NCBI RefSeq assembly: GCF_033845285.1
Contig: NZ_JAWXCX010000001.1
Location: forward strand, 3,053,495 to 3,117,494
Source of the DNA: Marinococcus sp. PL1-022
Lineage (GTDB): Bacteria; Bacillota; Bacilli; Bacillales; Marinococcaceae
Direction of reading: 5' to 3'
DNA length: 64,000 nt
Shown: one piece after another, positions 1 to 64,000 of the stretch
Layout: each line of letters starts with the position of its first letter
Numbering within the stretch: the first letter of the stretch is position 1
Program-made: the position numbers and the translations under genes
The notes under the pieces: generated by a model
Seen by the model: the letters and a program-made list of their open reading frames with translations, nothing else
What the model was told of the DNA's origin: nothing
Database searches by the model: none

Positions 1-1
1 A

Positions 2-1348
2 GATCCATATGAAGTGCAGACAGGTTTTCCGGCAGAAGAGAAAAAAGTGATCAGCCTGTTTCGCCAGATTAACAGCCGGTATGATTTTACGAATTCAATA
101 GGGGAGGTGCGAATCCACCTAAATGAGCAGCAATTGTATGATTATTTAATGAGTGATCTGGAAAATGACTCCAGCGACTTATTTGTACTGAGAGAAGATG
201 GTACATTGATGCTTCATGCAGACAAAGAAACCGCCGGATGCTCTTTTTCCGACCAAACCCTTATGCGGCGGATAAAAAACGAACAGGAGGAGCCCTTTAA
301 ATACAGCTACAACGGTGAAGATTATTACGTTTCTTCCAAGCAGCTCGAAGATTTATATCTTGTCTCCATGGTGAAGGAATCGTATATAGCAACAGAGCTT
401 TCTAACGTTCGCCACATTACTGCCGGTATTATTATTGGCACCATTCTTTTGAGTATCCTTGTCATCATAGGCTTTTTCATGTTTGTTTTGAAGCCTATCG
501 GAGCCTTAACACGAGAAATTAAAAGGGTGGAAAAGGGTGATTTTACTGCCCGTGTGGAAGTGGCTTCCAAAGATGAAATCGGTACATTAAGCAGACGCTT
601 CAACCGAATGGTGCAGGAAATTCAATCACTGATTAATACAAAATATAAATTGGAGCTTAAGACAAAGGAATCAGAGCTGAAGGCGATGCAGAGTCAGATC
701 AATCCGCATTTTCTATACAACACCCTGGACATGATCCGATGGTCAGCGAGGCTGGAAAAAGCCCCAGACACTGGTAAAAGCATTGAAGATCTTTCCCGGA
801 TTTTCCGGCATACGTTAAGCAAGGGCAACACCTGGGTGGACCTTGAGGATGAATTAATGAGTACGAAGAGTTATTTGGAGCTTCAAAAACGAAGAATGGG
901 GGCAAAACTTCATTATTCCTTATTTGTAGAAACGGGACTGGAGAAGGTGCCGGTAATGAAAATGATTGTGCAGCCCTTAATTGAAAACAGCATTGAGCAT
1001 GGGATGGGGGCAAATAAGCAGACCATCCATATCGATGTCCGGGCTTACCGGATGGAGGAGAAGCTTATTATAGACGTTATAGACAACGGTCTTGGCATTG
1101 GAGCCTTAAATATTAAAGAGTTAAAAAGCAGCTCTCCTAAATCGCGTCAGGGATTTGCGCTGCAAAATATTGAGAAGCGTATTACCAACACGTACGGAGA
1201 GGCATTTGGTTTGAACATAGTGCCGGTAAAGACAGGCACGCATATTCAAATACGTTTTCCTGTTTTAAAAGAAAAAAATAATGAATTGCACCTCAACCAG
1301 GAGGAGGGGGAGGAAAATGACAACGAAAATACTGATCGTGGACGATGA
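2..1348 (+). CDS. Two-component sensor histidine kinase, YesM/LytS-type (5' partial)
   Basis: Membrane sensor kinase of the family that phosphorylates YesN-type regulators to switch on carbohydrate uptake. The reading frame is open to the first base of the window, so the N-terminus is missing. The visible part has the end of an extracellular sensor domain, one membrane segment (about residues 139-163 of the visible fragment), a HAMP linker (to about 215), the His_kinase domain with phospho-acceptor His in INPHFLYNT, and a HATPase domain (LIENSIEHG, DNGLGIG, GFALQNIEKRI). The stop overlaps the start of the response regulator by 32 bp, so the two are translationally coupled. The linked permease operon suggests it senses an extracellular oligosaccharide; the ligand is unknown. 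Confidence 0.92.
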   Translation, partial: DPYEVQTGFPAEEKKVISLFRQINSRYDFTNSIGEVRIHLNEQQLYDYLMSDLENDSSDLFVLREDGTLMLHADKETAGCSFSDQTLMRRIKNEQEEPFKYSYNGEDYYVSSKQLEDLYLVSMVKESYIATELSNVRHITAGIIIGTILLSILVIIGFFMFVLKPIGALTREIKRVEKGDFTARVEVASKDEIGTLSRRFNRMVQEIQSLINTKYKLELKTKESELKAMQSQINPHFLYNTLDMIRWSARLEKAPDTGKSIEDLSRIFRHTLSKGNTWVDLEDELMSTKSYLELQKRRMGAKLHYSLFVETGLEKVPVMKMIVQPLIENSIEHGMGANKQTIHIDVRAYRMEEKLIIDVIDNGLGIGALNIKELKSSSPKSRQGFALQNIEKRITNTYGEAFGLNIVPVKTGTHIQIRFPVLKEKNNELHLNQEEGEENDNENTDRGR

Positions 1349-2864
1349 ACCTATGATCTGTGAAGGACTTTCTCAAACGATTGATTGGGAAAGCATCGGT
1401 GTGAAGGTGGAAGGTGTAGCTTATGATGGTATCGAGGCGTTGGATATATTAAATGAACAAACAATAGACATCGTTCTTACGGATATTACGATGCCTAATA
1501 TGGATGGGCTTGCTTTAACAGAAGAATTGACAGCGCTTCATCCGGGAGTAGAAGTGATCATGTTCAGTGGATATGACGAATTTGAATACGCCAGGCAGGC
1601 TCTCCGCCTGGGAGTGAATGATTTTTTACTGAAGCCGATTAACATTGAAGAGCTGTTAACAATCGTAAAACGACTTCAGCACAAAAAACATTATGCTGGT
1701 AACGACCATAATGACCCGGGGGAGAAGCTGAAGCTCGCGGTGCAAAAACAGCTTTTCCGCCACCATGTTACAGCTGAAGAAATGATTCGGTGGGAAGAAC
1801 AGTACAAAAGCTGTTACGTAGTGGTTGCAGAAATAAAAGGGTATGCCCAGGGGAAAGAAAAGATGGAAAAAGAAGGGCAGAAAGAGCAGTTAATGCAGAT
1901 GATTGAAGAAAATCTGGCACGGTGGACCAAGCAATTCGCCCGTGTATGGAGGCATGAAAATGAATGGATATATATATGCTGCGGGGATGACTCAGACTCT
2001 TCAATAAAGAAGGAACGGATAACGAAATTGCAAAAGCAAATCGAAGAGAAAGGGATAAACGTTCATGCAGCGGTCTCTGCTTCGGGCCCTTTTCAGGATA
2101 TACGAGTGCTATATGAACAAGCCGATACATTTATAACCAGCATCAGAGGCACCTCTAAAAGCGCTATATCCGGACCGGATGAAAAAATACAGGAGCCCTC
2201 CCTGCCTGCTGCAAAAGCATTTCAGGATCAACTGGCCGTTTTTGTTATGGAAGGGCGGACTGGAGAGGCAAAAGAACTGGTACAGGAAGTATTTGACGAA
2301 TTAATTGAAAAAGATACAGGTGTTGAACCAGCATTCCGTATGATGAGGGAGCTTGAAGTAATAATAAAAAACAAGGTGTTTTCCCAAATTCGGGAGCGGA
2401 CGTTTGATATAAACGAGTTTAAGCTTCAGCAGGACGTCGATACGCGTATTTATAATACAGCCGAGGATATTCAAAGCTTCTTCATGGAGGATATGCTTCG
2501 CATGGCCGGAGCTTTATCAAACAGAAAAGAAACCAATTGGATCATTGATCAGGTGCTCAGCTACATGAAGCATAATTATCAGCACGACCTGCAGGCAAAA
2601 ACGATCGCTGAAGATCACTTTATTACTCCAAATTATTTCAGTATATTATTCAAGCAGGAAACAGGATTGAGCTTTTCAGATTATTTAAATACGCTCCGCA
2701 TCGAAAAAGCCTCAGAGCTGCTGGTCACTACTTCTAACCGGGTATTTGAGATTGCCGAATATGTCGGCTACAGCGAGTATAAATATTTTGTGAAGGTGTT
2801 CAAGAAATATAAGGGAACGACCCCTACGCAGTACCGGGCTATGCATACAACAAATATTCAATAA
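1317..2864 (+). CDS. Response regulator, YesN-type with AraC DNA-binding domain
   Basis: Transcription activator of 515 residues. The receiver domain (residues 1-120) has the acidic pocket IVDDEP and phospho-acceptor D56 in VLTDITMPNMDG. A long middle region of no recognised fold follows, and the C-terminal about 105 residues form the two helix-turn-helix motifs of the AraC family (IAEYVGYSEYKYFVKVFKKYKGTTPTQYR region). I chose the ATG at 1317 because a strong purine-rich ribosome site (AGGAGGAGGGGGAGG) precedes it and the MTTKILIVDDEP start is typical; a longer frame from 1281 has no ribosome site. By family and position it probably activates the permease-GH1-ROK operon that begins 94 bp downstream. 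Confidence 0.95.
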   Translation: MTTKILIVDDEPMICEGLSQTIDWESIGVKVEGVAYDGIEALDILNEQTIDIVLTDITMPNMDGLALTEELTALHPGVEVIMFSGYDEFEYARQALRLGVNDFLLKPINIEELLTIVKRLQHKKHYAGNDHNDPGEKLKLAVQKQLFRHHVTAEEMIRWEEQYKSCYVVVAEIKGYAQGKEKMEKEGQKEQLMQMIEENLARWTKQFARVWRHENEWIYICCGDDSDSSIKKERITKLQKQIEEKGINVHAAVSASGPFQDIRVLYEQADTFITSIRGTSKSAISGPDEKIQEPSLPAAKAFQDQLAVFVMEGRTGEAKELVQEVFDELIEKDTGVEPAFRMMRELEVIIKNKVFSQIRERTFDINEFKLQQDVDTRIYNTAEDIQSFFMEDMLRMAGALSNRKETNWIIDQVLSYMKHNYQHDLQAKTIAEDHFITPNYFSILFKQETGLSFSDYLNTLRIEKASELLVTTSNRVFEIAEYVGYSEYKYFVKVFKKYKGTTPTQYRAMHTTNIQ

Positions 2865-2924
2865 ATGTGGATATTATGTTAAAAAAGTCGATTTTTTGTA
2901 TCCACCACTCCTTTTATAATCAGA

Positions 2925-2939
2925 ATGTAAGCGTTTTCT
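2925..2939 (+). promoter_or_regulatory. cre site (CcpA operator) upstream of the sugar operon
   Basis: ATGTAAGCGTTTTCT fits the catabolite response element consensus WTGNAANCGNWNNCW at every fixed position. It lies 18 bp before the first permease start, where CcpA-HPr(Ser-P) binding would block transcription when glucose is present. The match is seen; the repression is inferred. Confidence 0.7.
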
Positions 2940-2957
2940 AAAAAGGGGTGGGACAAA

Positions 2958-3830
2958 ATGCACTTACTCAGAAGTCCATGGAAAATTGGTTTAGGTTTGG
3001 TGCTGCCATTAATCATTTATATGGTATTTGGCATTATTCCGATTTTTATTTCTTTCTACTATTCTTTTATGGCCTGGGACGGGTTTTCTGCCATGAGCTT
3101 TGTCGGAATAGAAAATTACATTACTGCTTTTCAGGATTCTACGTTCTGGCTGTCACTGCGCAATAATATTTTAGTCGTGCTTGCCTCTGTACTCGGACAA
3201 ATTCCGATTGGACTGGGTCTGGCTCTTTTATTAAACCGGAAAATTAAAGGAGCGAAGTTTTTTCGTACGATCGGTTTTCTGCCAGTAGTTATTTCGACTG
3301 TTGTCATCTCCATTACGTGGAGAATGATCTACAACTCGGAGCAGGGTCTTCTTAATAATTTACTGGAGACTACAGGACTTGGCTTTCTCCAGCAGAACTG
3401 GCTTGGCAACCCTGATTCCGCCATATTTGCTATTTTAATTACGATAGTCTGGCAGTTTGTTGGTTTGTATTTCATTATATTTCTTTCCGCTCTCCAGACT
3501 ATTCCCAAGGAGCTGCTTGAAGCGGCAGAGCTTGACGGGGCAGGGGAATGGCATAAGATCATTCACATTACGCTCCCTTCCATACGAAATGTTATTTTAG
3601 TCGCGATTGTCCTGTGTATAAGCGGCAGCTTAAAAACGTTTGATTTGATTTATGTTATGACGCAGGGAGGGCCCGCGCATTCCACAGAGGTAATGGCCAC
3701 CTATATGTACAGTGAAACATTTGAAGGCCTTAGCTACGGGTATGGAAGCGCGCTTTCGATTTTAATTCTCGTATTCAGCTTGATCCTGATTTTGATCACG
3801 ACGAAGGTAATGGGTGTTAAAAGAACATAG
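2958..3830 (+). CDS. ABC sugar transporter permease 1 (MalF/UgpA type)
   Basis: Inner-membrane permease of a CUT1-class carbohydrate importer, 290 residues, with about six hydrophobic segments. The cytoplasmic EAA loop (LLEAAELDGAGEWHKIIHITLP, about residues 187-207), which contacts the ATPase, is intact. The ATG at 2958 follows AGGGGTGGG at good spacing. It is the first gene of an operon with the second permease (18 bp gap), a GH1 glycosidase and a ROK kinase. No substrate-binding protein or ATPase gene lies in the visible operon; the ATPase is probably a shared MsmX-like protein encoded elsewhere, as is usual in Bacillus. Confidence 0.93.
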   Translation: MHLLRSPWKIGLGLVLPLIIYMVFGIIPIFISFYYSFMAWDGFSAMSFVGIENYITAFQDSTFWLSLRNNILVVLASVLGQIPIGLGLALLLNRKIKGAKFFRTIGFLPVVISTVVISITWRMIYNSEQGLLNNLLETTGLGFLQQNWLGNPDSAIFAILITIVWQFVGLYFIIFLSALQTIPKELLEAAELDGAGEWHKIIHITLPSIRNVILVAIVLCISGSLKTFDLIYVMTQGGPAHSTEVMATYMYSETFEGLSYGYGSALSILILVFSLILILITTKVMGVKRT

Positions 3831-3848
3831 AGAAGGGAGAAAAGAAAT

Positions 3849-4736
3849 ATGATGGGAAATAAAGCAGAACCAAGAGAAGCGGCTACCGTAGACCGGGATG
3901 CTGTAGCGAAAACAAAAAGAAAACTCCGGCGGACGCTTGTATACATTATTTTAATTTTATTCACCATCGTGAATGCATACCCTATCTTCTGGATGATCAT
4001 GAACGCATTTAAAACGAGCCAGGATTTTTCATTAAACCCGTTCGGCCTTCCGGCTAATTGGGTGTTTGAAAACTTTCAGGATGCCTGGGTGACGGCAAAT
4101 ATTGGTACATTCTTCTTTAACAGCGTATTAGTGGGAGCCGTGGCTGTGCTGATTTCTATTTTTTCCGGTGCGCTGGCAGCTTACTTTTTATCCAGGTTTG
4201 AATTTCGGGGTAAAAAATTCATTTATGGCTTTCTCGTGATCGGCCTTTTGATCCCTATTCATGCCACACTTGTGCCGATGTATATACTTATGCAGAATTT
4301 AGGGATTTTAAATACATACTGGGCATTAATTTTCCCGTATGTAGCATTCAATTTACCTATCACAGTATTTTTGCTTACCAGCTTTATGAGTTCTTTTCCA
4401 AAGGAAATGGAAGAATCAGCGATTATGGATGGGTGCGGGGTCTTCCGTATCTTTTGGTCCATTATTCTGCCAATGACAAGGCCGGCTATTGCTACGGCAG
4501 TCATTATCAACTTCATCAATAACTGGAACGAATTTGCGTTCGCACTGGTGCTCATCAGCGACGAAGCGCTTCAAACACTGCCGCTCGGCCTGGCAAACTT
4601 TGCTGGAGCCTATACAACAAATTATCCGGCTCAGATGGCGGGGTTAACCCTTGTGCTGGTTCCTACAATCATTTTTTATCTGCTGATGGAAAAGCAAATC
4701 GTTGAAGGCATGACCCAGGGAGCTGTAAAAGGCTGA
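3849..4736 (+). CDS. ABC sugar transporter permease 2 (MalG/UgpE type)
   Basis: Second CUT1-class permease, 295 residues. It has a charged cytoplasmic N-terminus of about 28 residues, six membrane segments and the EAA loop (MEESAIMDGCGVFRIFWSIILP, about 187-208). It would pair with the product of the preceding gene to form the channel of the importer. The start is set by GAAGGGAGAAAAG just upstream; a second ATG immediately follows and is equally possible. Substrate is probably a beta-linked oligosaccharide, judging from the downstream GH1 enzyme. Confidence 0.93.
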   Translation: MMGNKAEPREAATVDRDAVAKTKRKLRRTLVYIILILFTIVNAYPIFWMIMNAFKTSQDFSLNPFGLPANWVFENFQDAWVTANIGTFFFNSVLVGAVAVLISIFSGALAAYFLSRFEFRGKKFIYGFLVIGLLIPIHATLVPMYILMQNLGILNTYWALIFPYVAFNLPITVFLLTSFMSSFPKEMEESAIMDGCGVFRIFWSIILPMTRPAIATAVIINFINNWNEFAFALVLISDEALQTLPLGLANFAGAYTTNYPAQMAGLTLVLVPTIIFYLLMEKQIVEGMTQGAVKG

Positions 4737-4762
4737 TATTTTTACTACGAAGGAGCCGAAAT

Positions 4763-6199
4763 ATGTCTATTAAAACATTAACTATTCCAGAAAATTTTAT
4801 GCTCGGAGCCGCACTTTCAGCCTGGCAGTCGGAGGGCTGGTCCGGAAAGAAGGAGAGCCAGGATTCATATATGGATATTTGGTATAAAAACAATCGGCAT
4901 GTCTGGCATGACGGCTACGGGCCGGCTGTAGCCACCGATTTCAGAAATCGGTACAAAGAGGATATCAGCTACATGAAAACGATCGGCCTGACGCATTTTC
5001 GCACCTCCGTGAACTGGTCCCGTTTTTTAACCGACTATGAAAATGCGATTGTCGACGAAGAATATGCTTCCTACGTGGAAAGCATGGTGGATGAATTAAT
5101 TGCCCAGGGCGTGGAGCCGATGATCTGCCTCGAGCATTACGAAATTCCTGCCGAGCTGTTTGAACGGTACGGCGGATGGGAGTCGAAGCATGTTGTTCAC
5201 CTGTTTGAAAAATACGCGGAAAAAGTGATGGACCGGCTCGGGGACCGGGTCAGGCATTGGCTGACATTTAACGAGCCTATCGTGCCACAGACCCGCATAT
5301 ATTTGGATGCCATTCGCTACCCTTTTGAACAAAACACTCAAAAATGGATGCAGTGGAACTTTCATAAAACGCTTGCGACCGCCCGTGTCGTGAAGCTGTT
5401 CCGGGAAAAGCAGCTCGCGGAGCGGACCGGAGCGAAGATCGGTGTCATCCTCAATCCGGAAGTCACATATGCCCGTTCGACAGCGCCCCATGATCAGGAG
5501 GCGGCGAACAAGCATGACCTGTTTTTCAACCGGATGTTTCTGGACCCAACGATTAAGGGGGAGTATCCAAAAGAGCTGTATGAGCTGATGGACAAGCACG
5601 ATATTGCCTTTACAGCGACCGATGAAGACCTGGATATCATCCGCAGCTATACGGTGGATTACGTCGGGCTGAATCTGTATTTCCCGCATCGTGTACAGGC
5701 ACGAACGGCTGGCTGGAATGAGCAGGTTCCGTTTCACCCAAGATACTATTACGACCCCTTCGACCTTCCGGGGAAAAAAATGAATCCCTACCGCGGATGG
5801 GAAATTTTCCCCCGTATTATGTATGACATGGCGATCCGCATGAAGGAAGAGTATGGAAACATTGAATGGTTCATTGCAGAAAATGGGATGGGAGTGGAAA
5901 ATGAACAGCGGTTTAAGAATGCGGAAGGAATCATTCAGGATGATTACCGGATTGCGTTTATTACGGAGCATTTATCGTGGCTGCTTGAAGCCGTCCGTGA
6001 AGGTGTGAACTGCCGGGGGTATATGCTGTGGGCCTTTTCGGACAACGTATCTCCGATGAATGCGTTTAAGAACCGGTATGGGCTTGTCTCCATCGACCTG
6101 GAAAACAATCGGGACCGGACCATGAAAAAGTCTGCCTATTGGTTCCAGGATGTGATTAAAACCCGTAAACTTAAGGTGGAAGAAGAGCCTTATAAATAA
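4763..6199 (+). CDS. GH1 family glycosidase (beta-glucosidase or 6-phospho-beta-glucosidase)
   Basis: Cytoplasmic retaining glycosidase of 478 residues, without a signal peptide. The acid/base is E171 in TFNEP and the nucleophile E373 in IAENGMG; H125 and N170 are also conserved GH1 residues. The sugar-binding loop that in ordinary beta-glucosidases reads DNFEW reads DNVSP here (S430, P431), so the Glu that holds O4/O6 of the terminal glucose is replaced by Ser. Ser at this place is typical of 6-phospho-beta-glycosidases, which hints that the substrate is phosphorylated. It sits 26 bp after the permeases and 16 bp before a ROK kinase. Family call is firm; the exact substrate is inference. Confidence 0.88.
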   Translation: MSIKTLTIPENFMLGAALSAWQSEGWSGKKESQDSYMDIWYKNNRHVWHDGYGPAVATDFRNRYKEDISYMKTIGLTHFRTSVNWSRFLTDYENAIVDEEYASYVESMVDELIAQGVEPMICLEHYEIPAELFERYGGWESKHVVHLFEKYAEKVMDRLGDRVRHWLTFNEPIVPQTRIYLDAIRYPFEQNTQKWMQWNFHKTLATARVVKLFREKQLAERTGAKIGVILNPEVTYARSTAPHDQEAANKHDLFFNRMFLDPTIKGEYPKELYELMDKHDIAFTATDEDLDIIRSYTVDYVGLNLYFPHRVQARTAGWNEQVPFHPRYYYDPFDLPGKKMNPYRGWEIFPRIMYDMAIRMKEEYGNIEWFIAENGMGVENEQRFKNAEGIIQDDYRIAFITEHLSWLLEAVREGVNCRGYMLWAFSDNVSPMNAFKNRYGLVSIDLENNRDRTMKKSAYWFQDVIKTRKLKVEEEPYK

Positions 6200-6215
6200 A
6201 AGAGCGGGGGATGAA

Positions 6216-7106
6216 ATGAAGACGTATTTAGCGATAGACTTGGGCGGATCCTTTATGAAGTATGCGTTGGTCACCGAAGAGGGAACGATGCCATTAAAAG
6301 AAAAAATCAAAAGCCCTGCCAGCGTCGATGACTTAGTGGAGACAGTAGGGCAGCTTTGTGAAAAACTTTCTCCCGTGCATGCAGTCGCAGTGAGTTCACC
6401 GGGTGCAGTAACTGAAGAAGGTATTATCAAAGGCTCGAGCGCTCTTCCCTATTTGCATGGTCCGAACATAAAAAACCTGCTGCAGGAACGAGCGCAGCTG
6501 CCGGTTTATATAGAAAATGATGCGAATTGTGCAGCATATGCGGAGGTGTGGAAAGGGGCAGGAACCCAGGTCGGGAACATGCTGTCGATCGTTATTGGAA
6601 CAGGCATCGGAGGAGCGATTATTAAGGATGGAGTGCTGCACCGGGGAAATAATCTGCATGGCGGTGAATTTGGCTACATGCTTTTAAATACAGACCATCC
6701 GGGATTTAACCAGACTTGGAGCGGGCTGGCATCGACGCAGGCATTAGTACGCCGGTTTGCCAATGCGAAGCATAGAGACCCCGCAGACTATACGGGAGAA
6801 GACGTGTTCCGGCTTGCCGATGAGCACGATCAGGAAGCTGCCGCTGCTGTAGAGCAATTTTATTACTATGTAGCGGCAGGCATTTACAACCTGCAATATA
6901 TGTATGACCCGGAACTAATCACCATTGGCGGCGGAGTGAGCGCGCGTGAGGATCTTATTGCAAAGGTGAATGAACAATTGGACAGGATCATGGAAGCTCT
7001 GCCATTGGGAAAAATCAAGCCATCGATCGCAGCTTTTAAATTCCGCCAGCATTCCAATCTGCTTGGAGCAGTATATCATGCTATACGTGAGCAGGGAGAG
7101 CATTGA
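6216..7106 (+). CDS. ROK family sugar kinase without the zinc motif (possible beta-glucoside kinase)
   Basis: ATP-dependent sugar kinase of 296 residues. The phosphate-binding loop DLGGSFMK (residues 8-15), catalytic D102 in IENDANC and GGEFGYM (E151) are present. The ROK zinc motif CxCGxxGCxE that normally follows is absent; the segment reads LLNTDHPGFNQTWSGLAS. Glucokinases of the family usually keep the zinc motif, whereas some members acting on other sugars lack it. With the GH1 enzyme upstream, phosphorylation of an imported beta-glucoside (BglK-like) is possible, as is phosphorylation of the released hexose. Last gene of the operon, followed by a strong terminator. Ribosome site AGCGGGGGAUG-type sequence directly precedes the ATG. 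Confidence 0.87.
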   Translation: MKTYLAIDLGGSFMKYALVTEEGTMPLKEKIKSPASVDDLVETVGQLCEKLSPVHAVAVSSPGAVTEEGIIKGSSALPYLHGPNIKNLLQERAQLPVYIENDANCAAYAEVWKGAGTQVGNMLSIVIGTGIGGAIIKDGVLHRGNNLHGGEFGYMLLNTDHPGFNQTWSGLASTQALVRRFANAKHRDPADYTGEDVFRLADEHDQEAAAAVEQFYYYVAAGIYNLQYMYDPELITIGGGVSAREDLIAKVNEQLDRIMEALPLGKIKPSIAAFKFRQHSNLLGAVYHAIREQGEH

Positions 7107-7127
7107 AACAGGTATAAGACTTTAGAT

Positions 7128-7172
7128 ATTCCACCACAGTATGTACACGCTGTGGTGGAATGTTTGTTTTTT
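7128..7172 (+). terminator. Rho-independent terminator after the sugar operon
   Basis: ATTCCACCACAG pairs perfectly with CTGTGGTGGAAT over a 10-nt loop and is followed by a T-rich run (GTTTGTTTTTT). Confidence 0.9.
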
Positions 7173-7297
7173 AAAATCTTTAAACAATACTATATTTCTG
7201 TCTTTATCCAGGTTAATAAACATCCCAAAAAGGGAAGACAACTACCGAATAAAAGCATGACCATATTTTGAGCTTTCAGGGAAAGGATGAGTCATTG

Positions 7298-8140
7298 ATG
7301 AATAATTCCATTCCGGAAATCCGCCTGAATGACGGCCTGACGCTTCCGGTTATCGGTTTTGGGACAGCGGCGGTGATTGGAAACGAAGGGGCCAATGCTG
7401 TGGACCAGGCAATTCATGCAGGCTACCGTCTGATCGATACGGCTTACAACTATGAAAACGAGGGCACAGTAGGAGAGGCCGTGCGGCGCAGCTCTGTTCC
7501 GAGGCAGGAGCTGCGGATTACGTCCAAGCTGCCGGGACGCTATCATGAATATGAAAAGGCCGTGCCGGCAATACAGGAGTCGCTGTACCGCGCAGGGCTG
7601 GATTACTATGACCTATATTTGATTCATTGGCCGAACCCGAAGCAGGGCCATTACGTTGAAGCATGGCAGGCATTGATTGAGGCCAAAAAATGGGGGCTGG
7701 TCCGCTCCATCGGGGTATGCAACTTTTTGCCGGAACATCTGGAGCATCTTGAAAAGGAGACAGGCGTGAAGCCGAGCATTAATCAAATTGAACTGCATCC
7801 GTATTTTAACCAGGAAGAATCGAGAAAATGGCATGAAAAGCATGATATTCAGACCGAATCCTGGAGTCCGCTTGCAAAGGCGAGCGACGTGCTGCAGGAT
7901 GAGACGCTCCGTAAAATAGCAAATAATCACAATAAAACAGTATCCCAGATTATTCTTCGCTGGCATTATCAGCTGGGCACGATACCGATACCAAAATCGA
8001 TGTCGCCCCGCCGGCAGATTGAAAACCTTTCGATCCTTTCCTTTGCGCTCGACGAAGGGGAGATGGAAATGCTTGCCTCACTGACCCAGCCGTACGGACG
8101 CATAAATGATCAGGATCCGGCGGTGTATGAAGAGTTTTAA
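7298..8140 (+). CDS. Aldo/keto reductase
   Basis: NAD(P)H-dependent carbonyl reductase of 280 residues with the complete AKR tetrad: D47, Y52 (DTAYNYEN), K77 and H110 (LIHWPNP). The C-terminal phosphate-binding segment IPKSMSPRRQIEN matches the NADPH-binding signature. The ATG at 7298 lies 11 bp after GGAAAGGA; the frame extends to a TTG ten codons upstream but without a ribosome site. Single gene ended by a shared bidirectional terminator. Related to the B. subtilis YtbE/YvgN group; the natural substrate (methylglyoxal or other aldehydes) cannot be told from sequence. Confidence 0.92.
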   Translation: MNNSIPEIRLNDGLTLPVIGFGTAAVIGNEGANAVDQAIHAGYRLIDTAYNYENEGTVGEAVRRSSVPRQELRITSKLPGRYHEYEKAVPAIQESLYRAGLDYYDLYLIHWPNPKQGHYVEAWQALIEAKKWGLVRSIGVCNFLPEHLEHLEKETGVKPSINQIELHPYFNQEESRKWHEKHDIQTESWSPLAKASDVLQDETLRKIANNHNKTVSQIILRWHYQLGTIPIPKSMSPRRQIENLSILSFALDEGEMEMLASLTQPYGRINDQDPAVYEEF

Positions 8141-8160
8141 ATCTGCGCTGGATAATATAA

Positions 8161-8197
8161 AAAAGCCGGAAAGAGGAGCGCTCTCTTTCCGGCTTTT
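8161..8197. terminator. Bidirectional terminator between aldo/keto reductase and gbsB
   Basis: AAAAGCCGGAAAGAG and CTCTTTCCGGCTTTT form a 15-bp stem with A and T tails on both sides, so it can serve the plus-strand reductase and the minus-strand betaine genes. Confidence 0.88.
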
Positions 8198-8211
8198 ACG
8201 TAAGGATAATA

Positions 8212-9420
8212 TTAAACGGTTTTTGGCACCGGATGGAAGCAGCGCTTGTAGATCCACTCGTAGTCGGACACTTTCAAGTCGCGAGGGTTGCCCTCTGTCT
8301 GCGGGTCGTTCATTGCTTCTTTGGCAAGACGCTCGGTCATGTCAGGATTTACGCCCTGCTCCTCGAGGGAAGGAATGTCAAGCTCTTCTGCAAGATCATA
8401 CATATACTGCACAGAAGCTTTAGCTGCCTCCTTGGTGCTCATGCGTGCGGTGTCGATGCCAAATGCCTGGGCGACACGTGCAAAGCGTTCCGGGGCACCT
8501 TTCCAGTTGTATTCCATTACCGGTCCCATCATAGCTGCGACGCATTGGCCGTGTGCTACTGGAATGATACCGCCCAGCGTCTGGCTCATGGCGTGCGCAG
8601 CACCGGCAGATTCACTGCCGTAGGAAAGGCCTGCAAGCATCGCAGCCTGGGACATGCCGTAACGGGCTTCAAGATCTTCACCATCGGCATAGGCGCGTCG
8701 GATGTATTTTGCAGCGTACTCAATCGCAAGCAGAGCCACTGCGTCTGTGACAGGCTGGGCGAATTTCATTGTATAGCATTCAACCGCGTGAGCGATCGCA
8801 TCAATACCGGTCATTGCAGTTACGTGCGGAGGCATGGAAACGTGCAGCTCCGGATCGATAATGGTTACGTATGCCGGAATGAGCGGGCCGCCGGTGTTAA
8901 ATTTAAATTCACGGTCTTCGTCTGTGATTACTGCCCACTGGGTTACTTCAGAGCCGGTGCCTGCTGTTGTTGGTACAGTTATGAATGGCGGGATGCGGCG
9001 CTCCAGCGGCTTTTTGCCCTCAGCAGCTTCATAATCGAGAATCGAGCCTTCGTGGGTAGCTTCCACGCCGATGGCCTTTGCAGTGTCCATTGAGCTTCCG
9101 CCGCCGACAGCGATCAGGCCGTTGCAGTTTTCTGCTGTGTAAAATTTGGATCCCTCTTCAATCAGGCGCACGGGAGGGTTTGGCTCTACTTTATTGAAGA
9201 GAACAGCCTCTACACCGGAAGCTTCAAGATTGTCGATAACGGGCTTTGTTACGCCTGCATTATGGATGCCCGGGTCTGTGAGGAGCAGCACTTTGTCAGA
9301 GCCGAAGGCTTTGATTTCTTCACCAATATGTTTAATGGCACCGATGCCGTGCTTGATTGCTGTAGGTACTTCAAATGTGTGATAGCTTAACATGCTTTCG
9401 ACCTTCATATTCATGCTCAT
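8212..9420 (-). CDS. gbsB: Iron-dependent (type III) choline dehydrogenase
   Basis: Oxidises choline to betaine aldehyde in glycine betaine synthesis. The 402-residue protein has the type III alcohol dehydrogenase fold: NAD-binding GGGSSMD (106-112), TTAGTGSE (151-158), and metal ligands D207 and H211 (GIDAIAHAVE) plus histidines in AAHAMSQTLGG and VAHGQC. The start is fixed by AAGGAGGA six bases before the ATG. It is the third gene of the minus-strand cluster gbsA-betA-gbsB, 102 bp behind betA. The coexistence with the GMC-type enzyme BetA is unusual because either can perform the same step. Confidence 0.9.
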   Translation of the reverse strand: MSMNMKVESMLSYHTFEVPTAIKHGIGAIKHIGEEIKAFGSDKVLLLTDPGIHNAGVTKPVIDNLEASGVEAVLFNKVEPNPPVRLIEEGSKFYTAENCNGLIAVGGGSSMDTAKAIGVEATHEGSILDYEAAEGKKPLERRIPPFITVPTTAGTGSEVTQWAVITDEDREFKFNTGGPLIPAYVTIIDPELHVSMPPHVTAMTGIDAIAHAVECYTMKFAQPVTDAVALLAIEYAAKYIRRAYADGEDLEARYGMSQAAMLAGLSYGSESAGAAHAMSQTLGGIIPVAHGQCVAAMMGPVMEYNWKGAPERFARVAQAFGIDTARMSTKEAAKASVQYMYDLAEELDIPSLEEQGVNPDMTERLAKEAMNDPQTEGNPRDLKVSDYEWIYKRCFHPVPKTV

Positions 9421-9442
9421 GGGAAAATCCTCCTTAATGAAT

Positions 9443-9514
9443 GAAAAAAGATCCTTTTTTCCAAAGCGAGGGCTTTTACAAAAAGCTGCGCTGGATAAAA
9501 AGAATCCTTTTTAT
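9443..9514. repeat. Two copies of a [14 protein letters not shown] between betA and gbsB
   Basis: GAAAAAAGATCCTTTTTTCC (9443-9462) and GATAAAAAGAATCCTTTTTA (9493-9512) are imperfect copies of the same AAAAAG-ATCC-TTTTT palindrome, 50 bp apart, in the leader of gbsB. They could be operator sites or weak hairpins at the betA 3' end. No strong terminator was seen in this gap. Confidence 0.35.
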
Positions 9515-9522
9515 ATTTTATT

Positions 9523-11208
9523 TTAGGACTTAATTGTCCCTGCATCCGACGGATCAACGCCGTGACGATAAAATTTTGTATGCATCGGTTCGAGCGGCTG
9601 TTGCTCAAGGATCAGATCCGCTGCTTTTTCAGCGATCATGAGTACGGGTGCATGAATGTTTCCGTTCGTCACATAGGGCATGACGGAGGCATCCACTACG
9701 CGAAGATTGTCGACTCCATGCACTTTCATCGTCTTCGGATCAACAACGGCCACTGGGTCTGAAGCAGGTCCCATTTTCGCAGTACCGCTCGGGTGCAACG
9801 CCGTTTCGGCATCATTCGCAACCCATTCCAGAATTTCTTCGTCTGTTTGTACAGCGTCCCCTGGAGCGATCTCTCCAGAATTGAATGGTTTCATGGCTGG
9901 TTGCGCCATGATTTCACGGGAAATGCGGATCGCTTCAACCCACTCGCGTCTATCCTGCTCCGTGGAAAGATAGTTGTACACCATGCTTGGATGCTCCTTT
10001 GGATCCTTAGAGCGGATCTTCAAGCTTCCTCGTGCGTCAGAATACATTGGCCCAACGTGCACTTGGAATCCGTGCTTCGTATCTGCTTTCTTGCCGTCAT
10101 AGCGTACTGCTACCGGGAGAAAGTGGAACATTAAATTCGGATAAGGAACAGTCTCGTTAGAGCGGACAAATCCCCCTCCTTCAAAATGATTCGACGCTGC
10201 GTGACCTTTACGGCCAAGCAGCCACTGCAGACCGATCCAAGGCATTTTCAACTTATTCAAGCTTGGCTGCATGGAAACCGGCTGTGGGCAGGAATACTGA
10301 ATATATGCTTCCAAATGGTCCTGCAGATTTTCACCGACACCCGGCAGATCAGCTATCGGCTCAATTCCAAGCGAACGCAGGTGTTCAGCGTCCCCGACTC
10401 CGGAAAGCTGAAGCAGCTGCGGAGAATTGATGGCGCCGCCGGAAAGAATGATCTCTCCGGCGTTCACCTTCAGCGTTTTGCCATTGTGTTGATATGTTAC
10501 ACTTTCTGCCTTTGTCCCGTTAAAATCTATGCTTTCAACAAACGCACGGGTTCTTACTGTAAGGTTTTTTCGATTCATAACCGGGTGCAAAAATGCACGG
10601 GAAGCAGACATTCGTCTGCCTTTATGGATATGCTTATCAAACGGCCCGAATCCTTCCTGGCGGTAACCGTTCACGTCCGGTGTGCGCGTATAGCCTGCTT
10701 CTACGGCTGATTCAAAAAACGCCTGGAACAACGGACTCGTTGCTGGCCCCCGTTCCAGCTTCAGCGGACCGTCCTGCCCGCGGAACTCGTCACCTTCTTC
10801 AGCTGCCATCGCGTTTTCCAACCGCTTGAAGTATGGAAGACAGTGCGCGTAGTTCCACTCCTCCATACCTTCGTCTGCCCCCCATCGTTCATAATCGAGA
10901 GGATTTCCGCGCTGATAAATCATTCCGTTAATAGAGCTGGAACCGCCGAGGACTTTTCCTCGCGCATGCTTAATGCGGCGACCGTTCATGTATGGTTCCG
11001 GATCAGACAGATACTTCCAGTCATAGAGACTCTTTCCTGCTGGAAACGGCAGTGCCGCCGGCATCTGAATCAGTAAGTCCCAAGCATAGTCACTTCGCCC
11101 TGCTTCTAGTACAAGCACGCTATTATTTTTATCGGCGCTTAACCGGTTCGCAAGTATAGATCCTGCACTGCCTCCACCAATAATTACATAGTCAAATGTT
11201 TCACTCAT
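9523..11208 (-). CDS. betA: Choline dehydrogenase, GMC flavoprotein
   Basis: FAD-dependent choline dehydrogenase, 561 residues, converting choline to betaine aldehyde and probably passing electrons to the respiratory chain. The Rossmann motif [11 protein letters not shown] opens the protein, [16 protein letters not shown] is the GMC signature 1, and [10 protein letters not shown] near the C-terminus carries the catalytic His. Sequence resembles proteobacterial BetA. I prefer the ATG at 11208: a run of seven G ends 8 bp before it, whereas the GTG at 11217 would abut that run. It follows gbsA by 170 bp. BetA is rarer in Bacillaceae than GbsB, so horizontal acquisition is possible. Confidence 0.9.
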
Positions 11209-11378
11209 ATTGTGCACCCCCCCAAAGTTTTTCTTTGTTTAACGATGTGTGTGAAGCTATTTAATAACTTTTGATCCAACTATGTTATTTCGTAGAGAGT
11301 TATTAATAAAATGATAATTACTCAACATAAAAAACGAGAGATTATTTATAGAGTTTGTATTTATCTGTTGCTGTCGAT

Positions 11379-12845
11379 CTAGAAAAAATTCAGAGCTTCC
11401 GGGTTCGTGTTACGGAAGATGTGTTTGGTTTCGGTGTACTCCTCCATGCCGACCTTGCCAAGCTCACGGCCGATGCCGGACTGCTTGTAGCCGCCCCACG
11501 GCGCCTGCGCAAAGTACGGGTGGAAGTCATTGATCCAGACAGTGCCAAGACGGAGGCCGGAGGCCACTCGCTCTGCTTTGCTGATGTCTGTGGTAAATGT
11601 AGCGCCGGCAAGACCGTAAACGGTGTCGTTCGCTTTTTCTACGGCTTCTTCTTCAGAGGTGAAGGTTTCCACGGTGAGTACCGGGCCGAAGATTTCTTCC
11701 TGCACGATTCTCATGTCGGAGCGGCAGTCGGTAAAGATCGTCGGGAGAAGGAAGAATCCCTTTTGGAGCGTTTCGTCGTCCGGACGTCCGCCGCCGACAG
11801 CAACGGTTGCTCCTTCCTGTTTACCGATGTCGATATAGTTTTCGACCTTGCTCAAGTGCTCCGCGGAAATAAGCGGTCCCATCTGGGTTTCTTCGTCCTG
11901 ACCACTGCCGAGACGAATGTTTTTCACCCGGTCAACGATCGCGTTGACGAAGTCGTCATGGATGGATTCCTCCACCAAAAGCCGTGCTCCGGCGGAACAA
12001 ACCTGTCCGGCATGGAAGAAAGCGGCGTTTAGCGCCTGGTCTACGGCTAGATCGAAATCAGCATCGGCGAAAACAATGTTAGGGTTTTTGCCACCAAGCT
12101 CAAGGGCGATTTTTTTCATATTGGAGGTGGCGGACTGCATGATTTTACGGCCGGTTTCAATACCGCCTGTAAAGGAAATCAGGTCCACGTCCACGCTTTC
12201 AGAAAGCTCCGCCCCGACGTCGGTGCCTTTTCCGAGCACAAGGTTGGCAACGCCTGCCGGAAGGCCGGCTTCTTCCATCAATTGAAATACCTTGACGGTC
12301 GTAAGCGGTGTGATCTCACTTGGTTTTACGATAATGGTGTTTCCCGTCGCAATAGCCGGTGCGATCTTCCAGGATGCCTGCAGCAGCGGGTAGTTCCAGG
12401 GGGTGATCTGGCCGCATACGCCCACAGGCTCACGGACGATTTTGCTGTCCGAGTCTGGAAGCGGGGAAGCAACGTATTCGCCGCCGTCTTTATCAGCAAG
12501 GCCGGCAAAATAATGGAATACTCCGGCGATATCATCCATATCGGCACGGCTTTCTCCCATTGTTTTACCTGTATCGAGCGTCTCGAGCTCTGCGAGTTCT
12601 TCCTTATCCCGCTCAATGAGCTGGGCTACCTTTAATACGTAAGCTCCGCGCTCCGAAGCGGTTGTAGAGGCCCATGGCCCTTTGTCAAATGCACGGCGGG
12701 CAGCCTGTACGGCTTTTACAGCGTCCTCACGGGAGCCTTCCGCTGCCTGCGTGATAACGCTTTGGTCAAGCGGATTAATAATGTCCCGGGTTTTGCCGTT
12801 AGCAGCGTCTACCCATTCGCCGTCAATGTACATGCGAATATCCAT
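11379..12845 (-). CDS. gbsA: Betaine aldehyde dehydrogenase
   Basis: Oxidises betaine aldehyde to glycine betaine with NAD(P), the second step of the pathway. The 488-residue protein has the aldehyde dehydrogenase catalytic set: N151 (TPWNYP), K174 (VKPSE), E249 (ELGGKNP) and nucleophile C283 (GQVCSAG). The ATG at 12845 follows AGGAGG at 8 bp; the open frame extends 30 codons further upstream but into the promoter region. First gene of gbsA-betA-gbsB, divergent from gbsR, from which it is separated by a shared regulatory region. Confidence 0.94.
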   Translation of the reverse strand: MDIRMYIDGEWVDAANGKTRDIINPLDQSVITQAAEGSREDAVKAVQAARRAFDKGPWASTTASERGAYVLKVAQLIERDKEELAELETLDTGKTMGESRADMDDIAGVFHYFAGLADKDGGEYVASPLPDSDSKIVREPVGVCGQITPWNYPLLQASWKIAPAIATGNTIIVKPSEITPLTTVKVFQLMEEAGLPAGVANLVLGKGTDVGAELSESVDVDLISFTGGIETGRKIMQSATSNMKKIALELGGKNPNIVFADADFDLAVDQALNAAFFHAGQVCSAGARLLVEESIHDDFVNAIVDRVKNIRLGSGQDEETQMGPLISAEHLSKVENYIDIGKQEGATVAVGGGRPDDETLQKGFFLLPTIFTDCRSDMRIVQEEIFGPVLTVETFTSEEEAVEKANDTVYGLAGATFTTDISKAERVASGLRLGTVWINDFHPYFAQAPWGGYKQSGIGRELGKVGMEEYTETKHIFRNTNPEALNFF

Positions 12846-12873
12846 ATGTGTATGCCTCCTAATTGTTAACTTT

Positions 12874-12891
12874 GTTAAAAAAATATTTAAC
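12874..12891. promoter_or_regulatory. Putative GbsR operator downstream of the gbsA promoter
   Basis: GTTAAAAAAATATTTAAC is an inverted repeat (GTTAAA/TTTAAC). It lies between the -10 box and the ribosome site of gbsA and matches 16 of 18 bases of the motif at 13140-13157 in front of gbsR. B. subtilis GbsR represses as a road-block from sites downstream of the promoter, which agrees with this place. Assignment to GbsR is inferred. Confidence 0.5.
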
Positions 12892-12906
12892 GTTTTGAAT
12901 AACTTA

Positions 12907-12935
12907 AATTTATCAGCTTTCGAACATCTTGTCAA
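12907..12935 (-). promoter_or_regulatory. Sigma-A promoter of gbsA
   Basis: Read on the minus strand: TTGACA, 17-bp spacer, TAAATT. The -35 box is perfect; the -10 box matches 4 of 6. The transcript would start about 55 bases before the gbsA start codon. Confidence 0.6.
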
Positions 12936-13103
12936 AGACCTGGCGGAAAATTTTTAGTGGCGTTCGAGGTTATCAGCCCGATATAAATAAATTTTAAAAA
13001 AGATTTATAAGGCTTTTTCACGCGCGTGCGAATATATCCGAAGGCTTTTTATTTCCCGGGGAATAAACATAAAAACCGCCGGCTGATATTTTTAGTCAGG
13101 CAT

Positions 13104-13131
13104 TTGACAAGAGATTTTTATACGTTAAGAT
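13104..13131 (+). promoter_or_regulatory. Sigma-A promoter of gbsR
   Basis: TTGACA, 16-bp spacer, TAAGAT. The surrounding TTTGACAAGA is identical to that of the divergent gbsA promoter. Confidence 0.5.
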
Positions 13132-13139
13132 TAGAAACT

Positions 13140-13157
13140 GTGAAGAAAATATTTAAC
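13140..13157. promoter_or_regulatory. Putative GbsR operator downstream of the gbsR promoter
   Basis: GTGAAGAAAATATTTAAC, second copy of the 18-bp motif (16 of 18 identical to 12874-12891), placed right after the expected start of the gbsR transcript. This would give autoregulation. A weak third copy (11 of 18) may be at 13789-13806 before the symporter. Confidence 0.5.
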
Positions 13158-13191
13158 AAATTGAATTTTTTTAATAGAAAAGGAGGAGCCC

Positions 13192-13761
13192 ATGACGGAT
13201 TCTCATCACCAGGATGAATGGAGGGAGTCACTCGAAGGCGCCAAAGACATTATCATTGATTCCCTGGCTGAAACCATGGATTTGTACGGTGTCACAAGAA
13301 GCGTTGGCACTTTGTATGGGACAATGTATGTGGAAGGCGATATGACGCTGGATGAAATGAGAGAAAAACTCGGAATGAGTAAACCGAGTATGAGCACCGG
13401 AGTACGAAAGCTTCAGGAGTTCAATGTTGTAAAGAAAACGCACCGGCGCGGAAAGCGAAAGCAGACCTACGTAGCCGAAAAGGATTTTTTCCGTTTTTTC
13501 ACCAACTTCTTTACCCAGCAGTGGGAGAGAGAAGTGCGGACGAATTTGAGCGCCATTAAAAGCGCCCGAAAACAATTGGACATGCTGATTCAGTCGGAAG
13601 AAGCAGAAGAGTCCATAAAAGAAGAAGCACGGGAGATCCAGCGGATCCTCAGCCAGTCGATCAAGTACTACAAATGGCTGAGTCGTCTCGTGGAGTCTAT
13701 GGAAACAGGAGAATTATTTAAATATATTCCGATAGAAGAAGACGATGAAAAAGAGAGATAA
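13192..13761 (+). CDS. gbsR: Choline-responsive repressor, GbsR family
   Basis: MarR-like transcription regulator of 189 residues. A winged helix-turn-helix (about residues 30-95: LDEMREKLGMSKPSMSTGVRKLQE, then the basic wing THRRGKRKQT) is followed by a helical C-terminal part. In B. subtilis GbsR senses choline in the cytoplasm and releases the gbsAB and opuB promoters. The ATG follows AAAGGAGGAG. Its place between gbsA (divergent) and the symporter gene (72 bp downstream) suggests it controls both. The last codons are part of a 9-bp hairpin (13753-13780). Confidence 0.9.
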   Translation: MTDSHHQDEWRESLEGAKDIIIDSLAETMDLYGVTRSVGTLYGTMYVEGDMTLDEMREKLGMSKPSMSTGVRKLQEFNVVKKTHRRGKRKQTYVAEKDFFRFFTNFFTQQWEREVRTNLSAIKSARKQLDMLIQSEEAEESIKEEAREIQRILSQSIKYYKWLSRLVESMETGELFKYIPIEEDDEKER

Positions 13762-13794
13762 CAGTTTTACTTTATCTCTCCGGAAAACGTTTTC
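13753..13794 (+). promoter_or_regulatory. Hairpin and palindrome between gbsR and the symporter
   Basis: GAGAGATAA/TTATCTCTC (13753-13780) overlaps the gbsR stop and has no T-run, so it is not a normal terminator. It is followed by the perfect 12-bp palindrome GAAAACGTTTTC (13783-13794). The palindrome resembles a cre site but lacks the TG and terminal A/T positions. Either could tune symporter expression. Confidence 0.35.
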
Positions 13795-13833
13795 GCAATA
13801 TTTAGAATTTTATTAAAACTTGAGGTGTTGCTG

Positions 13834-15471
13834 ATGATAGAAAAAAATTTAAACCTACTAAAGAGTCTGGGATTCGTCCTTCTGGTAGCCGCCGTACTGA
13901 TTTACATAATGGCTACGGGGGACGAAGTGATGTGGAGCGGCTTTATTGCCATGCTTGTTTTCTATGCGTTGATGTACTATGTCGGCGCCTATTTTGCCGC
14001 TAAAAAGTCTGATTCCCTCGACGACATGATGGTGGCCAAACGGAGTCTGCCGCTTGTTATCATGATTTTCACGATGGCTGCCACCTGGGTAGGCGGCGGT
14101 TATATTAACGGGACCGCCGAATCCACATACGTGGACGGCCTGGTGTGGGCCCAGGCGCCCTGGGGTTATGCCCTCAGTCTAATTATTGGGGGTATTTTTT
14201 ATGCGAGAAAAATGCGCCGGTATGAATTCAAAACCATTATTGATCCGCTCGAGCAGCGGTTTGGAAGGAAGATGGGCGGCCTGTTGTATCTTCCGGCCCT
14301 TCTCGGGGAAATGTTCTGGAGTGGTGCCATTCTGACAGCCCTCGGGACGACATTCGGTACGATTTTAGGGATCGATTTTACGACGTCGATTGTCATTTCA
14401 GCTATTATTGCGATCGCCTACACCGTATTTGGCGGCATGTGGGCGGTGGCCTATACAGACCTTTTACAGATGATTCTGCTTTTGGGCGGTTTGTTTCTGG
14501 TACTGCCATTTGCCTTTGGCAGCACCGGCAGCCTGAGCGTCAACTGGAACGATTATCAGGCGGATCTTGGCACCTACGCAAACCTTTTTCCGCCGCTTGA
14601 TGGATGGAACCATCCGGAATGGGGCAGCTATTTCTGGAACTGGTGGGACTATGCCTTTCTGTTGATTTTCGGCGGCATTGCCTGGCAGGTCTATTTTCAG
14701 CGCGTGCTTTCCGCTAAAGATGAAAAGACGGCGATGTGGTTTTCGATCATTGCCGGCGTTGTATGTATTATTGCGGCGGTCCCTGCTGTTCTTATTGGTA
14801 TCATCGGCTACAATGTCGACTGGGCGTCCTTTGGTACTTCAGCACCCGAAACAGCGGCCATGGTACTGCCGGAAGTGCTGCAGCATCTGACGCCGGGATG
14901 GGTAGCGGCGATCGGCCTCGGGGCACTTGCAGCCGCCGTTATGTCTTCCATGGACTCTTCGATTCTTTCCGCCTCCTCGATGGCGTCATGGAATATGTAC
15001 CGCCCGCTGATTCGTCCGAAAGCCTCCAGTAATGAACTGAAAAAAGTCATCAAGACCTCGATTGTGATTATCGGGGCAGCATCGACGCTGATTGCTTTAA
15101 ATGTCGGAAGTGTATATACCCTGTGGTACCTTGCATCGGATTTGATTTTCTGTATATTATTCCCGCAGCTGACCATGGCCCTGTTTTATAAAAATGCGAA
15201 TGTGTATGGTTCGCTTACAGCGTTTATTGTATCGATCTTTTTACGCCTTGGCGGCGGGGAGCCGGCAATCGGCCTGCCGGTCTTTCTTCCGTATCCAATG
15301 ATTGAAGACGGAATTGTGCTTTTCCCTTTCCGTACGGTGATTGTGATTATCGCGTTTATTCTCATATTTGTTGTTTCTGAAGCTACAAAGAAAAAAGCTG
15401 TGCCGAAGCCGCTTCTCATGCCTCATGAACGGAATGACAACGAAGCCTTGGAAAAACAGCCGTCTAAATAA
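13834..15471 (+). CDS. Sodium:solute symporter resembling the CHT1 (SLC5A7) choline transporter
   Basis: Membrane symporter of the SSS family, 545 residues, about 13 membrane segments. Long stretches match what I recall of the animal high-affinity choline transporter: ATWVGGGYINGTAE (83-96), WAQAPWGYALSLIIGG (105-120), MGGLLYLPALLGEMFW, WQVYFQRVLSA, AAVMSSMDSSILSASSM, and a GGEP near the end. The nearby betaine genes support choline as substrate: it would import the precursor for GbsB/BetA and GbsA. The ATG at 13834 lies 8 bp after TTGAGGTG; a GTG three codons earlier is less likely. B. subtilis uses ABC systems (OpuB/OpuC) for this job. Family certain, choline specificity inferred. Confidence 0.85.
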   Translation: MIEKNLNLLKSLGFVLLVAAVLIYIMATGDEVMWSGFIAMLVFYALMYYVGAYFAAKKSDSLDDMMVAKRSLPLVIMIFTMAATWVGGGYINGTAESTYVDGLVWAQAPWGYALSLIIGGIFYARKMRRYEFKTIIDPLEQRFGRKMGGLLYLPALLGEMFWSGAILTALGTTFGTILGIDFTTSIVISAIIAIAYTVFGGMWAVAYTDLLQMILLLGGLFLVLPFAFGSTGSLSVNWNDYQADLGTYANLFPPLDGWNHPEWGSYFWNWWDYAFLLIFGGIAWQVYFQRVLSAKDEKTAMWFSIIAGVVCIIAAVPAVLIGIIGYNVDWASFGTSAPETAAMVLPEVLQHLTPGWVAAIGLGALAAAVMSSMDSSILSASSMASWNMYRPLIRPKASSNELKKVIKTSIVIIGAASTLIALNVGSVYTLWYLASDLIFCILFPQLTMALFYKNANVYGSLTAFIVSIFLRLGGGEPAIGLPVFLPYPMIEDGIVLFPFRTVIVIIAFILIFVVSEATKKKAVPKPLLMPHERNDNEALEKQPSK

Positions 15472-15476
15472 AATCA

Positions 15477-15515
15477 AAAAAAGAGCCTGGAAGCAGCAAT
15501 GCTTTCAGGCTTTTT
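15477..15515 (+). terminator. Terminator after the choline symporter
   Basis: AGCCTGGAAGC pairs with GCTTTCAGGCT (one G-T pair) and ends in TTTTT. Confidence 0.85.
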
Positions 15516-15855
15516 GGCGTACTGCGCCGCATATACAGAGAAAAACAGCTTCTACAGCTGTATACTGAAGCTTAGGAAGTTTTCGGGAAGGTCAACATAC
15601 CTAACGGCGTTCAGTGCATCTATGTTAACATATTTCCTTTGTTTGTCCATTAAACATAAAAAAGAATAGCTATAATTAATGCTGTTTTTTAGCAAATATT
15701 TGTTGTCCATGCCGATAAGCGCCTGTTTTCATATTATTTCATGGTTATTTGCATTATATGGAAATAAGCAGGCAGAAAATGATTGAATTTCATCAGCATT
15801 TCTATAAAATAAAAGAAGTATTTCTGCGTGAATTTGATTAGAAGAGGAGACCCTG
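15516..15855. other. 340-bp intergenic region
   Basis: No convincing gene. It holds a likely promoter for the ABC exporter (TTGAAT at 15783, 16-bp spacer, TAAAAT at 15805) and the ribosome site GAAGAGGAG just before 15856. A 27-codon frame ending at 15841 has no ribosome site and overlaps that promoter. Confidence 0.4.
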
Positions 15856-17574
15856 ATGCTTAAACGTTTTTATTCCTATTACCTTCCTCATAAACAGCTG
15901 TTTTTCATTGATTTTTTCAGCGCGATTGCTGTTGCAGCCTTGGATCTGGTTTTCCCGCTTGTGGTCCAGTGGTTTATTGATTCCCTGCTGCCTCAGGAGG
16001 ATTGGAACCTGGTCGTGTGGGTGTCCGCCGGTCTGCTTGCCATCTATCTATTCAGTGCCTACCTGCAGTATATCGTTAACTACCTCGGGCATAAGCTTGG
16101 CATTAACATTGAAACAGACATGCGGCGGGAGCTGTTTAAGAGCGTGCAGGGCCAGTCGTACCGCTTTTTTGATAATACGAAAACCGGTCACATTATCAGC
16201 CGTATCACGAATGATCTGTTTGATATAGGGGAGCTTGCCCACCACGGGCCGGAGGATTTATTTATTGCCATTATGACGTTTGCGGGTGCTTTTACGATCA
16301 TGTTTTCAATTAACCCGCAGCTTGCCCTCGTTGCGCTTGTTTTTGTGCCGTTTTTGATCGTGCTTATTACCTACACGAACATTCAGATGAACAAAGCATG
16401 GACAAAAATGTACGCAGAGATTGGAGACGTGAACGCCCGGGTGGAGGACAGCGTCTCCGGGGCCCGGGTAGTGCAGTCCTTTACAAATGAAGCCTTTGAA
16501 ATCGACCGGTTTGCCAAAAACAACAACCGCTACCGCCACGCTAAGCTGTCGGGCTACCGCACGATGGGCCACACTACGGCGACTATTTTCTTAACAACCC
16601 GTCTCATGATTCTGGCAGTGCTCGTTTACGGGGCATGGCTCGTTTACACGGGCGCGATTACAAACGGGGAGTTCGTCGGCTTTATTTTGTACGTGAACGT
16701 GCTGTTCAAGCCGATTGAAAAAATCAGCGCCATTTTAGAGCTGTACCCGAAGGGCATGGCCGGCTTTAAACGGTTCGTGCAGATGACCGATGCAGAAAAG
16801 GATATTGTCGACCGTCCTGATGCAGTGGAAGCGCCAGTGCTTACAGGCGATATTAAGCTAGAGGATGTCACCTTTGGGTACCATGAAAGCCAGCCGGTGC
16901 TCCGGGATATGAACGTGACGGTAGAAGCGGGGAAAACAGTTGCCTTTGTCGGCTCCTCCGGGGCCGGCAAGACAACAATCAGCTCGCTGATTCCGCGGTT
17001 TTACGATGTGGATGCCGGCGCTGTGACCATTAATGGGATAGACATACGAAGTATGACAAAGGAATCCCTCCGTTCCCAGATCGGCATGGTGCAGCAGGAT
17101 GTATTCCTGTTTAATGGCACGCTGAAGGAAAACATTGCGTACGGACGCTTGACAGCCGAAGAAGAAGAGATTGAAGAAGCCGCCCGGCTGGCGAATCTGG
17201 ACGGCTTCGTGGAGGAGCTTCCGGATGGGTATGAAACAGAAATCGGCCAGCGCGGGCTAAAGCTGTCCGGAGGCCAGAAGCAGCGGATTGCAATTGCCCG
17301 GGCTTTCCTGAAAAATCCGCCGATTTTAATTTTGGATGAAGCAACCTCAGCGCTCGACACGGAGACCGAGGCTTTGATTCAGCAGTCGCTGACCCAGCTG
17401 GCGGAGAACCGGACGACGATTGTCATTGCCCACCGGCTTGCGACCATCCGGCACGCCGATAATATTGTGGTGGTGACCGGCGGCCGTATTGCTGAGCAGG
17501 GAACGTACGAAGAGTTAATTCATAAAAACGGCGTTTTTGCTTCGCTGAACAGTGTACAGCTTGAATATCAATAA
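15856..17574 (+). CDS. ABC exporter half-transporter (YgaD/MsbA type)
   Basis: Type IV ABC exporter of 572 residues with fused membrane and ATPase domains. Six membrane segments occupy about residues 15-300. The ATPase has Walker A GSSGAGKT (366-373), signature LSGGQKQR, Walker B ILILDEATSALD and switch His in IVIAHRLAT, all canonical, so it can work as a homodimer. It could export drugs or lipids; the substrate is not evident. It stands alone with its own promoter. Only 18 bp after its stop begins the remnant of a chemotaxis receptor gene, so the region downstream of it has been deleted. Confidence 0.9.
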   Translation: MLKRFYSYYLPHKQLFFIDFFSAIAVAALDLVFPLVVQWFIDSLLPQEDWNLVVWVSAGLLAIYLFSAYLQYIVNYLGHKLGINIETDMRRELFKSVQGQSYRFFDNTKTGHIISRITNDLFDIGELAHHGPEDLFIAIMTFAGAFTIMFSINPQLALVALVFVPFLIVLITYTNIQMNKAWTKMYAEIGDVNARVEDSVSGARVVQSFTNEAFEIDRFAKNNNRYRHAKLSGYRTMGHTTATIFLTTRLMILAVLVYGAWLVYTGAITNGEFVGFILYVNVLFKPIEKISAILELYPKGMAGFKRFVQMTDAEKDIVDRPDAVEAPVLTGDIKLEDVTFGYHESQPVLRDMNVTVEAGKTVAFVGSSGAGKTTISSLIPRFYDVDAGAVTINGIDIRSMTKESLRSQIGMVQQDVFLFNGTLKENIAYGRLTAEEEEIEEAARLANLDGFVEELPDGYETEIGQRGLKLSGGQKQRIAIARAFLKNPPILILDEATSALDTETEALIQQSLTQLAENRTTIVIAHRLATIRHADNIVVVTGGRIAEQGTYEELIHKNGVFASLNSVQLEYQ

Positions 17575-17591
17575 AATGTTTTCCTCTCCTA

Positions 17592-17666
17592 ATCTCCTCT
17601 GCGGCCGAAACGCTCGCTTCCATGGCAGAGGAGCTTCAGCAGGAAGTCAGCTACTTTAAAATATAG
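17592..17666 (+). pseudogene. C-terminal remnant of a methyl-accepting chemotaxis protein
   Basis: The frame ending in TAG at 17664 reads ISSAAETLASMAEELQQEV followed by SYFKI. This is the typical C-terminal tail of chemoreceptors (SAAETLA..AEELQ..V..FK). No start, methylation helices or signalling tip precede it; upstream is directly the ABC exporter. A terminator follows at the expected distance. Most of the gene was therefore lost by deletion that left the last 24 codons and the terminator. Confidence 0.7.
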
Positions 17667-17685
17667 AGGAAAGATTGTCTGCAGG

Positions 17686-17717
17686 CAGAAAATCCTTCGG
17701 GATTTTCTGTTTTTTTT
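17686..17717 (+). terminator. Terminator following the chemoreceptor remnant
   Basis: CAGAAAATCC-TTCG-GGATTTTCTG with a stable UUCG tetraloop and eight T. It now probably terminates the ABC exporter transcript. Confidence 0.92.
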
Positions 17718-17796
17718 ACAAAACACAATTAAAACAAGTATTACCCGGGAAATAGAAAGGGGCATCCATTAATAGTCTGTCACTTCAGGAGGGCCC

Positions 17797-18597
17797 ATGA
17801 GAAATTTATCGTTCGACATAGGATTATTTCGTTTTTTTATTTTTTGGTACATATGCGGTCTCGTGCTGCTGACGTTCGATCTGCTCCCGGTATGGCTGGA
17901 ATGGGCAAACGCTGTTTTTCTGTATTTAACCGGAGTAATTGGAGCTTTTTTTCTGGTCCGGTCGTACGGGGGGAAAACCGGAGGCGGGCTGACTGCTGTT
18001 ATTTTTCTGCTTTCGATGTTTCTTGAAGGGATCGGTGTGCAGCTGAATCTCTTTTTCGGGAGCTATGAATACGCCTCTGATTTTGGGGCGATGATTCTCG
18101 GGGTACCGCTGACGATTGGAGCAGCATGGGTGGCTATCGTTTCGGGCTCACACGCGTTAATGCTGTATATTCTGGGCATGCTTCCACGTCTGCGTGGGTG
18201 GGGAGCGTTCGTTTTTTATGTGCTTTTGGGGGCGCTTTTAGTCACTGGAATTGATTTTGTGCTCGACCCTGTAAATTATCTGGTGCAGGAGTACTGGATA
18301 TGGAATGAAGGCGGCTGGTATTATGGTATTCCATTTTCAAATTTCCAGGGCTGGTTTATTATTGGCTTTCTTCTGCACGCGATTATGTATTTGGTTCTCC
18401 GTTTCCAGGGAAGGCTGTTTGAGGTGTCAGCTTATTGGCAGCCGCGCACCGCTGCTTTATATATGCTGCTCACCTTTATGTTTACCCTGCTTGCGCTGTT
18501 AAATGCCCTTTGGCTTGCCGGGGCGATTGGAATTGGTATTATGATTTTTTGTGCTGCGGTGCTTATGGGAAGAAGGCAGCCTGTCGAAAGAAAATAA
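17797..18597 (+). CDS. CruF-like carotenoid biosynthesis membrane protein (DUF422)
   Basis: Integral membrane protein of 266 residues with about eight hydrophobic segments. Family hallmarks are visible: FLEGIGVQLNLFFGSYEY, LGVPLTIGAAW, GIDFVLDPVNY, and YYGIPFSNFQGWF. CruF enzymes add water to the end group of acyclic carotenoids; related proteins occur in pigmented Gram-positive bacteria. The ATG follows CAGGAGGGC. No other carotenoid gene is nearby, so the rest of the pathway must be elsewhere. Function is by family only; hydratase activity on a C30 or C40 carotenoid is not shown by sequence. Confidence 0.8.
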   Translation: MRNLSFDIGLFRFFIFWYICGLVLLTFDLLPVWLEWANAVFLYLTGVIGAFFLVRSYGGKTGGGLTAVIFLLSMFLEGIGVQLNLFFGSYEYASDFGAMILGVPLTIGAAWVAIVSGSHALMLYILGMLPRLRGWGAFVFYVLLGALLVTGIDFVLDPVNYLVQEYWIWNEGGWYYGIPFSNFQGWFIIGFLLHAIMYLVLRFQGRLFEVSAYWQPRTAALYMLLTFMFTLLALLNALWLAGAIGIGIMIFCAAVLMGRRQPVERK

Positions 18598-18634
18598 CAA
18601 AACATTAACAGGTTCTTCACACAAGCATTACATT

Positions 18635-18732
18635 AAGGGCTTAACATAGGAGGTGTTGATCCCCCAGGTTCATCTCACTGGACAGGGAACCCCTCTATGC
18701 GCCTCCCCGTACCCCCGGGGAGGCTTTTTTTT
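18635..18732 (+). ncRNA. Possible small RNA with C-rich segments and intrinsic terminator
   Basis: Between the carotenoid gene and the terminator lies about 100 nt with GATCCCCCAGG, AACCCCTCT and CCTCCCC. Such C-rich segments are the usual contact sites of Firmicute small RNAs with Shine-Dalgarno sequences. A short stem GGTTC/GAACC (18668-18691) precedes the terminator. It may equally be just the 3' end of the upstream mRNA; no clear promoter was found. Confidence 0.3.
18701..18732 (+). terminator. Strong terminator after the carotenoid gene
   Basis: Perfect 9-bp stem GCCTCCCCG/CGGGGAGGC with loop TACCCC and eight T. Confidence 0.93.
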
Positions 18733-19000
18733 ATGCATTTAAAACACTGAACAGCCTTGGAAGGGGGATGAGCTCGAGCGTGGTGTTTGTTCTGGGGTCT
18801 GTGTTGGTTTTTTCTTCTAATTCGGTACAGTAAATCAATTCTTCCTCTTCAAGAAAATACAGAGAGTCCTGTAGTTTCCGCTCCTGGGTGCTGGTTAAAT
18901 GCACCACAATTGATTCGTTTCTTTTCAGCGCAGCTTCGGCAGCGGGGGCGGCATGTTTATTTAATTTATGGAACGCACGATTCACTTTAATAGCAAGCAT
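18731..19000 (-). CDS. Small hypothetical protein, 89 residues
   Basis: I do not recognise this protein. It starts MLAIKVNRAFHKLNKHAAP after a good ribosome site (CAGGAGGC, 9 bp). The middle is helical with a KRNE/LTSTQERKLQDSLYFLEEEELIYCTE segment rich in Glu; the C-terminus is LELIPLPRLFSVLNA. No signal peptide or membrane segment. Its stop codon overlaps the T-run of the convergent terminator. The left end of the insertion sequence lies only 37 bp upstream of its start, so its original promoter may have been cut off. Confidence 0.6.
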   Translation of the reverse strand: MLAIKVNRAFHKLNKHAAPAAEAALKRNESIVVHLTSTQERKLQDSLYFLEEEELIYCTELEEKTNTDPRTNTTLELIPLPRLFSVLNA

Positions 19001-19036
19001 GGTGCAGGCCTCCTGTTTTTCAGGCTCTATAATATT

Positions 19037-20359
19037 TGTTGGGGTACAGACACAAAAAAACACGCAGACTCCGATATCCGTTATACTTGCGTCGACGAAA
19101 ACCAAGCAGGATAGGAGTTGCGTGCATATGTATAGTAACATAACGATCCCCGGCCTCCAAGGGGTAAGGGTCCTCCACACCGACGAACGGGAAGGAATGG
19201 TGCACCTTCAGGTGGCGGTGCCCCGGAAACGGTCCCGGTGCCCAGCCTGTGGCACGTGGACCCGGCGGGTCCACGATTACCGGTGGCAGCGGGTGCAGCA
19301 TACGGCCTGGTTTGAACGGCCAACCGTGCTTCATTATCGTCGGCGGCGGTACGCCTGCCCCTGCGGGAAGCGATTTGCTGAAGCTAATCCACTGGTCGAT
19401 CGGTATCAGCGGCACAGCCGGGAATGGAATCAGGCCCTCGGCCTCCGGCTGGTCACCGGCAAGAATTTCACCGATACAGCCCGCCAGTTTTCCACGTCAG
19501 TCACGACGGCGCTGCGCCGGTTTGACGAGTTGGCTTCCCGGACGCTCCCGCACGTGGAGCAGCTGCCACGGGTGATTGCTGTCGACGAGTACAAAGGCGA
19601 CACGAGCGCCGGCAAGTATCAGCTGTTGGTGGCGGACGGGGCTACCGGACGTCCGGTCGACATTTTGCCGGACCGGAAGAAAGAGACACTGAAGCAGTAC
19701 CTGCAGCAGAAAGGCGGCCAGGTGGAGGTGGTCGTGATGGATATGAGTGCGCCCTTTCACCAGGCGGCCCGGCGGGCCCTGAACCGTCCGATCATCGTGG
19801 CGGACCGGTTTCACGTGCACCGGCACGTGTACTGGGCTCTCGAACGGGTCCGGCGCCGCGTGCAGCACACCCTGTCGTCCTACCACCGCAAGCGGTGCAA
19901 ACGGCTGAAGCACGTGTTTACCAAAAAAGCCGAAGACCTCACCGCCCAACAGGTGAAGATCCGGGACTATTACCTGGCCGAGTCGGAAGAGCTCCGGACG
20001 GCATATGAACTCAAAGAAGCCTTTCGGGCCTGGTTTGAGCGGAGCAAGCGCCGGATGACAACCGGCCAGGCCGGCGCGATCCGGGATGATCTGTACGCCT
20101 TCTACCGGCAGGTGGAAGCGAGCGGGTGCCCGGACATGGCCCAGGCTGCCGCCACCGTCCGGCGCTGGCAGACCGAAATCCTGAACAGTTTTACGTTCGA
20201 TTATCACAATGGCACCGTGGAAGGACTGAACAACCAGACCAAGGTGATCAAACGGAACGCCTTCGGGTTCCAGCGGTACGACCGCCTGCGGGCCAAAGTG
20301 TTATTGCATCATCAATATAAATGGTCGCTCGCCGGATAATGGAGGGGGTCACCCCAACA
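19037..20359 (+). mobile_element. ISL3-family insertion sequence, about 1.3 kb
   Basis: One transposase gene flanked by short inverted ends: TGTTGGGGT at 19037-19045 and its complement ACCCCAACA at 20351-20359. Length of about 1.3 kb suits a compact ISL3 element. The DNA inside is clearly richer in G and C than its neighbours. No 8-bp target duplication is seen (ATAATATT left, TTAGACAT right), so either the true ends differ by some bases or the element is old or has been rearranged. Confidence 0.75.
19128..20339 (+). CDS. ISL3-family transposase
   Basis: DDE transposase of 403 residues. An N-terminal zinc-ribbon (CPAC 38-41, CPC 77-79) with basic flanks is followed by a helix-turn-helix (NFTDTARQFSTSVTTALRRF). 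The catalytic acids are D153 (VIAVDEYKGD), D205 (VVMDMSAPF) and E365 (NGTVEGLNNQTKVIKRNAFGF). The frame is intact, so the enzyme could be active. The ATG at 19128 is 10 bp after AGGATAGGAG. Codon use is GC-rich compared with neighbours, in line with recent arrival. Confidence 0.93.
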   Translation: MYSNITIPGLQGVRVLHTDEREGMVHLQVAVPRKRSRCPACGTWTRRVHDYRWQRVQHTAWFERPTVLHYRRRRYACPCGKRFAEANPLVDRYQRHSREWNQALGLRLVTGKNFTDTARQFSTSVTTALRRFDELASRTLPHVEQLPRVIAVDEYKGDTSAGKYQLLVADGATGRPVDILPDRKKETLKQYLQQKGGQVEVVVMDMSAPFHQAARRALNRPIIVADRFHVHRHVYWALERVRRRVQHTLSSYHRKRCKRLKHVFTKKAEDLTAQQVKIRDYYLAESEELRTAYELKEAFRAWFERSKRRMTTGQAGAIRDDLYAFYRQVEASGCPDMAQAAATVRRWQTEILNSFTFDYHNGTVEGLNNQTKVIKRNAFGFQRYDRLRAKVLLHHQYKWSLAG

Positions 20360-20445
20360 TTAGACATAGAACCGTTTTTCATGGATGGGTATAGTTTTCC
20401 CTGCGAAAAAGTGTATGAAGCTTTACTTTCTTCCCATTTTTATAC

Positions 20446-20473
20446 GAAAAGCCCTTCCCGGAAAGGAAGAGCT
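20446..20473 (-). terminator. Terminator of the FrnE-like gene
   Basis: On the minus strand AGCTCTTCC and GGAAGGGCT form a stem with one G-T pair followed by TTTTCGT. Confidence 0.65.
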
Positions 20474-20480
20474 CCTCCTG

Positions 20481-21125
20481 TTATGCCTTCTGCTTTTCAT
20501 CCCATACCTGCTGGAGCGCCTGTTCAAATGTTTCTGCCGGCTGAGCGCCGGAGAGGGTGTACGTTTCATCGAACACATAAAAAGGCACGCCATCAATTCC
20601 TATATAGGAAGCTTCCTGTAAATCCTTTTGCACACTCGGGGTGTAGGCATCCAGCTCAAGCAGCTCCCTCGTTTCTTCCTCCACAAGGCCGACATCTCCC
20701 GCGATTCCGACGAGGGTGTCGATATCTGCAATGTTTTTGGATTCGGTAAAATAAGCGCGTAAGAGGCGCTCTGTCATGCGGTTGTTTTTGCCGCGCTCTG
20801 TGGCGAATTGCAGCAGCCGGTGAGCGTCAAAGGAATTAGCCGGCACTGCTTCGTCCATGTTGTACTCCAAACCGATATCCCGTGCCTGATCGGTGAGCTG
20901 CCGGTGAAACGCAAGCACCTGCTCCCGGTCCATGCCTTTTTGTTCAGAGAGAAAGGTATGAATGTCCGAAGCCGGATTTTTTGGCATCTCCGGGTTCAGC
21001 TGAAAGCTGTGATAGACCACCTGCACCTGATGCCTGAACGACATGTTTTCCAAAGCTGTCTCAAAACGCCGTTTTCCTAAATAACAAAACGGGCACATTA
21101 CATCAAACCAAATATCTACCTGCAT
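20481..21125 (-). CDS. DsbA-family oxidoreductase, FrnE-like
   Basis: Cytoplasmic thioredoxin-fold protein of 214 residues, no signal peptide. The redox motif CPFC is at 11-14 right after the first strand (VDIWFDVM), and the cis-proline loop appears as GIDGVPFYVFDE. FrnE-like proteins act as disulfide oxidoreductases or isomerases in the cytosol and are linked to oxidative stress in other bacteria; B. subtilis has the relative YwbO. Start confirmed by AAAGGAGGAC. It is divergent from the LexA-controlled YolD-like operon. Confidence 0.88.
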   Translation of the reverse strand: MQVDIWFDVMCPFCYLGKRRFETALENMSFRHQVQVVYHSFQLNPEMPKNPASDIHTFLSEQKGMDREQVLAFHRQLTDQARDIGLEYNMDEAVPANSFDAHRLLQFATERGKNNRMTERLLRAYFTESKNIADIDTLVGIAGDVGLVEEETRELLELDAYTPSVQKDLQEASYIGIDGVPFYVFDETYTLSGAQPAETFEQALQQVWDEKQKA

Positions 21126-21250
21126 GTTTGTCCTCCTTTAGAATACGCTATGTACAGTATGAAGAAAAAAATTTTTTCTGCCTACTGAAATGCTTACAGA
21201 GAGCGGTTTTTTCTGCCCAGACAAAAAATCAGTAAAAAATATCCTTTTCT

Positions 21251-21264
21251 CGAACGTACGTTCT
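21251..21264. promoter_or_regulatory. LexA (SOS) box
   Basis: CGAACGTACGTTCT fits the Gram-positive LexA box CGAACRNRYGTTYC except for the last base. It directly precedes a -10 box TATAAT (21267-21272), so LexA binding would block RNA polymerase. The operon downstream starts with a YolD-like gene, a family controlled by LexA in B. subtilis. Confidence 0.78.
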
Positions 21265-21311
21265 TGTATAATGGAAGTAATATACTTCTCTTTGAAGGGG
21301 ATGTGACGCTG

Positions 21312-21596
21312 ATGAATGATGAACAAAAAACAATCGCCCGCATGATAGCGGCGGAATGGGAAAAAGAAACGGAGGACTGGAAACAGAAGGAACGGCTTCT
21401 GCGTAAAGCCTGGGCAGAAAAGCATGAATTAAAACTAAGATGGAAAAATGAAGAACATGATGTAGTTACGACAGGGACATGTACGTATATTGATCATATT
21501 AAGCGGCTTATTCACTGGAAGGACGAGCGGGGCAGCTATTATAATATTTCCTTTGACCGGATTCTTTCCGTACAAAAAGGGCGTGAAGAATGGTGA
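21312..21596 (+). CDS. YolD-like protein
   Basis: Small protein of 94 residues. The N-terminal half is a charged helix (EWEKETEDWKQKERLLRKAWAEK region), the C-terminal half shows the YolD pattern of strands: VTTGTCTYIDHIKRLIHWKDERG.. then ISFDRILSVQ. YolD-like proteins (YolD, YqjX) usually sit directly before a Y-family DNA polymerase (UvrX, YqjW) in SOS-induced operons. Here no polymerase follows. The ATG at 21312 is preceded by AAGGGGATG. LexA box 48 bp upstream. Confidence 0.7.
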   Translation: MNDEQKTIARMIAAEWEKETEDWKQKERLLRKAWAEKHELKLRWKNEEHDVVTTGTCTYIDHIKRLIHWKDERGSYYNISFDRILSVQKGREEW

Positions 21597-21775
21597 AAAA
21601 CAAAGAACTCGCTGTACTGTCTGCTTATCTGGATGAACAGATTGAGCATTTGACCAGCCGTACGCCCTACAGCAAGGAAGATGATCTGATTTGCCTGGGC
21701 GGCCGGCTTGCGTATCAGCAAATTCGTGCTGAAGTACAGAAAATAGCAGAACAGAAAGAAAATTACTATAAATAA
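21590..21775 (+). CDS. Small hypothetical protein coupled to the YolD-like gene
   Basis: 61 residues, mostly helical and charged; not recognised. Its ATG overlaps the YolD-like stop by 7 bp, with GGGCGTGAAG as a weak ribosome site, so it is probably translationally coupled and part of the SOS response. A distant counterpart of the small genes (YqzH-like) that accompany YqjX/YqjW is conceivable but not shown. Confidence 0.6.
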   Translation: MVKNKELAVLSAYLDEQIEHLTSRTPYSKEDDLICLGGRLAYQQIRAEVQKIAEQKENYYK

Positions 21776-21894
21776 CCTGTTGAAAAAACGGTGAAGAAAC
21801 AATTTATGGTATTCTGAGGGAAGAAGGTATTCAAAACCACTATGTGGATTTTGTAACCGTTATCTTGATGAGCTCAGGCCCGGGAGGGGACACC

Positions 21895-22800
21895 ATGAAA
21901 ATAGGAATGATTGGCATCGGGGACATTGCCAAAAAAGCGTATCTCCCCATTTTAAGCAACCTAAAAGACGTAGAACTGCACGTGTACACAAGAAACCCGG
22001 AGACGTTAAAAGAAATTGCTGATACGTATACGATACCTCACACGTATCAGCAGATGGACGAGTGGCTGAGCTGCGGTATGAAAGCGGCGTTTGTGCATAC
22101 CGCCACCGTAGCGCATGAGCCTATTATCGATGCGCTGCTTGACATGGGCATCCACGTATATGTGGACAAGCCGATTACGTATCACGCCGAATCTGCCCAG
22201 CGGCTGCTCACCAAAGCCAAAGAGAAGCGGCTGCTGCTGATGACCGGCTTTAACCGCCGGCATGCACCTTCCTATCAAAAGCTGATGGAAGCAGAGGATA
22301 CGAATATGATTATTGTTCAAAAGCATCGGGGTCACCAGGCAGCGGATGCCCGCACGTTTGTATTTGATGACTTTATCCATGTGATTGATACGATTTTGTA
22401 TTTATTTCCGGAGACCATTGAAAACATGACGGTGAGCGGTAAAGGGGAATACGACCTTTTGCACCATGTGACTCTGCAGCTTGAGTCACCCAATGTGACA
22501 GCGCTTGGTATTATGAACCGTGAAGCCGGCACCACTCTGGAACGCGTGGACGTGATGAACCAGGAGCAGACCTTAACGGTAAGCAATGTCCGGGACGTGA
22601 GCGTGCATAAGGATAAAGACGTATGGCACCAGGGAGAAAACGACTGGGAATCCACGCTGAAAAAACGCGGATTTGAAACTATTACTACAACCTTTCTGGC
22701 TTTTGTGGAACAGGATATTATTCCGGAATACATGTATGAACAAGCCTGGGAAACTCATCAAATGGCTGAAGACGTTGTCCGTCACCTTACCAGTTCATAA
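21895..22800 (+). CDS. Gfo/Idh/MocA family oxidoreductase (MviM/YceM-like)
   Basis: NAD(P)-dependent dehydrogenase of 301 residues. Rossmann motif IGMIGIGDIAKKAYLPIL at the N-terminus, DKPITYHAESA with the catalytic-type Lys of the EKP motif (here DKP), and GFNRRHAPSY. The last is shared with E. coli MviM/YceM, whose substrate is not established. The ATG follows GGGAGGGG. A frame upstream to 21844 lacks a ribosome site. Convergent with the DeoR gene; both end at a shared hairpin. Confidence 0.85.
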   Translation: MKIGMIGIGDIAKKAYLPILSNLKDVELHVYTRNPETLKEIADTYTIPHTYQQMDEWLSCGMKAAFVHTATVAHEPIIDALLDMGIHVYVDKPITYHAESAQRLLTKAKEKRLLLMTGFNRRHAPSYQKLMEAEDTNMIIVQKHRGHQAADARTFVFDDFIHVIDTILYLFPETIENMTVSGKGEYDLLHHVTLQLESPNVTALGIMNREAGTTLERVDVMNQEQTLTVSNVRDVSVHKDKDVWHQGENDWESTLKKRGFETITTTFLAFVEQDIIPEYMYEQAWETHQMAEDVVRHLTSS

Positions 22801-22803
22801 ATA

Positions 22804-22847
22804 AAAGCTCTGTCCTCCCTGCAGCTTCAGCAGAGAGACAGAGCTTT
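22804..22847. terminator. Bidirectional terminator between oxidoreductase and DeoR genes
   Basis: AAAGCTCTGTC and GACAGAGCTTT form an 11-bp perfect stem around a 22-nt loop with its own small stem. Confidence 0.8.
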
Positions 22848-22848
22848 A

Positions 22849-23613
22849 TTATGAAGGAAAGATGACATCGATCTCGTGCTGTTCGAAAAAATCGAGCCAC
22901 TCCTCCGAAGGTTGTTTGTTGGTCAGCAGGCAGTCCACTTGTTCAAAAGGAAATGTTTTGACCAGAGAGACAGCGCCGAACTTTGTATGGTCGACAAGCA
23001 GAATAACCTGGCGGGCCTGATTCTGCATGTACTGCTTTAAATCAGCTTCCGGCTCATTTGTATCCATAATTCCCTGCGTCATGGAAATGCCTTTACAGCT
23101 GACGACAGCTGCATCTACGTTGTACTGCTGTACTGAACGGATGGCTGAGGGGCCCACCAGAGATCGCGAGTTTTTCCGAAGGCTTCCTCCGGTAGAAAAC
23201 ACGTCAAAGGATGAAAATGCAAAGTCCTGAAGAATAGATACGCTGTTTGTAATAATGGTGAGATGATCCCTGGACTGCTGAAGCACCTGCAAGGCTTCAT
23301 ACACCGTGGAACTCGTGTCAGCCATAATGGAAGAGCCGTCCTTGACGAGTGGCGGCACCAGCTGGGCGATAATTCTTTTTTCTTCTAAATTGATCGTATT
23401 TCTTGTCTGATACGGAAGATCCTCGCTCGTGCGATTATTGAGCGTGGCTCCCCCATAATTACGGGTAACAACACCTTCACGTTCAAGCTTTTCAAGGTCA
23501 CGGCGAATGGTTTCCTCAGTGACGTTAAAGGTTGAAGCCAGGGGAGCAACGAATACTTTTTTATCACTATATAGGGTGGATAGAATCTTTTCTCTTCGTT
23601 CAAAAGCGAGCAT
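22849..23613 (-). CDS. DeoR-family transcription regulator
   Basis: 254 residues. N-terminal helix-turn-helix (VAPLASTFNVTEETIRRDLEKLEREGVVTRNYGGA) with the DeoR signature, then a ribose-5-phosphate-isomerase-like sugar-phosphate sensor domain (MADTSSTVYEA, TNSVSI, STGGSLR, VDHTKFG). Such regulators mostly repress sugar catabolic operons in response to a phosphorylated sugar. No obvious sugar operon is next to it; the nearby GH10/glycosyltransferase pair is divergent, 335 bp away, and could be a target. Start follows AAGGAGGACC. Confidence 0.9.
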   Translation of the reverse strand: MLAFERREKILSTLYSDKKVFVAPLASTFNVTEETIRRDLEKLEREGVVTRNYGGATLNNRTSEDLPYQTRNTINLEEKRIIAQLVPPLVKDGSSIMADTSSTVYEALQVLQQSRDHLTIITNSVSILQDFAFSSFDVFSTGGSLRKNSRSLVGPSAIRSVQQYNVDAAVVSCKGISMTQGIMDTNEPEADLKQYMQNQARQVILLVDHTKFGAVSLVKTFPFEQVDCLLTNKQPSEEWLDFFEQHEIDVIFPS

Positions 23614-23948
23614 ACATGGTCCTCCTTATCACAGCTGAGGTCTTAAATCTTACTTTTACTAGTTACACTATAAGCATAAATCAGGCAGGAATACAGGCTT
23701 TTACGCAAAAATCTTTAAAAACAAAGCGTTTTTATACATAAAAGCTTCGTAATTAAACGTCATTTGTATTCCGTTTTAAATTTACAGCCATAGAAACCGG
23801 CTGGAATGACAAATGGAAAAGTGTGGGTTAAAGCTTCTTAACGAACCAAAATAATGGTATCATTAAGTATAAATACATATGTAATTGGAAATAAAAGTTA
23901 AAAAGCAAGCCTTTATAATGATAATGTACAAAAGGAGAAAATGCTGTT
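23614..23948. other. 335-bp divergent intergenic region with a structured element
   Basis: Contains CATTTGTATTCC (23761-23772) and GGAATGACAAATG (23803-23815), which can pair over 12 bp with one bulge and enclose an inner stem CAGCC/GGCTG. No T-run follows. Between it and the GH10 gene lies a possible promoter (TATCAT near 23854 with a weak -35). The element could be an operator for the DeoR protein. Confidence 0.35.
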
Positions 23949-25007
23949 TTGAAAAAGATCTTTTTTGTAACAGCCGGGCTTCTGATCTTACTTATGGCAG
24001 GGGCAGGAGGATGGTTTGTAATGAAGTCAAACGCTTCGCTTGGTACAAACGCGGAGGCTTCCGGGCATTATATAGGTGCTTCGGTGCGCTGGGATCCGCT
24101 GGCAGATAATGAAAATTATAGGGCTCTGCTCGTTGAAGAATTCAGCAGTCTCACCGTAGAAAACGAAATGAAAATGGAGGCTGTGCAGCCTGAACGAGGA
24201 AATTACAGCTTTCAAAAGGCAGACGAAATTGTACAGACGGCGGAACAAAATAATATGAAGGTCCGCGGCCACCCGCTTGTATGGGGAGAAGCGCTGCCCG
24301 AATGGGTGCACAAAGAGGTAGTAGATGAACAAAGCGCTAAAGCAGTACTGAAGGATCATGTGCAGACCATGGCGGGGCACTACAGCGGACGCGTGCAGGA
24401 ATGGGACGTCGTCAACGAAGCCTGGAACGACGACGGAAGCTACAGAGAAACAATCTGGTTTGAGTATATTGGACCGGAGTATATCCCTCTGGCCTTCAAA
24501 TGGGCGCGTGAGGCAGATCCCGAAGCGAAGCTCTACTACAATGACTACGGAAATGAAATAAAAAATGAGAAAACAGATGCTATGTTTGAAGCCTTGAGCA
24601 GCTGGAAAAACGACGGTGTCCCAATTGATGGTATTGGCATGCAGACTCACATTGATGCTGCCGATCCAAGGTTTTCCAAAGAAAAAATGCAGGAAAACCT
24701 TAAACGCTGGGGGGAGGCTGGTTTTGAGACAGCTGTAACTGAAATGGATGTAAAACTGCAGAATCTGGATGCTCCCCGACAGGAACGTCTAAAGACCCAG
24801 GCAGATATTTATGCAGATGTGACGGGCGCCTGTATGGAGGAGTCCTCCTGCAGCGGCCTTACCGTCTGGGGCGTCGGTGATGCAGAAAGCTGGGTCACCG
24901 AACAGGAGTCAGAAAACGGAGAGCCGCTGCTGTTTGACAGCAGCTGGGAAGTAAAGCCTGCATATGACCATATGAAACGGACATTTATTTTTAATCCTAT
25001 ACTGTAA
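23949..25007 (+). CDS. GH10 glycosidase (xylanase family) with N-terminal membrane anchor
   Basis: Secreted or membrane-anchored retaining glycosidase of 352 residues. Residues 1-24 form a hydrophobic anchor or signal peptide (KK start, no clear cleavage site). Acid/base E157 (DVVNEAWND) and nucleophile E265 (TEMDV), plus RGHPLVWG and WGVGDAESW, are typical of GH10. It starts with TTG at 23949, 11 bp after AAAGGAGA; an ATG at 23941 is out of frame and stops at once. There is no carbohydrate-binding module. The gene ends 14 bp before a cellulose-synthase-like gene, so it probably edits the polymer made by that synthase, as GH8 BcsZ does in cellulose operons, and is not a feeding xylanase. Confidence 0.9.
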   Translation: MKKIFFVTAGLLILLMAGAGGWFVMKSNASLGTNAEASGHYIGASVRWDPLADNENYRALLVEEFSSLTVENEMKMEAVQPERGNYSFQKADEIVQTAEQNNMKVRGHPLVWGEALPEWVHKEVVDEQSAKAVLKDHVQTMAGHYSGRVQEWDVVNEAWNDDGSYRETIWFEYIGPEYIPLAFKWAREADPEAKLYYNDYGNEIKNEKTDAMFEALSSWKNDGVPIDGIGMQTHIDAADPRFSKEKMQENLKRWGEAGFETAVTEMDVKLQNLDAPRQERLKTQADIYADVTGACMEESSCSGLTVWGVGDAESWVTEQESENGEPLLFDSSWEVKPAYDHMKRTFIFNPIL

Positions 25008-25021
25008 CAGGGGGGCAGGAC

Positions 25022-27289
25022 ATGAACGACACATTCTGGTACATTCTGGCAGCAGAAATAATTGTACTAATGCTGCTTTATTTTTCAGCAAAAAAATGGA
25101 CCTGGTCCCGGCATATACTGCTCTCTCTTTTTCTTATCGTCAATGCCGTCTATCTTTTTTGGAGAGCGGCCGAAACGATTCCTACACTGGGTATTATCAG
25201 CTTTATCGCCGGGATTCTGTTATTGGCTACAGAAGTAATGGGCTATTTCCAGGCAATCATGTTTACGATTTTATCCTGGAAACCGTTTAAACGAAAACAT
25301 ATTCCGCTCTCAAAGCTGGAAAGCCTGCTCACAGTCGATGTGTTTATCGCCACATATAATGAACCCGAAGACCTTCTAAAGCGGACCATGACTGCATGCA
25401 CGATGATGCGCTATCCTGAGGAACTGCTAAGGGTATATGTCTGCGATGATGGGAAAAGGGAGTCTGTGCGCCGCCTTGCAGAAAGCCTGGGTGTGGGCTA
25501 CATTTCCCGTCCCGGCAACGAGCACGCCAAGGCCGGCAACCTGAATGACGCGTTAACGAAAACCGACGGGGAAATCGTCGTTACAATGGACGCTGATATG
25601 GTGCCAAAGGCCGAGTTTCTCGAGCGCACCCTTGGGCAGTTCATGGACGAAAAAGTCTCCTTTGTTCAGGCGCCTCAGGTGTTTTATAACGCAGATCCCT
25701 TTCAGTACAATTTGTTTTTTGAAGACAACATTACCAATGAGCAGGATTTTTTCATGCGCCGGCTGGAAGAAGGAAAAGACCGCTTTAACGCTACCATGTA
25801 CGTAGGCAGTAACGCTTTGTTCCGGCGGAAGTCGCTCGAGGATATTGGAGGATTTGCCACCGGGGTAATTACTGAGGATATGGCGACTGGGATGCTGCTT
25901 CAAACGGGAGAACAAAAAACGGTATTTGTGAATGAAACATTGGCCGTTGGGCTCGCCCCAGAAACATATGCCGATCTTTTAAAACAGAGAGACCGCTGGT
26001 GCCGCGGCAATATTCAAGTCACCCGGAAATGGAACCCAATGAAAATCAAAGGCCTTTCCTTTATGCAGCGGCTGTTGTATATGGATGGCATCAATTACTG
26101 GTTCTTCGGCGTTTATAAAATGATTTTCCTGCTGGCGCCTCTGTTGTTTTTGATTTTTTCCATCTACAGCCTGAACGCAGAGTTTGAAACGCTGGTGCTC
26201 TACTGGCTGCCGGCCTTTCTTTCATCGCAGCTGGCCTTCCGGTTAATGTCCGACCAAAAGCGGACGGTCCTCTGGAGCCATGTTTATGAAGTAGCAATGG
26301 CACCGTACATGGCAATCTCGGTAATTACGGAAGCGTTTATGCGGAAAAATATCAAGTTTAATGTCACAGCCAAGGGCATCCAAAACGACCGCCGGCAGTT
26401 TTTGTGGAGAGTCAGTATCCCGTATCTGATACTGCTTGCACTCACCTTTATTGCGCTGGCTAGAGTGGTACTGCATTTCACTACCTCTCTGACGATTTTT
26501 CAAAACGAAGACGTACTCTACATTAATATTTTCTGGATCCTCTACAATGCTGTAGCTCTTGTACTGGCATTAATGGTTTCAGTGGAGCGCCCGCGTTTTC
26601 GCGGAGCCGAACGGCACAAGGTGGATCTCGAGGGCACTGTGTCAGCCAGGGGGAGAACGCTTCCGTGCAAGGTGCTGGATTTGAGTGAAACCGGGGTACG
26701 TTTTGAAGTGGCGCACCCGGAAGCAAAGTCCTGGCTTTCACAGGAAGAAAACTTCATCCTCAGCGCCGGCCCGATTAACGGGATTCGCGTGCATAAGCTG
26801 TGGGTCGGCGGTCAGGCCGAGGCAGTGGCTGCTGCCGGTGGTAAATTTCAGAATGTCACTCTGGAGCAGTACCGTAGTTTAATCCAGGTCATGTTTTTAG
26901 AAATGACAGATATCTATACGAAGCGTATTTACGAGCGTTCTTCGCTCGGGAGAGCTTTTCTGAAGTTTTTCAGGGGCACGGAAAAACAGCCGGCTCAGGC
27001 AAAGCGGATGACTGTCCGGGAGCAGGTGAACATGTCTGCAACTGTAAAAGTAAATAATGTTATTTATGAAGCGGTAGTCAAGGATTACAGCATGAGCGGC
27101 TGCCGGGTGCAGGTAAAAAACGTCAAAAGCATTCAGCCGGGAGATATTGTCTATATTTCCGGGAAAGAGGATCATTTTCCGGATAACTACGCGCGCACCC
27201 AATGGATCCAGCAGCGCGGCCGAAAAACGTGGGTAGGAATGCAGTTTTTACAGGAAAGCATCAGCAGTCAGTCCTCAAGCATCAGTTGA
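25022..27289 (+). CDS. Cellulose-synthase-like glycosyltransferase with two PilZ domains
   Basis: Membrane GT2 synthase of 755 residues. Four N-terminal membrane segments, then the catalytic domain with TYNEP (111), CDDG (141), DAD (190-192), TED (284-286) and QRDRW (322-326), the full set of processive beta-glycan synthases. More membrane segments span about 355-520. The C-terminal part holds two PilZ domains, each with both c-di-GMP motifs: RxxxR at 527-531 with DLSETG 553-558, and RxxxR at 662-666 with DYSMSG 688-693. BcsA proteins normally have one. No BcsB-like partner follows. Ribosome site GGGGGGCAG. Activation by c-di-GMP is strongly suggested; the polymer is unknown. Confidence 0.9.
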   Translation: MNDTFWYILAAEIIVLMLLYFSAKKWTWSRHILLSLFLIVNAVYLFWRAAETIPTLGIISFIAGILLLATEVMGYFQAIMFTILSWKPFKRKHIPLSKLESLLTVDVFIATYNEPEDLLKRTMTACTMMRYPEELLRVYVCDDGKRESVRRLAESLGVGYISRPGNEHAKAGNLNDALTKTDGEIVVTMDADMVPKAEFLERTLGQFMDEKVSFVQAPQVFYNADPFQYNLFFEDNITNEQDFFMRRLEEGKDRFNATMYVGSNALFRRKSLEDIGGFATGVITEDMATGMLLQTGEQKTVFVNETLAVGLAPETYADLLKQRDRWCRGNIQVTRKWNPMKIKGLSFMQRLLYMDGINYWFFGVYKMIFLLAPLLFLIFSIYSLNAEFETLVLYWLPAFLSSQLAFRLMSDQKRTVLWSHVYEVAMAPYMAISVITEAFMRKNIKFNVTAKGIQNDRRQFLWRVSIPYLILLALTFIALARVVLHFTTSLTIFQNEDVLYINIFWILYNAVALVLALMVSVERPRFRGAERHKVDLEGTVSARGRTLPCKVLDLSETGVRFEVAHPEAKSWLSQEENFILSAGPINGIRVHKLWVGGQAEAVAAAGGKFQNVTLEQYRSLIQVMFLEMTDIYTKRIYERSSLGRAFLKFFRGTEKQPAQAKRMTVREQVNMSATVKVNNVIYEAVVKDYSMSGCRVQVKNVKSIQPGDIVYISGKEDHFPDNYARTQWIQQRGRKTWVGMQFLQESISSQSSSIS

Positions 27290-27296
27290 ACAATGC

Positions 27297-27337
27297 AAAA
27301 AAGGAAGGTTCCCGCGAATGGTAGCCTTCCTTTTATT
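27297..27337 (+). terminator. Terminator after the glycosyltransferase
   Basis: AAAAGGAAGG and CCTTCCTTTT form a stem around a 16-nt loop, T-run behind. Confidence 0.8.
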
Positions 27338-27378
27338 ATGGCTTTTAACCCGAATATAAAGTTATAAGCTGTTACAGG

Positions 27379-27406
27379 AAAAAAACGGACTGCCCTGGGG
27401 CAGCCC
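27379..27406 (-). terminator. Terminator of the YihY-like gene
   Basis: On the minus strand GGGCTGCCC-CA-GGGCAGTCC followed by G and TTTTTTT. Confidence 0.8.
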
Positions 27407-27409
27407 AAC

Positions 27410-28255
27410 TCAGCTTTCTTCCGGGGAAGCGTGGGAGGATTTTCCGTGACGGCGGTGATAAATAACGTTCAGCTCAGCACCTATCATTAAAATCATGCCG
27501 GTCAGGAAAAACCAAAGCATCAGAATAATAATACCACCAAGGCTTCCGTAGGTGGCAGAGTAGTTGCCGAAGTTGCTGACGTAAAAGGAAAACGCGAGAG
27601 ATATCAGCTGCCACAGCACCGCAGCTGTGATAGCACCGGGCAGAATTTCCTTCCACTTTAATGTTTTATTTGGTGCAAAACGATACAGCACGAGAAGAAC
27701 AGCAGACATTACGGTCAGGGCGACAACCCACCGGAGAATTTGAAACAGCAGCTCGGTCTGCGGCGGGAGGCTGACGACAGAGTTGATAAAATCAATGATC
27801 AGGTTGCCGAATATAGGAAGAATAAGAGCGGCAGCAAGCGCAATAATCATGCCGAGCGTCAGTGCAATAGAAATGCCGCGGACTTTAAGGAAGGAGCGCG
27901 TTTCTTCGATATCGTATGCAGTGTTGGAGGCGTTAATGAAGGCGTTGATCCCATTTGAAGCCGACCATAACGCACCGATCAGACCGATAGTGAAAAGTCC
28001 GCCCCGCGGTGTTTCCACGATACTAAGAATATTGTCCTCGAGCACAGAAGTCATGCCGCTCGGGGCGGTATTCTGTACAAGCGTGACGACGGCCTGGGAA
28101 TCAATATTAAGAAAGGGAAGAATGGTAAGTATTAAAATCATCATTGGAAAGATGGAAAGCAGGTAATAGTAGGATTGGGCGGCAGCAAGTAACGGGACAT
28201 CGTCCTTTTTAAATTCGCCCATGAGTTCTTTGGCATAGGATTTGATGGTATTCAT
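27410..28255 (-). CDS. YihY/BrkB family membrane protein
   Basis: 281 residues with six membrane segments and family landmarks: DDVPLLAAAQSYYYLLSIFP, GLIGALWSASNGINAFINASNTAYDIEE, GAITAAVLWQLISLAFSFYVSNF and YGSLGGIIILMLWFFLTGMILMIGAELN. Old annotations as RNase BN are wrong for this family; the true role (envelope or transport) is unknown. B. subtilis has YfkH and YhjD of the same type. Ribosome site GAGAGGGG. Single gene with its own terminator. Confidence 0.88.
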   Translation of the reverse strand: MNTIKSYAKELMGEFKKDDVPLLAAAQSYYYLLSIFPMMILILTILPFLNIDSQAVVTLVQNTAPSGMTSVLEDNILSIVETPRGGLFTIGLIGALWSASNGINAFINASNTAYDIEETRSFLKVRGISIALTLGMIIALAAALILPIFGNLIIDFINSVVSLPPQTELLFQILRWVVALTVMSAVLLVLYRFAPNKTLKWKEILPGAITAAVLWQLISLAFSFYVSNFGNYSATYGSLGGIIILMLWFFLTGMILMIGAELNVIYHRRHGKSSHASPEES

Positions 28256-28426
28256 ATGTTATACCCCTCTCTTTACAGCTTGGCGATACGTACTTATACA
28301 AAGCCTTTCCTTACCGTACCACCAGGAGGACAAGCTTAAACTGCCGGGCGAGGGGGCTGATCATAATTATTGTAACAAAAGGTTTTATAGGGCAGAATAA
28401 AGCAGAGAGCAAAAGGGGGAAAAAGA

Positions 28427-28699
28427 ATGATTTATATTAACAGCCGGGCGTTTCAGGAAGAGACAATACTAAGAAACGAGCAGACGGAAGAAGGAAAGTG
28501 GATCGTCGAATTTACGTTTCAGGTTACGCATGAGGAGTATCATGATGTGACGGTATTATTGTACGAAAATGACTTTAATGTGCAGGTGGGAGAATCGGAC
28601 CCCTTTCAGGCTGGGATTCTGCAGTATTCCACAGATACGGTGAATCTTTATGAACCGGGGAGCACGAGCCGCTATACGCTGGCGTTGATTGGAAAATAA
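28427..28699 (+). CDS. YkvR-like small protein (DUF3219)
   Basis: 90 residues, all-beta by pattern (alternating strands), with VTHEEYHDVTVLLYENDF and the TVNLYEPG motif that I associate with B. subtilis YkvR. Function unknown. The ATG follows AAAGGGGGAAA. Ends in a perfect bidirectional terminator shared with the sulfotransferase gene. Confidence 0.75.
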   Translation: MIYINSRAFQEETILRNEQTEEGKWIVEFTFQVTHEEYHDVTVLLYENDFNVQVGESDPFQAGILQYSTDTVNLYEPGSTSRYTLALIGK

Positions 28700-28723
28700 C
28701 CGAAGAGCCGCGGCTCTTCGGTT
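28698..28723. terminator. Perfect 26-bp palindromic terminator
   Basis: AACCGAAGAGCCG/CGGCTCTTCGGTT, no loop beyond the centre, overlapping both convergent stop codons. Confidence 0.85.
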
Positions 28724-29630
28724 AGCTTTTGGAATAATCTTTAATGTGATAGGCTTCGGCAAGCTTTTCATTATCCTTCTGGTATTTCAGCTGCAGTACC
28801 TTTTGAAGATTCACAGGGAGCGAGTACCTTTTATAATGAAGGGCAAAGCTCGCGTTATTCTGAAGCAGGCGCCGCGGAGACACAGTGCCGATCTTCGGAA
28901 TGTCGACGACGGGGATTTTACCGTTTGGATTCAGCGGTGTTTTAACAAAATAATTCAGCTTGCGGGCGAGTACCGCCTGCATGACTCCGTAGCTGCGGTT
29001 CAGCTTTGAGCGGTTGTATTTTGGCACACGGTCGATGCCCATATACTGAAGCAGCTGCAAAATTTGGCCGTATTCATCATTTCGAAAGCTTTCGTACTGC
29101 AGCAGGTAATAGTTATCCGGCCCGAAAAGCTCTTCTATTTTCTGGAGATAGCGGTAATAGTGGTAATGGTCCAGAATACCGTGGTCCTCCCAGTCTTTAA
29201 ACAAAGCTTTGGCGCTCTTGTATCCGCCCTGATGGAGATATTGAACGTAGAGGGAGGTCAGCAGGTCAATCTGATCCCGCACCCCGACAATAATATGGGT
29301 GTCATATGTATCTGCTGGAAATGTGCGGCGGAGGTCCTCAAGCACCCTTAGATTGTTTTTGGATTTCTTTTGGGAAAACGGGCTGCCGGAAAGGCCTTCA
29401 TAAGAGATAAGCACCGGATTATCCGTCTCCATGAAAGCTTCGATATTCGTACGGATGGTATGAATGTTTTCATCGCTCAGCCGTTTCAGCCGTAAGTCGT
29501 ACAGCTCCTGATTAATTCGTTTTTTCCGTATGTATTTGATTTCCTGTTTTAGCTTGGGATATACATTCTGCTGTAAAAACGTAGTCGCTGTCTTATGAAA
29601 ACCAATATGTATAAACACTTTTTTTCGCAT
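28722..29630 (-). CDS. Sulfotransferase-like protein
   Basis: 302 residues. The N-terminus VFIHIGFHKTATTFLQQNVYP is the PAPS 5'-phosphosulfate loop of sulfotransferases (usual form hiG.pKtGTT), and a 3'-phosphate-type segment VGVRDQIDLLTSLYVQYLHQGG follows. Such enzymes move sulfate from PAPS to sugars or other acceptors. They are uncommon in Bacillus. The acceptor could be a cell-surface glycan. Start supported by GGAGGAACC. No linked sulfate-activation or glycan genes in this window besides the GH10/GT2 pair 2 kb away. Confidence 0.7.
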   Translation of the reverse strand: MRKKVFIHIGFHKTATTFLQQNVYPKLKQEIKYIRKKRINQELYDLRLKRLSDENIHTIRTNIEAFMETDNPVLISYEGLSGSPFSQKKSKNNLRVLEDLRRTFPADTYDTHIIVGVRDQIDLLTSLYVQYLHQGGYKSAKALFKDWEDHGILDHYHYYRYLQKIEELFGPDNYYLLQYESFRNDEYGQILQLLQYMGIDRVPKYNRSKLNRSYGVMQAVLARKLNYFVKTPLNPNGKIPVVDIPKIGTVSPRRLLQNNASFALHYKRYSLPVNLQKVLQLKYQKDNEKLAEAYHIKDYSKS

Positions 29631-29725
29631 AGGTTCCTCCGCATAGTTTGTTTAATTATTATTATCATCATAACGAAAAATAAGAAGCTCCGCAAAGCGT
29701 TTATCCGGCTAAAGTAATAATAAAT

Positions 29726-29757
29726 AAAAAAGAGCACAGGCACAGCTTTATGCCTGT
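29726..29757 (-). terminator. Terminator of the LOG-family gene
   Basis: On the minus strand ACAGGCA/TGCCTGT, then GCTCTTTTTTATTTAT. Confidence 0.75.
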
Positions 29758-30323
29758 TACTCGTATGACTTCTTTTCGAGCTCCGGATGTTCGCTGAGCT
29801 GCTGAAGAAGCTCTTTCGGAGAGTCGGAAACAATAATTTTATCGCGGTGGTCGGCAGGGAGAAACTGCTCCTGCTCCATATGATTGAAAAATTGAAGCAG
29901 GTGATCATAATAATGGTGAACGTTTAAAAGTGCGCACGGTTTTTGGTGCACACCGATCTGGGCCCATGTAAACATTTCAAAAAACTCTTCAAGAGTCCCC
30001 GGGCCGCCTGGCAGCGCTATGAATCCATCGGCCAGTTCGGCCATTTTGGCTTTTCGTTCATGCATCGTAGATACTTTATAAAGCTTACTCAGGGAAGGAT
30101 GGGCAATCTCCCGTTCCACGAGTTTATCCGGTATAACGCCTATAACTTCGCCGCCGGCTTCGAGCGCAGCATCTGCGAGGCGGCCCATCGTTCCTACATT
30201 GGATCCACCGTAGACCAGTGTGCGACCAGAGGAGGCTATCTCTTTGCCAAGAGCTGCTGCTGAATCTTTATATATGGGATCGCTTCCAAGGCGGGAGCCG
30301 CAAAATACAGCAATGCTTTTCAT
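29757..30323 (-). CDS. yvdD: LOG-family nucleotide phosphoribohydrolase (YvdD-like)
   Basis: 188 residues. The family motif PGGPGTLEEFFEMFTW and the nucleotide-binding start SIAVFCGSRLG, YGGSNVGTMG are clear. LOG proteins cleave nucleoside 5'-monophosphates (including cytokinin precursors) into base and ribose 5-phosphate. Older names call it lysine decarboxylase, which is wrong. The ATG at 30323 follows AAAGGAGAGAT; upstream frame without ribosome site. Divergent from yaaO. Confidence 0.88.
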   Translation of the reverse strand: MKSIAVFCGSRLGSDPIYKDSAAALGKEIASSGRTLVYGGSNVGTMGRLADAALEAGGEVIGVIPDKLVEREIAHPSLSKLYKVSTMHERKAKMAELADGFIALPGGPGTLEEFFEMFTWAQIGVHQKPCALLNVHHYYDHLLQFFNHMEQEQFLPADHRDKIIVSDSPKELLQQLSEHPELEKKSYE

Positions 30324-30445
30324 CAGGCATCTCTCCTTTAATATCTCAATCATTGAATAGTATAGCACGAGTGAAAAAAGAGAAAGAACAGCCAAATTTT
30401 TCATGTTAAGATAAATAAGACAGTTGAAAAGGGGGCGTGAATGAC

Positions 30446-31879
30446 ATGGGTTCCCAGCAGGATCAGCCTATTGTCCGCATGGTGCAGCAGCATATAACCG
30501 GCCGGCCGGTATCCCTTCACGTGCCCGGTCATAAAAACGGCACCGTTTTTCCGGCGTCGCTAACGGAATGGGAAAAAATACTTCCTTACGACCTGACAGA
30601 AATCGCCGGCCTCGACGATCTTCATGAGCCTGAAGAAGGGATTGCGGAAGCCGAACATTTAGCGGCAGAGGTGTTTGGGGCCGCGAAAACGTGGTTCTTA
30701 ATTAACGGCTCTACAGCGGGAAACCTTGCGATGGTGATGGCCGCCTTTTCTCCGGGAGATCAGGTGCTTGTGCAGCGTGACGCTCACAAGTCAGTGATGA
30801 ATGCGGTAAAGCTTGCCGGAGCCCGGGCCGTGTTTGCACGGCCTGAAATAGACGAAACGACGCAGCTTTCAATCGGCATTTCCCGGGAAATACTGGCAGA
30901 TGCGTGGGCCCGTTATCCGTCATTAAAAGGGGTAATCATCACCTCCCCGTCGTATGAAGGGTGGAGCAGCGATATTTCCTCCCTTGCAGAGTTCGTGCAC
31001 GGACATAATGGGGTACTGCTTGTGGATGAAGCCCATGGAGCCCACTTTGCCGCAAGTCCACAGCTTCCAAAAGAGGCTCTCGCCCAGGGGGCAGACGTGG
31101 TCGTCCAGTCCGCGCATAAAATGCTGCCAGCTCTCACGATGAGTGCATATCTGCATGCGTCCGGCTCCCGGGTTTCCCGTGAACGCCTCTCCTATTATTT
31201 GCGGATGCTGCAGTCGAGCAGCCCTTCATATCTGCTGCTCGCTTCGCTCGATGCGGCCCGTCATTATGTACATACAATACAGCATAAGGGATGGGGGGCC
31301 GAACAGCTTTACGCCCAAAAGCGCGAGCTTGAAGCAGTCATCGGCAGCAGACTGATACAGCCGCCGGAGCATGTAGCCGCCGATCCGTTAAAATGGTTGG
31401 TACCGGTGCCAGAAGGATATACAGGATGGGAGGTGCAGGAGGCCCTCGAACAGGAAGACATCTATTCAGAGCTTGCCGGCAGCAGCTATGTACTCTGGGC
31501 TCTGCCCCTGACCAACGAACACATCAACATCCCCTTAGAGGCAGTCAAGAGAGTGTGGGAAGGGCTTGAGCCCCGGGACGTTAAAAGGACCCCTTCCTTT
31601 TCCATGTCTGAATTGTTTCCCCGGTTCTCCGAAGGCACCTGGGAGGAAGAGCCTGGCGGCGAAGAATGGATCCTGCTTGAAAGTGCAGAAGGAAGAAATG
31701 CAGCAGCGCCGCTGGTGCCCTATCCCCCGGGGATTCCTCTCTGGCTTGAAGGAGAATATGTGGATGGCGAAAGAATTCGCTATGCCCGTGACCTTCTGCA
31801 GAATGGGGGACGCCTGCAGGGCGGAAGGAAAGAAGATGACCGCTTTTTCGTAAAAGTGAAACACAGGAAGAAAGGATAG
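30446..31879 (+). CDS. yaaO: Orn/Lys/Arg decarboxylase family PLP enzyme (YaaO)
   Basis: Fold-type I PLP enzyme of 477 residues. The cofactor Lys is in VVQSAHKMLPAL; the domain start HVPGHKNGTVFP and LINGSTAGNLAMVMA are typical of the large domain of basic amino-acid decarboxylases. B. subtilis yaaO lies at the same place before tmk. Substrate not proven (lysine or arginine, for polyamines). The ATG at 30446 is 10 bp after GGGGG; a GTG at 30437 would be too close to it. Overlaps no gene; tmk starts 6 bp after the stop. Confidence 0.88.
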   Translation: MGSQQDQPIVRMVQQHITGRPVSLHVPGHKNGTVFPASLTEWEKILPYDLTEIAGLDDLHEPEEGIAEAEHLAAEVFGAAKTWFLINGSTAGNLAMVMAAFSPGDQVLVQRDAHKSVMNAVKLAGARAVFARPEIDETTQLSIGISREILADAWARYPSLKGVIITSPSYEGWSSDISSLAEFVHGHNGVLLVDEAHGAHFAASPQLPKEALAQGADVVVQSAHKMLPALTMSAYLHASGSRVSRERLSYYLRMLQSSSPSYLLLASLDAARHYVHTIQHKGWGAEQLYAQKRELEAVIGSRLIQPPEHVAADPLKWLVPVPEGYTGWEVQEALEQEDIYSELAGSSYVLWALPLTNEHINIPLEAVKRVWEGLEPRDVKRTPSFSMSELFPRFSEGTWEEEPGGEEWILLESAEGRNAAAPLVPYPPGIPLWLEGEYVDGERIRYARDLLQNGGRLQGGRKEDDRFFVKVKHRKKG

Positions 31880-31885
31880 AGCCAT

Positions 31886-32533
31886 ATGCATGACACCAGT
31901 AAAGGAAGGTTCATTACGTTAGAAGGAGGAGAAGGGTCCGGAAAGTCCACAGTGATTACCGCTCTCGAAAAGTGGCTGCAGGAAGAGGGCTTCAAGGTGT
32001 TAAAAACGAGGGAGCCGGGGGGCATTCCGATTGCAGAAAAAATCCGGAGCCTGGTGCTCGAGCCGGAATATGCAGAGATGGATGCACGCACAGAAGCCCT
32101 TTTATACGCTGCTGCAAGACGCCAGCATTTGGTGGAACGGGTTTTCCCGGCTCTTGCCGAAGGAGCTGTTGTGCTCTGCGACCGTTTTGTGGACAGCAGC
32201 CTAGCCTATCAGGGGGCAGCCAGGGGTCTTGGTATAGATGAAGTGGCAGCCGTAAATGAATTTGCGATTGAAGGGCGTATGCCCGATCTCACGCTGCTGC
32301 TTGATGTAGATCCGGAGGAAGGGATAGCAAGAATCCAGCGGGCCGAAGAAAGAGAATGGAACCGCCTGGATAATGAAGCTGCCCGTTTTCATACGAGGGT
32401 ACATGAAGCGTATATGACACTTGCGGAGAAATATCCGGTACGTATTAAAAAAATCGATGCCAAAAAGCCGCTTGAAGAAGTGATTAAGGACTGCAGGGAA
32501 AAGGTACAGGCCTACCTGGATGTAAAAAGTTGA
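31886..32533 (+). CDS. tmk: Thymidylate kinase
   Basis: Phosphorylates dTMP to dTDP, essential for DNA synthesis. 215 residues with P-loop EGGEGSGKST, the TREPGG motif, DRF (CDRFVDSSLAYQG) and LID region Arg residues. Ribosome site AAAGGAUAG lies within the yaaO 3' end, so the genes are an operon. Confidence 0.96.
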   Translation: MHDTSKGRFITLEGGEGSGKSTVITALEKWLQEEGFKVLKTREPGGIPIAEKIRSLVLEPEYAEMDARTEALLYAAARRQHLVERVFPALAEGAVVLCDRFVDSSLAYQGAARGLGIDEVAAVNEFAIEGRMPDLTLLLDVDPEEGIARIQRAEEREWNRLDNEAARFHTRVHEAYMTLAEKYPVRIKKIDAKKPLEEVIKDCREKVQAYLDVKS

Positions 32534-32621
32534 GGAAAAATACAAATTCAGTACATACAATAAAATAAAAAAGGGAAAAGACAATTAGGAAAATATCGCA
32601 AAGAAGGAAGGAGCCGGACAG

Positions 32622-33047
32622 ATGATTGCTATTTTATACGTAAGTATCGCTATCATTGTGTTGGCGCTTATCTGGTTAGTTATCGGTGTTGTTCAGGCTG
32701 TTAAAGCAGCATCCTCCCAGATGAAAACCATCAATGAAACAATGGAGCGGATTCAAAAGAAAACAGACGGCTTGATTAATGAGTCGGAAACATTGACCCA
32801 GCGCCTGGAGGTTATTAACGATTCCGTCAACCGGGACATGGAGGCGATCCAGGAGCTTACAAATACGCTGAAGGGTTCCAAAGAAGCCGTAGGAAAATAT
32901 CATATAGCGACACGTGCAGTGGCTACCGAAACGCTTCATGAGAATCAAAAGCGTACGAAGGAAAATGAACAGGTGGCCCAAATACGTGACATCGGTGACA
33001 CGGTGGTCGACCTGTACGCTAAATGGAAAAACCGTAAACAAGCATAG
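32622..33047 (+). CDS. DUF948 membrane protein (YtxG-like)
   Basis: 141 residues: one N-terminal membrane helix (IAILYVSIAIIVLALIWLVI) and a long coiled-coil region (about 30-95, heptads TINETMERIQKKTDGLINE) as in DUF948/YtxG stress proteins. In B. subtilis no such gene is between tmk and yaaQ, so it is an insertion into the conserved order. Ribosome site GAAGGAAGGAGCC. Confidence 0.8.
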   Translation: MIAILYVSIAIIVLALIWLVIGVVQAVKAASSQMKTINETMERIQKKTDGLINESETLTQRLEVINDSVNRDMEAIQELTNTLKGSKEAVGKYHIATRAVATETLHENQKRTKENEQVAQIRDIGDTVVDLYAKWKNRKQA

Positions 33048-33087
33048 AAAAAAGCAGTCAGGGGAGCGGATCCCTGCTGCTTTTTTT
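33048..33087 (+). terminator. Terminator after the DUF948 gene
   Basis: AAAAGCAG..GGG..CCC..CTGCTTTTTTT, stem with an internal loop and a long T-run; it also lies at the 3' end of the convergent beta-propeller gene. Confidence 0.8.
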
Positions 33088-34420
33088 ACTGGGAGGAAGC
33101 TTTATATTCGCGAATATAAAGCCGGTAGGATTGGATGCCAGCGAATAGAAATAAAATCCCCGTACATATAAAGAGCGGCGCGACAAGTCCGGAGCAGATG
33201 GCAGCGATCCATGGGTAGGACGCCTCTCCAAAATGGCAGAAGCCCCATAGCCCCAGGGCAACAGTAGTGCTTACCGCCCCGACCAGAAACGGGCGGTATT
33301 TTTTATACGCAGCAATAATAAACCAGCCGCCAAACAAAGTGTAGAAAAAACCAATCACATATACGTTGACTGCTTTTTGGGCCGCCCCGAGCCCGGCAGA
33401 GAGTAGCGAATCTCCGGCTTGATCCATATTAACGGGAACCACTTCATCGGCCCCGGATGCGCTGTTCACAATACGCAGTTCATACTCCGCAGGCTCCTCC
33501 GGCCAGTTTTTCTGGTGCATGTAGGCAATATCATCTGACTGATGAAAAAAAGAAGGAGAAGCAACATTGTTTTCATGGCTGGTTAATCTTTTGGCCTGCA
33601 TTTCTTTTAGGTCATATAAAAATAAATCGTACTGGTAGTTTTGCTCCTGGCTCGAAGCAACGTTGGTTGTATAGGCATAGCGGCTTTCTGACGGCGAGGC
33701 TGTCGGATTGTAAAGCCCCCCGGGGAGGTTGTTCGCGAATTCGATATGCTCCTCATATACTTTGTTATTCAGCGTCTTCATTCCCACGTGCATTTCATCA
33801 TCGGGGCCTTCCGTGTAAGTATACAGAAGTATATTGCCCGTAGCGTCCGGAGAGATGTTTCCCATTAAATACTTGCTTTCACGGGTGATTTTTTTGTAAG
33901 CGCCTCCGCCGGCAGGCATGGAGTAGATGCTAAATCCTGCCTCTGTACTCCGGTCGGCAGATTTCCAGGCGTCCGCAGGCATGCCTAAAAAGTAAATGAG
34001 CTGGCCATCCGGGGAGTAGGCAGCATCGCGCACGTGGAGTTCACTGCCAGTTAAACGTTCATGCTGGCTGCTTTTTGTCTCTGCTGTATAAAGAGAGCGA
34101 ACCGAATCATTTTGCTCCGATAAAAATAGAATGCTCTCCGGCGACTGCGGATGGAAAGAAGGAGAGAATTGCGGCTGATTCAGATCAGTAAGCGGCTCAG
34201 GATTTTTGCCATCAGCAGTTGAGGTATATATTTTTTCCTGGCCGTTCGTGATATATGTGAACGCTAATTTATCATCAGAAGGAGCGACAGACACGCTGCT
34301 TCCCATTCCGTCAAAGGACCGGTAAGGGTCTTCTGCCTTGGAATAACCGATAGCTGTAGAACTTATTAATAAAACGGCAGTAATAAGAACGGCCCGGAGC
34401 AGCCAGCGGGGAAAGCGCAT
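33086..34420 (-). CDS. Beta-propeller (PD40/TolB-like) membrane protein of unknown function
   Basis: 444 residues. Residues 1-25 are a signal or anchor segment. About 30-340 carry repeated WD40-like blades with motifs such as DDKLAFTY, SPSFHPQSPESILFLS, DAAYSPDGQLIYFLG and SPSESRYAYT. The last 90 residues contain three to four membrane segments, an unusual order for PD40 proteins. So the propeller is outside and tethered at the C-terminus. The gene interrupts the tmk-darA order found in B. subtilis and is on the opposite strand. No function can be given. Confidence 0.75.
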   Translation of the reverse strand: MRFPRWLLRAVLITAVLLISSTAIGYSKAEDPYRSFDGMGSSVSVAPSDDKLAFTYITNGQEKIYTSTADGKNPEPLTDLNQPQFSPSFHPQSPESILFLSEQNDSVRSLYTAETKSSQHERLTGSELHVRDAAYSPDGQLIYFLGMPADAWKSADRSTEAGFSIYSMPAGGGAYKKITRESKYLMGNISPDATGNILLYTYTEGPDDEMHVGMKTLNNKVYEEHIEFANNLPGGLYNPTASPSESRYAYTTNVASSQEQNYQYDLFLYDLKEMQAKRLTSHENNVASPSFFHQSDDIAYMHQKNWPEEPAEYELRIVNSASGADEVVPVNMDQAGDSLLSAGLGAAQKAVNVYVIGFFYTLFGGWFIIAAYKKYRPFLVGAVSTTVALGLWGFCHFGEASYPWIAAICSGLVAPLFICTGILFLFAGIQSYRLYIREYKASSQ

Positions 34421-34609
34421 GAGTCCAACTTCCTTTCTTCTTTAATCTGATGGTTCGGTAATGCCATAAATAGGAAACTGTTACTTGAAGTATTCCATAT
34501 TTTGCTGCTGGCATCAATTCCAGTGTGTTTATTCCTGAATATTGATCAAAAAGTCTTAGGCTTAAGGATTGGAATAATTATTCAAAAAATGGCTGTTTCG
34601 TTGGCGTGC

Positions 34610-34638
34610 TTCACTTTTTGCTGCATATACAGTAAAAT
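34610..34638 (+). promoter_or_regulatory. Probable sigma-A promoter of darA-holB-ricT
   Basis: TTCACT, 17-bp spacer, TAAAAT. It restarts transcription of the conserved operon after the opposite-strand insertion. Confidence 0.5.
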
Positions 34639-34673
34639 AAAAGTAATAAATAATGTGGATTTGGATGAAATAG

Positions 34674-35015
<342 letters not shown>

Positions 35016-35031
35016 AGACGGAGAGATTAAC

Positions 35032-36021
35032 ATGAGTTGGGAAGCCATGCAGGAAGAACAGCCTACAGTCATGTCGCTGTTGGAAAAAAGCATGAATAAA
35101 GACCGCGTGGCCCATGCTTATATATTTGAGGGAAAAGCGGGTGCCGGCAAGCGTGAAACAGCGCTTCTAATGGCACAGCGCTTTTTTTGCATAGAAAAAA
35201 TCGGTCCGGCGCCGTGCGGGGACTGCCGGGAATGCCGCAGAATTACGCACGGCAACCATTCGGAAGTAATGTTTTTACAGCCGGAAGGCGCTTCAATCAA
35301 AAAAGCACAGGTGGAAATGCTTCAAAAAGAATTTACCTACAAAGGAATGGAAGCCCGTTTAAAAATTTATATTATTGAAGACGCTGACCGTATGACGGCC
35401 AGTGCGGCCAACAGTCTGCTGAAGTTTCTCGAAGAACCGGAAAGCCCGACACTGGCCATTTTATTAACAGAGAATGCGCATTTCCTCCTGGACACTATTC
35501 AGTCCCGTGCCCAAAAGATTTCGTTCTCTCCCCCTTCCATTGAACGGCGCCGCCGTCTGTTCCAGGAAAGGGAGGGCACAGGGGAAATTGCAGCCGGCCT
35601 GCTTGCAAAGCTTCCTCATGTGCCGGAGCGTGAAAGCGAGGCAGCACTGGCTGAGTGGATTGTACAGGGTCGAAATCTAGTGATACAATTAACAGAAGAG
35701 GTGCATCAGCGCCTTCACAGTGCATTATTGACACTACAGGATAAATGGCTTGGACATTTTTCAGATAGAGAAGAACTGGACATCGGCTTAGATATGCTGC
35801 TTTTTTGGTATCGCGACCTTCTGTCGATCACATACGGTTCGGATGACATCACATACTTCGATCAAAAAGCGACGTTGGAACGAGTAGCCCTTCGTTTTTC
35901 AGAAATGGAGGTCGTTGCCCGACTGCAGGCAATTTTAGAAGCAAAGCGCCGGCTCCGGGCCAACGCGAATGCGCAGCTTCTGATGGAACAGCTGCTGATC
36001 CAGTTACAGGAGGGATCATGA
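35032..36021 (+). CDS. holB: DNA polymerase III delta-prime subunit
   Basis: Clamp-loader subunit, 329 residues. AAA+ fold with the modified P-loop GKAGAGKR, zinc cluster CGDCRECRR with a preceding Cys, and FLEEPESPT/SRAQK (SRC-like motif). The ATG at 35032 follows ACGGAGAG; the frame opens ten codons earlier inside darA without a better site. The stop overlaps ricT by 4 bp (ATGA). Confidence 0.94.
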   Translation: MSWEAMQEEQPTVMSLLEKSMNKDRVAHAYIFEGKAGAGKRETALLMAQRFFCIEKIGPAPCGDCRECRRITHGNHSEVMFLQPEGASIKKAQVEMLQKEFTYKGMEARLKIYIIEDADRMTASAANSLLKFLEEPESPTLAILLTENAHFLLDTIQSRAQKISFSPPSIERRRRLFQEREGTGEIAAGLLAKLPHVPERESEAALAEWIVQGRNLVIQLTEEVHQRLHSALLTLQDKWLGHFSDREELDIGLDMLLFWYRDLLSITYGSDDITYFDQKATLERVALRFSEMEVVARLQAILEAKRRLRANANAQLLMEQLLIQLQEGS

Positions 36022-36839
36022 CATTGCATGATGTAGTAGGCGTCCGGTTTAAAAAGGCGGGAAAGATTTATTACTTTTCCCCAAACGGCCATGACGCGCA
36101 GGTAGAAAACTGGGTCATAGTAGAAACGGCCAGAGGAATTGAGTACGGAAAAGTAGTGCTTGAAAATAAGCAGGTCAGCGGCGATGATGTCGTATTGCCG
36201 CTTAAAAAGGTTATGAGGCTTGCCGATGAGGATGATCATGCCGCTGTAAAAGAAAACAAACAGCTTGAGCAGGAAGCCTACGATCTCGGCTGTGAAAAAA
36301 TTTCGACACATCAGCTGGATATGAATCTGGTGAACGTGGAATATACCTTTGACCGGAATAAGATTTTGTTTTATTTCACGGCAGAAGGCCGGGTGGATTT
36401 CCGCCAATTGGTGAAGGATTTAGCTTCCCAGTTTCGTACGAGGATTGAACTCCGGCAGATTGGTGTCCGGGATGAAGCCAAAATGCTCGGTGGGATTGGT
36501 CCGTGTGGAAGAATGCTTTGCTGTTCGACGTTTCTCGGGGATTTTGAGCCGGTTTCCATTAAAATGGCAAAGGATCAGAATCTTTCCTTAAATCCGGCAA
36601 AGATTTCCGGCCTGTGCGGCAGGCTTATGTGCTGTTTGAAATATGAAAATGATCATTATGAAACAGCCAAGCGTGAAATGCCGGACGTTGGCGAGCATAT
36701 TAATACCCCGGAAGGCAAAGGAAAAGTGGCCGGTATCAATATTTTAGAACGTCTCGTACAGGTGAACTACGCAGAAGAAGAGAGAGTATTGGAATTTTCG
36801 CTGGACGAGCTGCTTGATGAAGGCTTCATCGCAGGATAA
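36018..36839 (+). CDS. ricT: PSP1-domain protein RicT (YaaT)
   Basis: 273 residues. PSP1 domain with conserved cysteines in [16 protein letters not shown] and [13 protein letters not shown], which hold Fe-S clusters in the RicAFT complex. In B. subtilis this complex guides RNase Y processing and affects sporulation, competence and biofilm formation. Translationally coupled to holB. Confidence 0.94.
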
Positions 36840-36871
36840 CAGTTAAACGGACGGAGAAGGTGGGAGTGCGA

Positions 36872-37240
36872 GTGGATAAAAAAGAAATCTTCTCCCAGGT
36901 GATTCATATGGAAGAGCGGATCGGAAGGCTCCATGATGAACTGGGAGAGCTCAAAGAACAGCTGGCGATGCTGATTGAAGAGAACCAGGCACTCGTACTT
37001 GAAAATCAGCATCTGCGTCAGCGGGTGGAAGACAGCGGTGAGGGAATACAGGAAAAGGAATTAGCCGGAGGCGCGTCTCAGCCTGGGCCGAGCCGCATTC
37101 AGACGAGCAGCATGGGGGAGGGCTATGACAATCTTGCCCGCCTGTACCATGAAGGCTTCCACATTTGTAATATGCATTACGGCAGCCTGCGGACGGATGG
37201 GGACTGCTTATTCTGCCTCTCCTTTTTAAATCAAAAATAA
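36872..37240 (+). CDS. yabA: Replication initiation control protein YabA
   Basis: Regulator that bridges DnaA and the sliding clamp DnaN to limit initiation. 122 residues: N-terminal leucine-zipper coiled coil (about 5-55), flexible linker, and C-terminal zinc motif [22 protein letters not shown] chose GTG at 36872 because the product then begins MDKKEIF, as in B. subtilis; earlier in-frame GTG codons at 36860 and 36866 lie inside the purine-rich ribosome site. Confidence 0.92.
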
Positions 37241-37252
37241 AAAAATCCATCT

Positions 37253-37290
37253 GGAACCGCCTGTCTGTAAAGACAAGCGGTTTCGTTTAT
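37253..37290 (+). terminator. Terminator after yabA
   Basis: GGAACCGCCTGTCT and AGACAAGCGGTTTC form a 14-bp stem with one mismatch, then GTTTAT. Confidence 0.7.
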
Positions 37291-37336
37291 ATCTTCAGGA
37301 CACACAGCGAGCTTTTTCAGCGAGGAGGGCATGCAG

Positions 37337-37812
37337 ATGATCAGGCTGGTACAAGAGGAGGACTACGAAGCGGTGCGACGGGTGGCTGAGCTCACCTGGG
37401 AGCATACGTATAAGAATTTAATACCGGCCCGGACGAGAGAGGCGTTCATTGACGCTGCGTATTCTAAAAAAATGTTTGATATTAAGCGTGGAGAGTCCAT
37501 ATTTTTAGCTGCAGTTACCGAAAGCGTTCTGATAGGCTATATTAACGTGCTCCAGCAGGAGGAGGCAGAGCTGGCAGCTCTTTACGTACTCCCTGGGTAT
37601 CAGCGGTCCGGCTGGGGGCAAAAACTGTTCGATGCCGGAATGGGACGCATTTCTGCCGAAAAGAAGACGATGACAGTGTATGTGGAAGAGGGAATACCCG
37701 GGCTGAAGCTTTTTACAGGAAGCAGGGCTTCCGGGAAACGGAGCGCTTCACAGAAATGTTTATGGAAACGCCGTTAAAAACGATAAAAATGAAAAGAAGG
37801 CTGTCCGTGTGA
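37337..37812 (+). pseudogene. GNAT acetyltransferase with a frameshift
   Basis: The first 118 codons give an ordinary GNAT domain (MIRLVQEEDYEAVRRVAE, AALYVLPGYQRSGWGQKLFD for acetyl-CoA binding). At about 37691-37695 the frame should read EEGNTRAEAFYRKQGFRE, but one A is missing from GGGAATACC. In the zero frame translation runs on into nonsense to 37777; in the shifted frame the true end AFYRKQGFRETERF and so on continues to TGA at 37812. Either a real one-base deletion or a sequencing error. Ribosome site AGGAGGGC before ATG 37337. Not present at this place in B. subtilis. Confidence 0.8.
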
Positions 37813-37886
37813 AGAAAGGCTTGAACGGTCTTTTACCGAAATGGCCGGTATTACAATAAAAGCAATGCGAAAGGACTGGATCATCA

Positions 37887-38768
37887 ATGGACGATACTTC
37901 AAAAAGCATCAAGGAAAACGTTCAGGCTCGCACAATAACCCTTCGGGACGGCACGGAGCTTCCGTCGCTTGGCCAGGGTACATGGCATATGGGAGACAAT
38001 GCCGGGCTGAGGGAGCAGGAAATAGAAGCATTACGTACGGGACTTGATTATGGAATGACGGTTATTGATACAGCTGAAATGTACGGCGGTGGTAAGGCAG
38101 AGGAACTCGCCGGAGAGGCATTGAAAGGAAGAAGAGAGGAAGCCTTTCTTGTTTCTAAGGTTCTTCCCAATAACGCAGACGGCGAAAAACTTGAAAAAGC
38201 ATGTGAAGGGTCGCTCAGCCGTCTCGGCGTAGAACAGCTGGATTTGTATTTACTCCATTGGCGCGGAAGTGTTCCTTTCGAAGAAACGGTGAAGGGGATG
38301 GAAAAATTAAAAGCAGATGGAAAAATCAAGCGATGGGGCGTTTCCAACCTGGATACCCGGGAGATGAAAGAGCTGCTCTCGCTTGAGCACGGAGATAATG
38401 CCGTCTGCAATCAAGTGCTATATCATCTGGCTTCACGGGGAATTGAGTTTGATCTGATGCCGTGGATGAAGGAGCAGCGGATGCCGGTAATGGCATACTG
38501 CCCACTGGACCAGGGAGGAGGGCGTACGCTTATAGAAAGCCGTACCCTGCAGAGAATCGCTGAACGACGGAGCATGACTCCGCTGCAGATTGCGCTCGCC
38601 TGGACCATTCATTCAGGAATGGTGTTAAGCATTCCGAAAACGTCCAATCCGGAGCATGTGCGGGAGAATGCCGAAGCGGCGAGTGTGACACTGACAAATG
38701 AAGAAATCGAAATGCTTGATCAGGCTTTTCCGAAGCCGCAGACAAAACAACCGCTCGACATCGTGTAG
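37887..38768 (+). CDS. Aldo/keto reductase
   Basis: 293 residues with AKR tetrad DTAEMYGGG (D and Y), K in LVSKVLP and H in YLLHWRG, and the cofactor segment SIPKTSNPEHVRENAEA. Closest in type to the AKR11/YeaE-like group (start RDGTELPSLGQGTWHMGD). Ribosome site AAAGGA, 11 bp before the ATG. Inserted between yabA and trmN6 relative to B. subtilis. Confidence 0.9.
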   Translation: MDDTSKSIKENVQARTITLRDGTELPSLGQGTWHMGDNAGLREQEIEALRTGLDYGMTVIDTAEMYGGGKAEELAGEALKGRREEAFLVSKVLPNNADGEKLEKACEGSLSRLGVEQLDLYLLHWRGSVPFEETVKGMEKLKADGKIKRWGVSNLDTREMKELLSLEHGDNAVCNQVLYHLASRGIEFDLMPWMKEQRMPVMAYCPLDQGGGRTLIESRTLQRIAERRSMTPLQIALAWTIHSGMVLSIPKTSNPEHVRENAEAASVTLTNEEIEMLDQAFPKPQTKQPLDIV

Positions 38769-38774
38769 CTGCCA

Positions 38775-38806
38775 GCCGGCCTTTTCGTATGAGAAGGCCG
38801 GTTTTT
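38775..38806 (+). terminator. Terminator after the aldo/keto reductase
   Basis: CCGGCCTTTTC-GTAT-GAGAAGGCCGG followed by TTTTT. Confidence 0.9.
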
Positions 38807-38894
38807 ATGCCGGATCGAGAAGAAATAGGCTGCAGGCATGTGCTAAAATATAAATAATTCTTTACGCGGGCAGAAATGTGCAAGGAGTCTTTTG

Positions 38895-40613
38895 ATGAAA
38901 ACTATTTTACGCTACGCGCGTCCGTATAAAGCAGCAGCAGTGTTGTCTTTTTTTCTGATTTTAATTGAATTATCAGTGGAACTATTCCAGCCGCTTCTTC
39001 TTGCAAGGCTGATCGATGACGGCCTGGCAAACAATGATATCGGTCTGGTGGTGGGCCTTGGGCTTGCGATGGCGGGCCTGGCCCTGCTCAGCTTCGGTGT
39101 CGGGATTTTGAACTGTTTTTTCGCTGATCATGTCGGGCACAGCACCGGCTTTGATCTGCGCAATGAAATGTATAAGCGTATTCAGGAGTCGAGTCTGGAG
39201 AATCTGCAGGATTTCCCGCAGTCCTCGCTGCTTACCAGGCTCACTAACGATATTACCCAGGTACAAAACATGATTGTGATGCTGCTCCGGTTTATGCTGC
39301 GTTCGCCGCTTTTACTAATTGGCGCGACTGTCATGGCTTTTGTGGTAAATGTCCGAATGGCGCTCATACTTGTAATCTTTATTCCTTTTTTATTGCTTAT
39401 ACTTGCATGGCTGATGACAAAAGGAATGACTTATTTCGGCAGCCTGCAAAAACGTATTGATGCGGTAAACAGAGTAATGAAGGAAAACCTTGGCGGTCTA
39501 AGGCTTGTACGGGTTTTTGGCCGTGAGCAGCATGAAATTAAACGTTTTTTTGTACAGAATGAAGCTTTACAGGCTAGCGCTCTTAAAGCTTTTCGTTATA
39601 CAGCTCTTACTTCGCCCATCCTGCTTTTTTTAATGAATGCAGCGATTGTGCTCATGCTTTGGATTGGGGGATCTGCCGTGCAGAACAACGAGGCCCAGGT
39701 AGGTGAGGTGGTAGCGGTGGTTAACTATGCTACAAGAATGACTGGCGCGCTTGGGGTTGTCGGTATGCTGATTACGCTGCTTGCACGGGCCAGAACTTCC
39801 GCCTCGCGGATTGAAGAGGTGCTCGAAGGCACCGAAAAAGAAAATTCCGGGCAGGAGGAAGTAAAAGAAGAAGGAAGTATAAATGTTGAATTTGAGAATG
39901 TAACTTTTGCTTATAGTGACACCCGGGTTCCGGCTCTGAATAATGTGACGTTCCACGTGAAACACGGCGAGCAGATGGCGGTTCTCGGGGCGACCGGGGC
40001 CGGTAAATCCTCTTTGTTCCAGTTAATGCTTCGTTTATACGAACCGGTCAGTGGCCGTCTTTTTATTGATAATTCGGACATCAGGGACCTCGACATTGCT
40101 TCGTTAAGAACGCAGATTGGCTATGTGCCCCAGGAGGCGAAATTATTTTCAGGGACGATCCGGGAAAATATTCAGTGGGGGCTTGAGGAAGCTGGAGCTG
40201 AGGAAATAAGCAAGGCGGTGAAAGCGTCTCAGCTTGAGGAAACGATCCGGGCTCTTCCCGAGCAGGAGCAGACGATGATCGGCCAGAATGGCGTAAACCT
40301 CTCGGGTGGCCAGAAGCAGCGGGTGACTATTGCCCGGGCGCTGCTGCGGAACCCGGGGCTGCTGCTCCTGGATGACAGCACCAGTGCGCTGGATGCGGAA
40401 ACGGAGGCTGAATTCCTGGAGGCCCTTGAAGCGTACCCATGCACCTCTATTTTAGTGACTCAAAAGCTTTCCACGGCGCTAAAGGCGGATAAAATGCTGC
40501 TTCTCGAGCACGGGGAAGTCATCGGGTTCGGTACTCATGAAGAGCTGTATAATGAGTCTGCATTCTACAGGCAGCTGTATCAATCACAGTACGGGAAGGA
40601 GGCGGCGACATGA
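38895..40613 (+). CDS. Heterodimeric ABC exporter subunit with degenerate ATPase (YfiB-like)
   Basis: 572 residues: six membrane segments then an ATPase with Walker A GATGAGKS and signature LSGGQKQR. The catalytic Glu after Walker B is Asp (LLLLDDSTSALD) and the switch His is Gln (LVTQKLS). This is the mark of the non-hydrolysing subunit in asymmetric exporters such as BmrCD and TM287/288. ATG at 38895 follows CAAGGAG. Its stop overlaps the next gene (ATGA), which encodes the canonical partner. Likely a multidrug or lipid exporter. Confidence 0.9.
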   Translation: MKTILRYARPYKAAAVLSFFLILIELSVELFQPLLLARLIDDGLANNDIGLVVGLGLAMAGLALLSFGVGILNCFFADHVGHSTGFDLRNEMYKRIQESSLENLQDFPQSSLLTRLTNDITQVQNMIVMLLRFMLRSPLLLIGATVMAFVVNVRMALILVIFIPFLLLILAWLMTKGMTYFGSLQKRIDAVNRVMKENLGGLRLVRVFGREQHEIKRFFVQNEALQASALKAFRYTALTSPILLFLMNAAIVLMLWIGGSAVQNNEAQVGEVVAVVNYATRMTGALGVVGMLITLLARARTSASRIEEVLEGTEKENSGQEEVKEEGSINVEFENVTFAYSDTRVPALNNVTFHVKHGEQMAVLGATGAGKSSLFQLMLRLYEPVSGRLFIDNSDIRDLDIASLRTQIGYVPQEAKLFSGTIRENIQWGLEEAGAEEISKAVKASQLEETIRALPEQEQTMIGQNGVNLSGGQKQRVTIARALLRNPGLLLLDDSTSALDAETEAEFLEALEAYPCTSILVTQKLSTALKADKMLLLEHGEVIGFGTHEELYNESAFYRQLYQSQYGKEAAT

Positions 40614-42442
40614 AAAAGCGTTGGATTACCTCGCCGTTTCAATATAAACACCCGGACATTGACCCCTCACAGGCAGACGGCCGCCCGGACACCGAGCGGA
40701 TACAGAACTGGAAACGCACCACAGCCAGGCTCTGGTCTTACCTGGCCGTTCAGAAATGGCGGCTGACAGCTGTTTTTGTCTGTGTTCTTTTTACTGCTGC
40801 CTTTATGCTCTCGGGACCGCTGCTTCTCGGCCATATTGTGGACCAGTATTTAGTGCCGCAGCAGCTCGAAGGGCTTGGAACGATACTTTTGCTGTTGTTT
40901 GCTGTATACGTTGGGTGGGGTGTCATGAGCACCATCCAGACGTACATGATGATTTCTCTTGCCCAGCAGGCCGTTTTTAAGCTTCGTTATCACCTTTTTT
41001 CCCATCTGCAGACACTGCCGCTTTCGTTTTTTGACAAACGGCAGCATGGATCCATTATGAGCAGAATGACGAACGATATGGATAACATATCAACTACTTT
41101 AAACACGTCAGTCGTACAGATCATGACCAGCCTGTTAACGTTTACCGGAATTCTCGTTATCATGCTGGTGATCAGCCCGCTTCTCACCTTTTTTACGCTT
41201 TTGTTTCTGCCGGTCATGTTTTTTGGTCTGCGCTGGATTACGAGGCGCACAAGACTGTTGTTTCAAAAGCAGCAGCAGGCGGTTGGGGCAGTGAACGGGT
41301 ATGCCGAAGAAACGATTTCCGGACAGTCGATCGTGAAGGTGTTTTCTAAAGAGCCGCGTGTCATGAGGAACTTTGAACAGGAAAGCGACACCCTCCGTCA
41401 TGCCGGATTTTGGGCTCAGACATATTCTGGCTTTATCCCGAAATGGATGAATTTTTTAAACAATATTAATTTCGCGGTCACTGCAGGAGCCGGAGGCATT
41501 TTGGCATATTATGGTGTCGGTGCGGTTACCATTGGCACAATCGTGATTTTTGTGGAATATTCCCGTCAGTTTACCCGGCCGCTGAGTGACCTGGCGAACC
41601 AGTTTAATGCTCTTTTCGCGGCGCTTGCCGGGGCAGAGAGAATTTTTTCCTTTCTGGACGAAAAAGCAGAGGACCACCGGGAGAAAGAAGGAACAGCACA
41701 CACTGTTTCGGGGGAAGTGGAGTTTCAGGATGTATCGTTTGGCTATGAAAATGAAAAGGTGCTTCGCGGCATTGATTTTCATGTAAATGCCGGCGAAACA
41801 GCTGCTTTTATAGGACCCACCGGTTCTGGAAAAACCACCGTTATGAATTTAATCATCGGCTTTTATACGGCGGAAGCCGGCGAGGTCTACGTGGATCACA
41901 CCCCTCTTTCCGAATGGAATATTAAGCACCTTCGGCAGCAGATGAGCGTAGTTCTGCAGGATGATTTTCTGTTTGAAAAAACTGTAATGGAAAACATACG
42001 CTATGGTAATCTGGATGCTTCGGATGAAGAAGTGATAGAAGCGGCGAAGGCAGCCAATGCCCATGCATTTATCGAACGGCTGCCGGAAGGGTACCAGACG
42101 ATGCTTGGAAAGGAAGGAAGTGGCTTCAGTCATGGGCAGCGGCAGCTGCTTTCCATCGCCAAGGCAGTTTTGTCCGACCCAAAAATTCTGATTCTTGATG
42201 AAGCAACTTCAAGCGTGGATACAGTAACAGAAATGAGAATACAGGAGGCGCTGGGGCGTTTAATGAAAGGGCGTACTTCTTTTGTAGTAGCCCACCGTTT
42301 AAATACTATTGAAAAAGCAGATATCATCTATGTAATGGACAATGGAGAAATTGCAGAACAGGGAACGCACAGTGAGCTTCTTCGACAGCAGGGACGGTAT
42401 GCAGCTTTTCAGCAGGCCAATCAACAGAAGGTGGATATATGA
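40610..42442 (+). CDS. Heterodimeric ABC exporter subunit with canonical ATPase (YfiC-like)
   Basis: 610 residues. An extra cytoplasmic N-terminus of about 40 residues, six membrane segments, and an ATPase with GPTGSGKT, Walker B ILILDEATSSVD with its catalytic Glu and the switch His in VVAHRLN. The signature is FSHGQRQ instead of LSGGQ; the changed signature faces the partner's degenerate site, as expected for a heterodimer. Coupled to the preceding gene by a 4-bp overlap. It is the hydrolysing half of the pair. Confidence 0.9.
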   Translation: MKKRWITSPFQYKHPDIDPSQADGRPDTERIQNWKRTTARLWSYLAVQKWRLTAVFVCVLFTAAFMLSGPLLLGHIVDQYLVPQQLEGLGTILLLLFAVYVGWGVMSTIQTYMMISLAQQAVFKLRYHLFSHLQTLPLSFFDKRQHGSIMSRMTNDMDNISTTLNTSVVQIMTSLLTFTGILVIMLVISPLLTFFTLLFLPVMFFGLRWITRRTRLLFQKQQQAVGAVNGYAEETISGQSIVKVFSKEPRVMRNFEQESDTLRHAGFWAQTYSGFIPKWMNFLNNINFAVTAGAGGILAYYGVGAVTIGTIVIFVEYSRQFTRPLSDLANQFNALFAALAGAERIFSFLDEKAEDHREKEGTAHTVSGEVEFQDVSFGYENEKVLRGIDFHVNAGETAAFIGPTGSGKTTVMNLIIGFYTAEAGEVYVDHTPLSEWNIKHLRQQMSVVLQDDFLFEKTVMENIRYGNLDASDEEVIEAAKAANAHAFIERLPEGYQTMLGKEGSGFSHGQRQLLSIAKAVLSDPKILILDEATSSVDTVTEMRIQEALGRLMKGRTSFVVAHRLNTIEKADIIYVMDNGEIAEQGTHSELLRQQGRYAAFQQANQQKVDI

Positions 42443-42482
42443 AAAAAACTGTGAAACAATATAAAATCAGGGGGCGTAGGCA

Positions 42483-43223
42483 GTGAAAGAGGTATTACAA
42501 GAAGGAGAGAGATTCGACCATACCCCTTCTAAAAAGCCTATTATTCAACATGAAAATGCTTTTGCGTTTTCCATTGACTCGGTGCTGCTTGCGTATTTTT
42601 GCTCTGTGCCGAAAACTGTTGGGAAGATTATCGACCTTGGCACCGGCAACGGGATCATCCCTCTGTTATTAACAGAGCGGAGCCGTGTTCCTGTGAGAGG
42701 TATAGAAAGACAGCCGGAGCTGTGTGATATGGCGGTACGGACGATGGCCATGAATGAAGTGGACGGGCAGGTTACCGTTCAGCAGGCAGACGTACGGACG
42801 GTTCGTTCGAGGTATCACGGTGATCAGTGGTCGCTGGTGACGTGCAATCCTCCTTATTTTGATACCAGCCGGCTGGCAATGAAAAATAAGCAGGAAAAGC
42901 TGGCAAACGCGCGCCACGAGGAGCACGGAAGCCTGGAGGAATTTGTCCGGGGCGCCGCATTTTTAGCCAAGCAGAAGGGAAAGGTGGCTATGGTTCTTCG
43001 TCCGGAAAGGCTTGCAGAGCTGCTTAGTTATTACCAGAAATACCGGATCGAGCCGAAGCGGATACAGTTTGTTCATCCAAAGGCAGAACGGGCGGCAAAT
43101 ATCGTGATGGTGGAGGGAATAAAGGCCGGCAGGCCCGGTTTGGAATGTCTTCCCGCGATTATTGTATATAACGCGGACGGACAGTATACAGAGGAGTTTC
43201 AGGCGTACTATGGAACAAGGTAA
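42483..43223 (+). CDS. trmN6: tRNA1(Val) adenine-37 N6-methyltransferase
   Basis: 246 residues with SAM-binding motif IIDLGTGNGIIPLLL and the N6-adenine methylase motif TCNPPYFD. B. subtilis yabB at the same place. GTG start, preceded by GGGGGCGUAGG-type purines. Ends inside the following yazA gene. Confidence 0.9.
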   Translation: MKEVLQEGERFDHTPSKKPIIQHENAFAFSIDSVLLAYFCSVPKTVGKIIDLGTGNGIIPLLLTERSRVPVRGIERQPELCDMAVRTMAMNEVDGQVTVQQADVRTVRSRYHGDQWSLVTCNPPYFDTSRLAMKNKQEKLANARHEEHGSLEEFVRGAAFLAKQKGKVAMVLRPERLAELLSYYQKYRIEPKRIQFVHPKAERAANIVMVEGIKAGRPGLECLPAIIVYNADGQYTEEFQAYYGTR

Positions 43224-43497
43224 GCATGCTGTCTATATACTGCAATGCCGGGACGGGAGCCTGTACACCGGCTATACAAACAATCTGCGAAAGCGGCTCG
43301 AAGCCCACAATGCAGGCCGGGGGGCGAAGTATACGAAGGGGAGGGGGCCTGTGAGGCTCGTTTATTTTCAGGACTTCCCTACAAAAGCAGAGGCGATGCG
43401 GGAGGAATACCGCATTAAGCAGCTGCCCCGCAGTCACAAACAACGGTTAATGAAGGAGGCACACGATGACCCAGCAGTTCAGCTTTCAAGCTACTGA
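43210..43497 (+). CDS. yazA: GIY-YIG domain protein YazA
   Basis: 95 residues. GIY-YIG nuclease-like motif seen as VYILQCRDGSLYTGYTNNLRKRLEAHN, Glu in TKAEAMREEYRIKQ. The physiological role of YazA/YhbQ-type proteins is unclear. ATG at 43210 lies within the last codons of trmN6 (14-bp overlap). Confidence 0.9.
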   Translation: MEQGKHAVYILQCRDGSLYTGYTNNLRKRLEAHNAGRGAKYTKGRGPVRLVYFQDFPTKAEAMREEYRIKQLPRSHKQRLMKEAHDDPAVQLSSY

Positions 43498-44332
43498 AAA
43501 TACTGGCATGCTCTATTTAGTGCCAACACCGATTGGGAATTTAGAGGATATTACTTTTCGGGCGGTCCGTATACTTCAGGAAGCGGAATATATTTTGGCC
43601 GAGGATTCGAGACAGACAAAAAAGCTTACTCAGCACTATCAGATAGATACGCCTTTGGAGAGCTACCATGAGCATAACAAGCGCCAAAAGCAGGAGAAAA
43701 TTCTGCAGTGGCTCACAGAGGGAAGACAGGTGGCGATGGTAAGTGATGCCGGCACGCCGCTGGTATCGGATCCGGGGGATGAACTTGTGCAGGAATGCAT
43801 TGCGCACGGAATACCGGTAGTGCCGCTTCCGGGTGCAAGTGCTCTTCTGCCAGCTCTGACGGCTTCCGGGCTCGGGGGCGGCGGCTTTTATTTTCATGGG
43901 TTTCTCCCGCGAAAGAAAAAAGACATACGCACGGTTTTGCACCAGCTTCCGTCAGGCGTACCAATCGTTTTGTATGAATCGCCGTACCGTCTGCTCGGGA
44001 CCATCCACTTTCTATATGAAGAATGGGGGGACGTGCCGGCTGTCGTAGCTAGAGAATTAACGAAGAAATATGAAGAGTTTGTCCGTGGCACCCTGCTTGA
44101 AGCAGCTGCTGCTTTTGAAGACAGAGACATTAAAGGGGAGTGCGTATTAATTGTAGAGAAGCCTGTGTCGGATGAATCCGAAGAAGAGGACCATGGGCCG
44201 ATGGAGGAGGAGGTCCGGAAATACGTGGAAGCGGGTGCTTCAAGCAAGGAAGCGATTAAAAAAACTGCCCAGCGCCGAAATGTTAAAAAGCAGGAAGTAT
44301 ACGCAGCTTACCACGGGTTAAATAAATCATAA
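43466..44332 (+). CDS. rsmI: 16S rRNA cytidine-1402 2'-O-methyltransferase
   Basis: 288 residues of the tetrapyrrole-methylase fold: LYLVPTPIGNLEDITFRA start, VSDAGTPLVSDPG, FHGFLPRKKK. Modifies the decoding centre of the ribosome. Start follows GAAGGAGGC and overlaps yazA by 32 bp. Confidence 0.95.
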   Translation: MTQQFSFQATENTGMLYLVPTPIGNLEDITFRAVRILQEAEYILAEDSRQTKKLTQHYQIDTPLESYHEHNKRQKQEKILQWLTEGRQVAMVSDAGTPLVSDPGDELVQECIAHGIPVVPLPGASALLPALTASGLGGGGFYFHGFLPRKKKDIRTVLHQLPSGVPIVLYESPYRLLGTIHFLYEEWGDVPAVVARELTKKYEEFVRGTLLEAAAAFEDRDIKGECVLIVEKPVSDESEEEDHGPMEEEVRKYVEAGASSKEAIKKTAQRRNVKKQEVYAAYHGLNKS

Positions 44333-44367
44333 AAAAAGAGCCTTCCCCCAAAAGGAAAGGCTTTTTC
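44332..44367. terminator. Bidirectional terminator between rsmI and abrB
   Basis: AAAAAGAGCCTTCC and GGAAAGGCTTTTT around a short C/A loop. Confidence 0.85.
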
Positions 44368-44373
44368 GTGAAC

Positions 44374-44667
44374 TTAAGCGTTCGATTTATGGTTTTGCAC
44401 ATAATCCTGAAGGTCTTTAATAATTGCTTCAGCACCTTCAGGGGAGAGAATAATTTTACCGTCAGCAAGGGATAAGTTATCATCCGACACTTCTCCGGTT
44501 ACCTGGCAGGTCATGTTTGGTTTGTATTTTTTCAATACAATGCGGTCATGGTCCACATAAATTTCAAGAGCGTCTTTCTCCTGGATTTCAAGTGTGCGGC
44601 GGAGTTCAATTGGAATAACTACGCGCCCTAATTCGTCAACCTTACGTACGATACCTGTTGATTTCAT
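44374..44667 (-). CDS. abrB: Transition-state regulator AbrB
   Basis: 97 residues. The swapped-hairpin DNA-binding domain MKSTGIVRKVDELGRVVIPIELRRTL is near-identical to B. subtilis AbrB, a global repressor of post-exponential genes. Ribosome site AAGGAGGACC. Tandem Spo0A-type boxes lie in the leader just downstream of its promoter. Confidence 0.97.
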   Translation of the reverse strand: MKSTGIVRKVDELGRVVIPIELRRTLEIQEKDALEIYVDHDRIVLKKYKPNMTCQVTGEVSDDNLSLADGKIILSPEGAEAIIKDLQDYVQNHKSNA

Positions 44668-44695
44668 TGGTAGGTCCTCCTTAGATTTAGCTTTA

Positions 44696-44712
44696 TTCGT
44701 CAAAATTCGACA
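44696..44712 (-). promoter_or_regulatory. Tandem Spo0A boxes in the abrB leader
   Basis: On the minus strand TGTCGAA-TTT-TGACGAA, two 0A boxes (TGNCGAA) spaced by 3 bp, the same arrangement I recall from B. subtilis abrB, where Spo0A~P represses. Confidence 0.72.
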
Positions 44713-44730
44713 TTTTCTATCTGTAAGCTA

Positions 44731-44759
44731 ACAATACCAATGTTTTCTAATACCGTCAA
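44731..44759 (-). promoter_or_regulatory. Sigma-A promoter of abrB
   Basis: Minus strand TTGACG, 17-bp spacer, TATTGT. Transcript would begin about 10 bases before the 0A boxes. Confidence 0.65.
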
Positions 44760-44943
44760 CGAATTTGAATCATGGTTTCTGTGAAATTTAACAAAAATTT
44801 CAATCACATATACGCAAATAAATCATTTTATACTTCTGTTTTTATGTTAATTTTTAAAAAATAAAGTCTTAACCACTCCAATTTTGTACAAAAACCATAA
44901 AAATTTATAAAAGGAAAATATTTACTTGGCTAAAAACTAATTT

Positions 44944-44977
44944 TGTCGAATTGTCGAATGAAAATATTTTTGACGAA
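44944..44977 (+). promoter_or_regulatory. Three Spo0A-like boxes in front of metG
   Basis: TGTCGAA at 44944-44950, TGTCGAA at 44952-44958 and TGACGAA at 44971-44977, all on the plus strand. The third overlaps the -35 box of the metG promoter. Confidence 0.45.
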
Positions 44978-44998
44978 AAGAAAAAAAACACATAGTAT
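44970..44998 (+). promoter_or_regulatory. Sigma-A promoter of metG
   Basis: TTGACG, 17-bp spacer, TAGTAT; start of transcription about 45005, at the beginning of the T-box leader. Confidence 0.65.
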
Positions 44999-45004
44999 AT
45001 TAGT

Positions 45005-47308
<2,304 letters not shown>

Positions 47309-47326
47309 AGAAGGGACGAGAATGTA

Positions 47327-48091
47327 ATGCTTTTTGATACACATGTTCATTTGAACGTAGAACAATTTGAAGGAGAAGTTGCAGAAACGATCGGACGGGC
47401 CAAAGAAGCCGGAGTCGAATACATGACGGTCGTCGGCTTTGACCGGGAGACGATTCCTAAAGCGATAGAATTGGCGGAAACGTATGATTTTATTTATGCA
47501 GCAGTTGGCTGGCATCCGGTTGACGCTGTCGACATGACTGATGAGGACCTGGACTGGCTTGAGGAACTCGCCGGCCACCCCCGCGTGGTTGCCCTCGGAG
47601 AAATGGGACTTGATTATCACTGGGACAAGTCTCCAAAGGATGTACAAAAAGATGTCTTCCGCCGGCAGATACACCTGGCAAAGAAAGTAAATATGCCAAT
47701 CATTATTCATGACCGCGAGGCCCATGATGATATTGTCGACCTGCTCGAGGAAGAAAATGCGGGAGAAGTCGGTGGTATTATGCACTGCTTTGGCGGAACT
47801 GCCGAGACGGCGAAGCGCTGCATGGATATGAATTTTTATATTTCCTTTGGCGGCCCGGTAACGTTCAAAAACGCAAAGCTTCCTAAGGAAGTAAGCAGGG
47901 AAATCCCGATGGACCGGCTGCTGGTGGAAACCGACTGTCCATTTTTGGCGCCGCACCCTTACCGGGGCAAGCGAAACGAGCCGGCGTACGTAAAGCTGGT
48001 GGCTGAAAAAATCGCAGAGCTGAAAGAAATTCCGTATGAGGAATTGGCTGAACAGACGACAAAAAATGCTAAACAGCTTTTTCGTCTGTAG
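47327..48091 (+). CDS. tatD: TatD-family metal-dependent hydrolase
   Basis: 254 residues with the TatD metal ligands: FDTHVHLN, GEMGLDYHW, PIIIHDREAH, MHCFGG and LVETDCPFLAP. Members are deoxyribonucleases; the B. subtilis counterpart is YabD. Follows metG by 18 bp, probably in one operon. Confidence 0.94.
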   Translation: MLFDTHVHLNVEQFEGEVAETIGRAKEAGVEYMTVVGFDRETIPKAIELAETYDFIYAAVGWHPVDAVDMTDEDLDWLEELAGHPRVVALGEMGLDYHWDKSPKDVQKDVFRRQIHLAKKVNMPIIIHDREAHDDIVDLLEEENAGEVGGIMHCFGGTAETAKRCMDMNFYISFGGPVTFKNAKLPKEVSREIPMDRLLVETDCPFLAPHPYRGKRNEPAYVKLVAEKIAELKEIPYEELAEQTTKNAKQLFRL

Positions 48092-48099
48092 ACGATGAA

Positions 48100-48138
48100 C
48101 AGGCCCGCTCTTTCCATGAAGAATGGAAAAGCGGGCTG
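48100..48138 (+). terminator. Hairpin after tatD (weak terminator)
   Basis: CAGGCCCGCTCTTTCCAT pairs with ATGGAAAAGCGGGCTG with one bulge, but no T-run follows. It may only slow transcription or protect the 3' end. Confidence 0.5.
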
Positions 48139-48180
48139 TATCATAGCAAAAGACTAAATTGGCTTAGAAGGAAGGTAACC

Positions 48181-49622
<1,442 letters not shown>

Positions 49623-49649
49623 GACATTCCGAAAAAGAAGATTTAGTAA

Positions 49650-49679
49650 TTGACATTCAAATTAAAGAATTGTTATAAT
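49650..49679 (+). promoter_or_regulatory. Strong sigma-A promoter of veg
   Basis: TTGACA, 18-bp spacer, TATAAT, both boxes perfect. The veg promoter is very strong in B. subtilis as well. Confidence 0.85.
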
Positions 49680-49742
49680 GAAAAATTTTTGACAACTAAT
49701 CCGGGTTATGTTAACATTGTTTTTAGTGAGGTGGGTTAGACA

Positions 49743-49997
49743 ATGGGAAAAACATTGGTGGAGATTAAAGAAGCGTTGGATCTAAAAGTAGGTAAACGAG
49801 TTACGGTAATTGCTAATGGCGGACGCAAGAAAACCGTCGAACGTTCCGGGTATTTAGAAGAAACATATCCTTCCGTCTTTATTGTCAAACTGGACAGAGC
49901 CCAGCATCCTGTCGAACGTCTTTCTTACAGCTATACAGATGTACTCACCCAGACAGTCAAACTGTATCTAACGGAAGAAGAAGAGCTTCAGGCTTAA
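49743..49997 (+). CDS. veg: Veg protein, biofilm/vegetative regulator
   Basis: 84 residues. Starts [20 protein letters not shown] and keeps the small beta-barrel with [22 protein letters not shown]. In B. subtilis Veg stimulates biofilm formation by countering SinR. The sporulation genes yabG (before) and sspF (after) of B. subtilis are both missing. Confidence 0.95.
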
Positions 49998-50032
49998 CTA
50001 ACACATACGAATGCAGTCCCCGGACAGCATAC

Positions 50033-50063
50033 AGGCTTTCTGCGCTAAGCAGGAAGCTTTTTT
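50033..50063 (+). terminator. Terminator after veg
   Basis: GGCTTTCTGC-GCTAA-GCAGGAAGC with six T. Confidence 0.88.
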
Positions 50064-50094
50064 CGTGTTTAAAATCATGTTGAAAAAAGGACGA

Positions 50095-50182
50095 CGAAAC
50101 GCGCGCGAAAGCCTGGTTTCCGAATCTGCGCGCGCCTGCGGCAGCAGGGGAAGCTTTTCCTGCTGTACATGCTGCTGTTTTT
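50095..50182 (+). ncRNA. Possible small RNA between veg and ispE
   Basis: Two hairpins in a row without a gene: GCGCGCG/CGCGCGC (50101-50135, with inner GAAA/TTTC), then CGGCAGCA/TGCTGCTG (50139-50177, with inner CAGGGGAA/TTTTCCTG) ending in TTTTT. Hairpin plus intrinsic terminator is the usual make-up of small RNAs. Promoter not clear; it comes after the veg terminator, so it would need its own. Confidence 0.35.
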
Positions 50183-50245
50183 CAACTAAAATGTTAGAAG
50201 GTTGAAAGTGCGGTAAACGTGGAGGAAGATGAGAGAAGGAGAATG

Positions 50246-51112
50246 ATGGTGAAGTTATCAAAAAAGGCTCCGGCGAAAATAAATCTGACGCTCGACGTTT
50301 TAGGTAAACGGGCAGATGGCTATCACGAAGTGAAAATGGTGATGGCCCAGGTGGATTTGGCTGATCGTCTGGAGTTTGAGCGAAGAAAAGATGGAAAAAT
50401 TGTCGTGCAAATGTCAGAAGGCTTTCTTCCGGAAGACCATAGAAACCTGGCTTACCAGGCTGCAAAGCTGTTAAAGGATAAATACCGGATTGCATACGGC
50501 GTATCGATCTTCATACATAAAAATATCCCTGTCGCTGCCGGACTTGCCGGTGGCAGCAGTGATGCCGCAGCTACGCTGCGGGGAGTGAATGAGCTGTGGG
50601 AAATCGGTGCGGACATGGATGAACTGGCGGAAATCGGGGCGCTGATCGGCTCAGATGTCTCTTTTTGTGTCCACGGCGGAACGGCGATCGCCACTGGCCG
50701 GGGGGAGCAAATTGAACACATTGACCCGCCTCCGTCCTGCTGGGTAATTTTAGCTAAACCTCCTACAGGCGTTTCCACCGGGGAGATATACCGCAGAATT
50801 GATGCGTCGAAAAAACGCCGGGAGATGACACCTGCGATGGTCGAGGCGATTCGGAGTAACAATTATGAACAATTGTGCCGCTCTTTATCCAATACCCTTG
50901 AAGAAGTAACTCTGCCTCTGTACCCCGAGGTGGGCCAGATTAAAGCCCGCATGCTCGATTCCGGTGTGGATGCTGCGCTGATGAGCGGCAGCGGTCCTAC
51001 TGTTTTCGGGCTGGTGGATAAGGAAAGTAAAGTAAGCCGTGTGTATAATGCGTTGCGTGGTTTCTGCTCCCAAGTGTACGCGGTTCGTCTGTTGAACAAC
51101 CGAAACGCTTGA
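50246..51112 (+). CDS. ispE: 4-diphosphocytidyl-2-C-methyl-D-erythritol kinase
   Basis: GHMP kinase of the MEP isoprenoid pathway, 288 residues. Motifs [25 protein letters not shown] loop [18 protein letters not shown] and [10 protein letters not shown]. Start chosen at ATG 50246, near AGAAGGAG and giving [16 protein letters not shown] 50243 and GTG 50249 are alternatives. Confidence 0.95.
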
Positions 51113-51144
51113 TAAAATCCGTATGAAAATGGTATATTCTTGCT

Positions 51145-51159
51145 AAATATTCGGATTTT
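51145..51159 (-). promoter_or_regulatory. Putative PurBox upstream of purR
   Basis: Minus strand AAAATCCGAATATTT resembles the B. subtilis PurBox (core CCGAAC flanked by A/T) with T for the last core C. It would allow autoregulation. Only one half-site is clear. Confidence 0.4.
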
Positions 51160-51171
51160 ACGGAGGTAAGC

Positions 51172-52014
51172 ATGAAAAAATTGAAACGAAGCGGCCGATT
51201 GGTTGATATGACCAATTTTTTGCTGCAGCATCCACATGAACTTATCTCTCTTGGTTATTTTACGGAGAGGTATGATTCCGCCAAATCCTCGGTAAGTGAA
51301 GATTTGACTATCATTAAAGAAATTTTTGAAACACAGGGCGTTGGTGCACTGCGTACGGTGGCAGGCGCGAGCGGCGGCGTGCGATATGTACCGAAAGTGG
51401 AAAAAAGCACTGCAGAATTGTTTGTCGAAGAGCTGTGTGAAAAGCTCGAAAACAAAGAACGGCTGCTGCCTGGAGGATATTTATATATGATGGATATTCT
51501 TGGGCGTCCGCGCACGATGAACGAAGTGGGAAAAATGTTTGCTTCTGTTTTTGCGGACCGGCAGATTGATGCGGTTGTCACCGTGGCTATGAAAGGCATT
51601 CCGCTTGGACACGCAATTGGTACATACCTTGACGTACCTGTAAGCATTGTGCGGAGAGACCACCGGGTTACAGAAGGATCGACGGTGAGCATCAATTACG
51701 TATCGGGTTCATCGAGACGTATTCAGACGATGTCCTTGGCGCGGAGGAGCCTGCCGGAAGGATCCAACGTCCTTGTAGTGGACGATTTCATGAAAGCAGG
51801 CGGTACGGTGAGCGGTATGATAGAGCTGCTGCAGGAGTTCCGGGCAAACGTAGCGGGTATTGGAGTGCTCGTAGAAGCTGAAGGCGCCGGAGAGCGGCTG
51901 GTGGATGATTATGTAAGCATTGCAAGAGTGGAAGAGGTGAACGAAAAGACGAAAAATATCCGTGTAGTTCCCGGCAATTTTCTAACAAAGCTGGAAAAGG
52001 AGAGATCAAGATGA
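51172..52014 (+). CDS. purR: Purine repressor PurR
   Basis: 280 residues. N-terminal winged helix ([23 protein letters not shown]) and a phosphoribosyltransferase-like domain with the PRPP loop [17 protein letters not shown]. Represses purine synthesis genes; PRPP relieves binding. Ribosome site CGGAGGTAAG. Coupled to ridA by a 4-bp overlap. Confidence 0.96.
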
Positions 52015-52388
52015 AGGAAGTATATACTAATCAGGCTCCAGAGGCCATTGGCCCATATTCACAGGGTATAAAGGTAAATAATGTATTTTACAGCTCCGGC
52101 CAGATCCCTTTGACCACGGCGGGCGAAATTGTCAGCGGCGGCGTTGAAGAGCAGACGCATCAGGTTTTTCAAAACCTGCAGGCAGTGCTCGCTGAAGCCG
52201 GTTCCTCGCTGAATCACGTTATTAAGGCAACAGTATTCATTAAAGATATGGATGAGTTTCCGGTTATTAATGAAGTGTATGGGTCTTACTTTCAGGAGCA
52301 TCAGCCGGCCCGTTCATGTGTCGAAGTGGCACGTCTTCCTAAGGATGTAAAAGTGGAAATTGAAGTCATTGCTTTATTGGCTCCATAA
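52011..52388 (+). CDS. ridA: Enamine/imine deaminase RidA (YabJ)
   Basis: 125 residues of the YjgF/YER057c/UK114 family: [28 protein letters not shown], active Arg in [11 protein letters not shown]. Removes reactive 2-aminoacrylate and related imines; in B. subtilis linked to purR. Confidence 0.97.
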
Positions 52389-52440
52389 AAACAGTACTCT
52401 GTGCTGCCTGTGCAAATGGCAGCCGGGGTGCTGTTTTTTT
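52387..52440 (+). terminator. Terminator after ridA
   Basis: AAAACAG..GTGCTGCC and GGCAGC..GTGCTGTTTTTTT form an interrupted stem with a long T-run. Confidence 0.75.
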
Positions 52441-52730
52441 ACGATATGGGTAGAAAAAAGCAGGTGACAGGCCGATAAGAAGAATAGAGGAAGGATTTTT
52501 TAAAGACAGGACTTTTAGCTCGAGTAAAAAGATGTGGTAACATACATAAAACATCGTTATACTGAATACATGTTTATATACTTCAAAACCAAATATATCT
52601 GCAGGTGATTTTTTGCCTGGGGAGGACTTTACCAAATAATATAGAAACTAATAATCAGCCTCTTTACGTTTTGTGCGGCAGAGGAGATACATATAGAGGA
52701 GAGAGTTAATAAATCAAAGGTGGTGAAAAT
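52441..52730. other. Upstream region of spoVG
   Basis: About 290 bp without a gene. I see only a weak sigma-A-like element (TATACT near 52557-52562) and no convincing sigma-H promoter (AGGA..GAAT), which drives spoVG in B. subtilis. Ribosome site AAAGGTGGTG precedes spoVG. Confidence 0.4.
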
Positions 52731-53027
52731 ATGCAGGTAACAGATGTCAGGCTGCGCCGGGTAAATACTGATGGACGAATGAGAGCAATTGCGTCGATTA
52801 CATTCGATGAAGAGTTTGTGGTCCATGATATTCGGGTCATTGATGGAAATAACGGTCTCTTTGTTGCTATGCCGAGTAAACGCACCCCTGATGGGGAATT
52901 CCGTGATATTGCCCATCCTATTTCGTCAGCAGCGAGAGAGAAGATCCAGGCTGCTGTATTGGCAGAATATGACGAACAGGAAGAACAGCCCGCAGAAAAA
53001 AATTATAACGAAGCCGGCGCTTCGTAA
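52731..53027 (+). CDS. spoVG: RNA/DNA-binding regulator SpoVG
   Basis: 98 residues: [49 protein letters not shown] with the acidic C-terminal tail. Widely conserved also in non-sporulating Firmicutes, where it acts in gene regulation, so its presence says nothing about sporulation. Confidence 0.97.
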
Positions 53028-53049
53028 TATCATATGTATCAGGGCAGCG

Positions 53050-53083
53050 ATAACGGTCTCAAGGAGGCCGTTATTTATTTTTG
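53050..53083 (+). terminator. Terminator after spoVG
   Basis: ATAACGGTCTC-AAG-GAGGCCGTTAT followed by TTATTTTT. Confidence 0.8.
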
Positions 53084-53146
53084 GCTGTAAACGAAATCAG
53101 GTGGATAGGAAAACGTTCATTATGTAGAATAGGTAATAGTGTATTC

Positions 53147-53175
53147 TTGAAAATCGAAAGCTTTTAAGATATTAT
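53147..53175 (+). promoter_or_regulatory. Sigma-A promoter of glmU-prs
   Basis: TTGAAA, 17-bp spacer, TATTAT. Confidence 0.65.
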
Positions 53176-53212
53176 TCTTAATGGACAAAAATGCGCATAT
53201 GGAGGAACCTAC

Positions 53213-54601
53213 ATGAACAATCGCTATGCCGTTATTTTAGCTGCCGGAAAAGGCACCCGCATGAAATCCAGCCTCTATAAAGTACTTCACCCTGTCTGCG
53301 GAAAACCGATGGTGGAGCACGTAGTGGACGAACTCGAAGACGCCGGTGTCGACCAATTAGTGACGGTGACCGGCCACGGTGCAGAAGCTGTCGAAGAGCA
53401 TTTAAAGGAGCGTACTTCTTATGTGCTTCAGGAGGAGCAGCTTGGCACGGCTCATGCTGTAATGCAGACGAGGCAGATGCTCGAGGGCAAAAAGGGGACG
53501 ACCATCGTTGCGTGTGGAGATACTCCATTGATCCAGGGGAGCACGATGCAGGCGCTGATGGATCACCACGAACAAATGGAAGCAAAAGCAAGCATTCTGA
53601 CAGCCGTAGCAGACGACCCTGCCGGTTACGGCCGGGTCGTCCGGGGCAGCAGTGGAGAAGTGGTCAGGATCGTTGAACATAAGGATGCAGACGAAGCAGA
53701 AAAAAGCATCCGGGAAATTAATACGGGGACCTACTGCTTTGATAATGAAGCATTGTTTCATGCCCTCAGCCAGGTGGATAACAATAATGTTCAAGGTGAA
53801 TATTACCTTCCTGATGTCATTGGTATCCTTCAGGAGGAGGGGGAAACCGTATCTGCCTGGACCACTCCGGACTTTTCTGAGACAATCGGGGTGAACGATC
53901 GCGTGGCCTTATCCCAGGCTGAAAAAGCCATGAAGCGCCGCATCAATGAACATTGGATGCGGCAGGGAGTAACCATTATCGATCCGGAGAATACTTACAT
54001 CTCCAAAGAATCTGTGATCGGCGCTGATACAGTCATTGAGCCGGGCACTATTCTCCGCGGCAGTGTGCATGTAGGAACCTCCTGCCAGCTCGGCCCGCAT
54101 TCAGAAATCAGCAATGCTGTCATCGGCAGCGAAACAGTGGTTCGTCAGTCGACAGTGACAGACAGCGAGATAGGAAACTCCGTACAAATCGGCCCCTATG
54201 CCCATATCCGGCCGGCGTCATCGATCGGTGATGAAGCCAAAATCGGAAATTTTGTTGAAATTAAAAAAGCATCCATCGGACAGGGAAGCAAAACATCCCA
54301 CCTAAGCTACATCGGAGACGCAGAGGTAGGAAAAAATGTGAATATCGGCTGTGGCTCCATTACTGTTAATTACGACGGTATGGATAAGCATTTAACGAAA
54401 ATTGAAGATAACGTGTTCATCGGATGCAACTCCAATCTTGTAGCGCCGGTAAACGTTGGGAAAGGCGCTTACGTAGCAGCAGGTTCCACTATTACTTCGG
54501 ATGTTCCGGAGGATGCGCTCTCTATTGCGAGATCAAGACAGACGAATAAAGAAAACTATGTAAGCGAAAAATTAAATGCAGGTAAAAAGCAAAACAAGTG
54601 A
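53213..54601 (+). CDS. glmU: Bifunctional UDP-GlcNAc pyrophosphorylase / GlcN-1-P acetyltransferase
   Basis: Makes UDP-GlcNAc for the cell wall. 462 residues: N-terminal uridylyltransferase ([28 protein letters not shown]) and C-terminal left-handed beta-helix with hexapeptide repeats (about 250-445). Ribosome site ATGGAGGAACC. gcaD in B. subtilis. Confidence 0.97.
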
Positions 54602-54617
54602 CGGAGGGAATTAAAAA

Positions 54618-55568
54618 ATGTCCACGATGGATCGCTCCAATTTGAAAGTATTCACCCTGAACTCGAATCCAAGGCTGGCAGAGGAAATTGTTGAACAGAT
54701 CGGTACAACAATGGGACTCAGCTCTGTAAAACGATTCAGTGACGGAGAAGTGCAGATAAACATTGAAGAAAGTATCCGCGGCTGCGATGTCTTTTTGGTG
54801 CAGTCGACTTCAGACCCGGCCAATGAGCATCTCATGGAGCTTTTGATTATGATCGATGCGATGAAGCGGGCTTCGGCAAAAACAATCAGCGTTGTCCTCC
54901 CTTATTACGGATATGCACGCCAGGACCGTAAGGCACGGGCGAGAGAACCAATTACAGCCAAGCTGATTGCCAATCTGCTGGAAACAGCTGGAGCGACCAG
55001 GATTTTGAGCCTGGATCTGCACGCGACGCAAATTCAGGGATTCTTCGATATTCCGGTGGATCAGCTGCAGGGAGAACCTATTTTGTCCCGTCACTTCAAC
55101 GAAAAGGGCCTGGAGGATCTCGTTATTGTATCGCCTGACCACGGAGGCGTGGTGCGCGCACGCAGAATGGCAGACCGCTTAAAGGCTCCTATTGCGATCA
55201 TTGATAAGCGCCGGCCGCGTCCAAACGTTTCAGAGGTCATGAATATCGTCGGTGACGTAGAAGGCAAAACGGCCATCATTATTGATGATATTATTGATAC
55301 CGCCGGTACGATCACTCTCGCAGCGGATGCATTAATCGATTCGGGGGCAAACCATGTGTACGCATGCTGCACCCACCCGGTACTCTCCGGCCCGGCGATA
55401 GAAAGAATCGAAAATTCGAAGATTGAAGAGCTTGTAGTAACAAATTCCATCGTGCTTCCGGAAGAGAAAAATATTGATAAAATAACGCAGCTTTCCGTCG
55501 GCCCGCTTATGGCTAAAGCAATTATTAATGTCTTTGAGCAGACGTCGGTCAGCCGTTTGTTTAATTAA
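54618..55568 (+). CDS. prs: Ribose-phosphate pyrophosphokinase
   Basis: PRPP synthetase, 316 residues. ATP motif and PRPP signature: [32 protein letters not shown] and [14 protein letters not shown]-type loop ([14 protein letters not shown]). 16 bp after glmU, so same operon. Confidence 0.98.
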
Positions 55569-55576
55569 TCTACAAG

Positions 55577-55610
55577 AAAATCAATGGTTTGAATAAGCCA
55601 TTGATTTTTG
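55577..55610 (+). terminator. Terminator after prs
   Basis: AAAATCAATGG and CCATTGATTTT around a 10-nt loop. Its 3' arm contains the -35 box of the ctc promoter. Confidence 0.8.
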
Positions 55611-55629
55611 ATGTGGATTCTGGTATAAT
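55601..55629 (+). promoter_or_regulatory. Sigma-A promoter of ctc
   Basis: TTGATT, 17-bp spacer, TATAAT. No sigma-B promoter (GTTTAA..GGGTAT), known from B. subtilis ctc, was seen. Confidence 0.7.
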
Positions 55630-55694
55630 TCTGTCTCAAGTGGGCAAAATTACGCGAACACGTGAAAATAAAATTTAATTATGAGGTGAATACC

Positions 55695-56360
55695 ATGGCT
55701 ACGCAGTTAACTGCAGCACGTCGTCCTGAAACAAAACAGTCAGTGACGAAAAAACTCCGCAGAGAGGGCACAATTCCAGCCGTTATTTATGGCAAGAAAA
55801 CGGAAAGCCAGCCTATCTCTGTCGACAATGTTACATTCCTGAAAACGATTCGTGAGGCCGGAAAGAACGGCATCATTGATCTGAGTATTGAAGGCGAAAA
55901 CAAAAAGCACCAGGTCATCGTGCATGATATGCAGGTTGATTCCATCAAGGATTACTTCATTCATGTTGACTTCTTTGAAGTAGACATGACCTCCGAAATG
56001 GAAGCAGACGTTGTTGTAAACCTTGCCGGTGAAGCTCCAGGGGAAAAAGACGGCGGCGTTGTCTCCCACATGATGTTCAATATTACTGTCAGCGCACTGC
56101 CTGCTGAAATTCCTGAGAGTATCAGCGTGGACATTTCGACATTGAACGTCGGCGACTCCATTCAGGTGGCAGACCTTCCAGAAGGTTTAAACTACACGAT
56201 TACGAGTGAGCCGGAAGAAACGATTGTTACTGTTCTTGTACCGGAAGAAGAGCCGGAAGAGCCAGGCGAAGAAGAAGCAGAAGAGCCTGAGCTTGTAGAT
56301 GCGGACGAAGAATCCGAAGAAGGTTCTGAAGAAGGCAGCAACGACAACAACAATTCATAA
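55695..56360 (+). CDS. ctc: Ribosomal protein bL25 (general stress protein Ctc)
   Basis: 221 residues. N-terminal 5S-rRNA-binding bL25 domain (TAARRPETKQSVTKKLRREGTIPAVIYGKK), C-terminal TL5-type beta domain, and a very acidic tail of about 35 residues rich in Glu. The ATG at 55695 follows ATGAGGTGAA. The acidic tail is common in salt-adapted species. Confidence 0.95.
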   Translation: MATQLTAARRPETKQSVTKKLRREGTIPAVIYGKKTESQPISVDNVTFLKTIREAGKNGIIDLSIEGENKKHQVIVHDMQVDSIKDYFIHVDFFEVDMTSEMEADVVVNLAGEAPGEKDGGVVSHMMFNITVSALPAEIPESISVDISTLNVGDSIQVADLPEGLNYTITSEPEETIVTVLVPEEEPEEPGEEEAEEPELVDADEESEEGSEEGSNDNNNS

Positions 56361-56375
56361 TTTCTGCACCAAAGC

Positions 56376-56399
56376 TGACGGAGGGCGTGCCCTCCGTCA
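56376..56399 (+). terminator. First hairpin after ctc
   Basis: TGACGGAGGGC-GT-GCCCTCCGTCA, perfect 11-bp stem; no T-run but directly followed by a second hairpin. Confidence 0.6.
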
Positions 56400-56454
56400 T
56401 AAATAAAGATCGCAGGCGACGCTGCTTGACAGGCGCCCTGCGATCTTTATTTAT
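56399..56454. terminator. Second hairpin after ctc, 18-bp perfect inverted repeat
   Basis: ATAAATAAAGATCGCAGG and its exact complement around a 20-nt loop; A/T-rich outer ends allow termination in both directions. Confidence 0.7.
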
Positions 56455-56590
56455 GCTATGCTGTTAAGCTGAAATATCTTAAAATAAAACAAGCGCCGTA
56501 ATCGTTTCAAACGTCAAAAAGCAGTTTTTTTAGTACAATAAAAAGAAGCAGCCTAAACATTATACGTACGAGGCAGAGCGGGGGACCAGC

Positions 56591-57145
56591 ATGAAATTTA
56601 TTGTCGGGTTAGGCAACCCGGGGAAAAAATATAACAAGACACGCCATAACGTTGGATTTGAAGCTGTGGAAGAGCTCGCTTCCATGTGGCAGCTGTCATG
56701 GAAAAAGAGCAAGTGGAGGAGCGAAACTGCCGAAACAATGGCAGGGGGCGAAAAAGTGATACTGGTAAAGCCTTTGACTTATATGAATCTTTCAGGAGAA
56801 GCAGTAGGCCCGATGCTTGATTTCTATAAAGCGTCCCCGGAAGACGTCTTAGCTGTTTATGATGATCTGGATCTGGCTCCCGGTACCGTCCGCCTGCGTA
56901 AAAAGGGCGGCCACGGCGGCCATAACGGCATACGCTCGTTGATTGAACATTTGGGTACAAAGGAGTTCAAGCGGCTGCGCATTGGGATTGGAAAGCCGGA
57001 GAAGGCGTCTGTGATCGACTACGTTCTTGGCACCTTTCCCCCGGAAGAGAGAAAGCAGATGGATGAGGCTGTTAAAAAGGCAGCGGCTTCGGCGGAAGCT
57101 TGGAGCAGTAAATCATTTGATGAAGTAATGAATGAGTTTAATTAA
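56591..57145 (+). CDS. pth: Peptidyl-tRNA hydrolase
   Basis: Recycles peptidyl-tRNA that has dropped off ribosomes. 184 residues with IVGLGNPGKKYNKTRHNVGF (catalytic His), PLTYMNLSGEAV and DDLDLAPG. spoVC in B. subtilis, essential for growth. In B. subtilis fin follows; here mfd comes after only 84 bp. Confidence 0.97.
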   Translation: MKFIVGLGNPGKKYNKTRHNVGFEAVEELASMWQLSWKKSKWRSETAETMAGGEKVILVKPLTYMNLSGEAVGPMLDFYKASPEDVLAVYDDLDLAPGTVRLRKKGGHGGHNGIRSLIEHLGTKEFKRLRIGIGKPEKASVIDYVLGTFPPEERKQMDEAVKKAAASAEAWSSKSFDEVMNEFN

Positions 57146-57229
57146 TAGAAGGACGGGGTGGGACTGGAGAGTTCCGCTCCCCTTTTGCGTGATAAAAAAA
57201 GAGACCACCATAAATAGGGAGGAACGAGC

Positions 57230-60200
57230 ATGAAGGGTTTACCATCGATATTGGCCTCCAACCCGGAGATCGGTGAAGTTATCAGCGATCTTCAAAACGG
57301 GGTGCCGGAGCAGCTGATTTCAGGGCTCAGCGGATCGGCAAGAACGTTATTTATGACGCTTGCCCAGGAGAAGACGCAACAGCCTCAGCTGGTAGTGACG
57401 CATACGCTGTATCAGGCGCAGAAGCTGTACGATGATTTGTTGGAATGGTCGGAAAAGGACGTATTAATATATCCGGTCAATGAGCTTATTTCTGCTGAAA
57501 TTGCGGTAGCGAGTCCGGAAATGAGATCGCAGCGGATTGAAGTGCTCGACCGTCTGATCGGCGGTTTTGACGGAATTATTGTGAGTCCGGTGGCCGGCCT
57601 GCGCCGTCTGCTGCCTCCGCCTGCTGTTTGGGAAGCAGCCCAGTGGCCGCTGCATACCGGTGACGATCTTGACCTGGATGCGCTCCAGCAATTTCTCTAT
57701 TCTGCCGGCTATCAGCGCGCCGATATGGTGGCTGCTCCTGGTGAATTCAGTATCCGCGGCGGTATTATCGACATCTACTCACTGACGGCGGACAATCCAG
57801 TGCGGCTGGAGCTGTTTGATACAGAAGTTGATTCTCTTCGTTTATTTAATCCGGAGGACCAGCGGACAATTGAACAGATTACTAAGGTCAATATCAGCCC
57901 CGCCCAGGAAACCATCCTTTATCCGGAGCAATTTCAGCGGGCAGCCTCTCACCTTGAGGACGGACTGAGCAAAACGCTGAAAACGGTCAAGGACGAGACC
58001 GTGAAACAGAAGGTGCAGGAGCGCCTGTCGGAAGAGCGGGAGCAGCTGCTGCAGCACGTGCGCTTCCAAAGTCTGTACAAATATATGCAGTTTTTCTATG
58101 AAAAGCCGGCTACCCTGAGCAATTATTTTCCCTCGGAAACGATCTTTTTTATCGATGAAGTAAGCCGGGTACAGGAAACGGCAGAACGTCTGGATGAAGA
58201 AGAGGCAGAGTGGCGGACAAATATGGTGGAGCAGGGAGAACTGCCGGTAGAAATGCAGCTTTCGGTGCCGTTTCATACGCTGATGAAAAACATCGACTTC
58301 CCGAAGGTGCTTTTTTCTTTATTTACCCGTAGTTTGTCCGAGTTTCACCCGCGCCGGGTGGCGAATGTCACGAGCAAGGCAATGCAGCAGTTTCACGGTC
58401 AACTGCCGGTGCTGAAAAATGAAATTGAACGCTGGCAGAACGGAGGATTTCGTATCGTTTTTGCCGCTGAGACAGAGGACCGGCTCGAGCGGCTGCAGAG
58501 AATTCTCGATGATTACGGAGTGGAAGCAGAACGGGCAAACAAGGATGGGCCGTTTACGCCGGGACGTCCTGCTATTGTGCAGGGACGGCTCGACAGCGGA
58601 TTTGAACTGCCACTTGAGAAGCTTGCCGTCATTACGGAACAGGAGACGTTTACAAAACAGGTACGCCGCTCAAGGCGCCGTGAAAAGCTGAACAATGCTG
58701 AACGTATCAAGAGCTATTCGGAGCTTCAGGTGGGAGACCTGGTCGTTCACGTGAACCATGGCATCGGAAAATACCTGGGAATGGAAACCCTCGACGTTGG
58801 AGGAGTGCACCAGGACTTCCTAAACGTATCCTATGCGGGCAACGATAAACTGTATGTGCCGGTCGAGCAGATTGACCAGGTTCAAAAGTACGTGGGGTCA
58901 GAAGAAAAGGATCCTAAAATTTATAAACTCGGCGGCAACGACTGGAAGCGCGTAAAGCGCAAAGTACAGTCCTCTGTTGAAGACATTGCCGACGACCTGA
59001 TCAAGCTGTATGCGGAACGGGAGGCTACCAAGGGGCATGCCTTCAACCGGTATGCGATGGAAGAACAGGCGTTTGCTGCCACCTTCCCTTACCAGGAAAC
59101 AGAGGATCAGATAAAAGCGATTGAAGAAATCCGCGAAGACATGGAGCGTGAACGTCCAATGGACCGCCTCTTATGCGGTGATGTTGGCTACGGAAAAACT
59201 GAGGTGGCCATACGGGCGGCGTTCAAAGCAGTGATGGATGGCAAGCAGGTGGCCATTTTGGTGCCGACAACGATTTTGGCCCAGCAGCATTTCGACACGC
59301 TCACAGAGCGTTTTGCCGACCAGCCGATTAACATCGGCCTGATGAGTCGCTTCCGGACGAAAAAACAGCAGAATGAAACGACCCGGGGGCTGAAGGCAGG
59401 AAGTGTCGATATTGTGATCGGCACGCACCGTGTGCTTTCCAAAGATGTACAGTTTCATGATTTAGGGCTGCTGATTGTCGATGAAGAGCAGCGGTTCGGG
59501 GTTACTCATAAGGAGAAAATCAAACGGCTCAAGGCAAACATCGACGTATTAACGCTGACGGCAACGCCGATTCCAAGAACGCTGCACATGTCGATGCTTG
59601 GCGTTCGTGATCTTTCTGTCATCGAGACCCCTCCGGAAAACCGCTTTCCAGTACAAACGTATGTGATGGAATACAATCCGACGCTGGTCAAAGAAGCTAT
59701 AGAACGCGAAATCAGCCGGGGCGGCCAGGTGTATTTTATGCATAACCGGGTGGATAATATCAGCCGGATGGCTGACCAGATTTCGATGCTTGTGCCGGAG
59801 GCAGAGGTCGCTTACGCTCACGGGCAGATGAATGAGCAGGAGCTCGAATCGGTTATGGTGGAGTTTTTAGAGGGCAACAAGGATGTACTGGTCACGACAA
59901 CGATTATAGAAACAGGGGTCGATATCCCGAACGTGAATACGCTTATTATTAACCACGCTGATCGGATGGGGCTTTCCCAGCTGTATCAGATCCGCGGTCG
60001 GGTCGGCAGGTCCAACCGCGTAGCTTATTCGTATTTTACGTACCAGCGCGACAAGGTGCTTTCTGAGGTGGCGGAAAAGCGGCTGCAGGCGATCAAGGAA
60101 TTTACGGAGCTTGGTTCGGGCTTTAAGATCGCCATGAGAGATCTTTCCATCCGTGGAACAGGTAATCTGCTCGGCGCAGAGCAGCACGGCTACATTGAAT

Positions 60201-60769
60201 CCGTGGGGTTTGATTTATACTCGCAGATGCTTAAAGAAGCTATTGAAGAACGTAAGGGAGACCAGCCGAAGCAGCAGGAGCCGGAAATGGAAATGAACAT
60301 GAAAGCAGACGCCTACATCCCTGATTTTTATATTGATGACTCCAAGCAGAAAATAGAGATGTATAAACGCTTCCGGGGGCTTGAAACGCTTGAGGATATG
60401 CAAGATCTGCAGAGTGAAATGATGGATCGCTTCGGGGCGTACCCGGTGGAAGTGGAAAAGCTGTTTATTCTCAGTAATATTCGTCTGCGTGCGGAAGCTT
60501 CCGGAGTGGAGTCCATTTCCCAGGAAGCGAACAAAACCATTATTCTGGTAAGCGAAGGAGCAAGCAGTGAGGCAGATGGCGCTTCGCTGTTCGGACTTGT
60601 CAATGAACTGGGTCGTCATATCGGTATCGGGACCAGCGGGAAAAAGATTCAAATATCAGTGCAGCATCAGCGGCTCGAGGAAATGAAAATTCTCACTTCT
60701 GTGCAGGCGGTTGTCAAAGGCGTGCAGGAAGCAAAAAAAGAGCCGGAGGAAACAACGTCCCCGAAATAA
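57230..60769 (+). CDS. mfd: Transcription-repair coupling factor
   Basis: Removes stalled RNA polymerase and recruits UvrA. 1179 residues: UvrB-like N-terminal part, RNA-polymerase-interacting domain (QVGDLVVHVNHGIGKYLGME), and RecG-like translocase with Walker A GDVGYGKT, DEEQRFG and QIRGRVGRS, then the TRCF C-terminal domain. Ribosome site AGGGAGGAACG. Confidence 0.98.
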   Translation: MKGLPSILASNPEIGEVISDLQNGVPEQLISGLSGSARTLFMTLAQEKTQQPQLVVTHTLYQAQKLYDDLLEWSEKDVLIYPVNELISAEIAVASPEMRSQRIEVLDRLIGGFDGIIVSPVAGLRRLLPPPAVWEAAQWPLHTGDDLDLDALQQFLYSAGYQRADMVAAPGEFSIRGGIIDIYSLTADNPVRLELFDTEVDSLRLFNPEDQRTIEQITKVNISPAQETILYPEQFQRAASHLEDGLSKTLKTVKDETVKQKVQERLSEEREQLLQHVRFQSLYKYMQFFYEKPATLSNYFPSETIFFIDEVSRVQETAERLDEEEAEWRTNMVEQGELPVEMQLSVPFHTLMKNIDFPKVLFSLFTRSLSEFHPRRVANVTSKAMQQFHGQLPVLKNEIERWQNGGFRIVFAAETEDRLERLQRILDDYGVEAERANKDGPFTPGRPAIVQGRLDSGFELPLEKLAVITEQETFTKQVRRSRRREKLNNAERIKSYSELQVGDLVVHVNHGIGKYLGMETLDVGGVHQDFLNVSYAGNDKLYVPVEQIDQVQKYVGSEEKDPKIYKLGGNDWKRVKRKVQSSVEDIADDLIKLYAEREATKGHAFNRYAMEEQAFAATFPYQETEDQIKAIEEIREDMERERPMDRLLCGDVGYGKTEVAIRAAFKAVMDGKQVAILVPTTILAQQHFDTLTERFADQPINIGLMSRFRTKKQQNETTRGLKAGSVDIVIGTHRVLSKDVQFHDLGLLIVDEEQRFGVTHKEKIKRLKANIDVLTLTATPIPRTLHMSMLGVRDLSVIETPPENRFPVQTYVMEYNPTLVKEAIEREISRGGQVYFMHNRVDNISRMADQISMLVPEAEVAYAHGQMNEQELESVMVEFLEGNKDVLVTTTIIETGVDIPNVNTLIINHADRMGLSQLYQIRGRVGRSNRVAYSYFTYQRDKVLSEVAEKRLQAIKEFTELGSGFKIAMRDLSIRGTGNLLGAEQHGYIESVGFDLYSQMLKEAIEERKGDQPKQQEPEMEMNMKADAYIPDFYIDDSKQKIEMYKRFRGLETLEDMQDLQSEMMDRFGAYPVEVEKLFILSNIRLRAEASGVESISQEANKTIILVSEGASSEADGASLFGLVNELGRHIGIGTSGKKIQISVQHQRLEEMKILTSVQAVVKGVQEAKKEPEETTSPK

Positions 60770-60794
60770 AGCGGGCGGATAGAAGGGATCGAAG

Positions 60795-62357
60795 ATGACA
60801 AATGACACAAGCTCTTTCGCCCGTTTGCTAAAAAGCGTTTCCCTGCTGACAGCGGCTGCCCTTATAGGGAAAGTATTCAGCGCTGTTTACCGGATTCCGT
60901 ATCAGAATATGACCGGAGATATTGGGTATTATGTTTATCAGCAGGTGTACCCGTTTTACGGTATAGCGATGATTCTTGCTCTTTACGGTTTTCCGGCTGT
61001 GCTGGCTGGGGAAATGGTACAGCAGAAAAAAGCATCCGAACGGCTGGAAACGATGAAAGCGGCTGGAGTGGTGCTGGCAGCTGCAGGAGCTTTGGCTTTT
61101 GTGTTTCTGTTTCTTTTTGCTCCAGTGGCAGCAGGTGCCATGGGGGACGGGAAGCTTACGCCGGTGCTGCGTGTGGCTTCATTCGTATTTCTTCTCGTGC
61201 CTGTGCTTTCGCTTGGACGCGGATATTACCAGGGGAGGGGAAGAATGGAGCCGACCGCTTTATCGCATGTAGTGGAGCAGGTCTGCCGGGTAAGCTTTAT
61301 TCTCTTATTTGCCTGGGCGGCAGTGTCGGCTGGACAGGGAGTGTATGACATAGGAGCCGGGGCTATGGGAGCGTCCATAGCAGGTGCCGGTGCCGGGGCG
61401 TTGATTCTGCTGCTTCTCTGGTGGTCTCAGCACCGTAGCAAATCGCTGTCTTTTCGTTTTCGGGGAGCCGGGCAAGAGTATAAAATAATGATGAAAAAAC
61501 TGTTGGTACCAGGAGTGGTTGCCTGTCTCGGTGCCATGGTGTTTTTATTTTATCAATGGATTGATGCGTTTACTGTAGTTCCCGGCCTTGAGGCGTATGG
61601 TATTTCCGGGCGGGATGCAAAAGAAACGAAGGGGGTTCTGGACCGGGCTCAGCCGCTTCTCCAGTTCGGTACAGTAGTATCTACGGCGCTTGCAGCGGCT
61701 GTACTTCCTTCTCTGCAGGGAAAGGAAGGAGTTGTCCTTGGCGGGCTTGCTCTTCGGATCAGTCTGGTTATCGGCGGAGCGGCGGCTGTAGGGCTGTATA
61801 CAGTAGCTGGCTTTGTGAATGTGATGCTGTTTGAAAACAGCAGAGGGACAGATCTTATGGCTGTGCTCGCTATTTCACTTCTGTTCAGCGGCTGGATTGT
61901 AACTGCAAACGCGATCCTCCAGGGGGGAGGGCGTGTCCGGATGGCTGCCGGATCGATAGTGGCCGGAGGCCTCATAAAGCTTGTCGGGAACGTAGTGCTT
62001 ATCCCGGCCTTTGGAGCAATTGGTGCAGCAGCGGCGACGATCATAGGTCTTGCTGTTACAAGCCTTCTTCAGGGGGCGCTCCTGCAGAAGCACCGGCTGG
62101 TTTCCTGGCCTTCCATCAGGTGGTGCGCATGCCTGGGGGCTCTGTTGGTCCTGCTTGGAGCTGGACTATGGGTGCTGCAGCTGCCTGCCGGCAGCGTGGA
62201 TGCACGGACGGTCGCTGGCATGTGGGCCCTTGGCCTCTCCGGTGCCGGCTTGGCACTTTGTCTTGCCCTTGTCAAAGGCTTAAGACTTTTCGAACGCCGG
62301 GAGTGGAACATATTTTCCGCAGGCGGAAACAAGAATGAAAAGAGAGGGACTTCCTAA
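60795..62357 (+). CDS. yabM: MOP-superfamily flippase (YabM-like)
   Basis: 520 residues, about 14 membrane segments, related to MurJ/SpoVB polysaccharide exporters (FSAVYRIPYQNMTGDIGYYVYQQVYPFY near the N-terminus). In B. subtilis yabM occupies the same place after spoVT. It probably moves a lipid-linked glycan. Here it follows mfd by 25 bp, spoVT being absent. Stop overlaps yabN by one base. Confidence 0.9.
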   Translation: MTNDTSSFARLLKSVSLLTAAALIGKVFSAVYRIPYQNMTGDIGYYVYQQVYPFYGIAMILALYGFPAVLAGEMVQQKKASERLETMKAAGVVLAAAGALAFVFLFLFAPVAAGAMGDGKLTPVLRVASFVFLLVPVLSLGRGYYQGRGRMEPTALSHVVEQVCRVSFILLFAWAAVSAGQGVYDIGAGAMGASIAGAGAGALILLLLWWSQHRSKSLSFRFRGAGQEYKIMMKKLLVPGVVACLGAMVFLFYQWIDAFTVVPGLEAYGISGRDAKETKGVLDRAQPLLQFGTVVSTALAAAVLPSLQGKEGVVLGGLALRISLVIGGAAAVGLYTVAGFVNVMLFENSRGTDLMAVLAISLLFSGWIVTANAILQGGGRVRMAAGSIVAGGLIKLVGNVVLIPAFGAIGAAAATIIGLAVTSLLQGALLQKHRLVSWPSIRWCACLGALLVLLGAGLWVLQLPAGSVDARTVAGMWALGLSGAGLALCLALVKGLRLFERREWNIFSAGGNKNEKRGTS

Positions 62358-63841
62358 TGAATAGTGCAGATATGCGACCGATTATTACCGTTTTAGGGCT
62401 CGGGGCAGGGGACGCCGGACAGCTTCCCCTGAACGTTTACCGTCGTCTCCGCTCAGCCTCCTCTCTGTATTTGCGTACCGGGGAGCATCCGGTAGTCAGA
62501 GAGCTGCTGGATGAGCTGCCGGAGTATAAAACATTTGACCGGATTTACGAACAGACAAATTTGTTTGAAGAGGCATATGGATTAATGACAAAAGAGCTGT
62601 TGGAAGCTTCCAAAGCCCACGGAGAAATTTGTTATGCCGTTCCGGGTCATCCACTAGTGGCAGAAATGGTGGTGCAGCAGCTGCTTGAAGCGGAAAATGC
62701 CGGGAAATGCCGGGTGGATATCATAGGGGGGCAAAGCTTCTTAGACCCTGTGTTTGCAGCCCTGCGCCTGGATCCAAGTGAAGGCTTTCAGCTATTGGAT
62801 GCGACGGCACTGAAAAGAGAAGAGGTTCAGGTCTCCACTCATCTGCTGCTTACCCAGGTGTATGATCGTATGACAGCTTCGGAGGTGAAGCTGACGCTGA
62901 TGGAGCTGTACCCGGAAGAGCACACGGTGCACATGATTTCCGGAGCGGGGACTGGGGCAGAACGGCTGCAGGAGCTTCCGCTGTACGAGCTTGACCGCGA
63001 AGAATTTGTCGATAATCTAATGTCAGTCTATGTACCGCCGCTTCCATTTTCGGCCCGTTTCGGGGATTGGGACAAATTGCGAAGCATTATCGCCGCCCTC
63101 CGTGCGCCGGATGGATGCCCGTGGGACAGAAAACAGACGCACGAGTCGCTGAAAAGATATCTGCTTGAAGAAACCTACGAAGTATTAAGTGCCATCGATG
63201 CGCAGGACGACGACAACCTTCAGGAAGAGCTGGGAGATATTTTACTTCAGGTGATGCTTCATGCTCAAATCGGGGAAGAAGAAGGCTTTTTCACCATTGA
63301 TGATGTGGTAGAATCAGTAACAGAAAAATTGATCCGTCGCCACCCGCACGTATTCGCGGAGTCAGCAGCGGCTACTCCGGAAGAAGTAAACACGCAGTGG
63401 GAACAGATTAAACAAGCTGAAAAAGGCAAAGATGGCGAAGAAGATTCTCTACTGGCGGATATTCCCCAGGCAATGCCGGCACTCATGAGAGCCTATGAAA
63501 TCCAGAAAAAGGCTGCGAAGGCCGGGTTCGACTGGGGTGATGATGCCCCGATGTGGGACAAGCTCCATGAAGAAATAGAAGAATGGAAAGCAGAGCTTCA
63601 GGCAGGAAACGAACAAAAAAGCTCAAAAGAATTTGGGGATATTTTATTTGTGCTCGTTAATCTCGCCCGCTTCTTTCGGGTGCATCCGGAGGAAGCGCTG
63701 GAACAGACGAACCAGAAATTTTTCCATCGTTTTGCCTACATTGAACGGAGAATGAAGGAAGAAAACCGGCATTGGAAGGAAGAGAACTTTCTGCAGACAG
63801 CGGAATCGTGGTGGCAGGAAGCGAAGAAGGAGGAACTGTAA
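62357..63841 (+). CDS. yabN: Fusion of tetrapyrrole-methylase-like domain and MazG NTP pyrophosphohydrolase (YabN)
   Basis: 494 residues. The N-terminal part (1-225: [20 protein letters not shown]) resembles the SAM-dependent methylase fold; the C-terminal part has two MazG units with EExxE..D motifs ([21 protein letters not shown] and [26 protein letters not shown]). CPWDRKQTH opens the first unit. It hydrolyses non-canonical NTPs. ATG at 62357 in a TAATGA overlap with yabM. Confidence 0.94.
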
Positions 63842-63843
63842 CG

Positions 63844-64000
63844 TTGAGAATAGATAAGTTTTTAAAGGTGTCCCGTCTGATTAAGCGGAGAACCCTGGCA
63901 AAGGAAGTAGCTGCTCAGGGACGCATTACGGTAAACGGCAATCAGGCGAAGGCTGGAACGGAAGTAAAGCCTGGAGACGAAATCATCGTACGCTTTGCTT
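63844..64000 (+). CDS. rqcP: Ribosome quality-control S4 protein RqcP (3' partial)
   Basis: The first 52 codons are visible: TTG start after GAAGGAGGAAC, then [20 protein letters not shown] and [17 protein letters not shown], an S4 RNA-binding domain matching B. subtilis YabO/RqcP. RqcP works with RqcH in alanine tailing of stalled nascent chains. The gene continues past the window edge. Confidence 0.93.

Follow-up and report, generated by a model that had tools for sequence, protein, structure and literature searches.

Which solute is carried by the sodium/solute symporter (SSS) encoded beside the choline oxidation genes of the salt-loving bacterium Marinococcus sp. PL1-022, and how is this protein related to CHT1 (SLC5A7), the choline transporter of nerve cells in animals? 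We addressed these questions in a 64,000-nucleotide stretch of the 3.2 Mb genome, hereafter the window. Our reading, to which we give a probability of about 93%, is that the window protein is a bacterial CHT: a Na+-driven choline symporter that would feed glycine betaine synthesis, a relative of the bacterial transporter sfCHT and a homologue of CHT1. Because its near relative sfCHT imports choline with sodium, the window protein is a well-supported new example of this type. The case is built from sequence, residues, tree and gene order, and the transport data are those of sfCHT; for the window protein itself we infer choline transport, control by GbsR, use of chloride and a role at high salt.

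CHT-type bacterial choline symporters are already known. sfCHT, from the likewise salt-loving Salimicrobium flavidum (PDB 9RWS, 9RWT), was reported in Science Advances in May 2026 to perform Na+-dependent, HC-3-inhibited choline transport (PMC13220886). The same paper describes the physiological roles of bacterial CHTs as unclear, and the words operon, gene cluster and neighborhood and the stem phylogen are absent from its main text. Eight years earlier, in 2018, it had been speculated that choline is imported by SSS proteins whose genes lie with gbsR and gbsAB in gbs clusters, as seen in Bacillus licheniformis and B. megaterium (PMC6207618, whose relevant passages contain no functional test and no link to CHT1). 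The lack of an OpuB-type transporter in B. licheniformis DSM 13, reported in 2013, fits this reading (PMC3858371). In a 2021 review of prokaryotic SSS, the passages on choline name no SSS choline carrier (PMC7918813). The first-pass annotation of this DNA had implied that a sodium-driven choline route of this kind would be new; that part of its claim falls, given the 2018 proposal and the 2026 proof for sfCHT. What we add is a two-partner neighbourhood pattern and bacterial proteins up to 55% identical to human CHT1.

The window protein belongs to the CHT family

In a phmmer search of the PDB, the best solved match of the window protein was sfCHT (9rws/9rwt; 767 bits, 525 residues ungapped), followed by human CHT1/SLC5A7 (395.7 bits, E 3.4e-117, window residues 35–517). 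The 13 other sequences among the matches listed scored far lower, the best of them being vSGLT at 56.5 bits. By blastp, the protein is 63% identical to sfCHT (323/510, ungapped; 62.9% to the S. flavidum gene product) and 43.7% identical to human CHT1 over 499 columns. Such ungapped identity to the solved sfCHT suggests that the protein adopts a LeuT fold. All five motifs that the first-pass annotation had quoted as shared with SLC5A7 do occur in the human CHT1 chain 8j74 (one dot in its second motif is superfluous).

The Pfam SSF model (PF00474) places the protein in the SSS/SLC5 family (141 bits, cut-off 22.8). SSF was its sole match in a Pfam scan, in which the BCCT domain PF02028 was absent; with the general NCBIfam SSS model TIGR00813 it scores 160.4 bits, below the cut-off of 184. 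The seven other SSS proteins of the host genome are at most 28% identical to it. Its reading frame is also open from an upstream GTG at 13825; Marinococcus relatives, however, have their start codon (GTG or ATG) at the position equivalent to 13834, preceded by a Shine-Dalgarno-like GAGGTG. By this gene, the nearest named relatives of the host are Marinococcus species, at 97–98% identity. A plasmid search yielded a single record, a Priestia megaterium plasmid on which the symporter DNA is 64.9% identical over 58% of the query.

Our main tree has 52 rows, comprising 41 bacterial CHT rows, human CHT1, four distant SSS and SSS proteins of the host genome itself (PutP, PanF, an ActP-like protein and three further ones). 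The CHTs, human CHT1 included, form a clade (support 100/99) that sits on a long stem and excludes the other SSS. A second tree, from which the paralogues of the host genome were left out, gives the clade with CHT1 and sfCHT support of 100/100. Within the 52-row tree, the window protein clusters with Marinococcus luteus and Alteribacillus, and sfCHT sits in a different Bacillota branch. A tree had been set beforehand as a check on the CHT1 likeness, and the likeness withstands it: the window protein falls with CHT1 and away from the PutP and PanF of its own genome.

Choline, sodium and tunnel sites are conserved

We mapped published sites onto the window protein, taking the cage, Na+ and tunnel residues of sfCHT from PMC13220886 and further CHT1 sites from PMC11589582. 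All 14 sfCHT residues mapped are identical in the window protein, as are all 24 mapped sites of human CHT1 (PDB 8J74, 9BFI), which cover the choline cage, the Na+ and Cl- sites, the tunnel and the HC-3 contacts. Every published choline-binding residue of CHT1 that was mapped is present; their absence had been named beforehand as a ground for refuting the CHT1 likeness.

These sites suggest how transport could proceed. External choline would be held in a Trp/Tyr cage of W85, Y90, Y112, W162, W284 and W431, the equivalents of human W62, Y67, Y91, W141, W254 and W406. Na+ would bind at Na2 (A83, V86, A368, S371, S372; human A60, V63, A343, S346, S347) and probably at Na3 too (D209, D374, S375; human D188, D349, S350). 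Cl- would perhaps bind at G87, G89, Y90 and W162 (human G64, G66, Y67, W141); the sfCHT structure has no Cl- density (PMC13220886), whereas human CHT1, which feeds acetylcholine synthesis, is chloride-dependent. The way out for choline would then be a tunnel with Q289, R290 and R70 as its gate; together with S293, these residues correspond to Q259, R260, R47 and S263 of the human exit tunnel. The CHT1 site that touches the choline hydroxyl (PMC11589582) is kept as well.

Conservation was scored on 102 rows of bacterial CHTs, among which some duplicate others. In human numbering, none of the 102 departs from W62, W141, W254, W406, R47, Q259 or R260, nor from E73, an HC-3 contact. F replaces Y91 in 3 rows (Y in the other 99) and Y67 in 9 (Y in the other 93), and A replaces S263 in 19 (S in the other 83). 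Ten other SSS proteins present a different picture: none has W254 or Y67, one has W406, four have W62, four have W141 and three have Y91, and all ten carry G at the E73 position.

The same residues bear on a rival reading, a proline (PutP/OpuE) or pantothenate (PanF) carrier of the usual kind that has no more than a resemblance to CHT1. The window protein does match the models of both carriers, as a superfamily member (TIGR02121, 97.8 bits; TIGR02119, 82.2 bits), but these scores are far below the cut-offs (515.5 for PutP, 328.05 for PanF), and the host encodes both carriers at other places in its genome (PutP, 634 bits; PanF, 629 bits). The near absence of W254, Y67 and W406 from other SSS proteins also speaks against such a carrier, as does the tree, which keeps the window protein apart from both. 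On model scores, residues and tree we reject a proline or pantothenate symporter, which we hold to be extremely improbable, in favour of a CHT.

Four of the 102 rows (L129, L130, L131, L132) have D in place of G64 of the Cl- site together with S in place of D349 of Na3. In these proteins a carboxylate might replace chloride, and ion coupling may be different.

A choline oxidation cluster adjoins the symporter gene

The symporter gene had been described as next to gbsR and the choline oxidation genes. Model searches bear this out: the scores of GbsR/CudC, GbsA, BetA and GbsB all exceed the respective NCBIfam cut-offs (Table 1); with Pfam MarR_2, the gbsR product scores 21.1 bits, below the cut-off of 27. 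A gap of 72 bp separates gbsR from the symporter gene on the same strand, and gbsA, betA and gbsB are divergent from this pair. The ATG of gbsA at 12845 is preceded by AGGAGG; its mechanical ORF begins at TTG 12935. The most likely role of the symporter is Na+-driven import of choline, from which glycine betaine is made, with GbsR/CudC as the regulator. Imported choline would lift GbsR/CudC repression, control of the symporter by GbsR being suggested by gene position. GbsB, BetA or both would oxidise this choline, and GbsA would complete its conversion to glycine betaine, an osmoprotectant.

Table 1. Features of the choline cluster, in window coordinates.
Feature	Coordinates	Strand	Basis
gbsB, iron-type choline dehydrogenase	8212..9420	-	NF053866, 724.4 bits (cut-off 550)
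betA, FAD-type (GMC) choline dehydrogenase	9523..11217	-	TIGR01810, 885 bits (cut-off 732.1)
gbsA, betaine-aldehyde dehydrogenase	11379..12845	-	TIGR01804, 734.8 bits (cut-off 668.6)
Promoter-like site before gbsA, TTGACA-17-TAAATT	12907..12935	-	Consensus scan, weak
Promoter-like site before gbsR, TTGACA-16-TAAGAT	13104..13131	+	Consensus scan, weak
gbsR/cudC, choline-sensing repressor	13192..13761	+	NCBIfam NF047500, 271.9 bits (cut-off 218)
CHT-type sodium/choline symporter (SSS/SLC5 family, SLC5A7-like), 545 aa	13834..15471	+	ORF from ATG to stop, PDB match, residues, trees
Terminator-like hairpin directly after symporter gene, 16 pairs, U-rich 3' arm	15480..15515	+	RNA fold

The sfCHT gene has a similar setting. 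We identified it at locus L047, the product of which agrees with PDB 9rws at all 510 residues compared; gbsA, betA and gbsR lie beside the gene. It thus shares a betaine neighbourhood with the window, but its arrangement differs: at L047 a gbsA-betA-gbsR run points away from the symporter gene, with gbsR about 4 kb off, whereas in the window gbsR is directly upstream on the same strand. The gbsB of the window cluster is a further difference from L047. In B. paralicheniformis (L021), gbsB-gbsA lies opposite gbsR-symporter, which is the window order minus betA.

The window cluster encodes two unrelated choline dehydrogenases, GbsB and BetA (8212–11217). Both gbsB and betA occur within 5 kb in 3 of 112 intact CHT loci collected from other genomes (L010–L012, all Marinococcus). 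The M. luteus locus (L009) has no visible betA, which was therefore gained or lost within the genus. Spacing of the genes downstream of the symporter varies among Marinococcus species, and at 18888–20339, downstream in the window, lies an ORF that resembles an ISL3-type transposase. In the assembly of Marinococcus halotolerans DSM 16375, L010 is intact, and two fragments of CHT genes (L051, L076) lie at contig ends; they may reflect a second CHT copy or a mixed culture.

A consensus scan reports nothing terminator-like in the gap from gbsR to the symporter gene, so co-transcription of the two is likely. A weak promoter-like match at 13700–13728, inside the end of gbsR, might allow the symporter gene to be transcribed separately; promoter-like sites are no commoner in the scanned stretch than in shuffles (8 observed, 9.5 expected). 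Folding of 15470–15530 around the hairpin gives -31.4 kcal/mol (z -6.2), with 0 of 200 shuffles equally stable; the consensus scan does not list this hairpin. Between gbsR and the symporter gene there is also a perfect 12-bp palindrome, GAAAACGTTTTC, at 13783–13794, which resembles a cre site. Of four full Marinococcus loci, two (L010, L011) keep it intact. Its sequence is changed in L009, as it is in the fragment L076, and M. halophilus (L012) has lost it. Given this alteration and loss, we make no claim for it as an operator or cre-like site.

Bacterial CHT genes have two kinds of choline partner

We took 120 CHT loci other than that of the window, of which 114 are distinct by sequence and two of these are fragments. 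Within a radius of 5 kb we recorded BetA or GbsB (at least 45% identity), GbsR (at least 38%) and phosphatidylcholine synthase (Pcs). BetA, GbsB or GbsR is present at 66 of the 112 distinct intact loci, L047 with the proven sfCHT gene among them (67/114 with the fragments), and a Pcs-like gene at 16 others (also 16/114); one locus has an aldehyde dehydrogenase alone, and 29 have no linked gene. Among the 30 unlinked loci, one fragment included, 12 have less than 2 kb of sequence on one side. In 31 of the intact loci, gbsR lies at most 250 bp from the CHT gene. It is the sole betaine hit at 13 of the 66 linked loci, 10 of which are without an aldehyde dehydrogenase within 5 kb. As a control, 16 loci of non-CHT SSS genes were taken, 14 of them measurable: not one of the 14 has a BetA, GbsB, GbsR or Pcs neighbour in the 5 kb radius, and a generic aldehyde dehydrogenase is present at two. 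In four of the 14, the sequence ends before 5 kb on one or both sides. The conserved linkage of CHT to the choline oxidation cluster is real.

The Pcs neighbours are a second, independent choline link of CHT genes. These 16 loci (L078, 8989–11257; L046, L065, L070, L072, L079, L157, L158, L162, L165, L166, L168–L171 and L176) have hosts that include named Planctomycetota, Acidobacteriota and Bacteroidota, and in 12 of them the Pcs gene is at most 250 bp from the CHT gene. The name Pcs is given by similarity, because the L078 query, which five phosphatidylcholine synthase models match best, scores at most 138.8 bits with them, below their cut-offs of 300 to 440; the remaining Pcs genes are named by likeness to the Pcs of L078 or L065. 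Titles and opening lines of abstracts among the literature matches listed mention nothing of a link between CHT and phosphatidylcholine synthase. The loci of Actinopolyspora and kin (L055, L058–L061, L066, L068, L069) speak against the pattern, since none of these partners lies near CHT there; one of the neighbours scanned at L055, 1.3 kb from CHT, is a CDP-alcohol phosphatidyltransferase of undefined specificity. Together, the neighbourhoods point to a physiological context for bacterial CHTs: choline for betaine in many lineages and for phosphatidylcholine in others.

An even sample of the window's class has a CHT at E ≤1e-100 in 19 of 398 genomes, its own included, and all 15 loci of this sample that do not repeat earlier-collected relatives carry betaine genes nearby. 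Samples of two other phyla have a CHT in 8 of 345 and 3 of 294 genomes. For the phylum to which the Acidobacteriota locus belongs, the figure is 17 of 247 genomes, three of which match no better than distant SSS do.

Choline as the substrate, and other routes in the host

The OpuB/OpuC (ABC) and BetT/CudT (BCCT) transporters do the same job, bringing in choline for betaine synthesis, but belong to protein families unrelated to the window symporter. Since the host genome has six BCCT genes and two OpuAC-type ABC systems, one of them a permease-binding-protein fusion, the window symporter may not be the sole choline route. One BCCT is just above the betaine-BCCT cut-off (653 vs 650), and on the core stretches scored none of the six passes the BetT cut-off. 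The OpuAC-type binding protein at L104:1342–2289 has its domain halves in swapped order relative to Pfam PF04069, presumably as in Bacillus OpuAC.

A gene in an osmoprotectant cluster could also encode a carrier of a broader range of quaternary amines (glycine betaine, carnitine, acetylcholine), with choline one of several substrates and conceivably a minor one in vivo, and the aromatic cage could in principle bind other trimethylammonium compounds. However, the partners of its relatives act on or sense choline, whether through BetA, GbsB or GbsR or through Pcs-like proteins (67 and 16 of 114 loci). The host genome also has separate betaine-type BCCTs, and the contact site for the choline hydroxyl is conserved from CHT1. 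We consider the wider substrate range quite unlikely and favour choline as the substrate.

Relation to human CHT1

Human CHT1 pairs with CHTs of Cyclobacteriaceae in three trees (support 95/86, 94/82 and 81/69), and the Cyclobacteriaceae copies adjoin betA and gbsA. These trees hold one animal sequence and involve long branches. The alternative topology, in which bacterial CHTs form one clade that excludes human CHT1, is not rejected by the AU test (p 0.134; 0.261 with 33 rows), so a nested origin of human CHT1 within bacteria was tested and not shown. Because the AU test keeps the alternative and long branches are involved, we claim no origin for CHT1. It is conceivable, if on balance doubtful, that CHT is an old bacterial choline-uptake gene, partnered with betaine synthesis and phosphatidylcholine synthase, and that the CHT1 of animal nerve terminals was taken from within the bacterial radiation, next to Cyclobacteriaceae, and is not an independent eukaryotic branch. 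Judged by titles and abstract openings among the matches listed, no paper on a bacterial origin of CHT1 was found.

Bacterial relatives reach about 55% identity to human CHT1 by blastp. Over 470 shared columns, a CHT of Phycisphaerae (L078:8989-10512) has 54.9% identity to human CHT1, compared with 47.7% for the sfCHT gene. The L078 protein is thus possibly a better bacterial model of human CHT1 than sfCHT, for example for drug-binding work.
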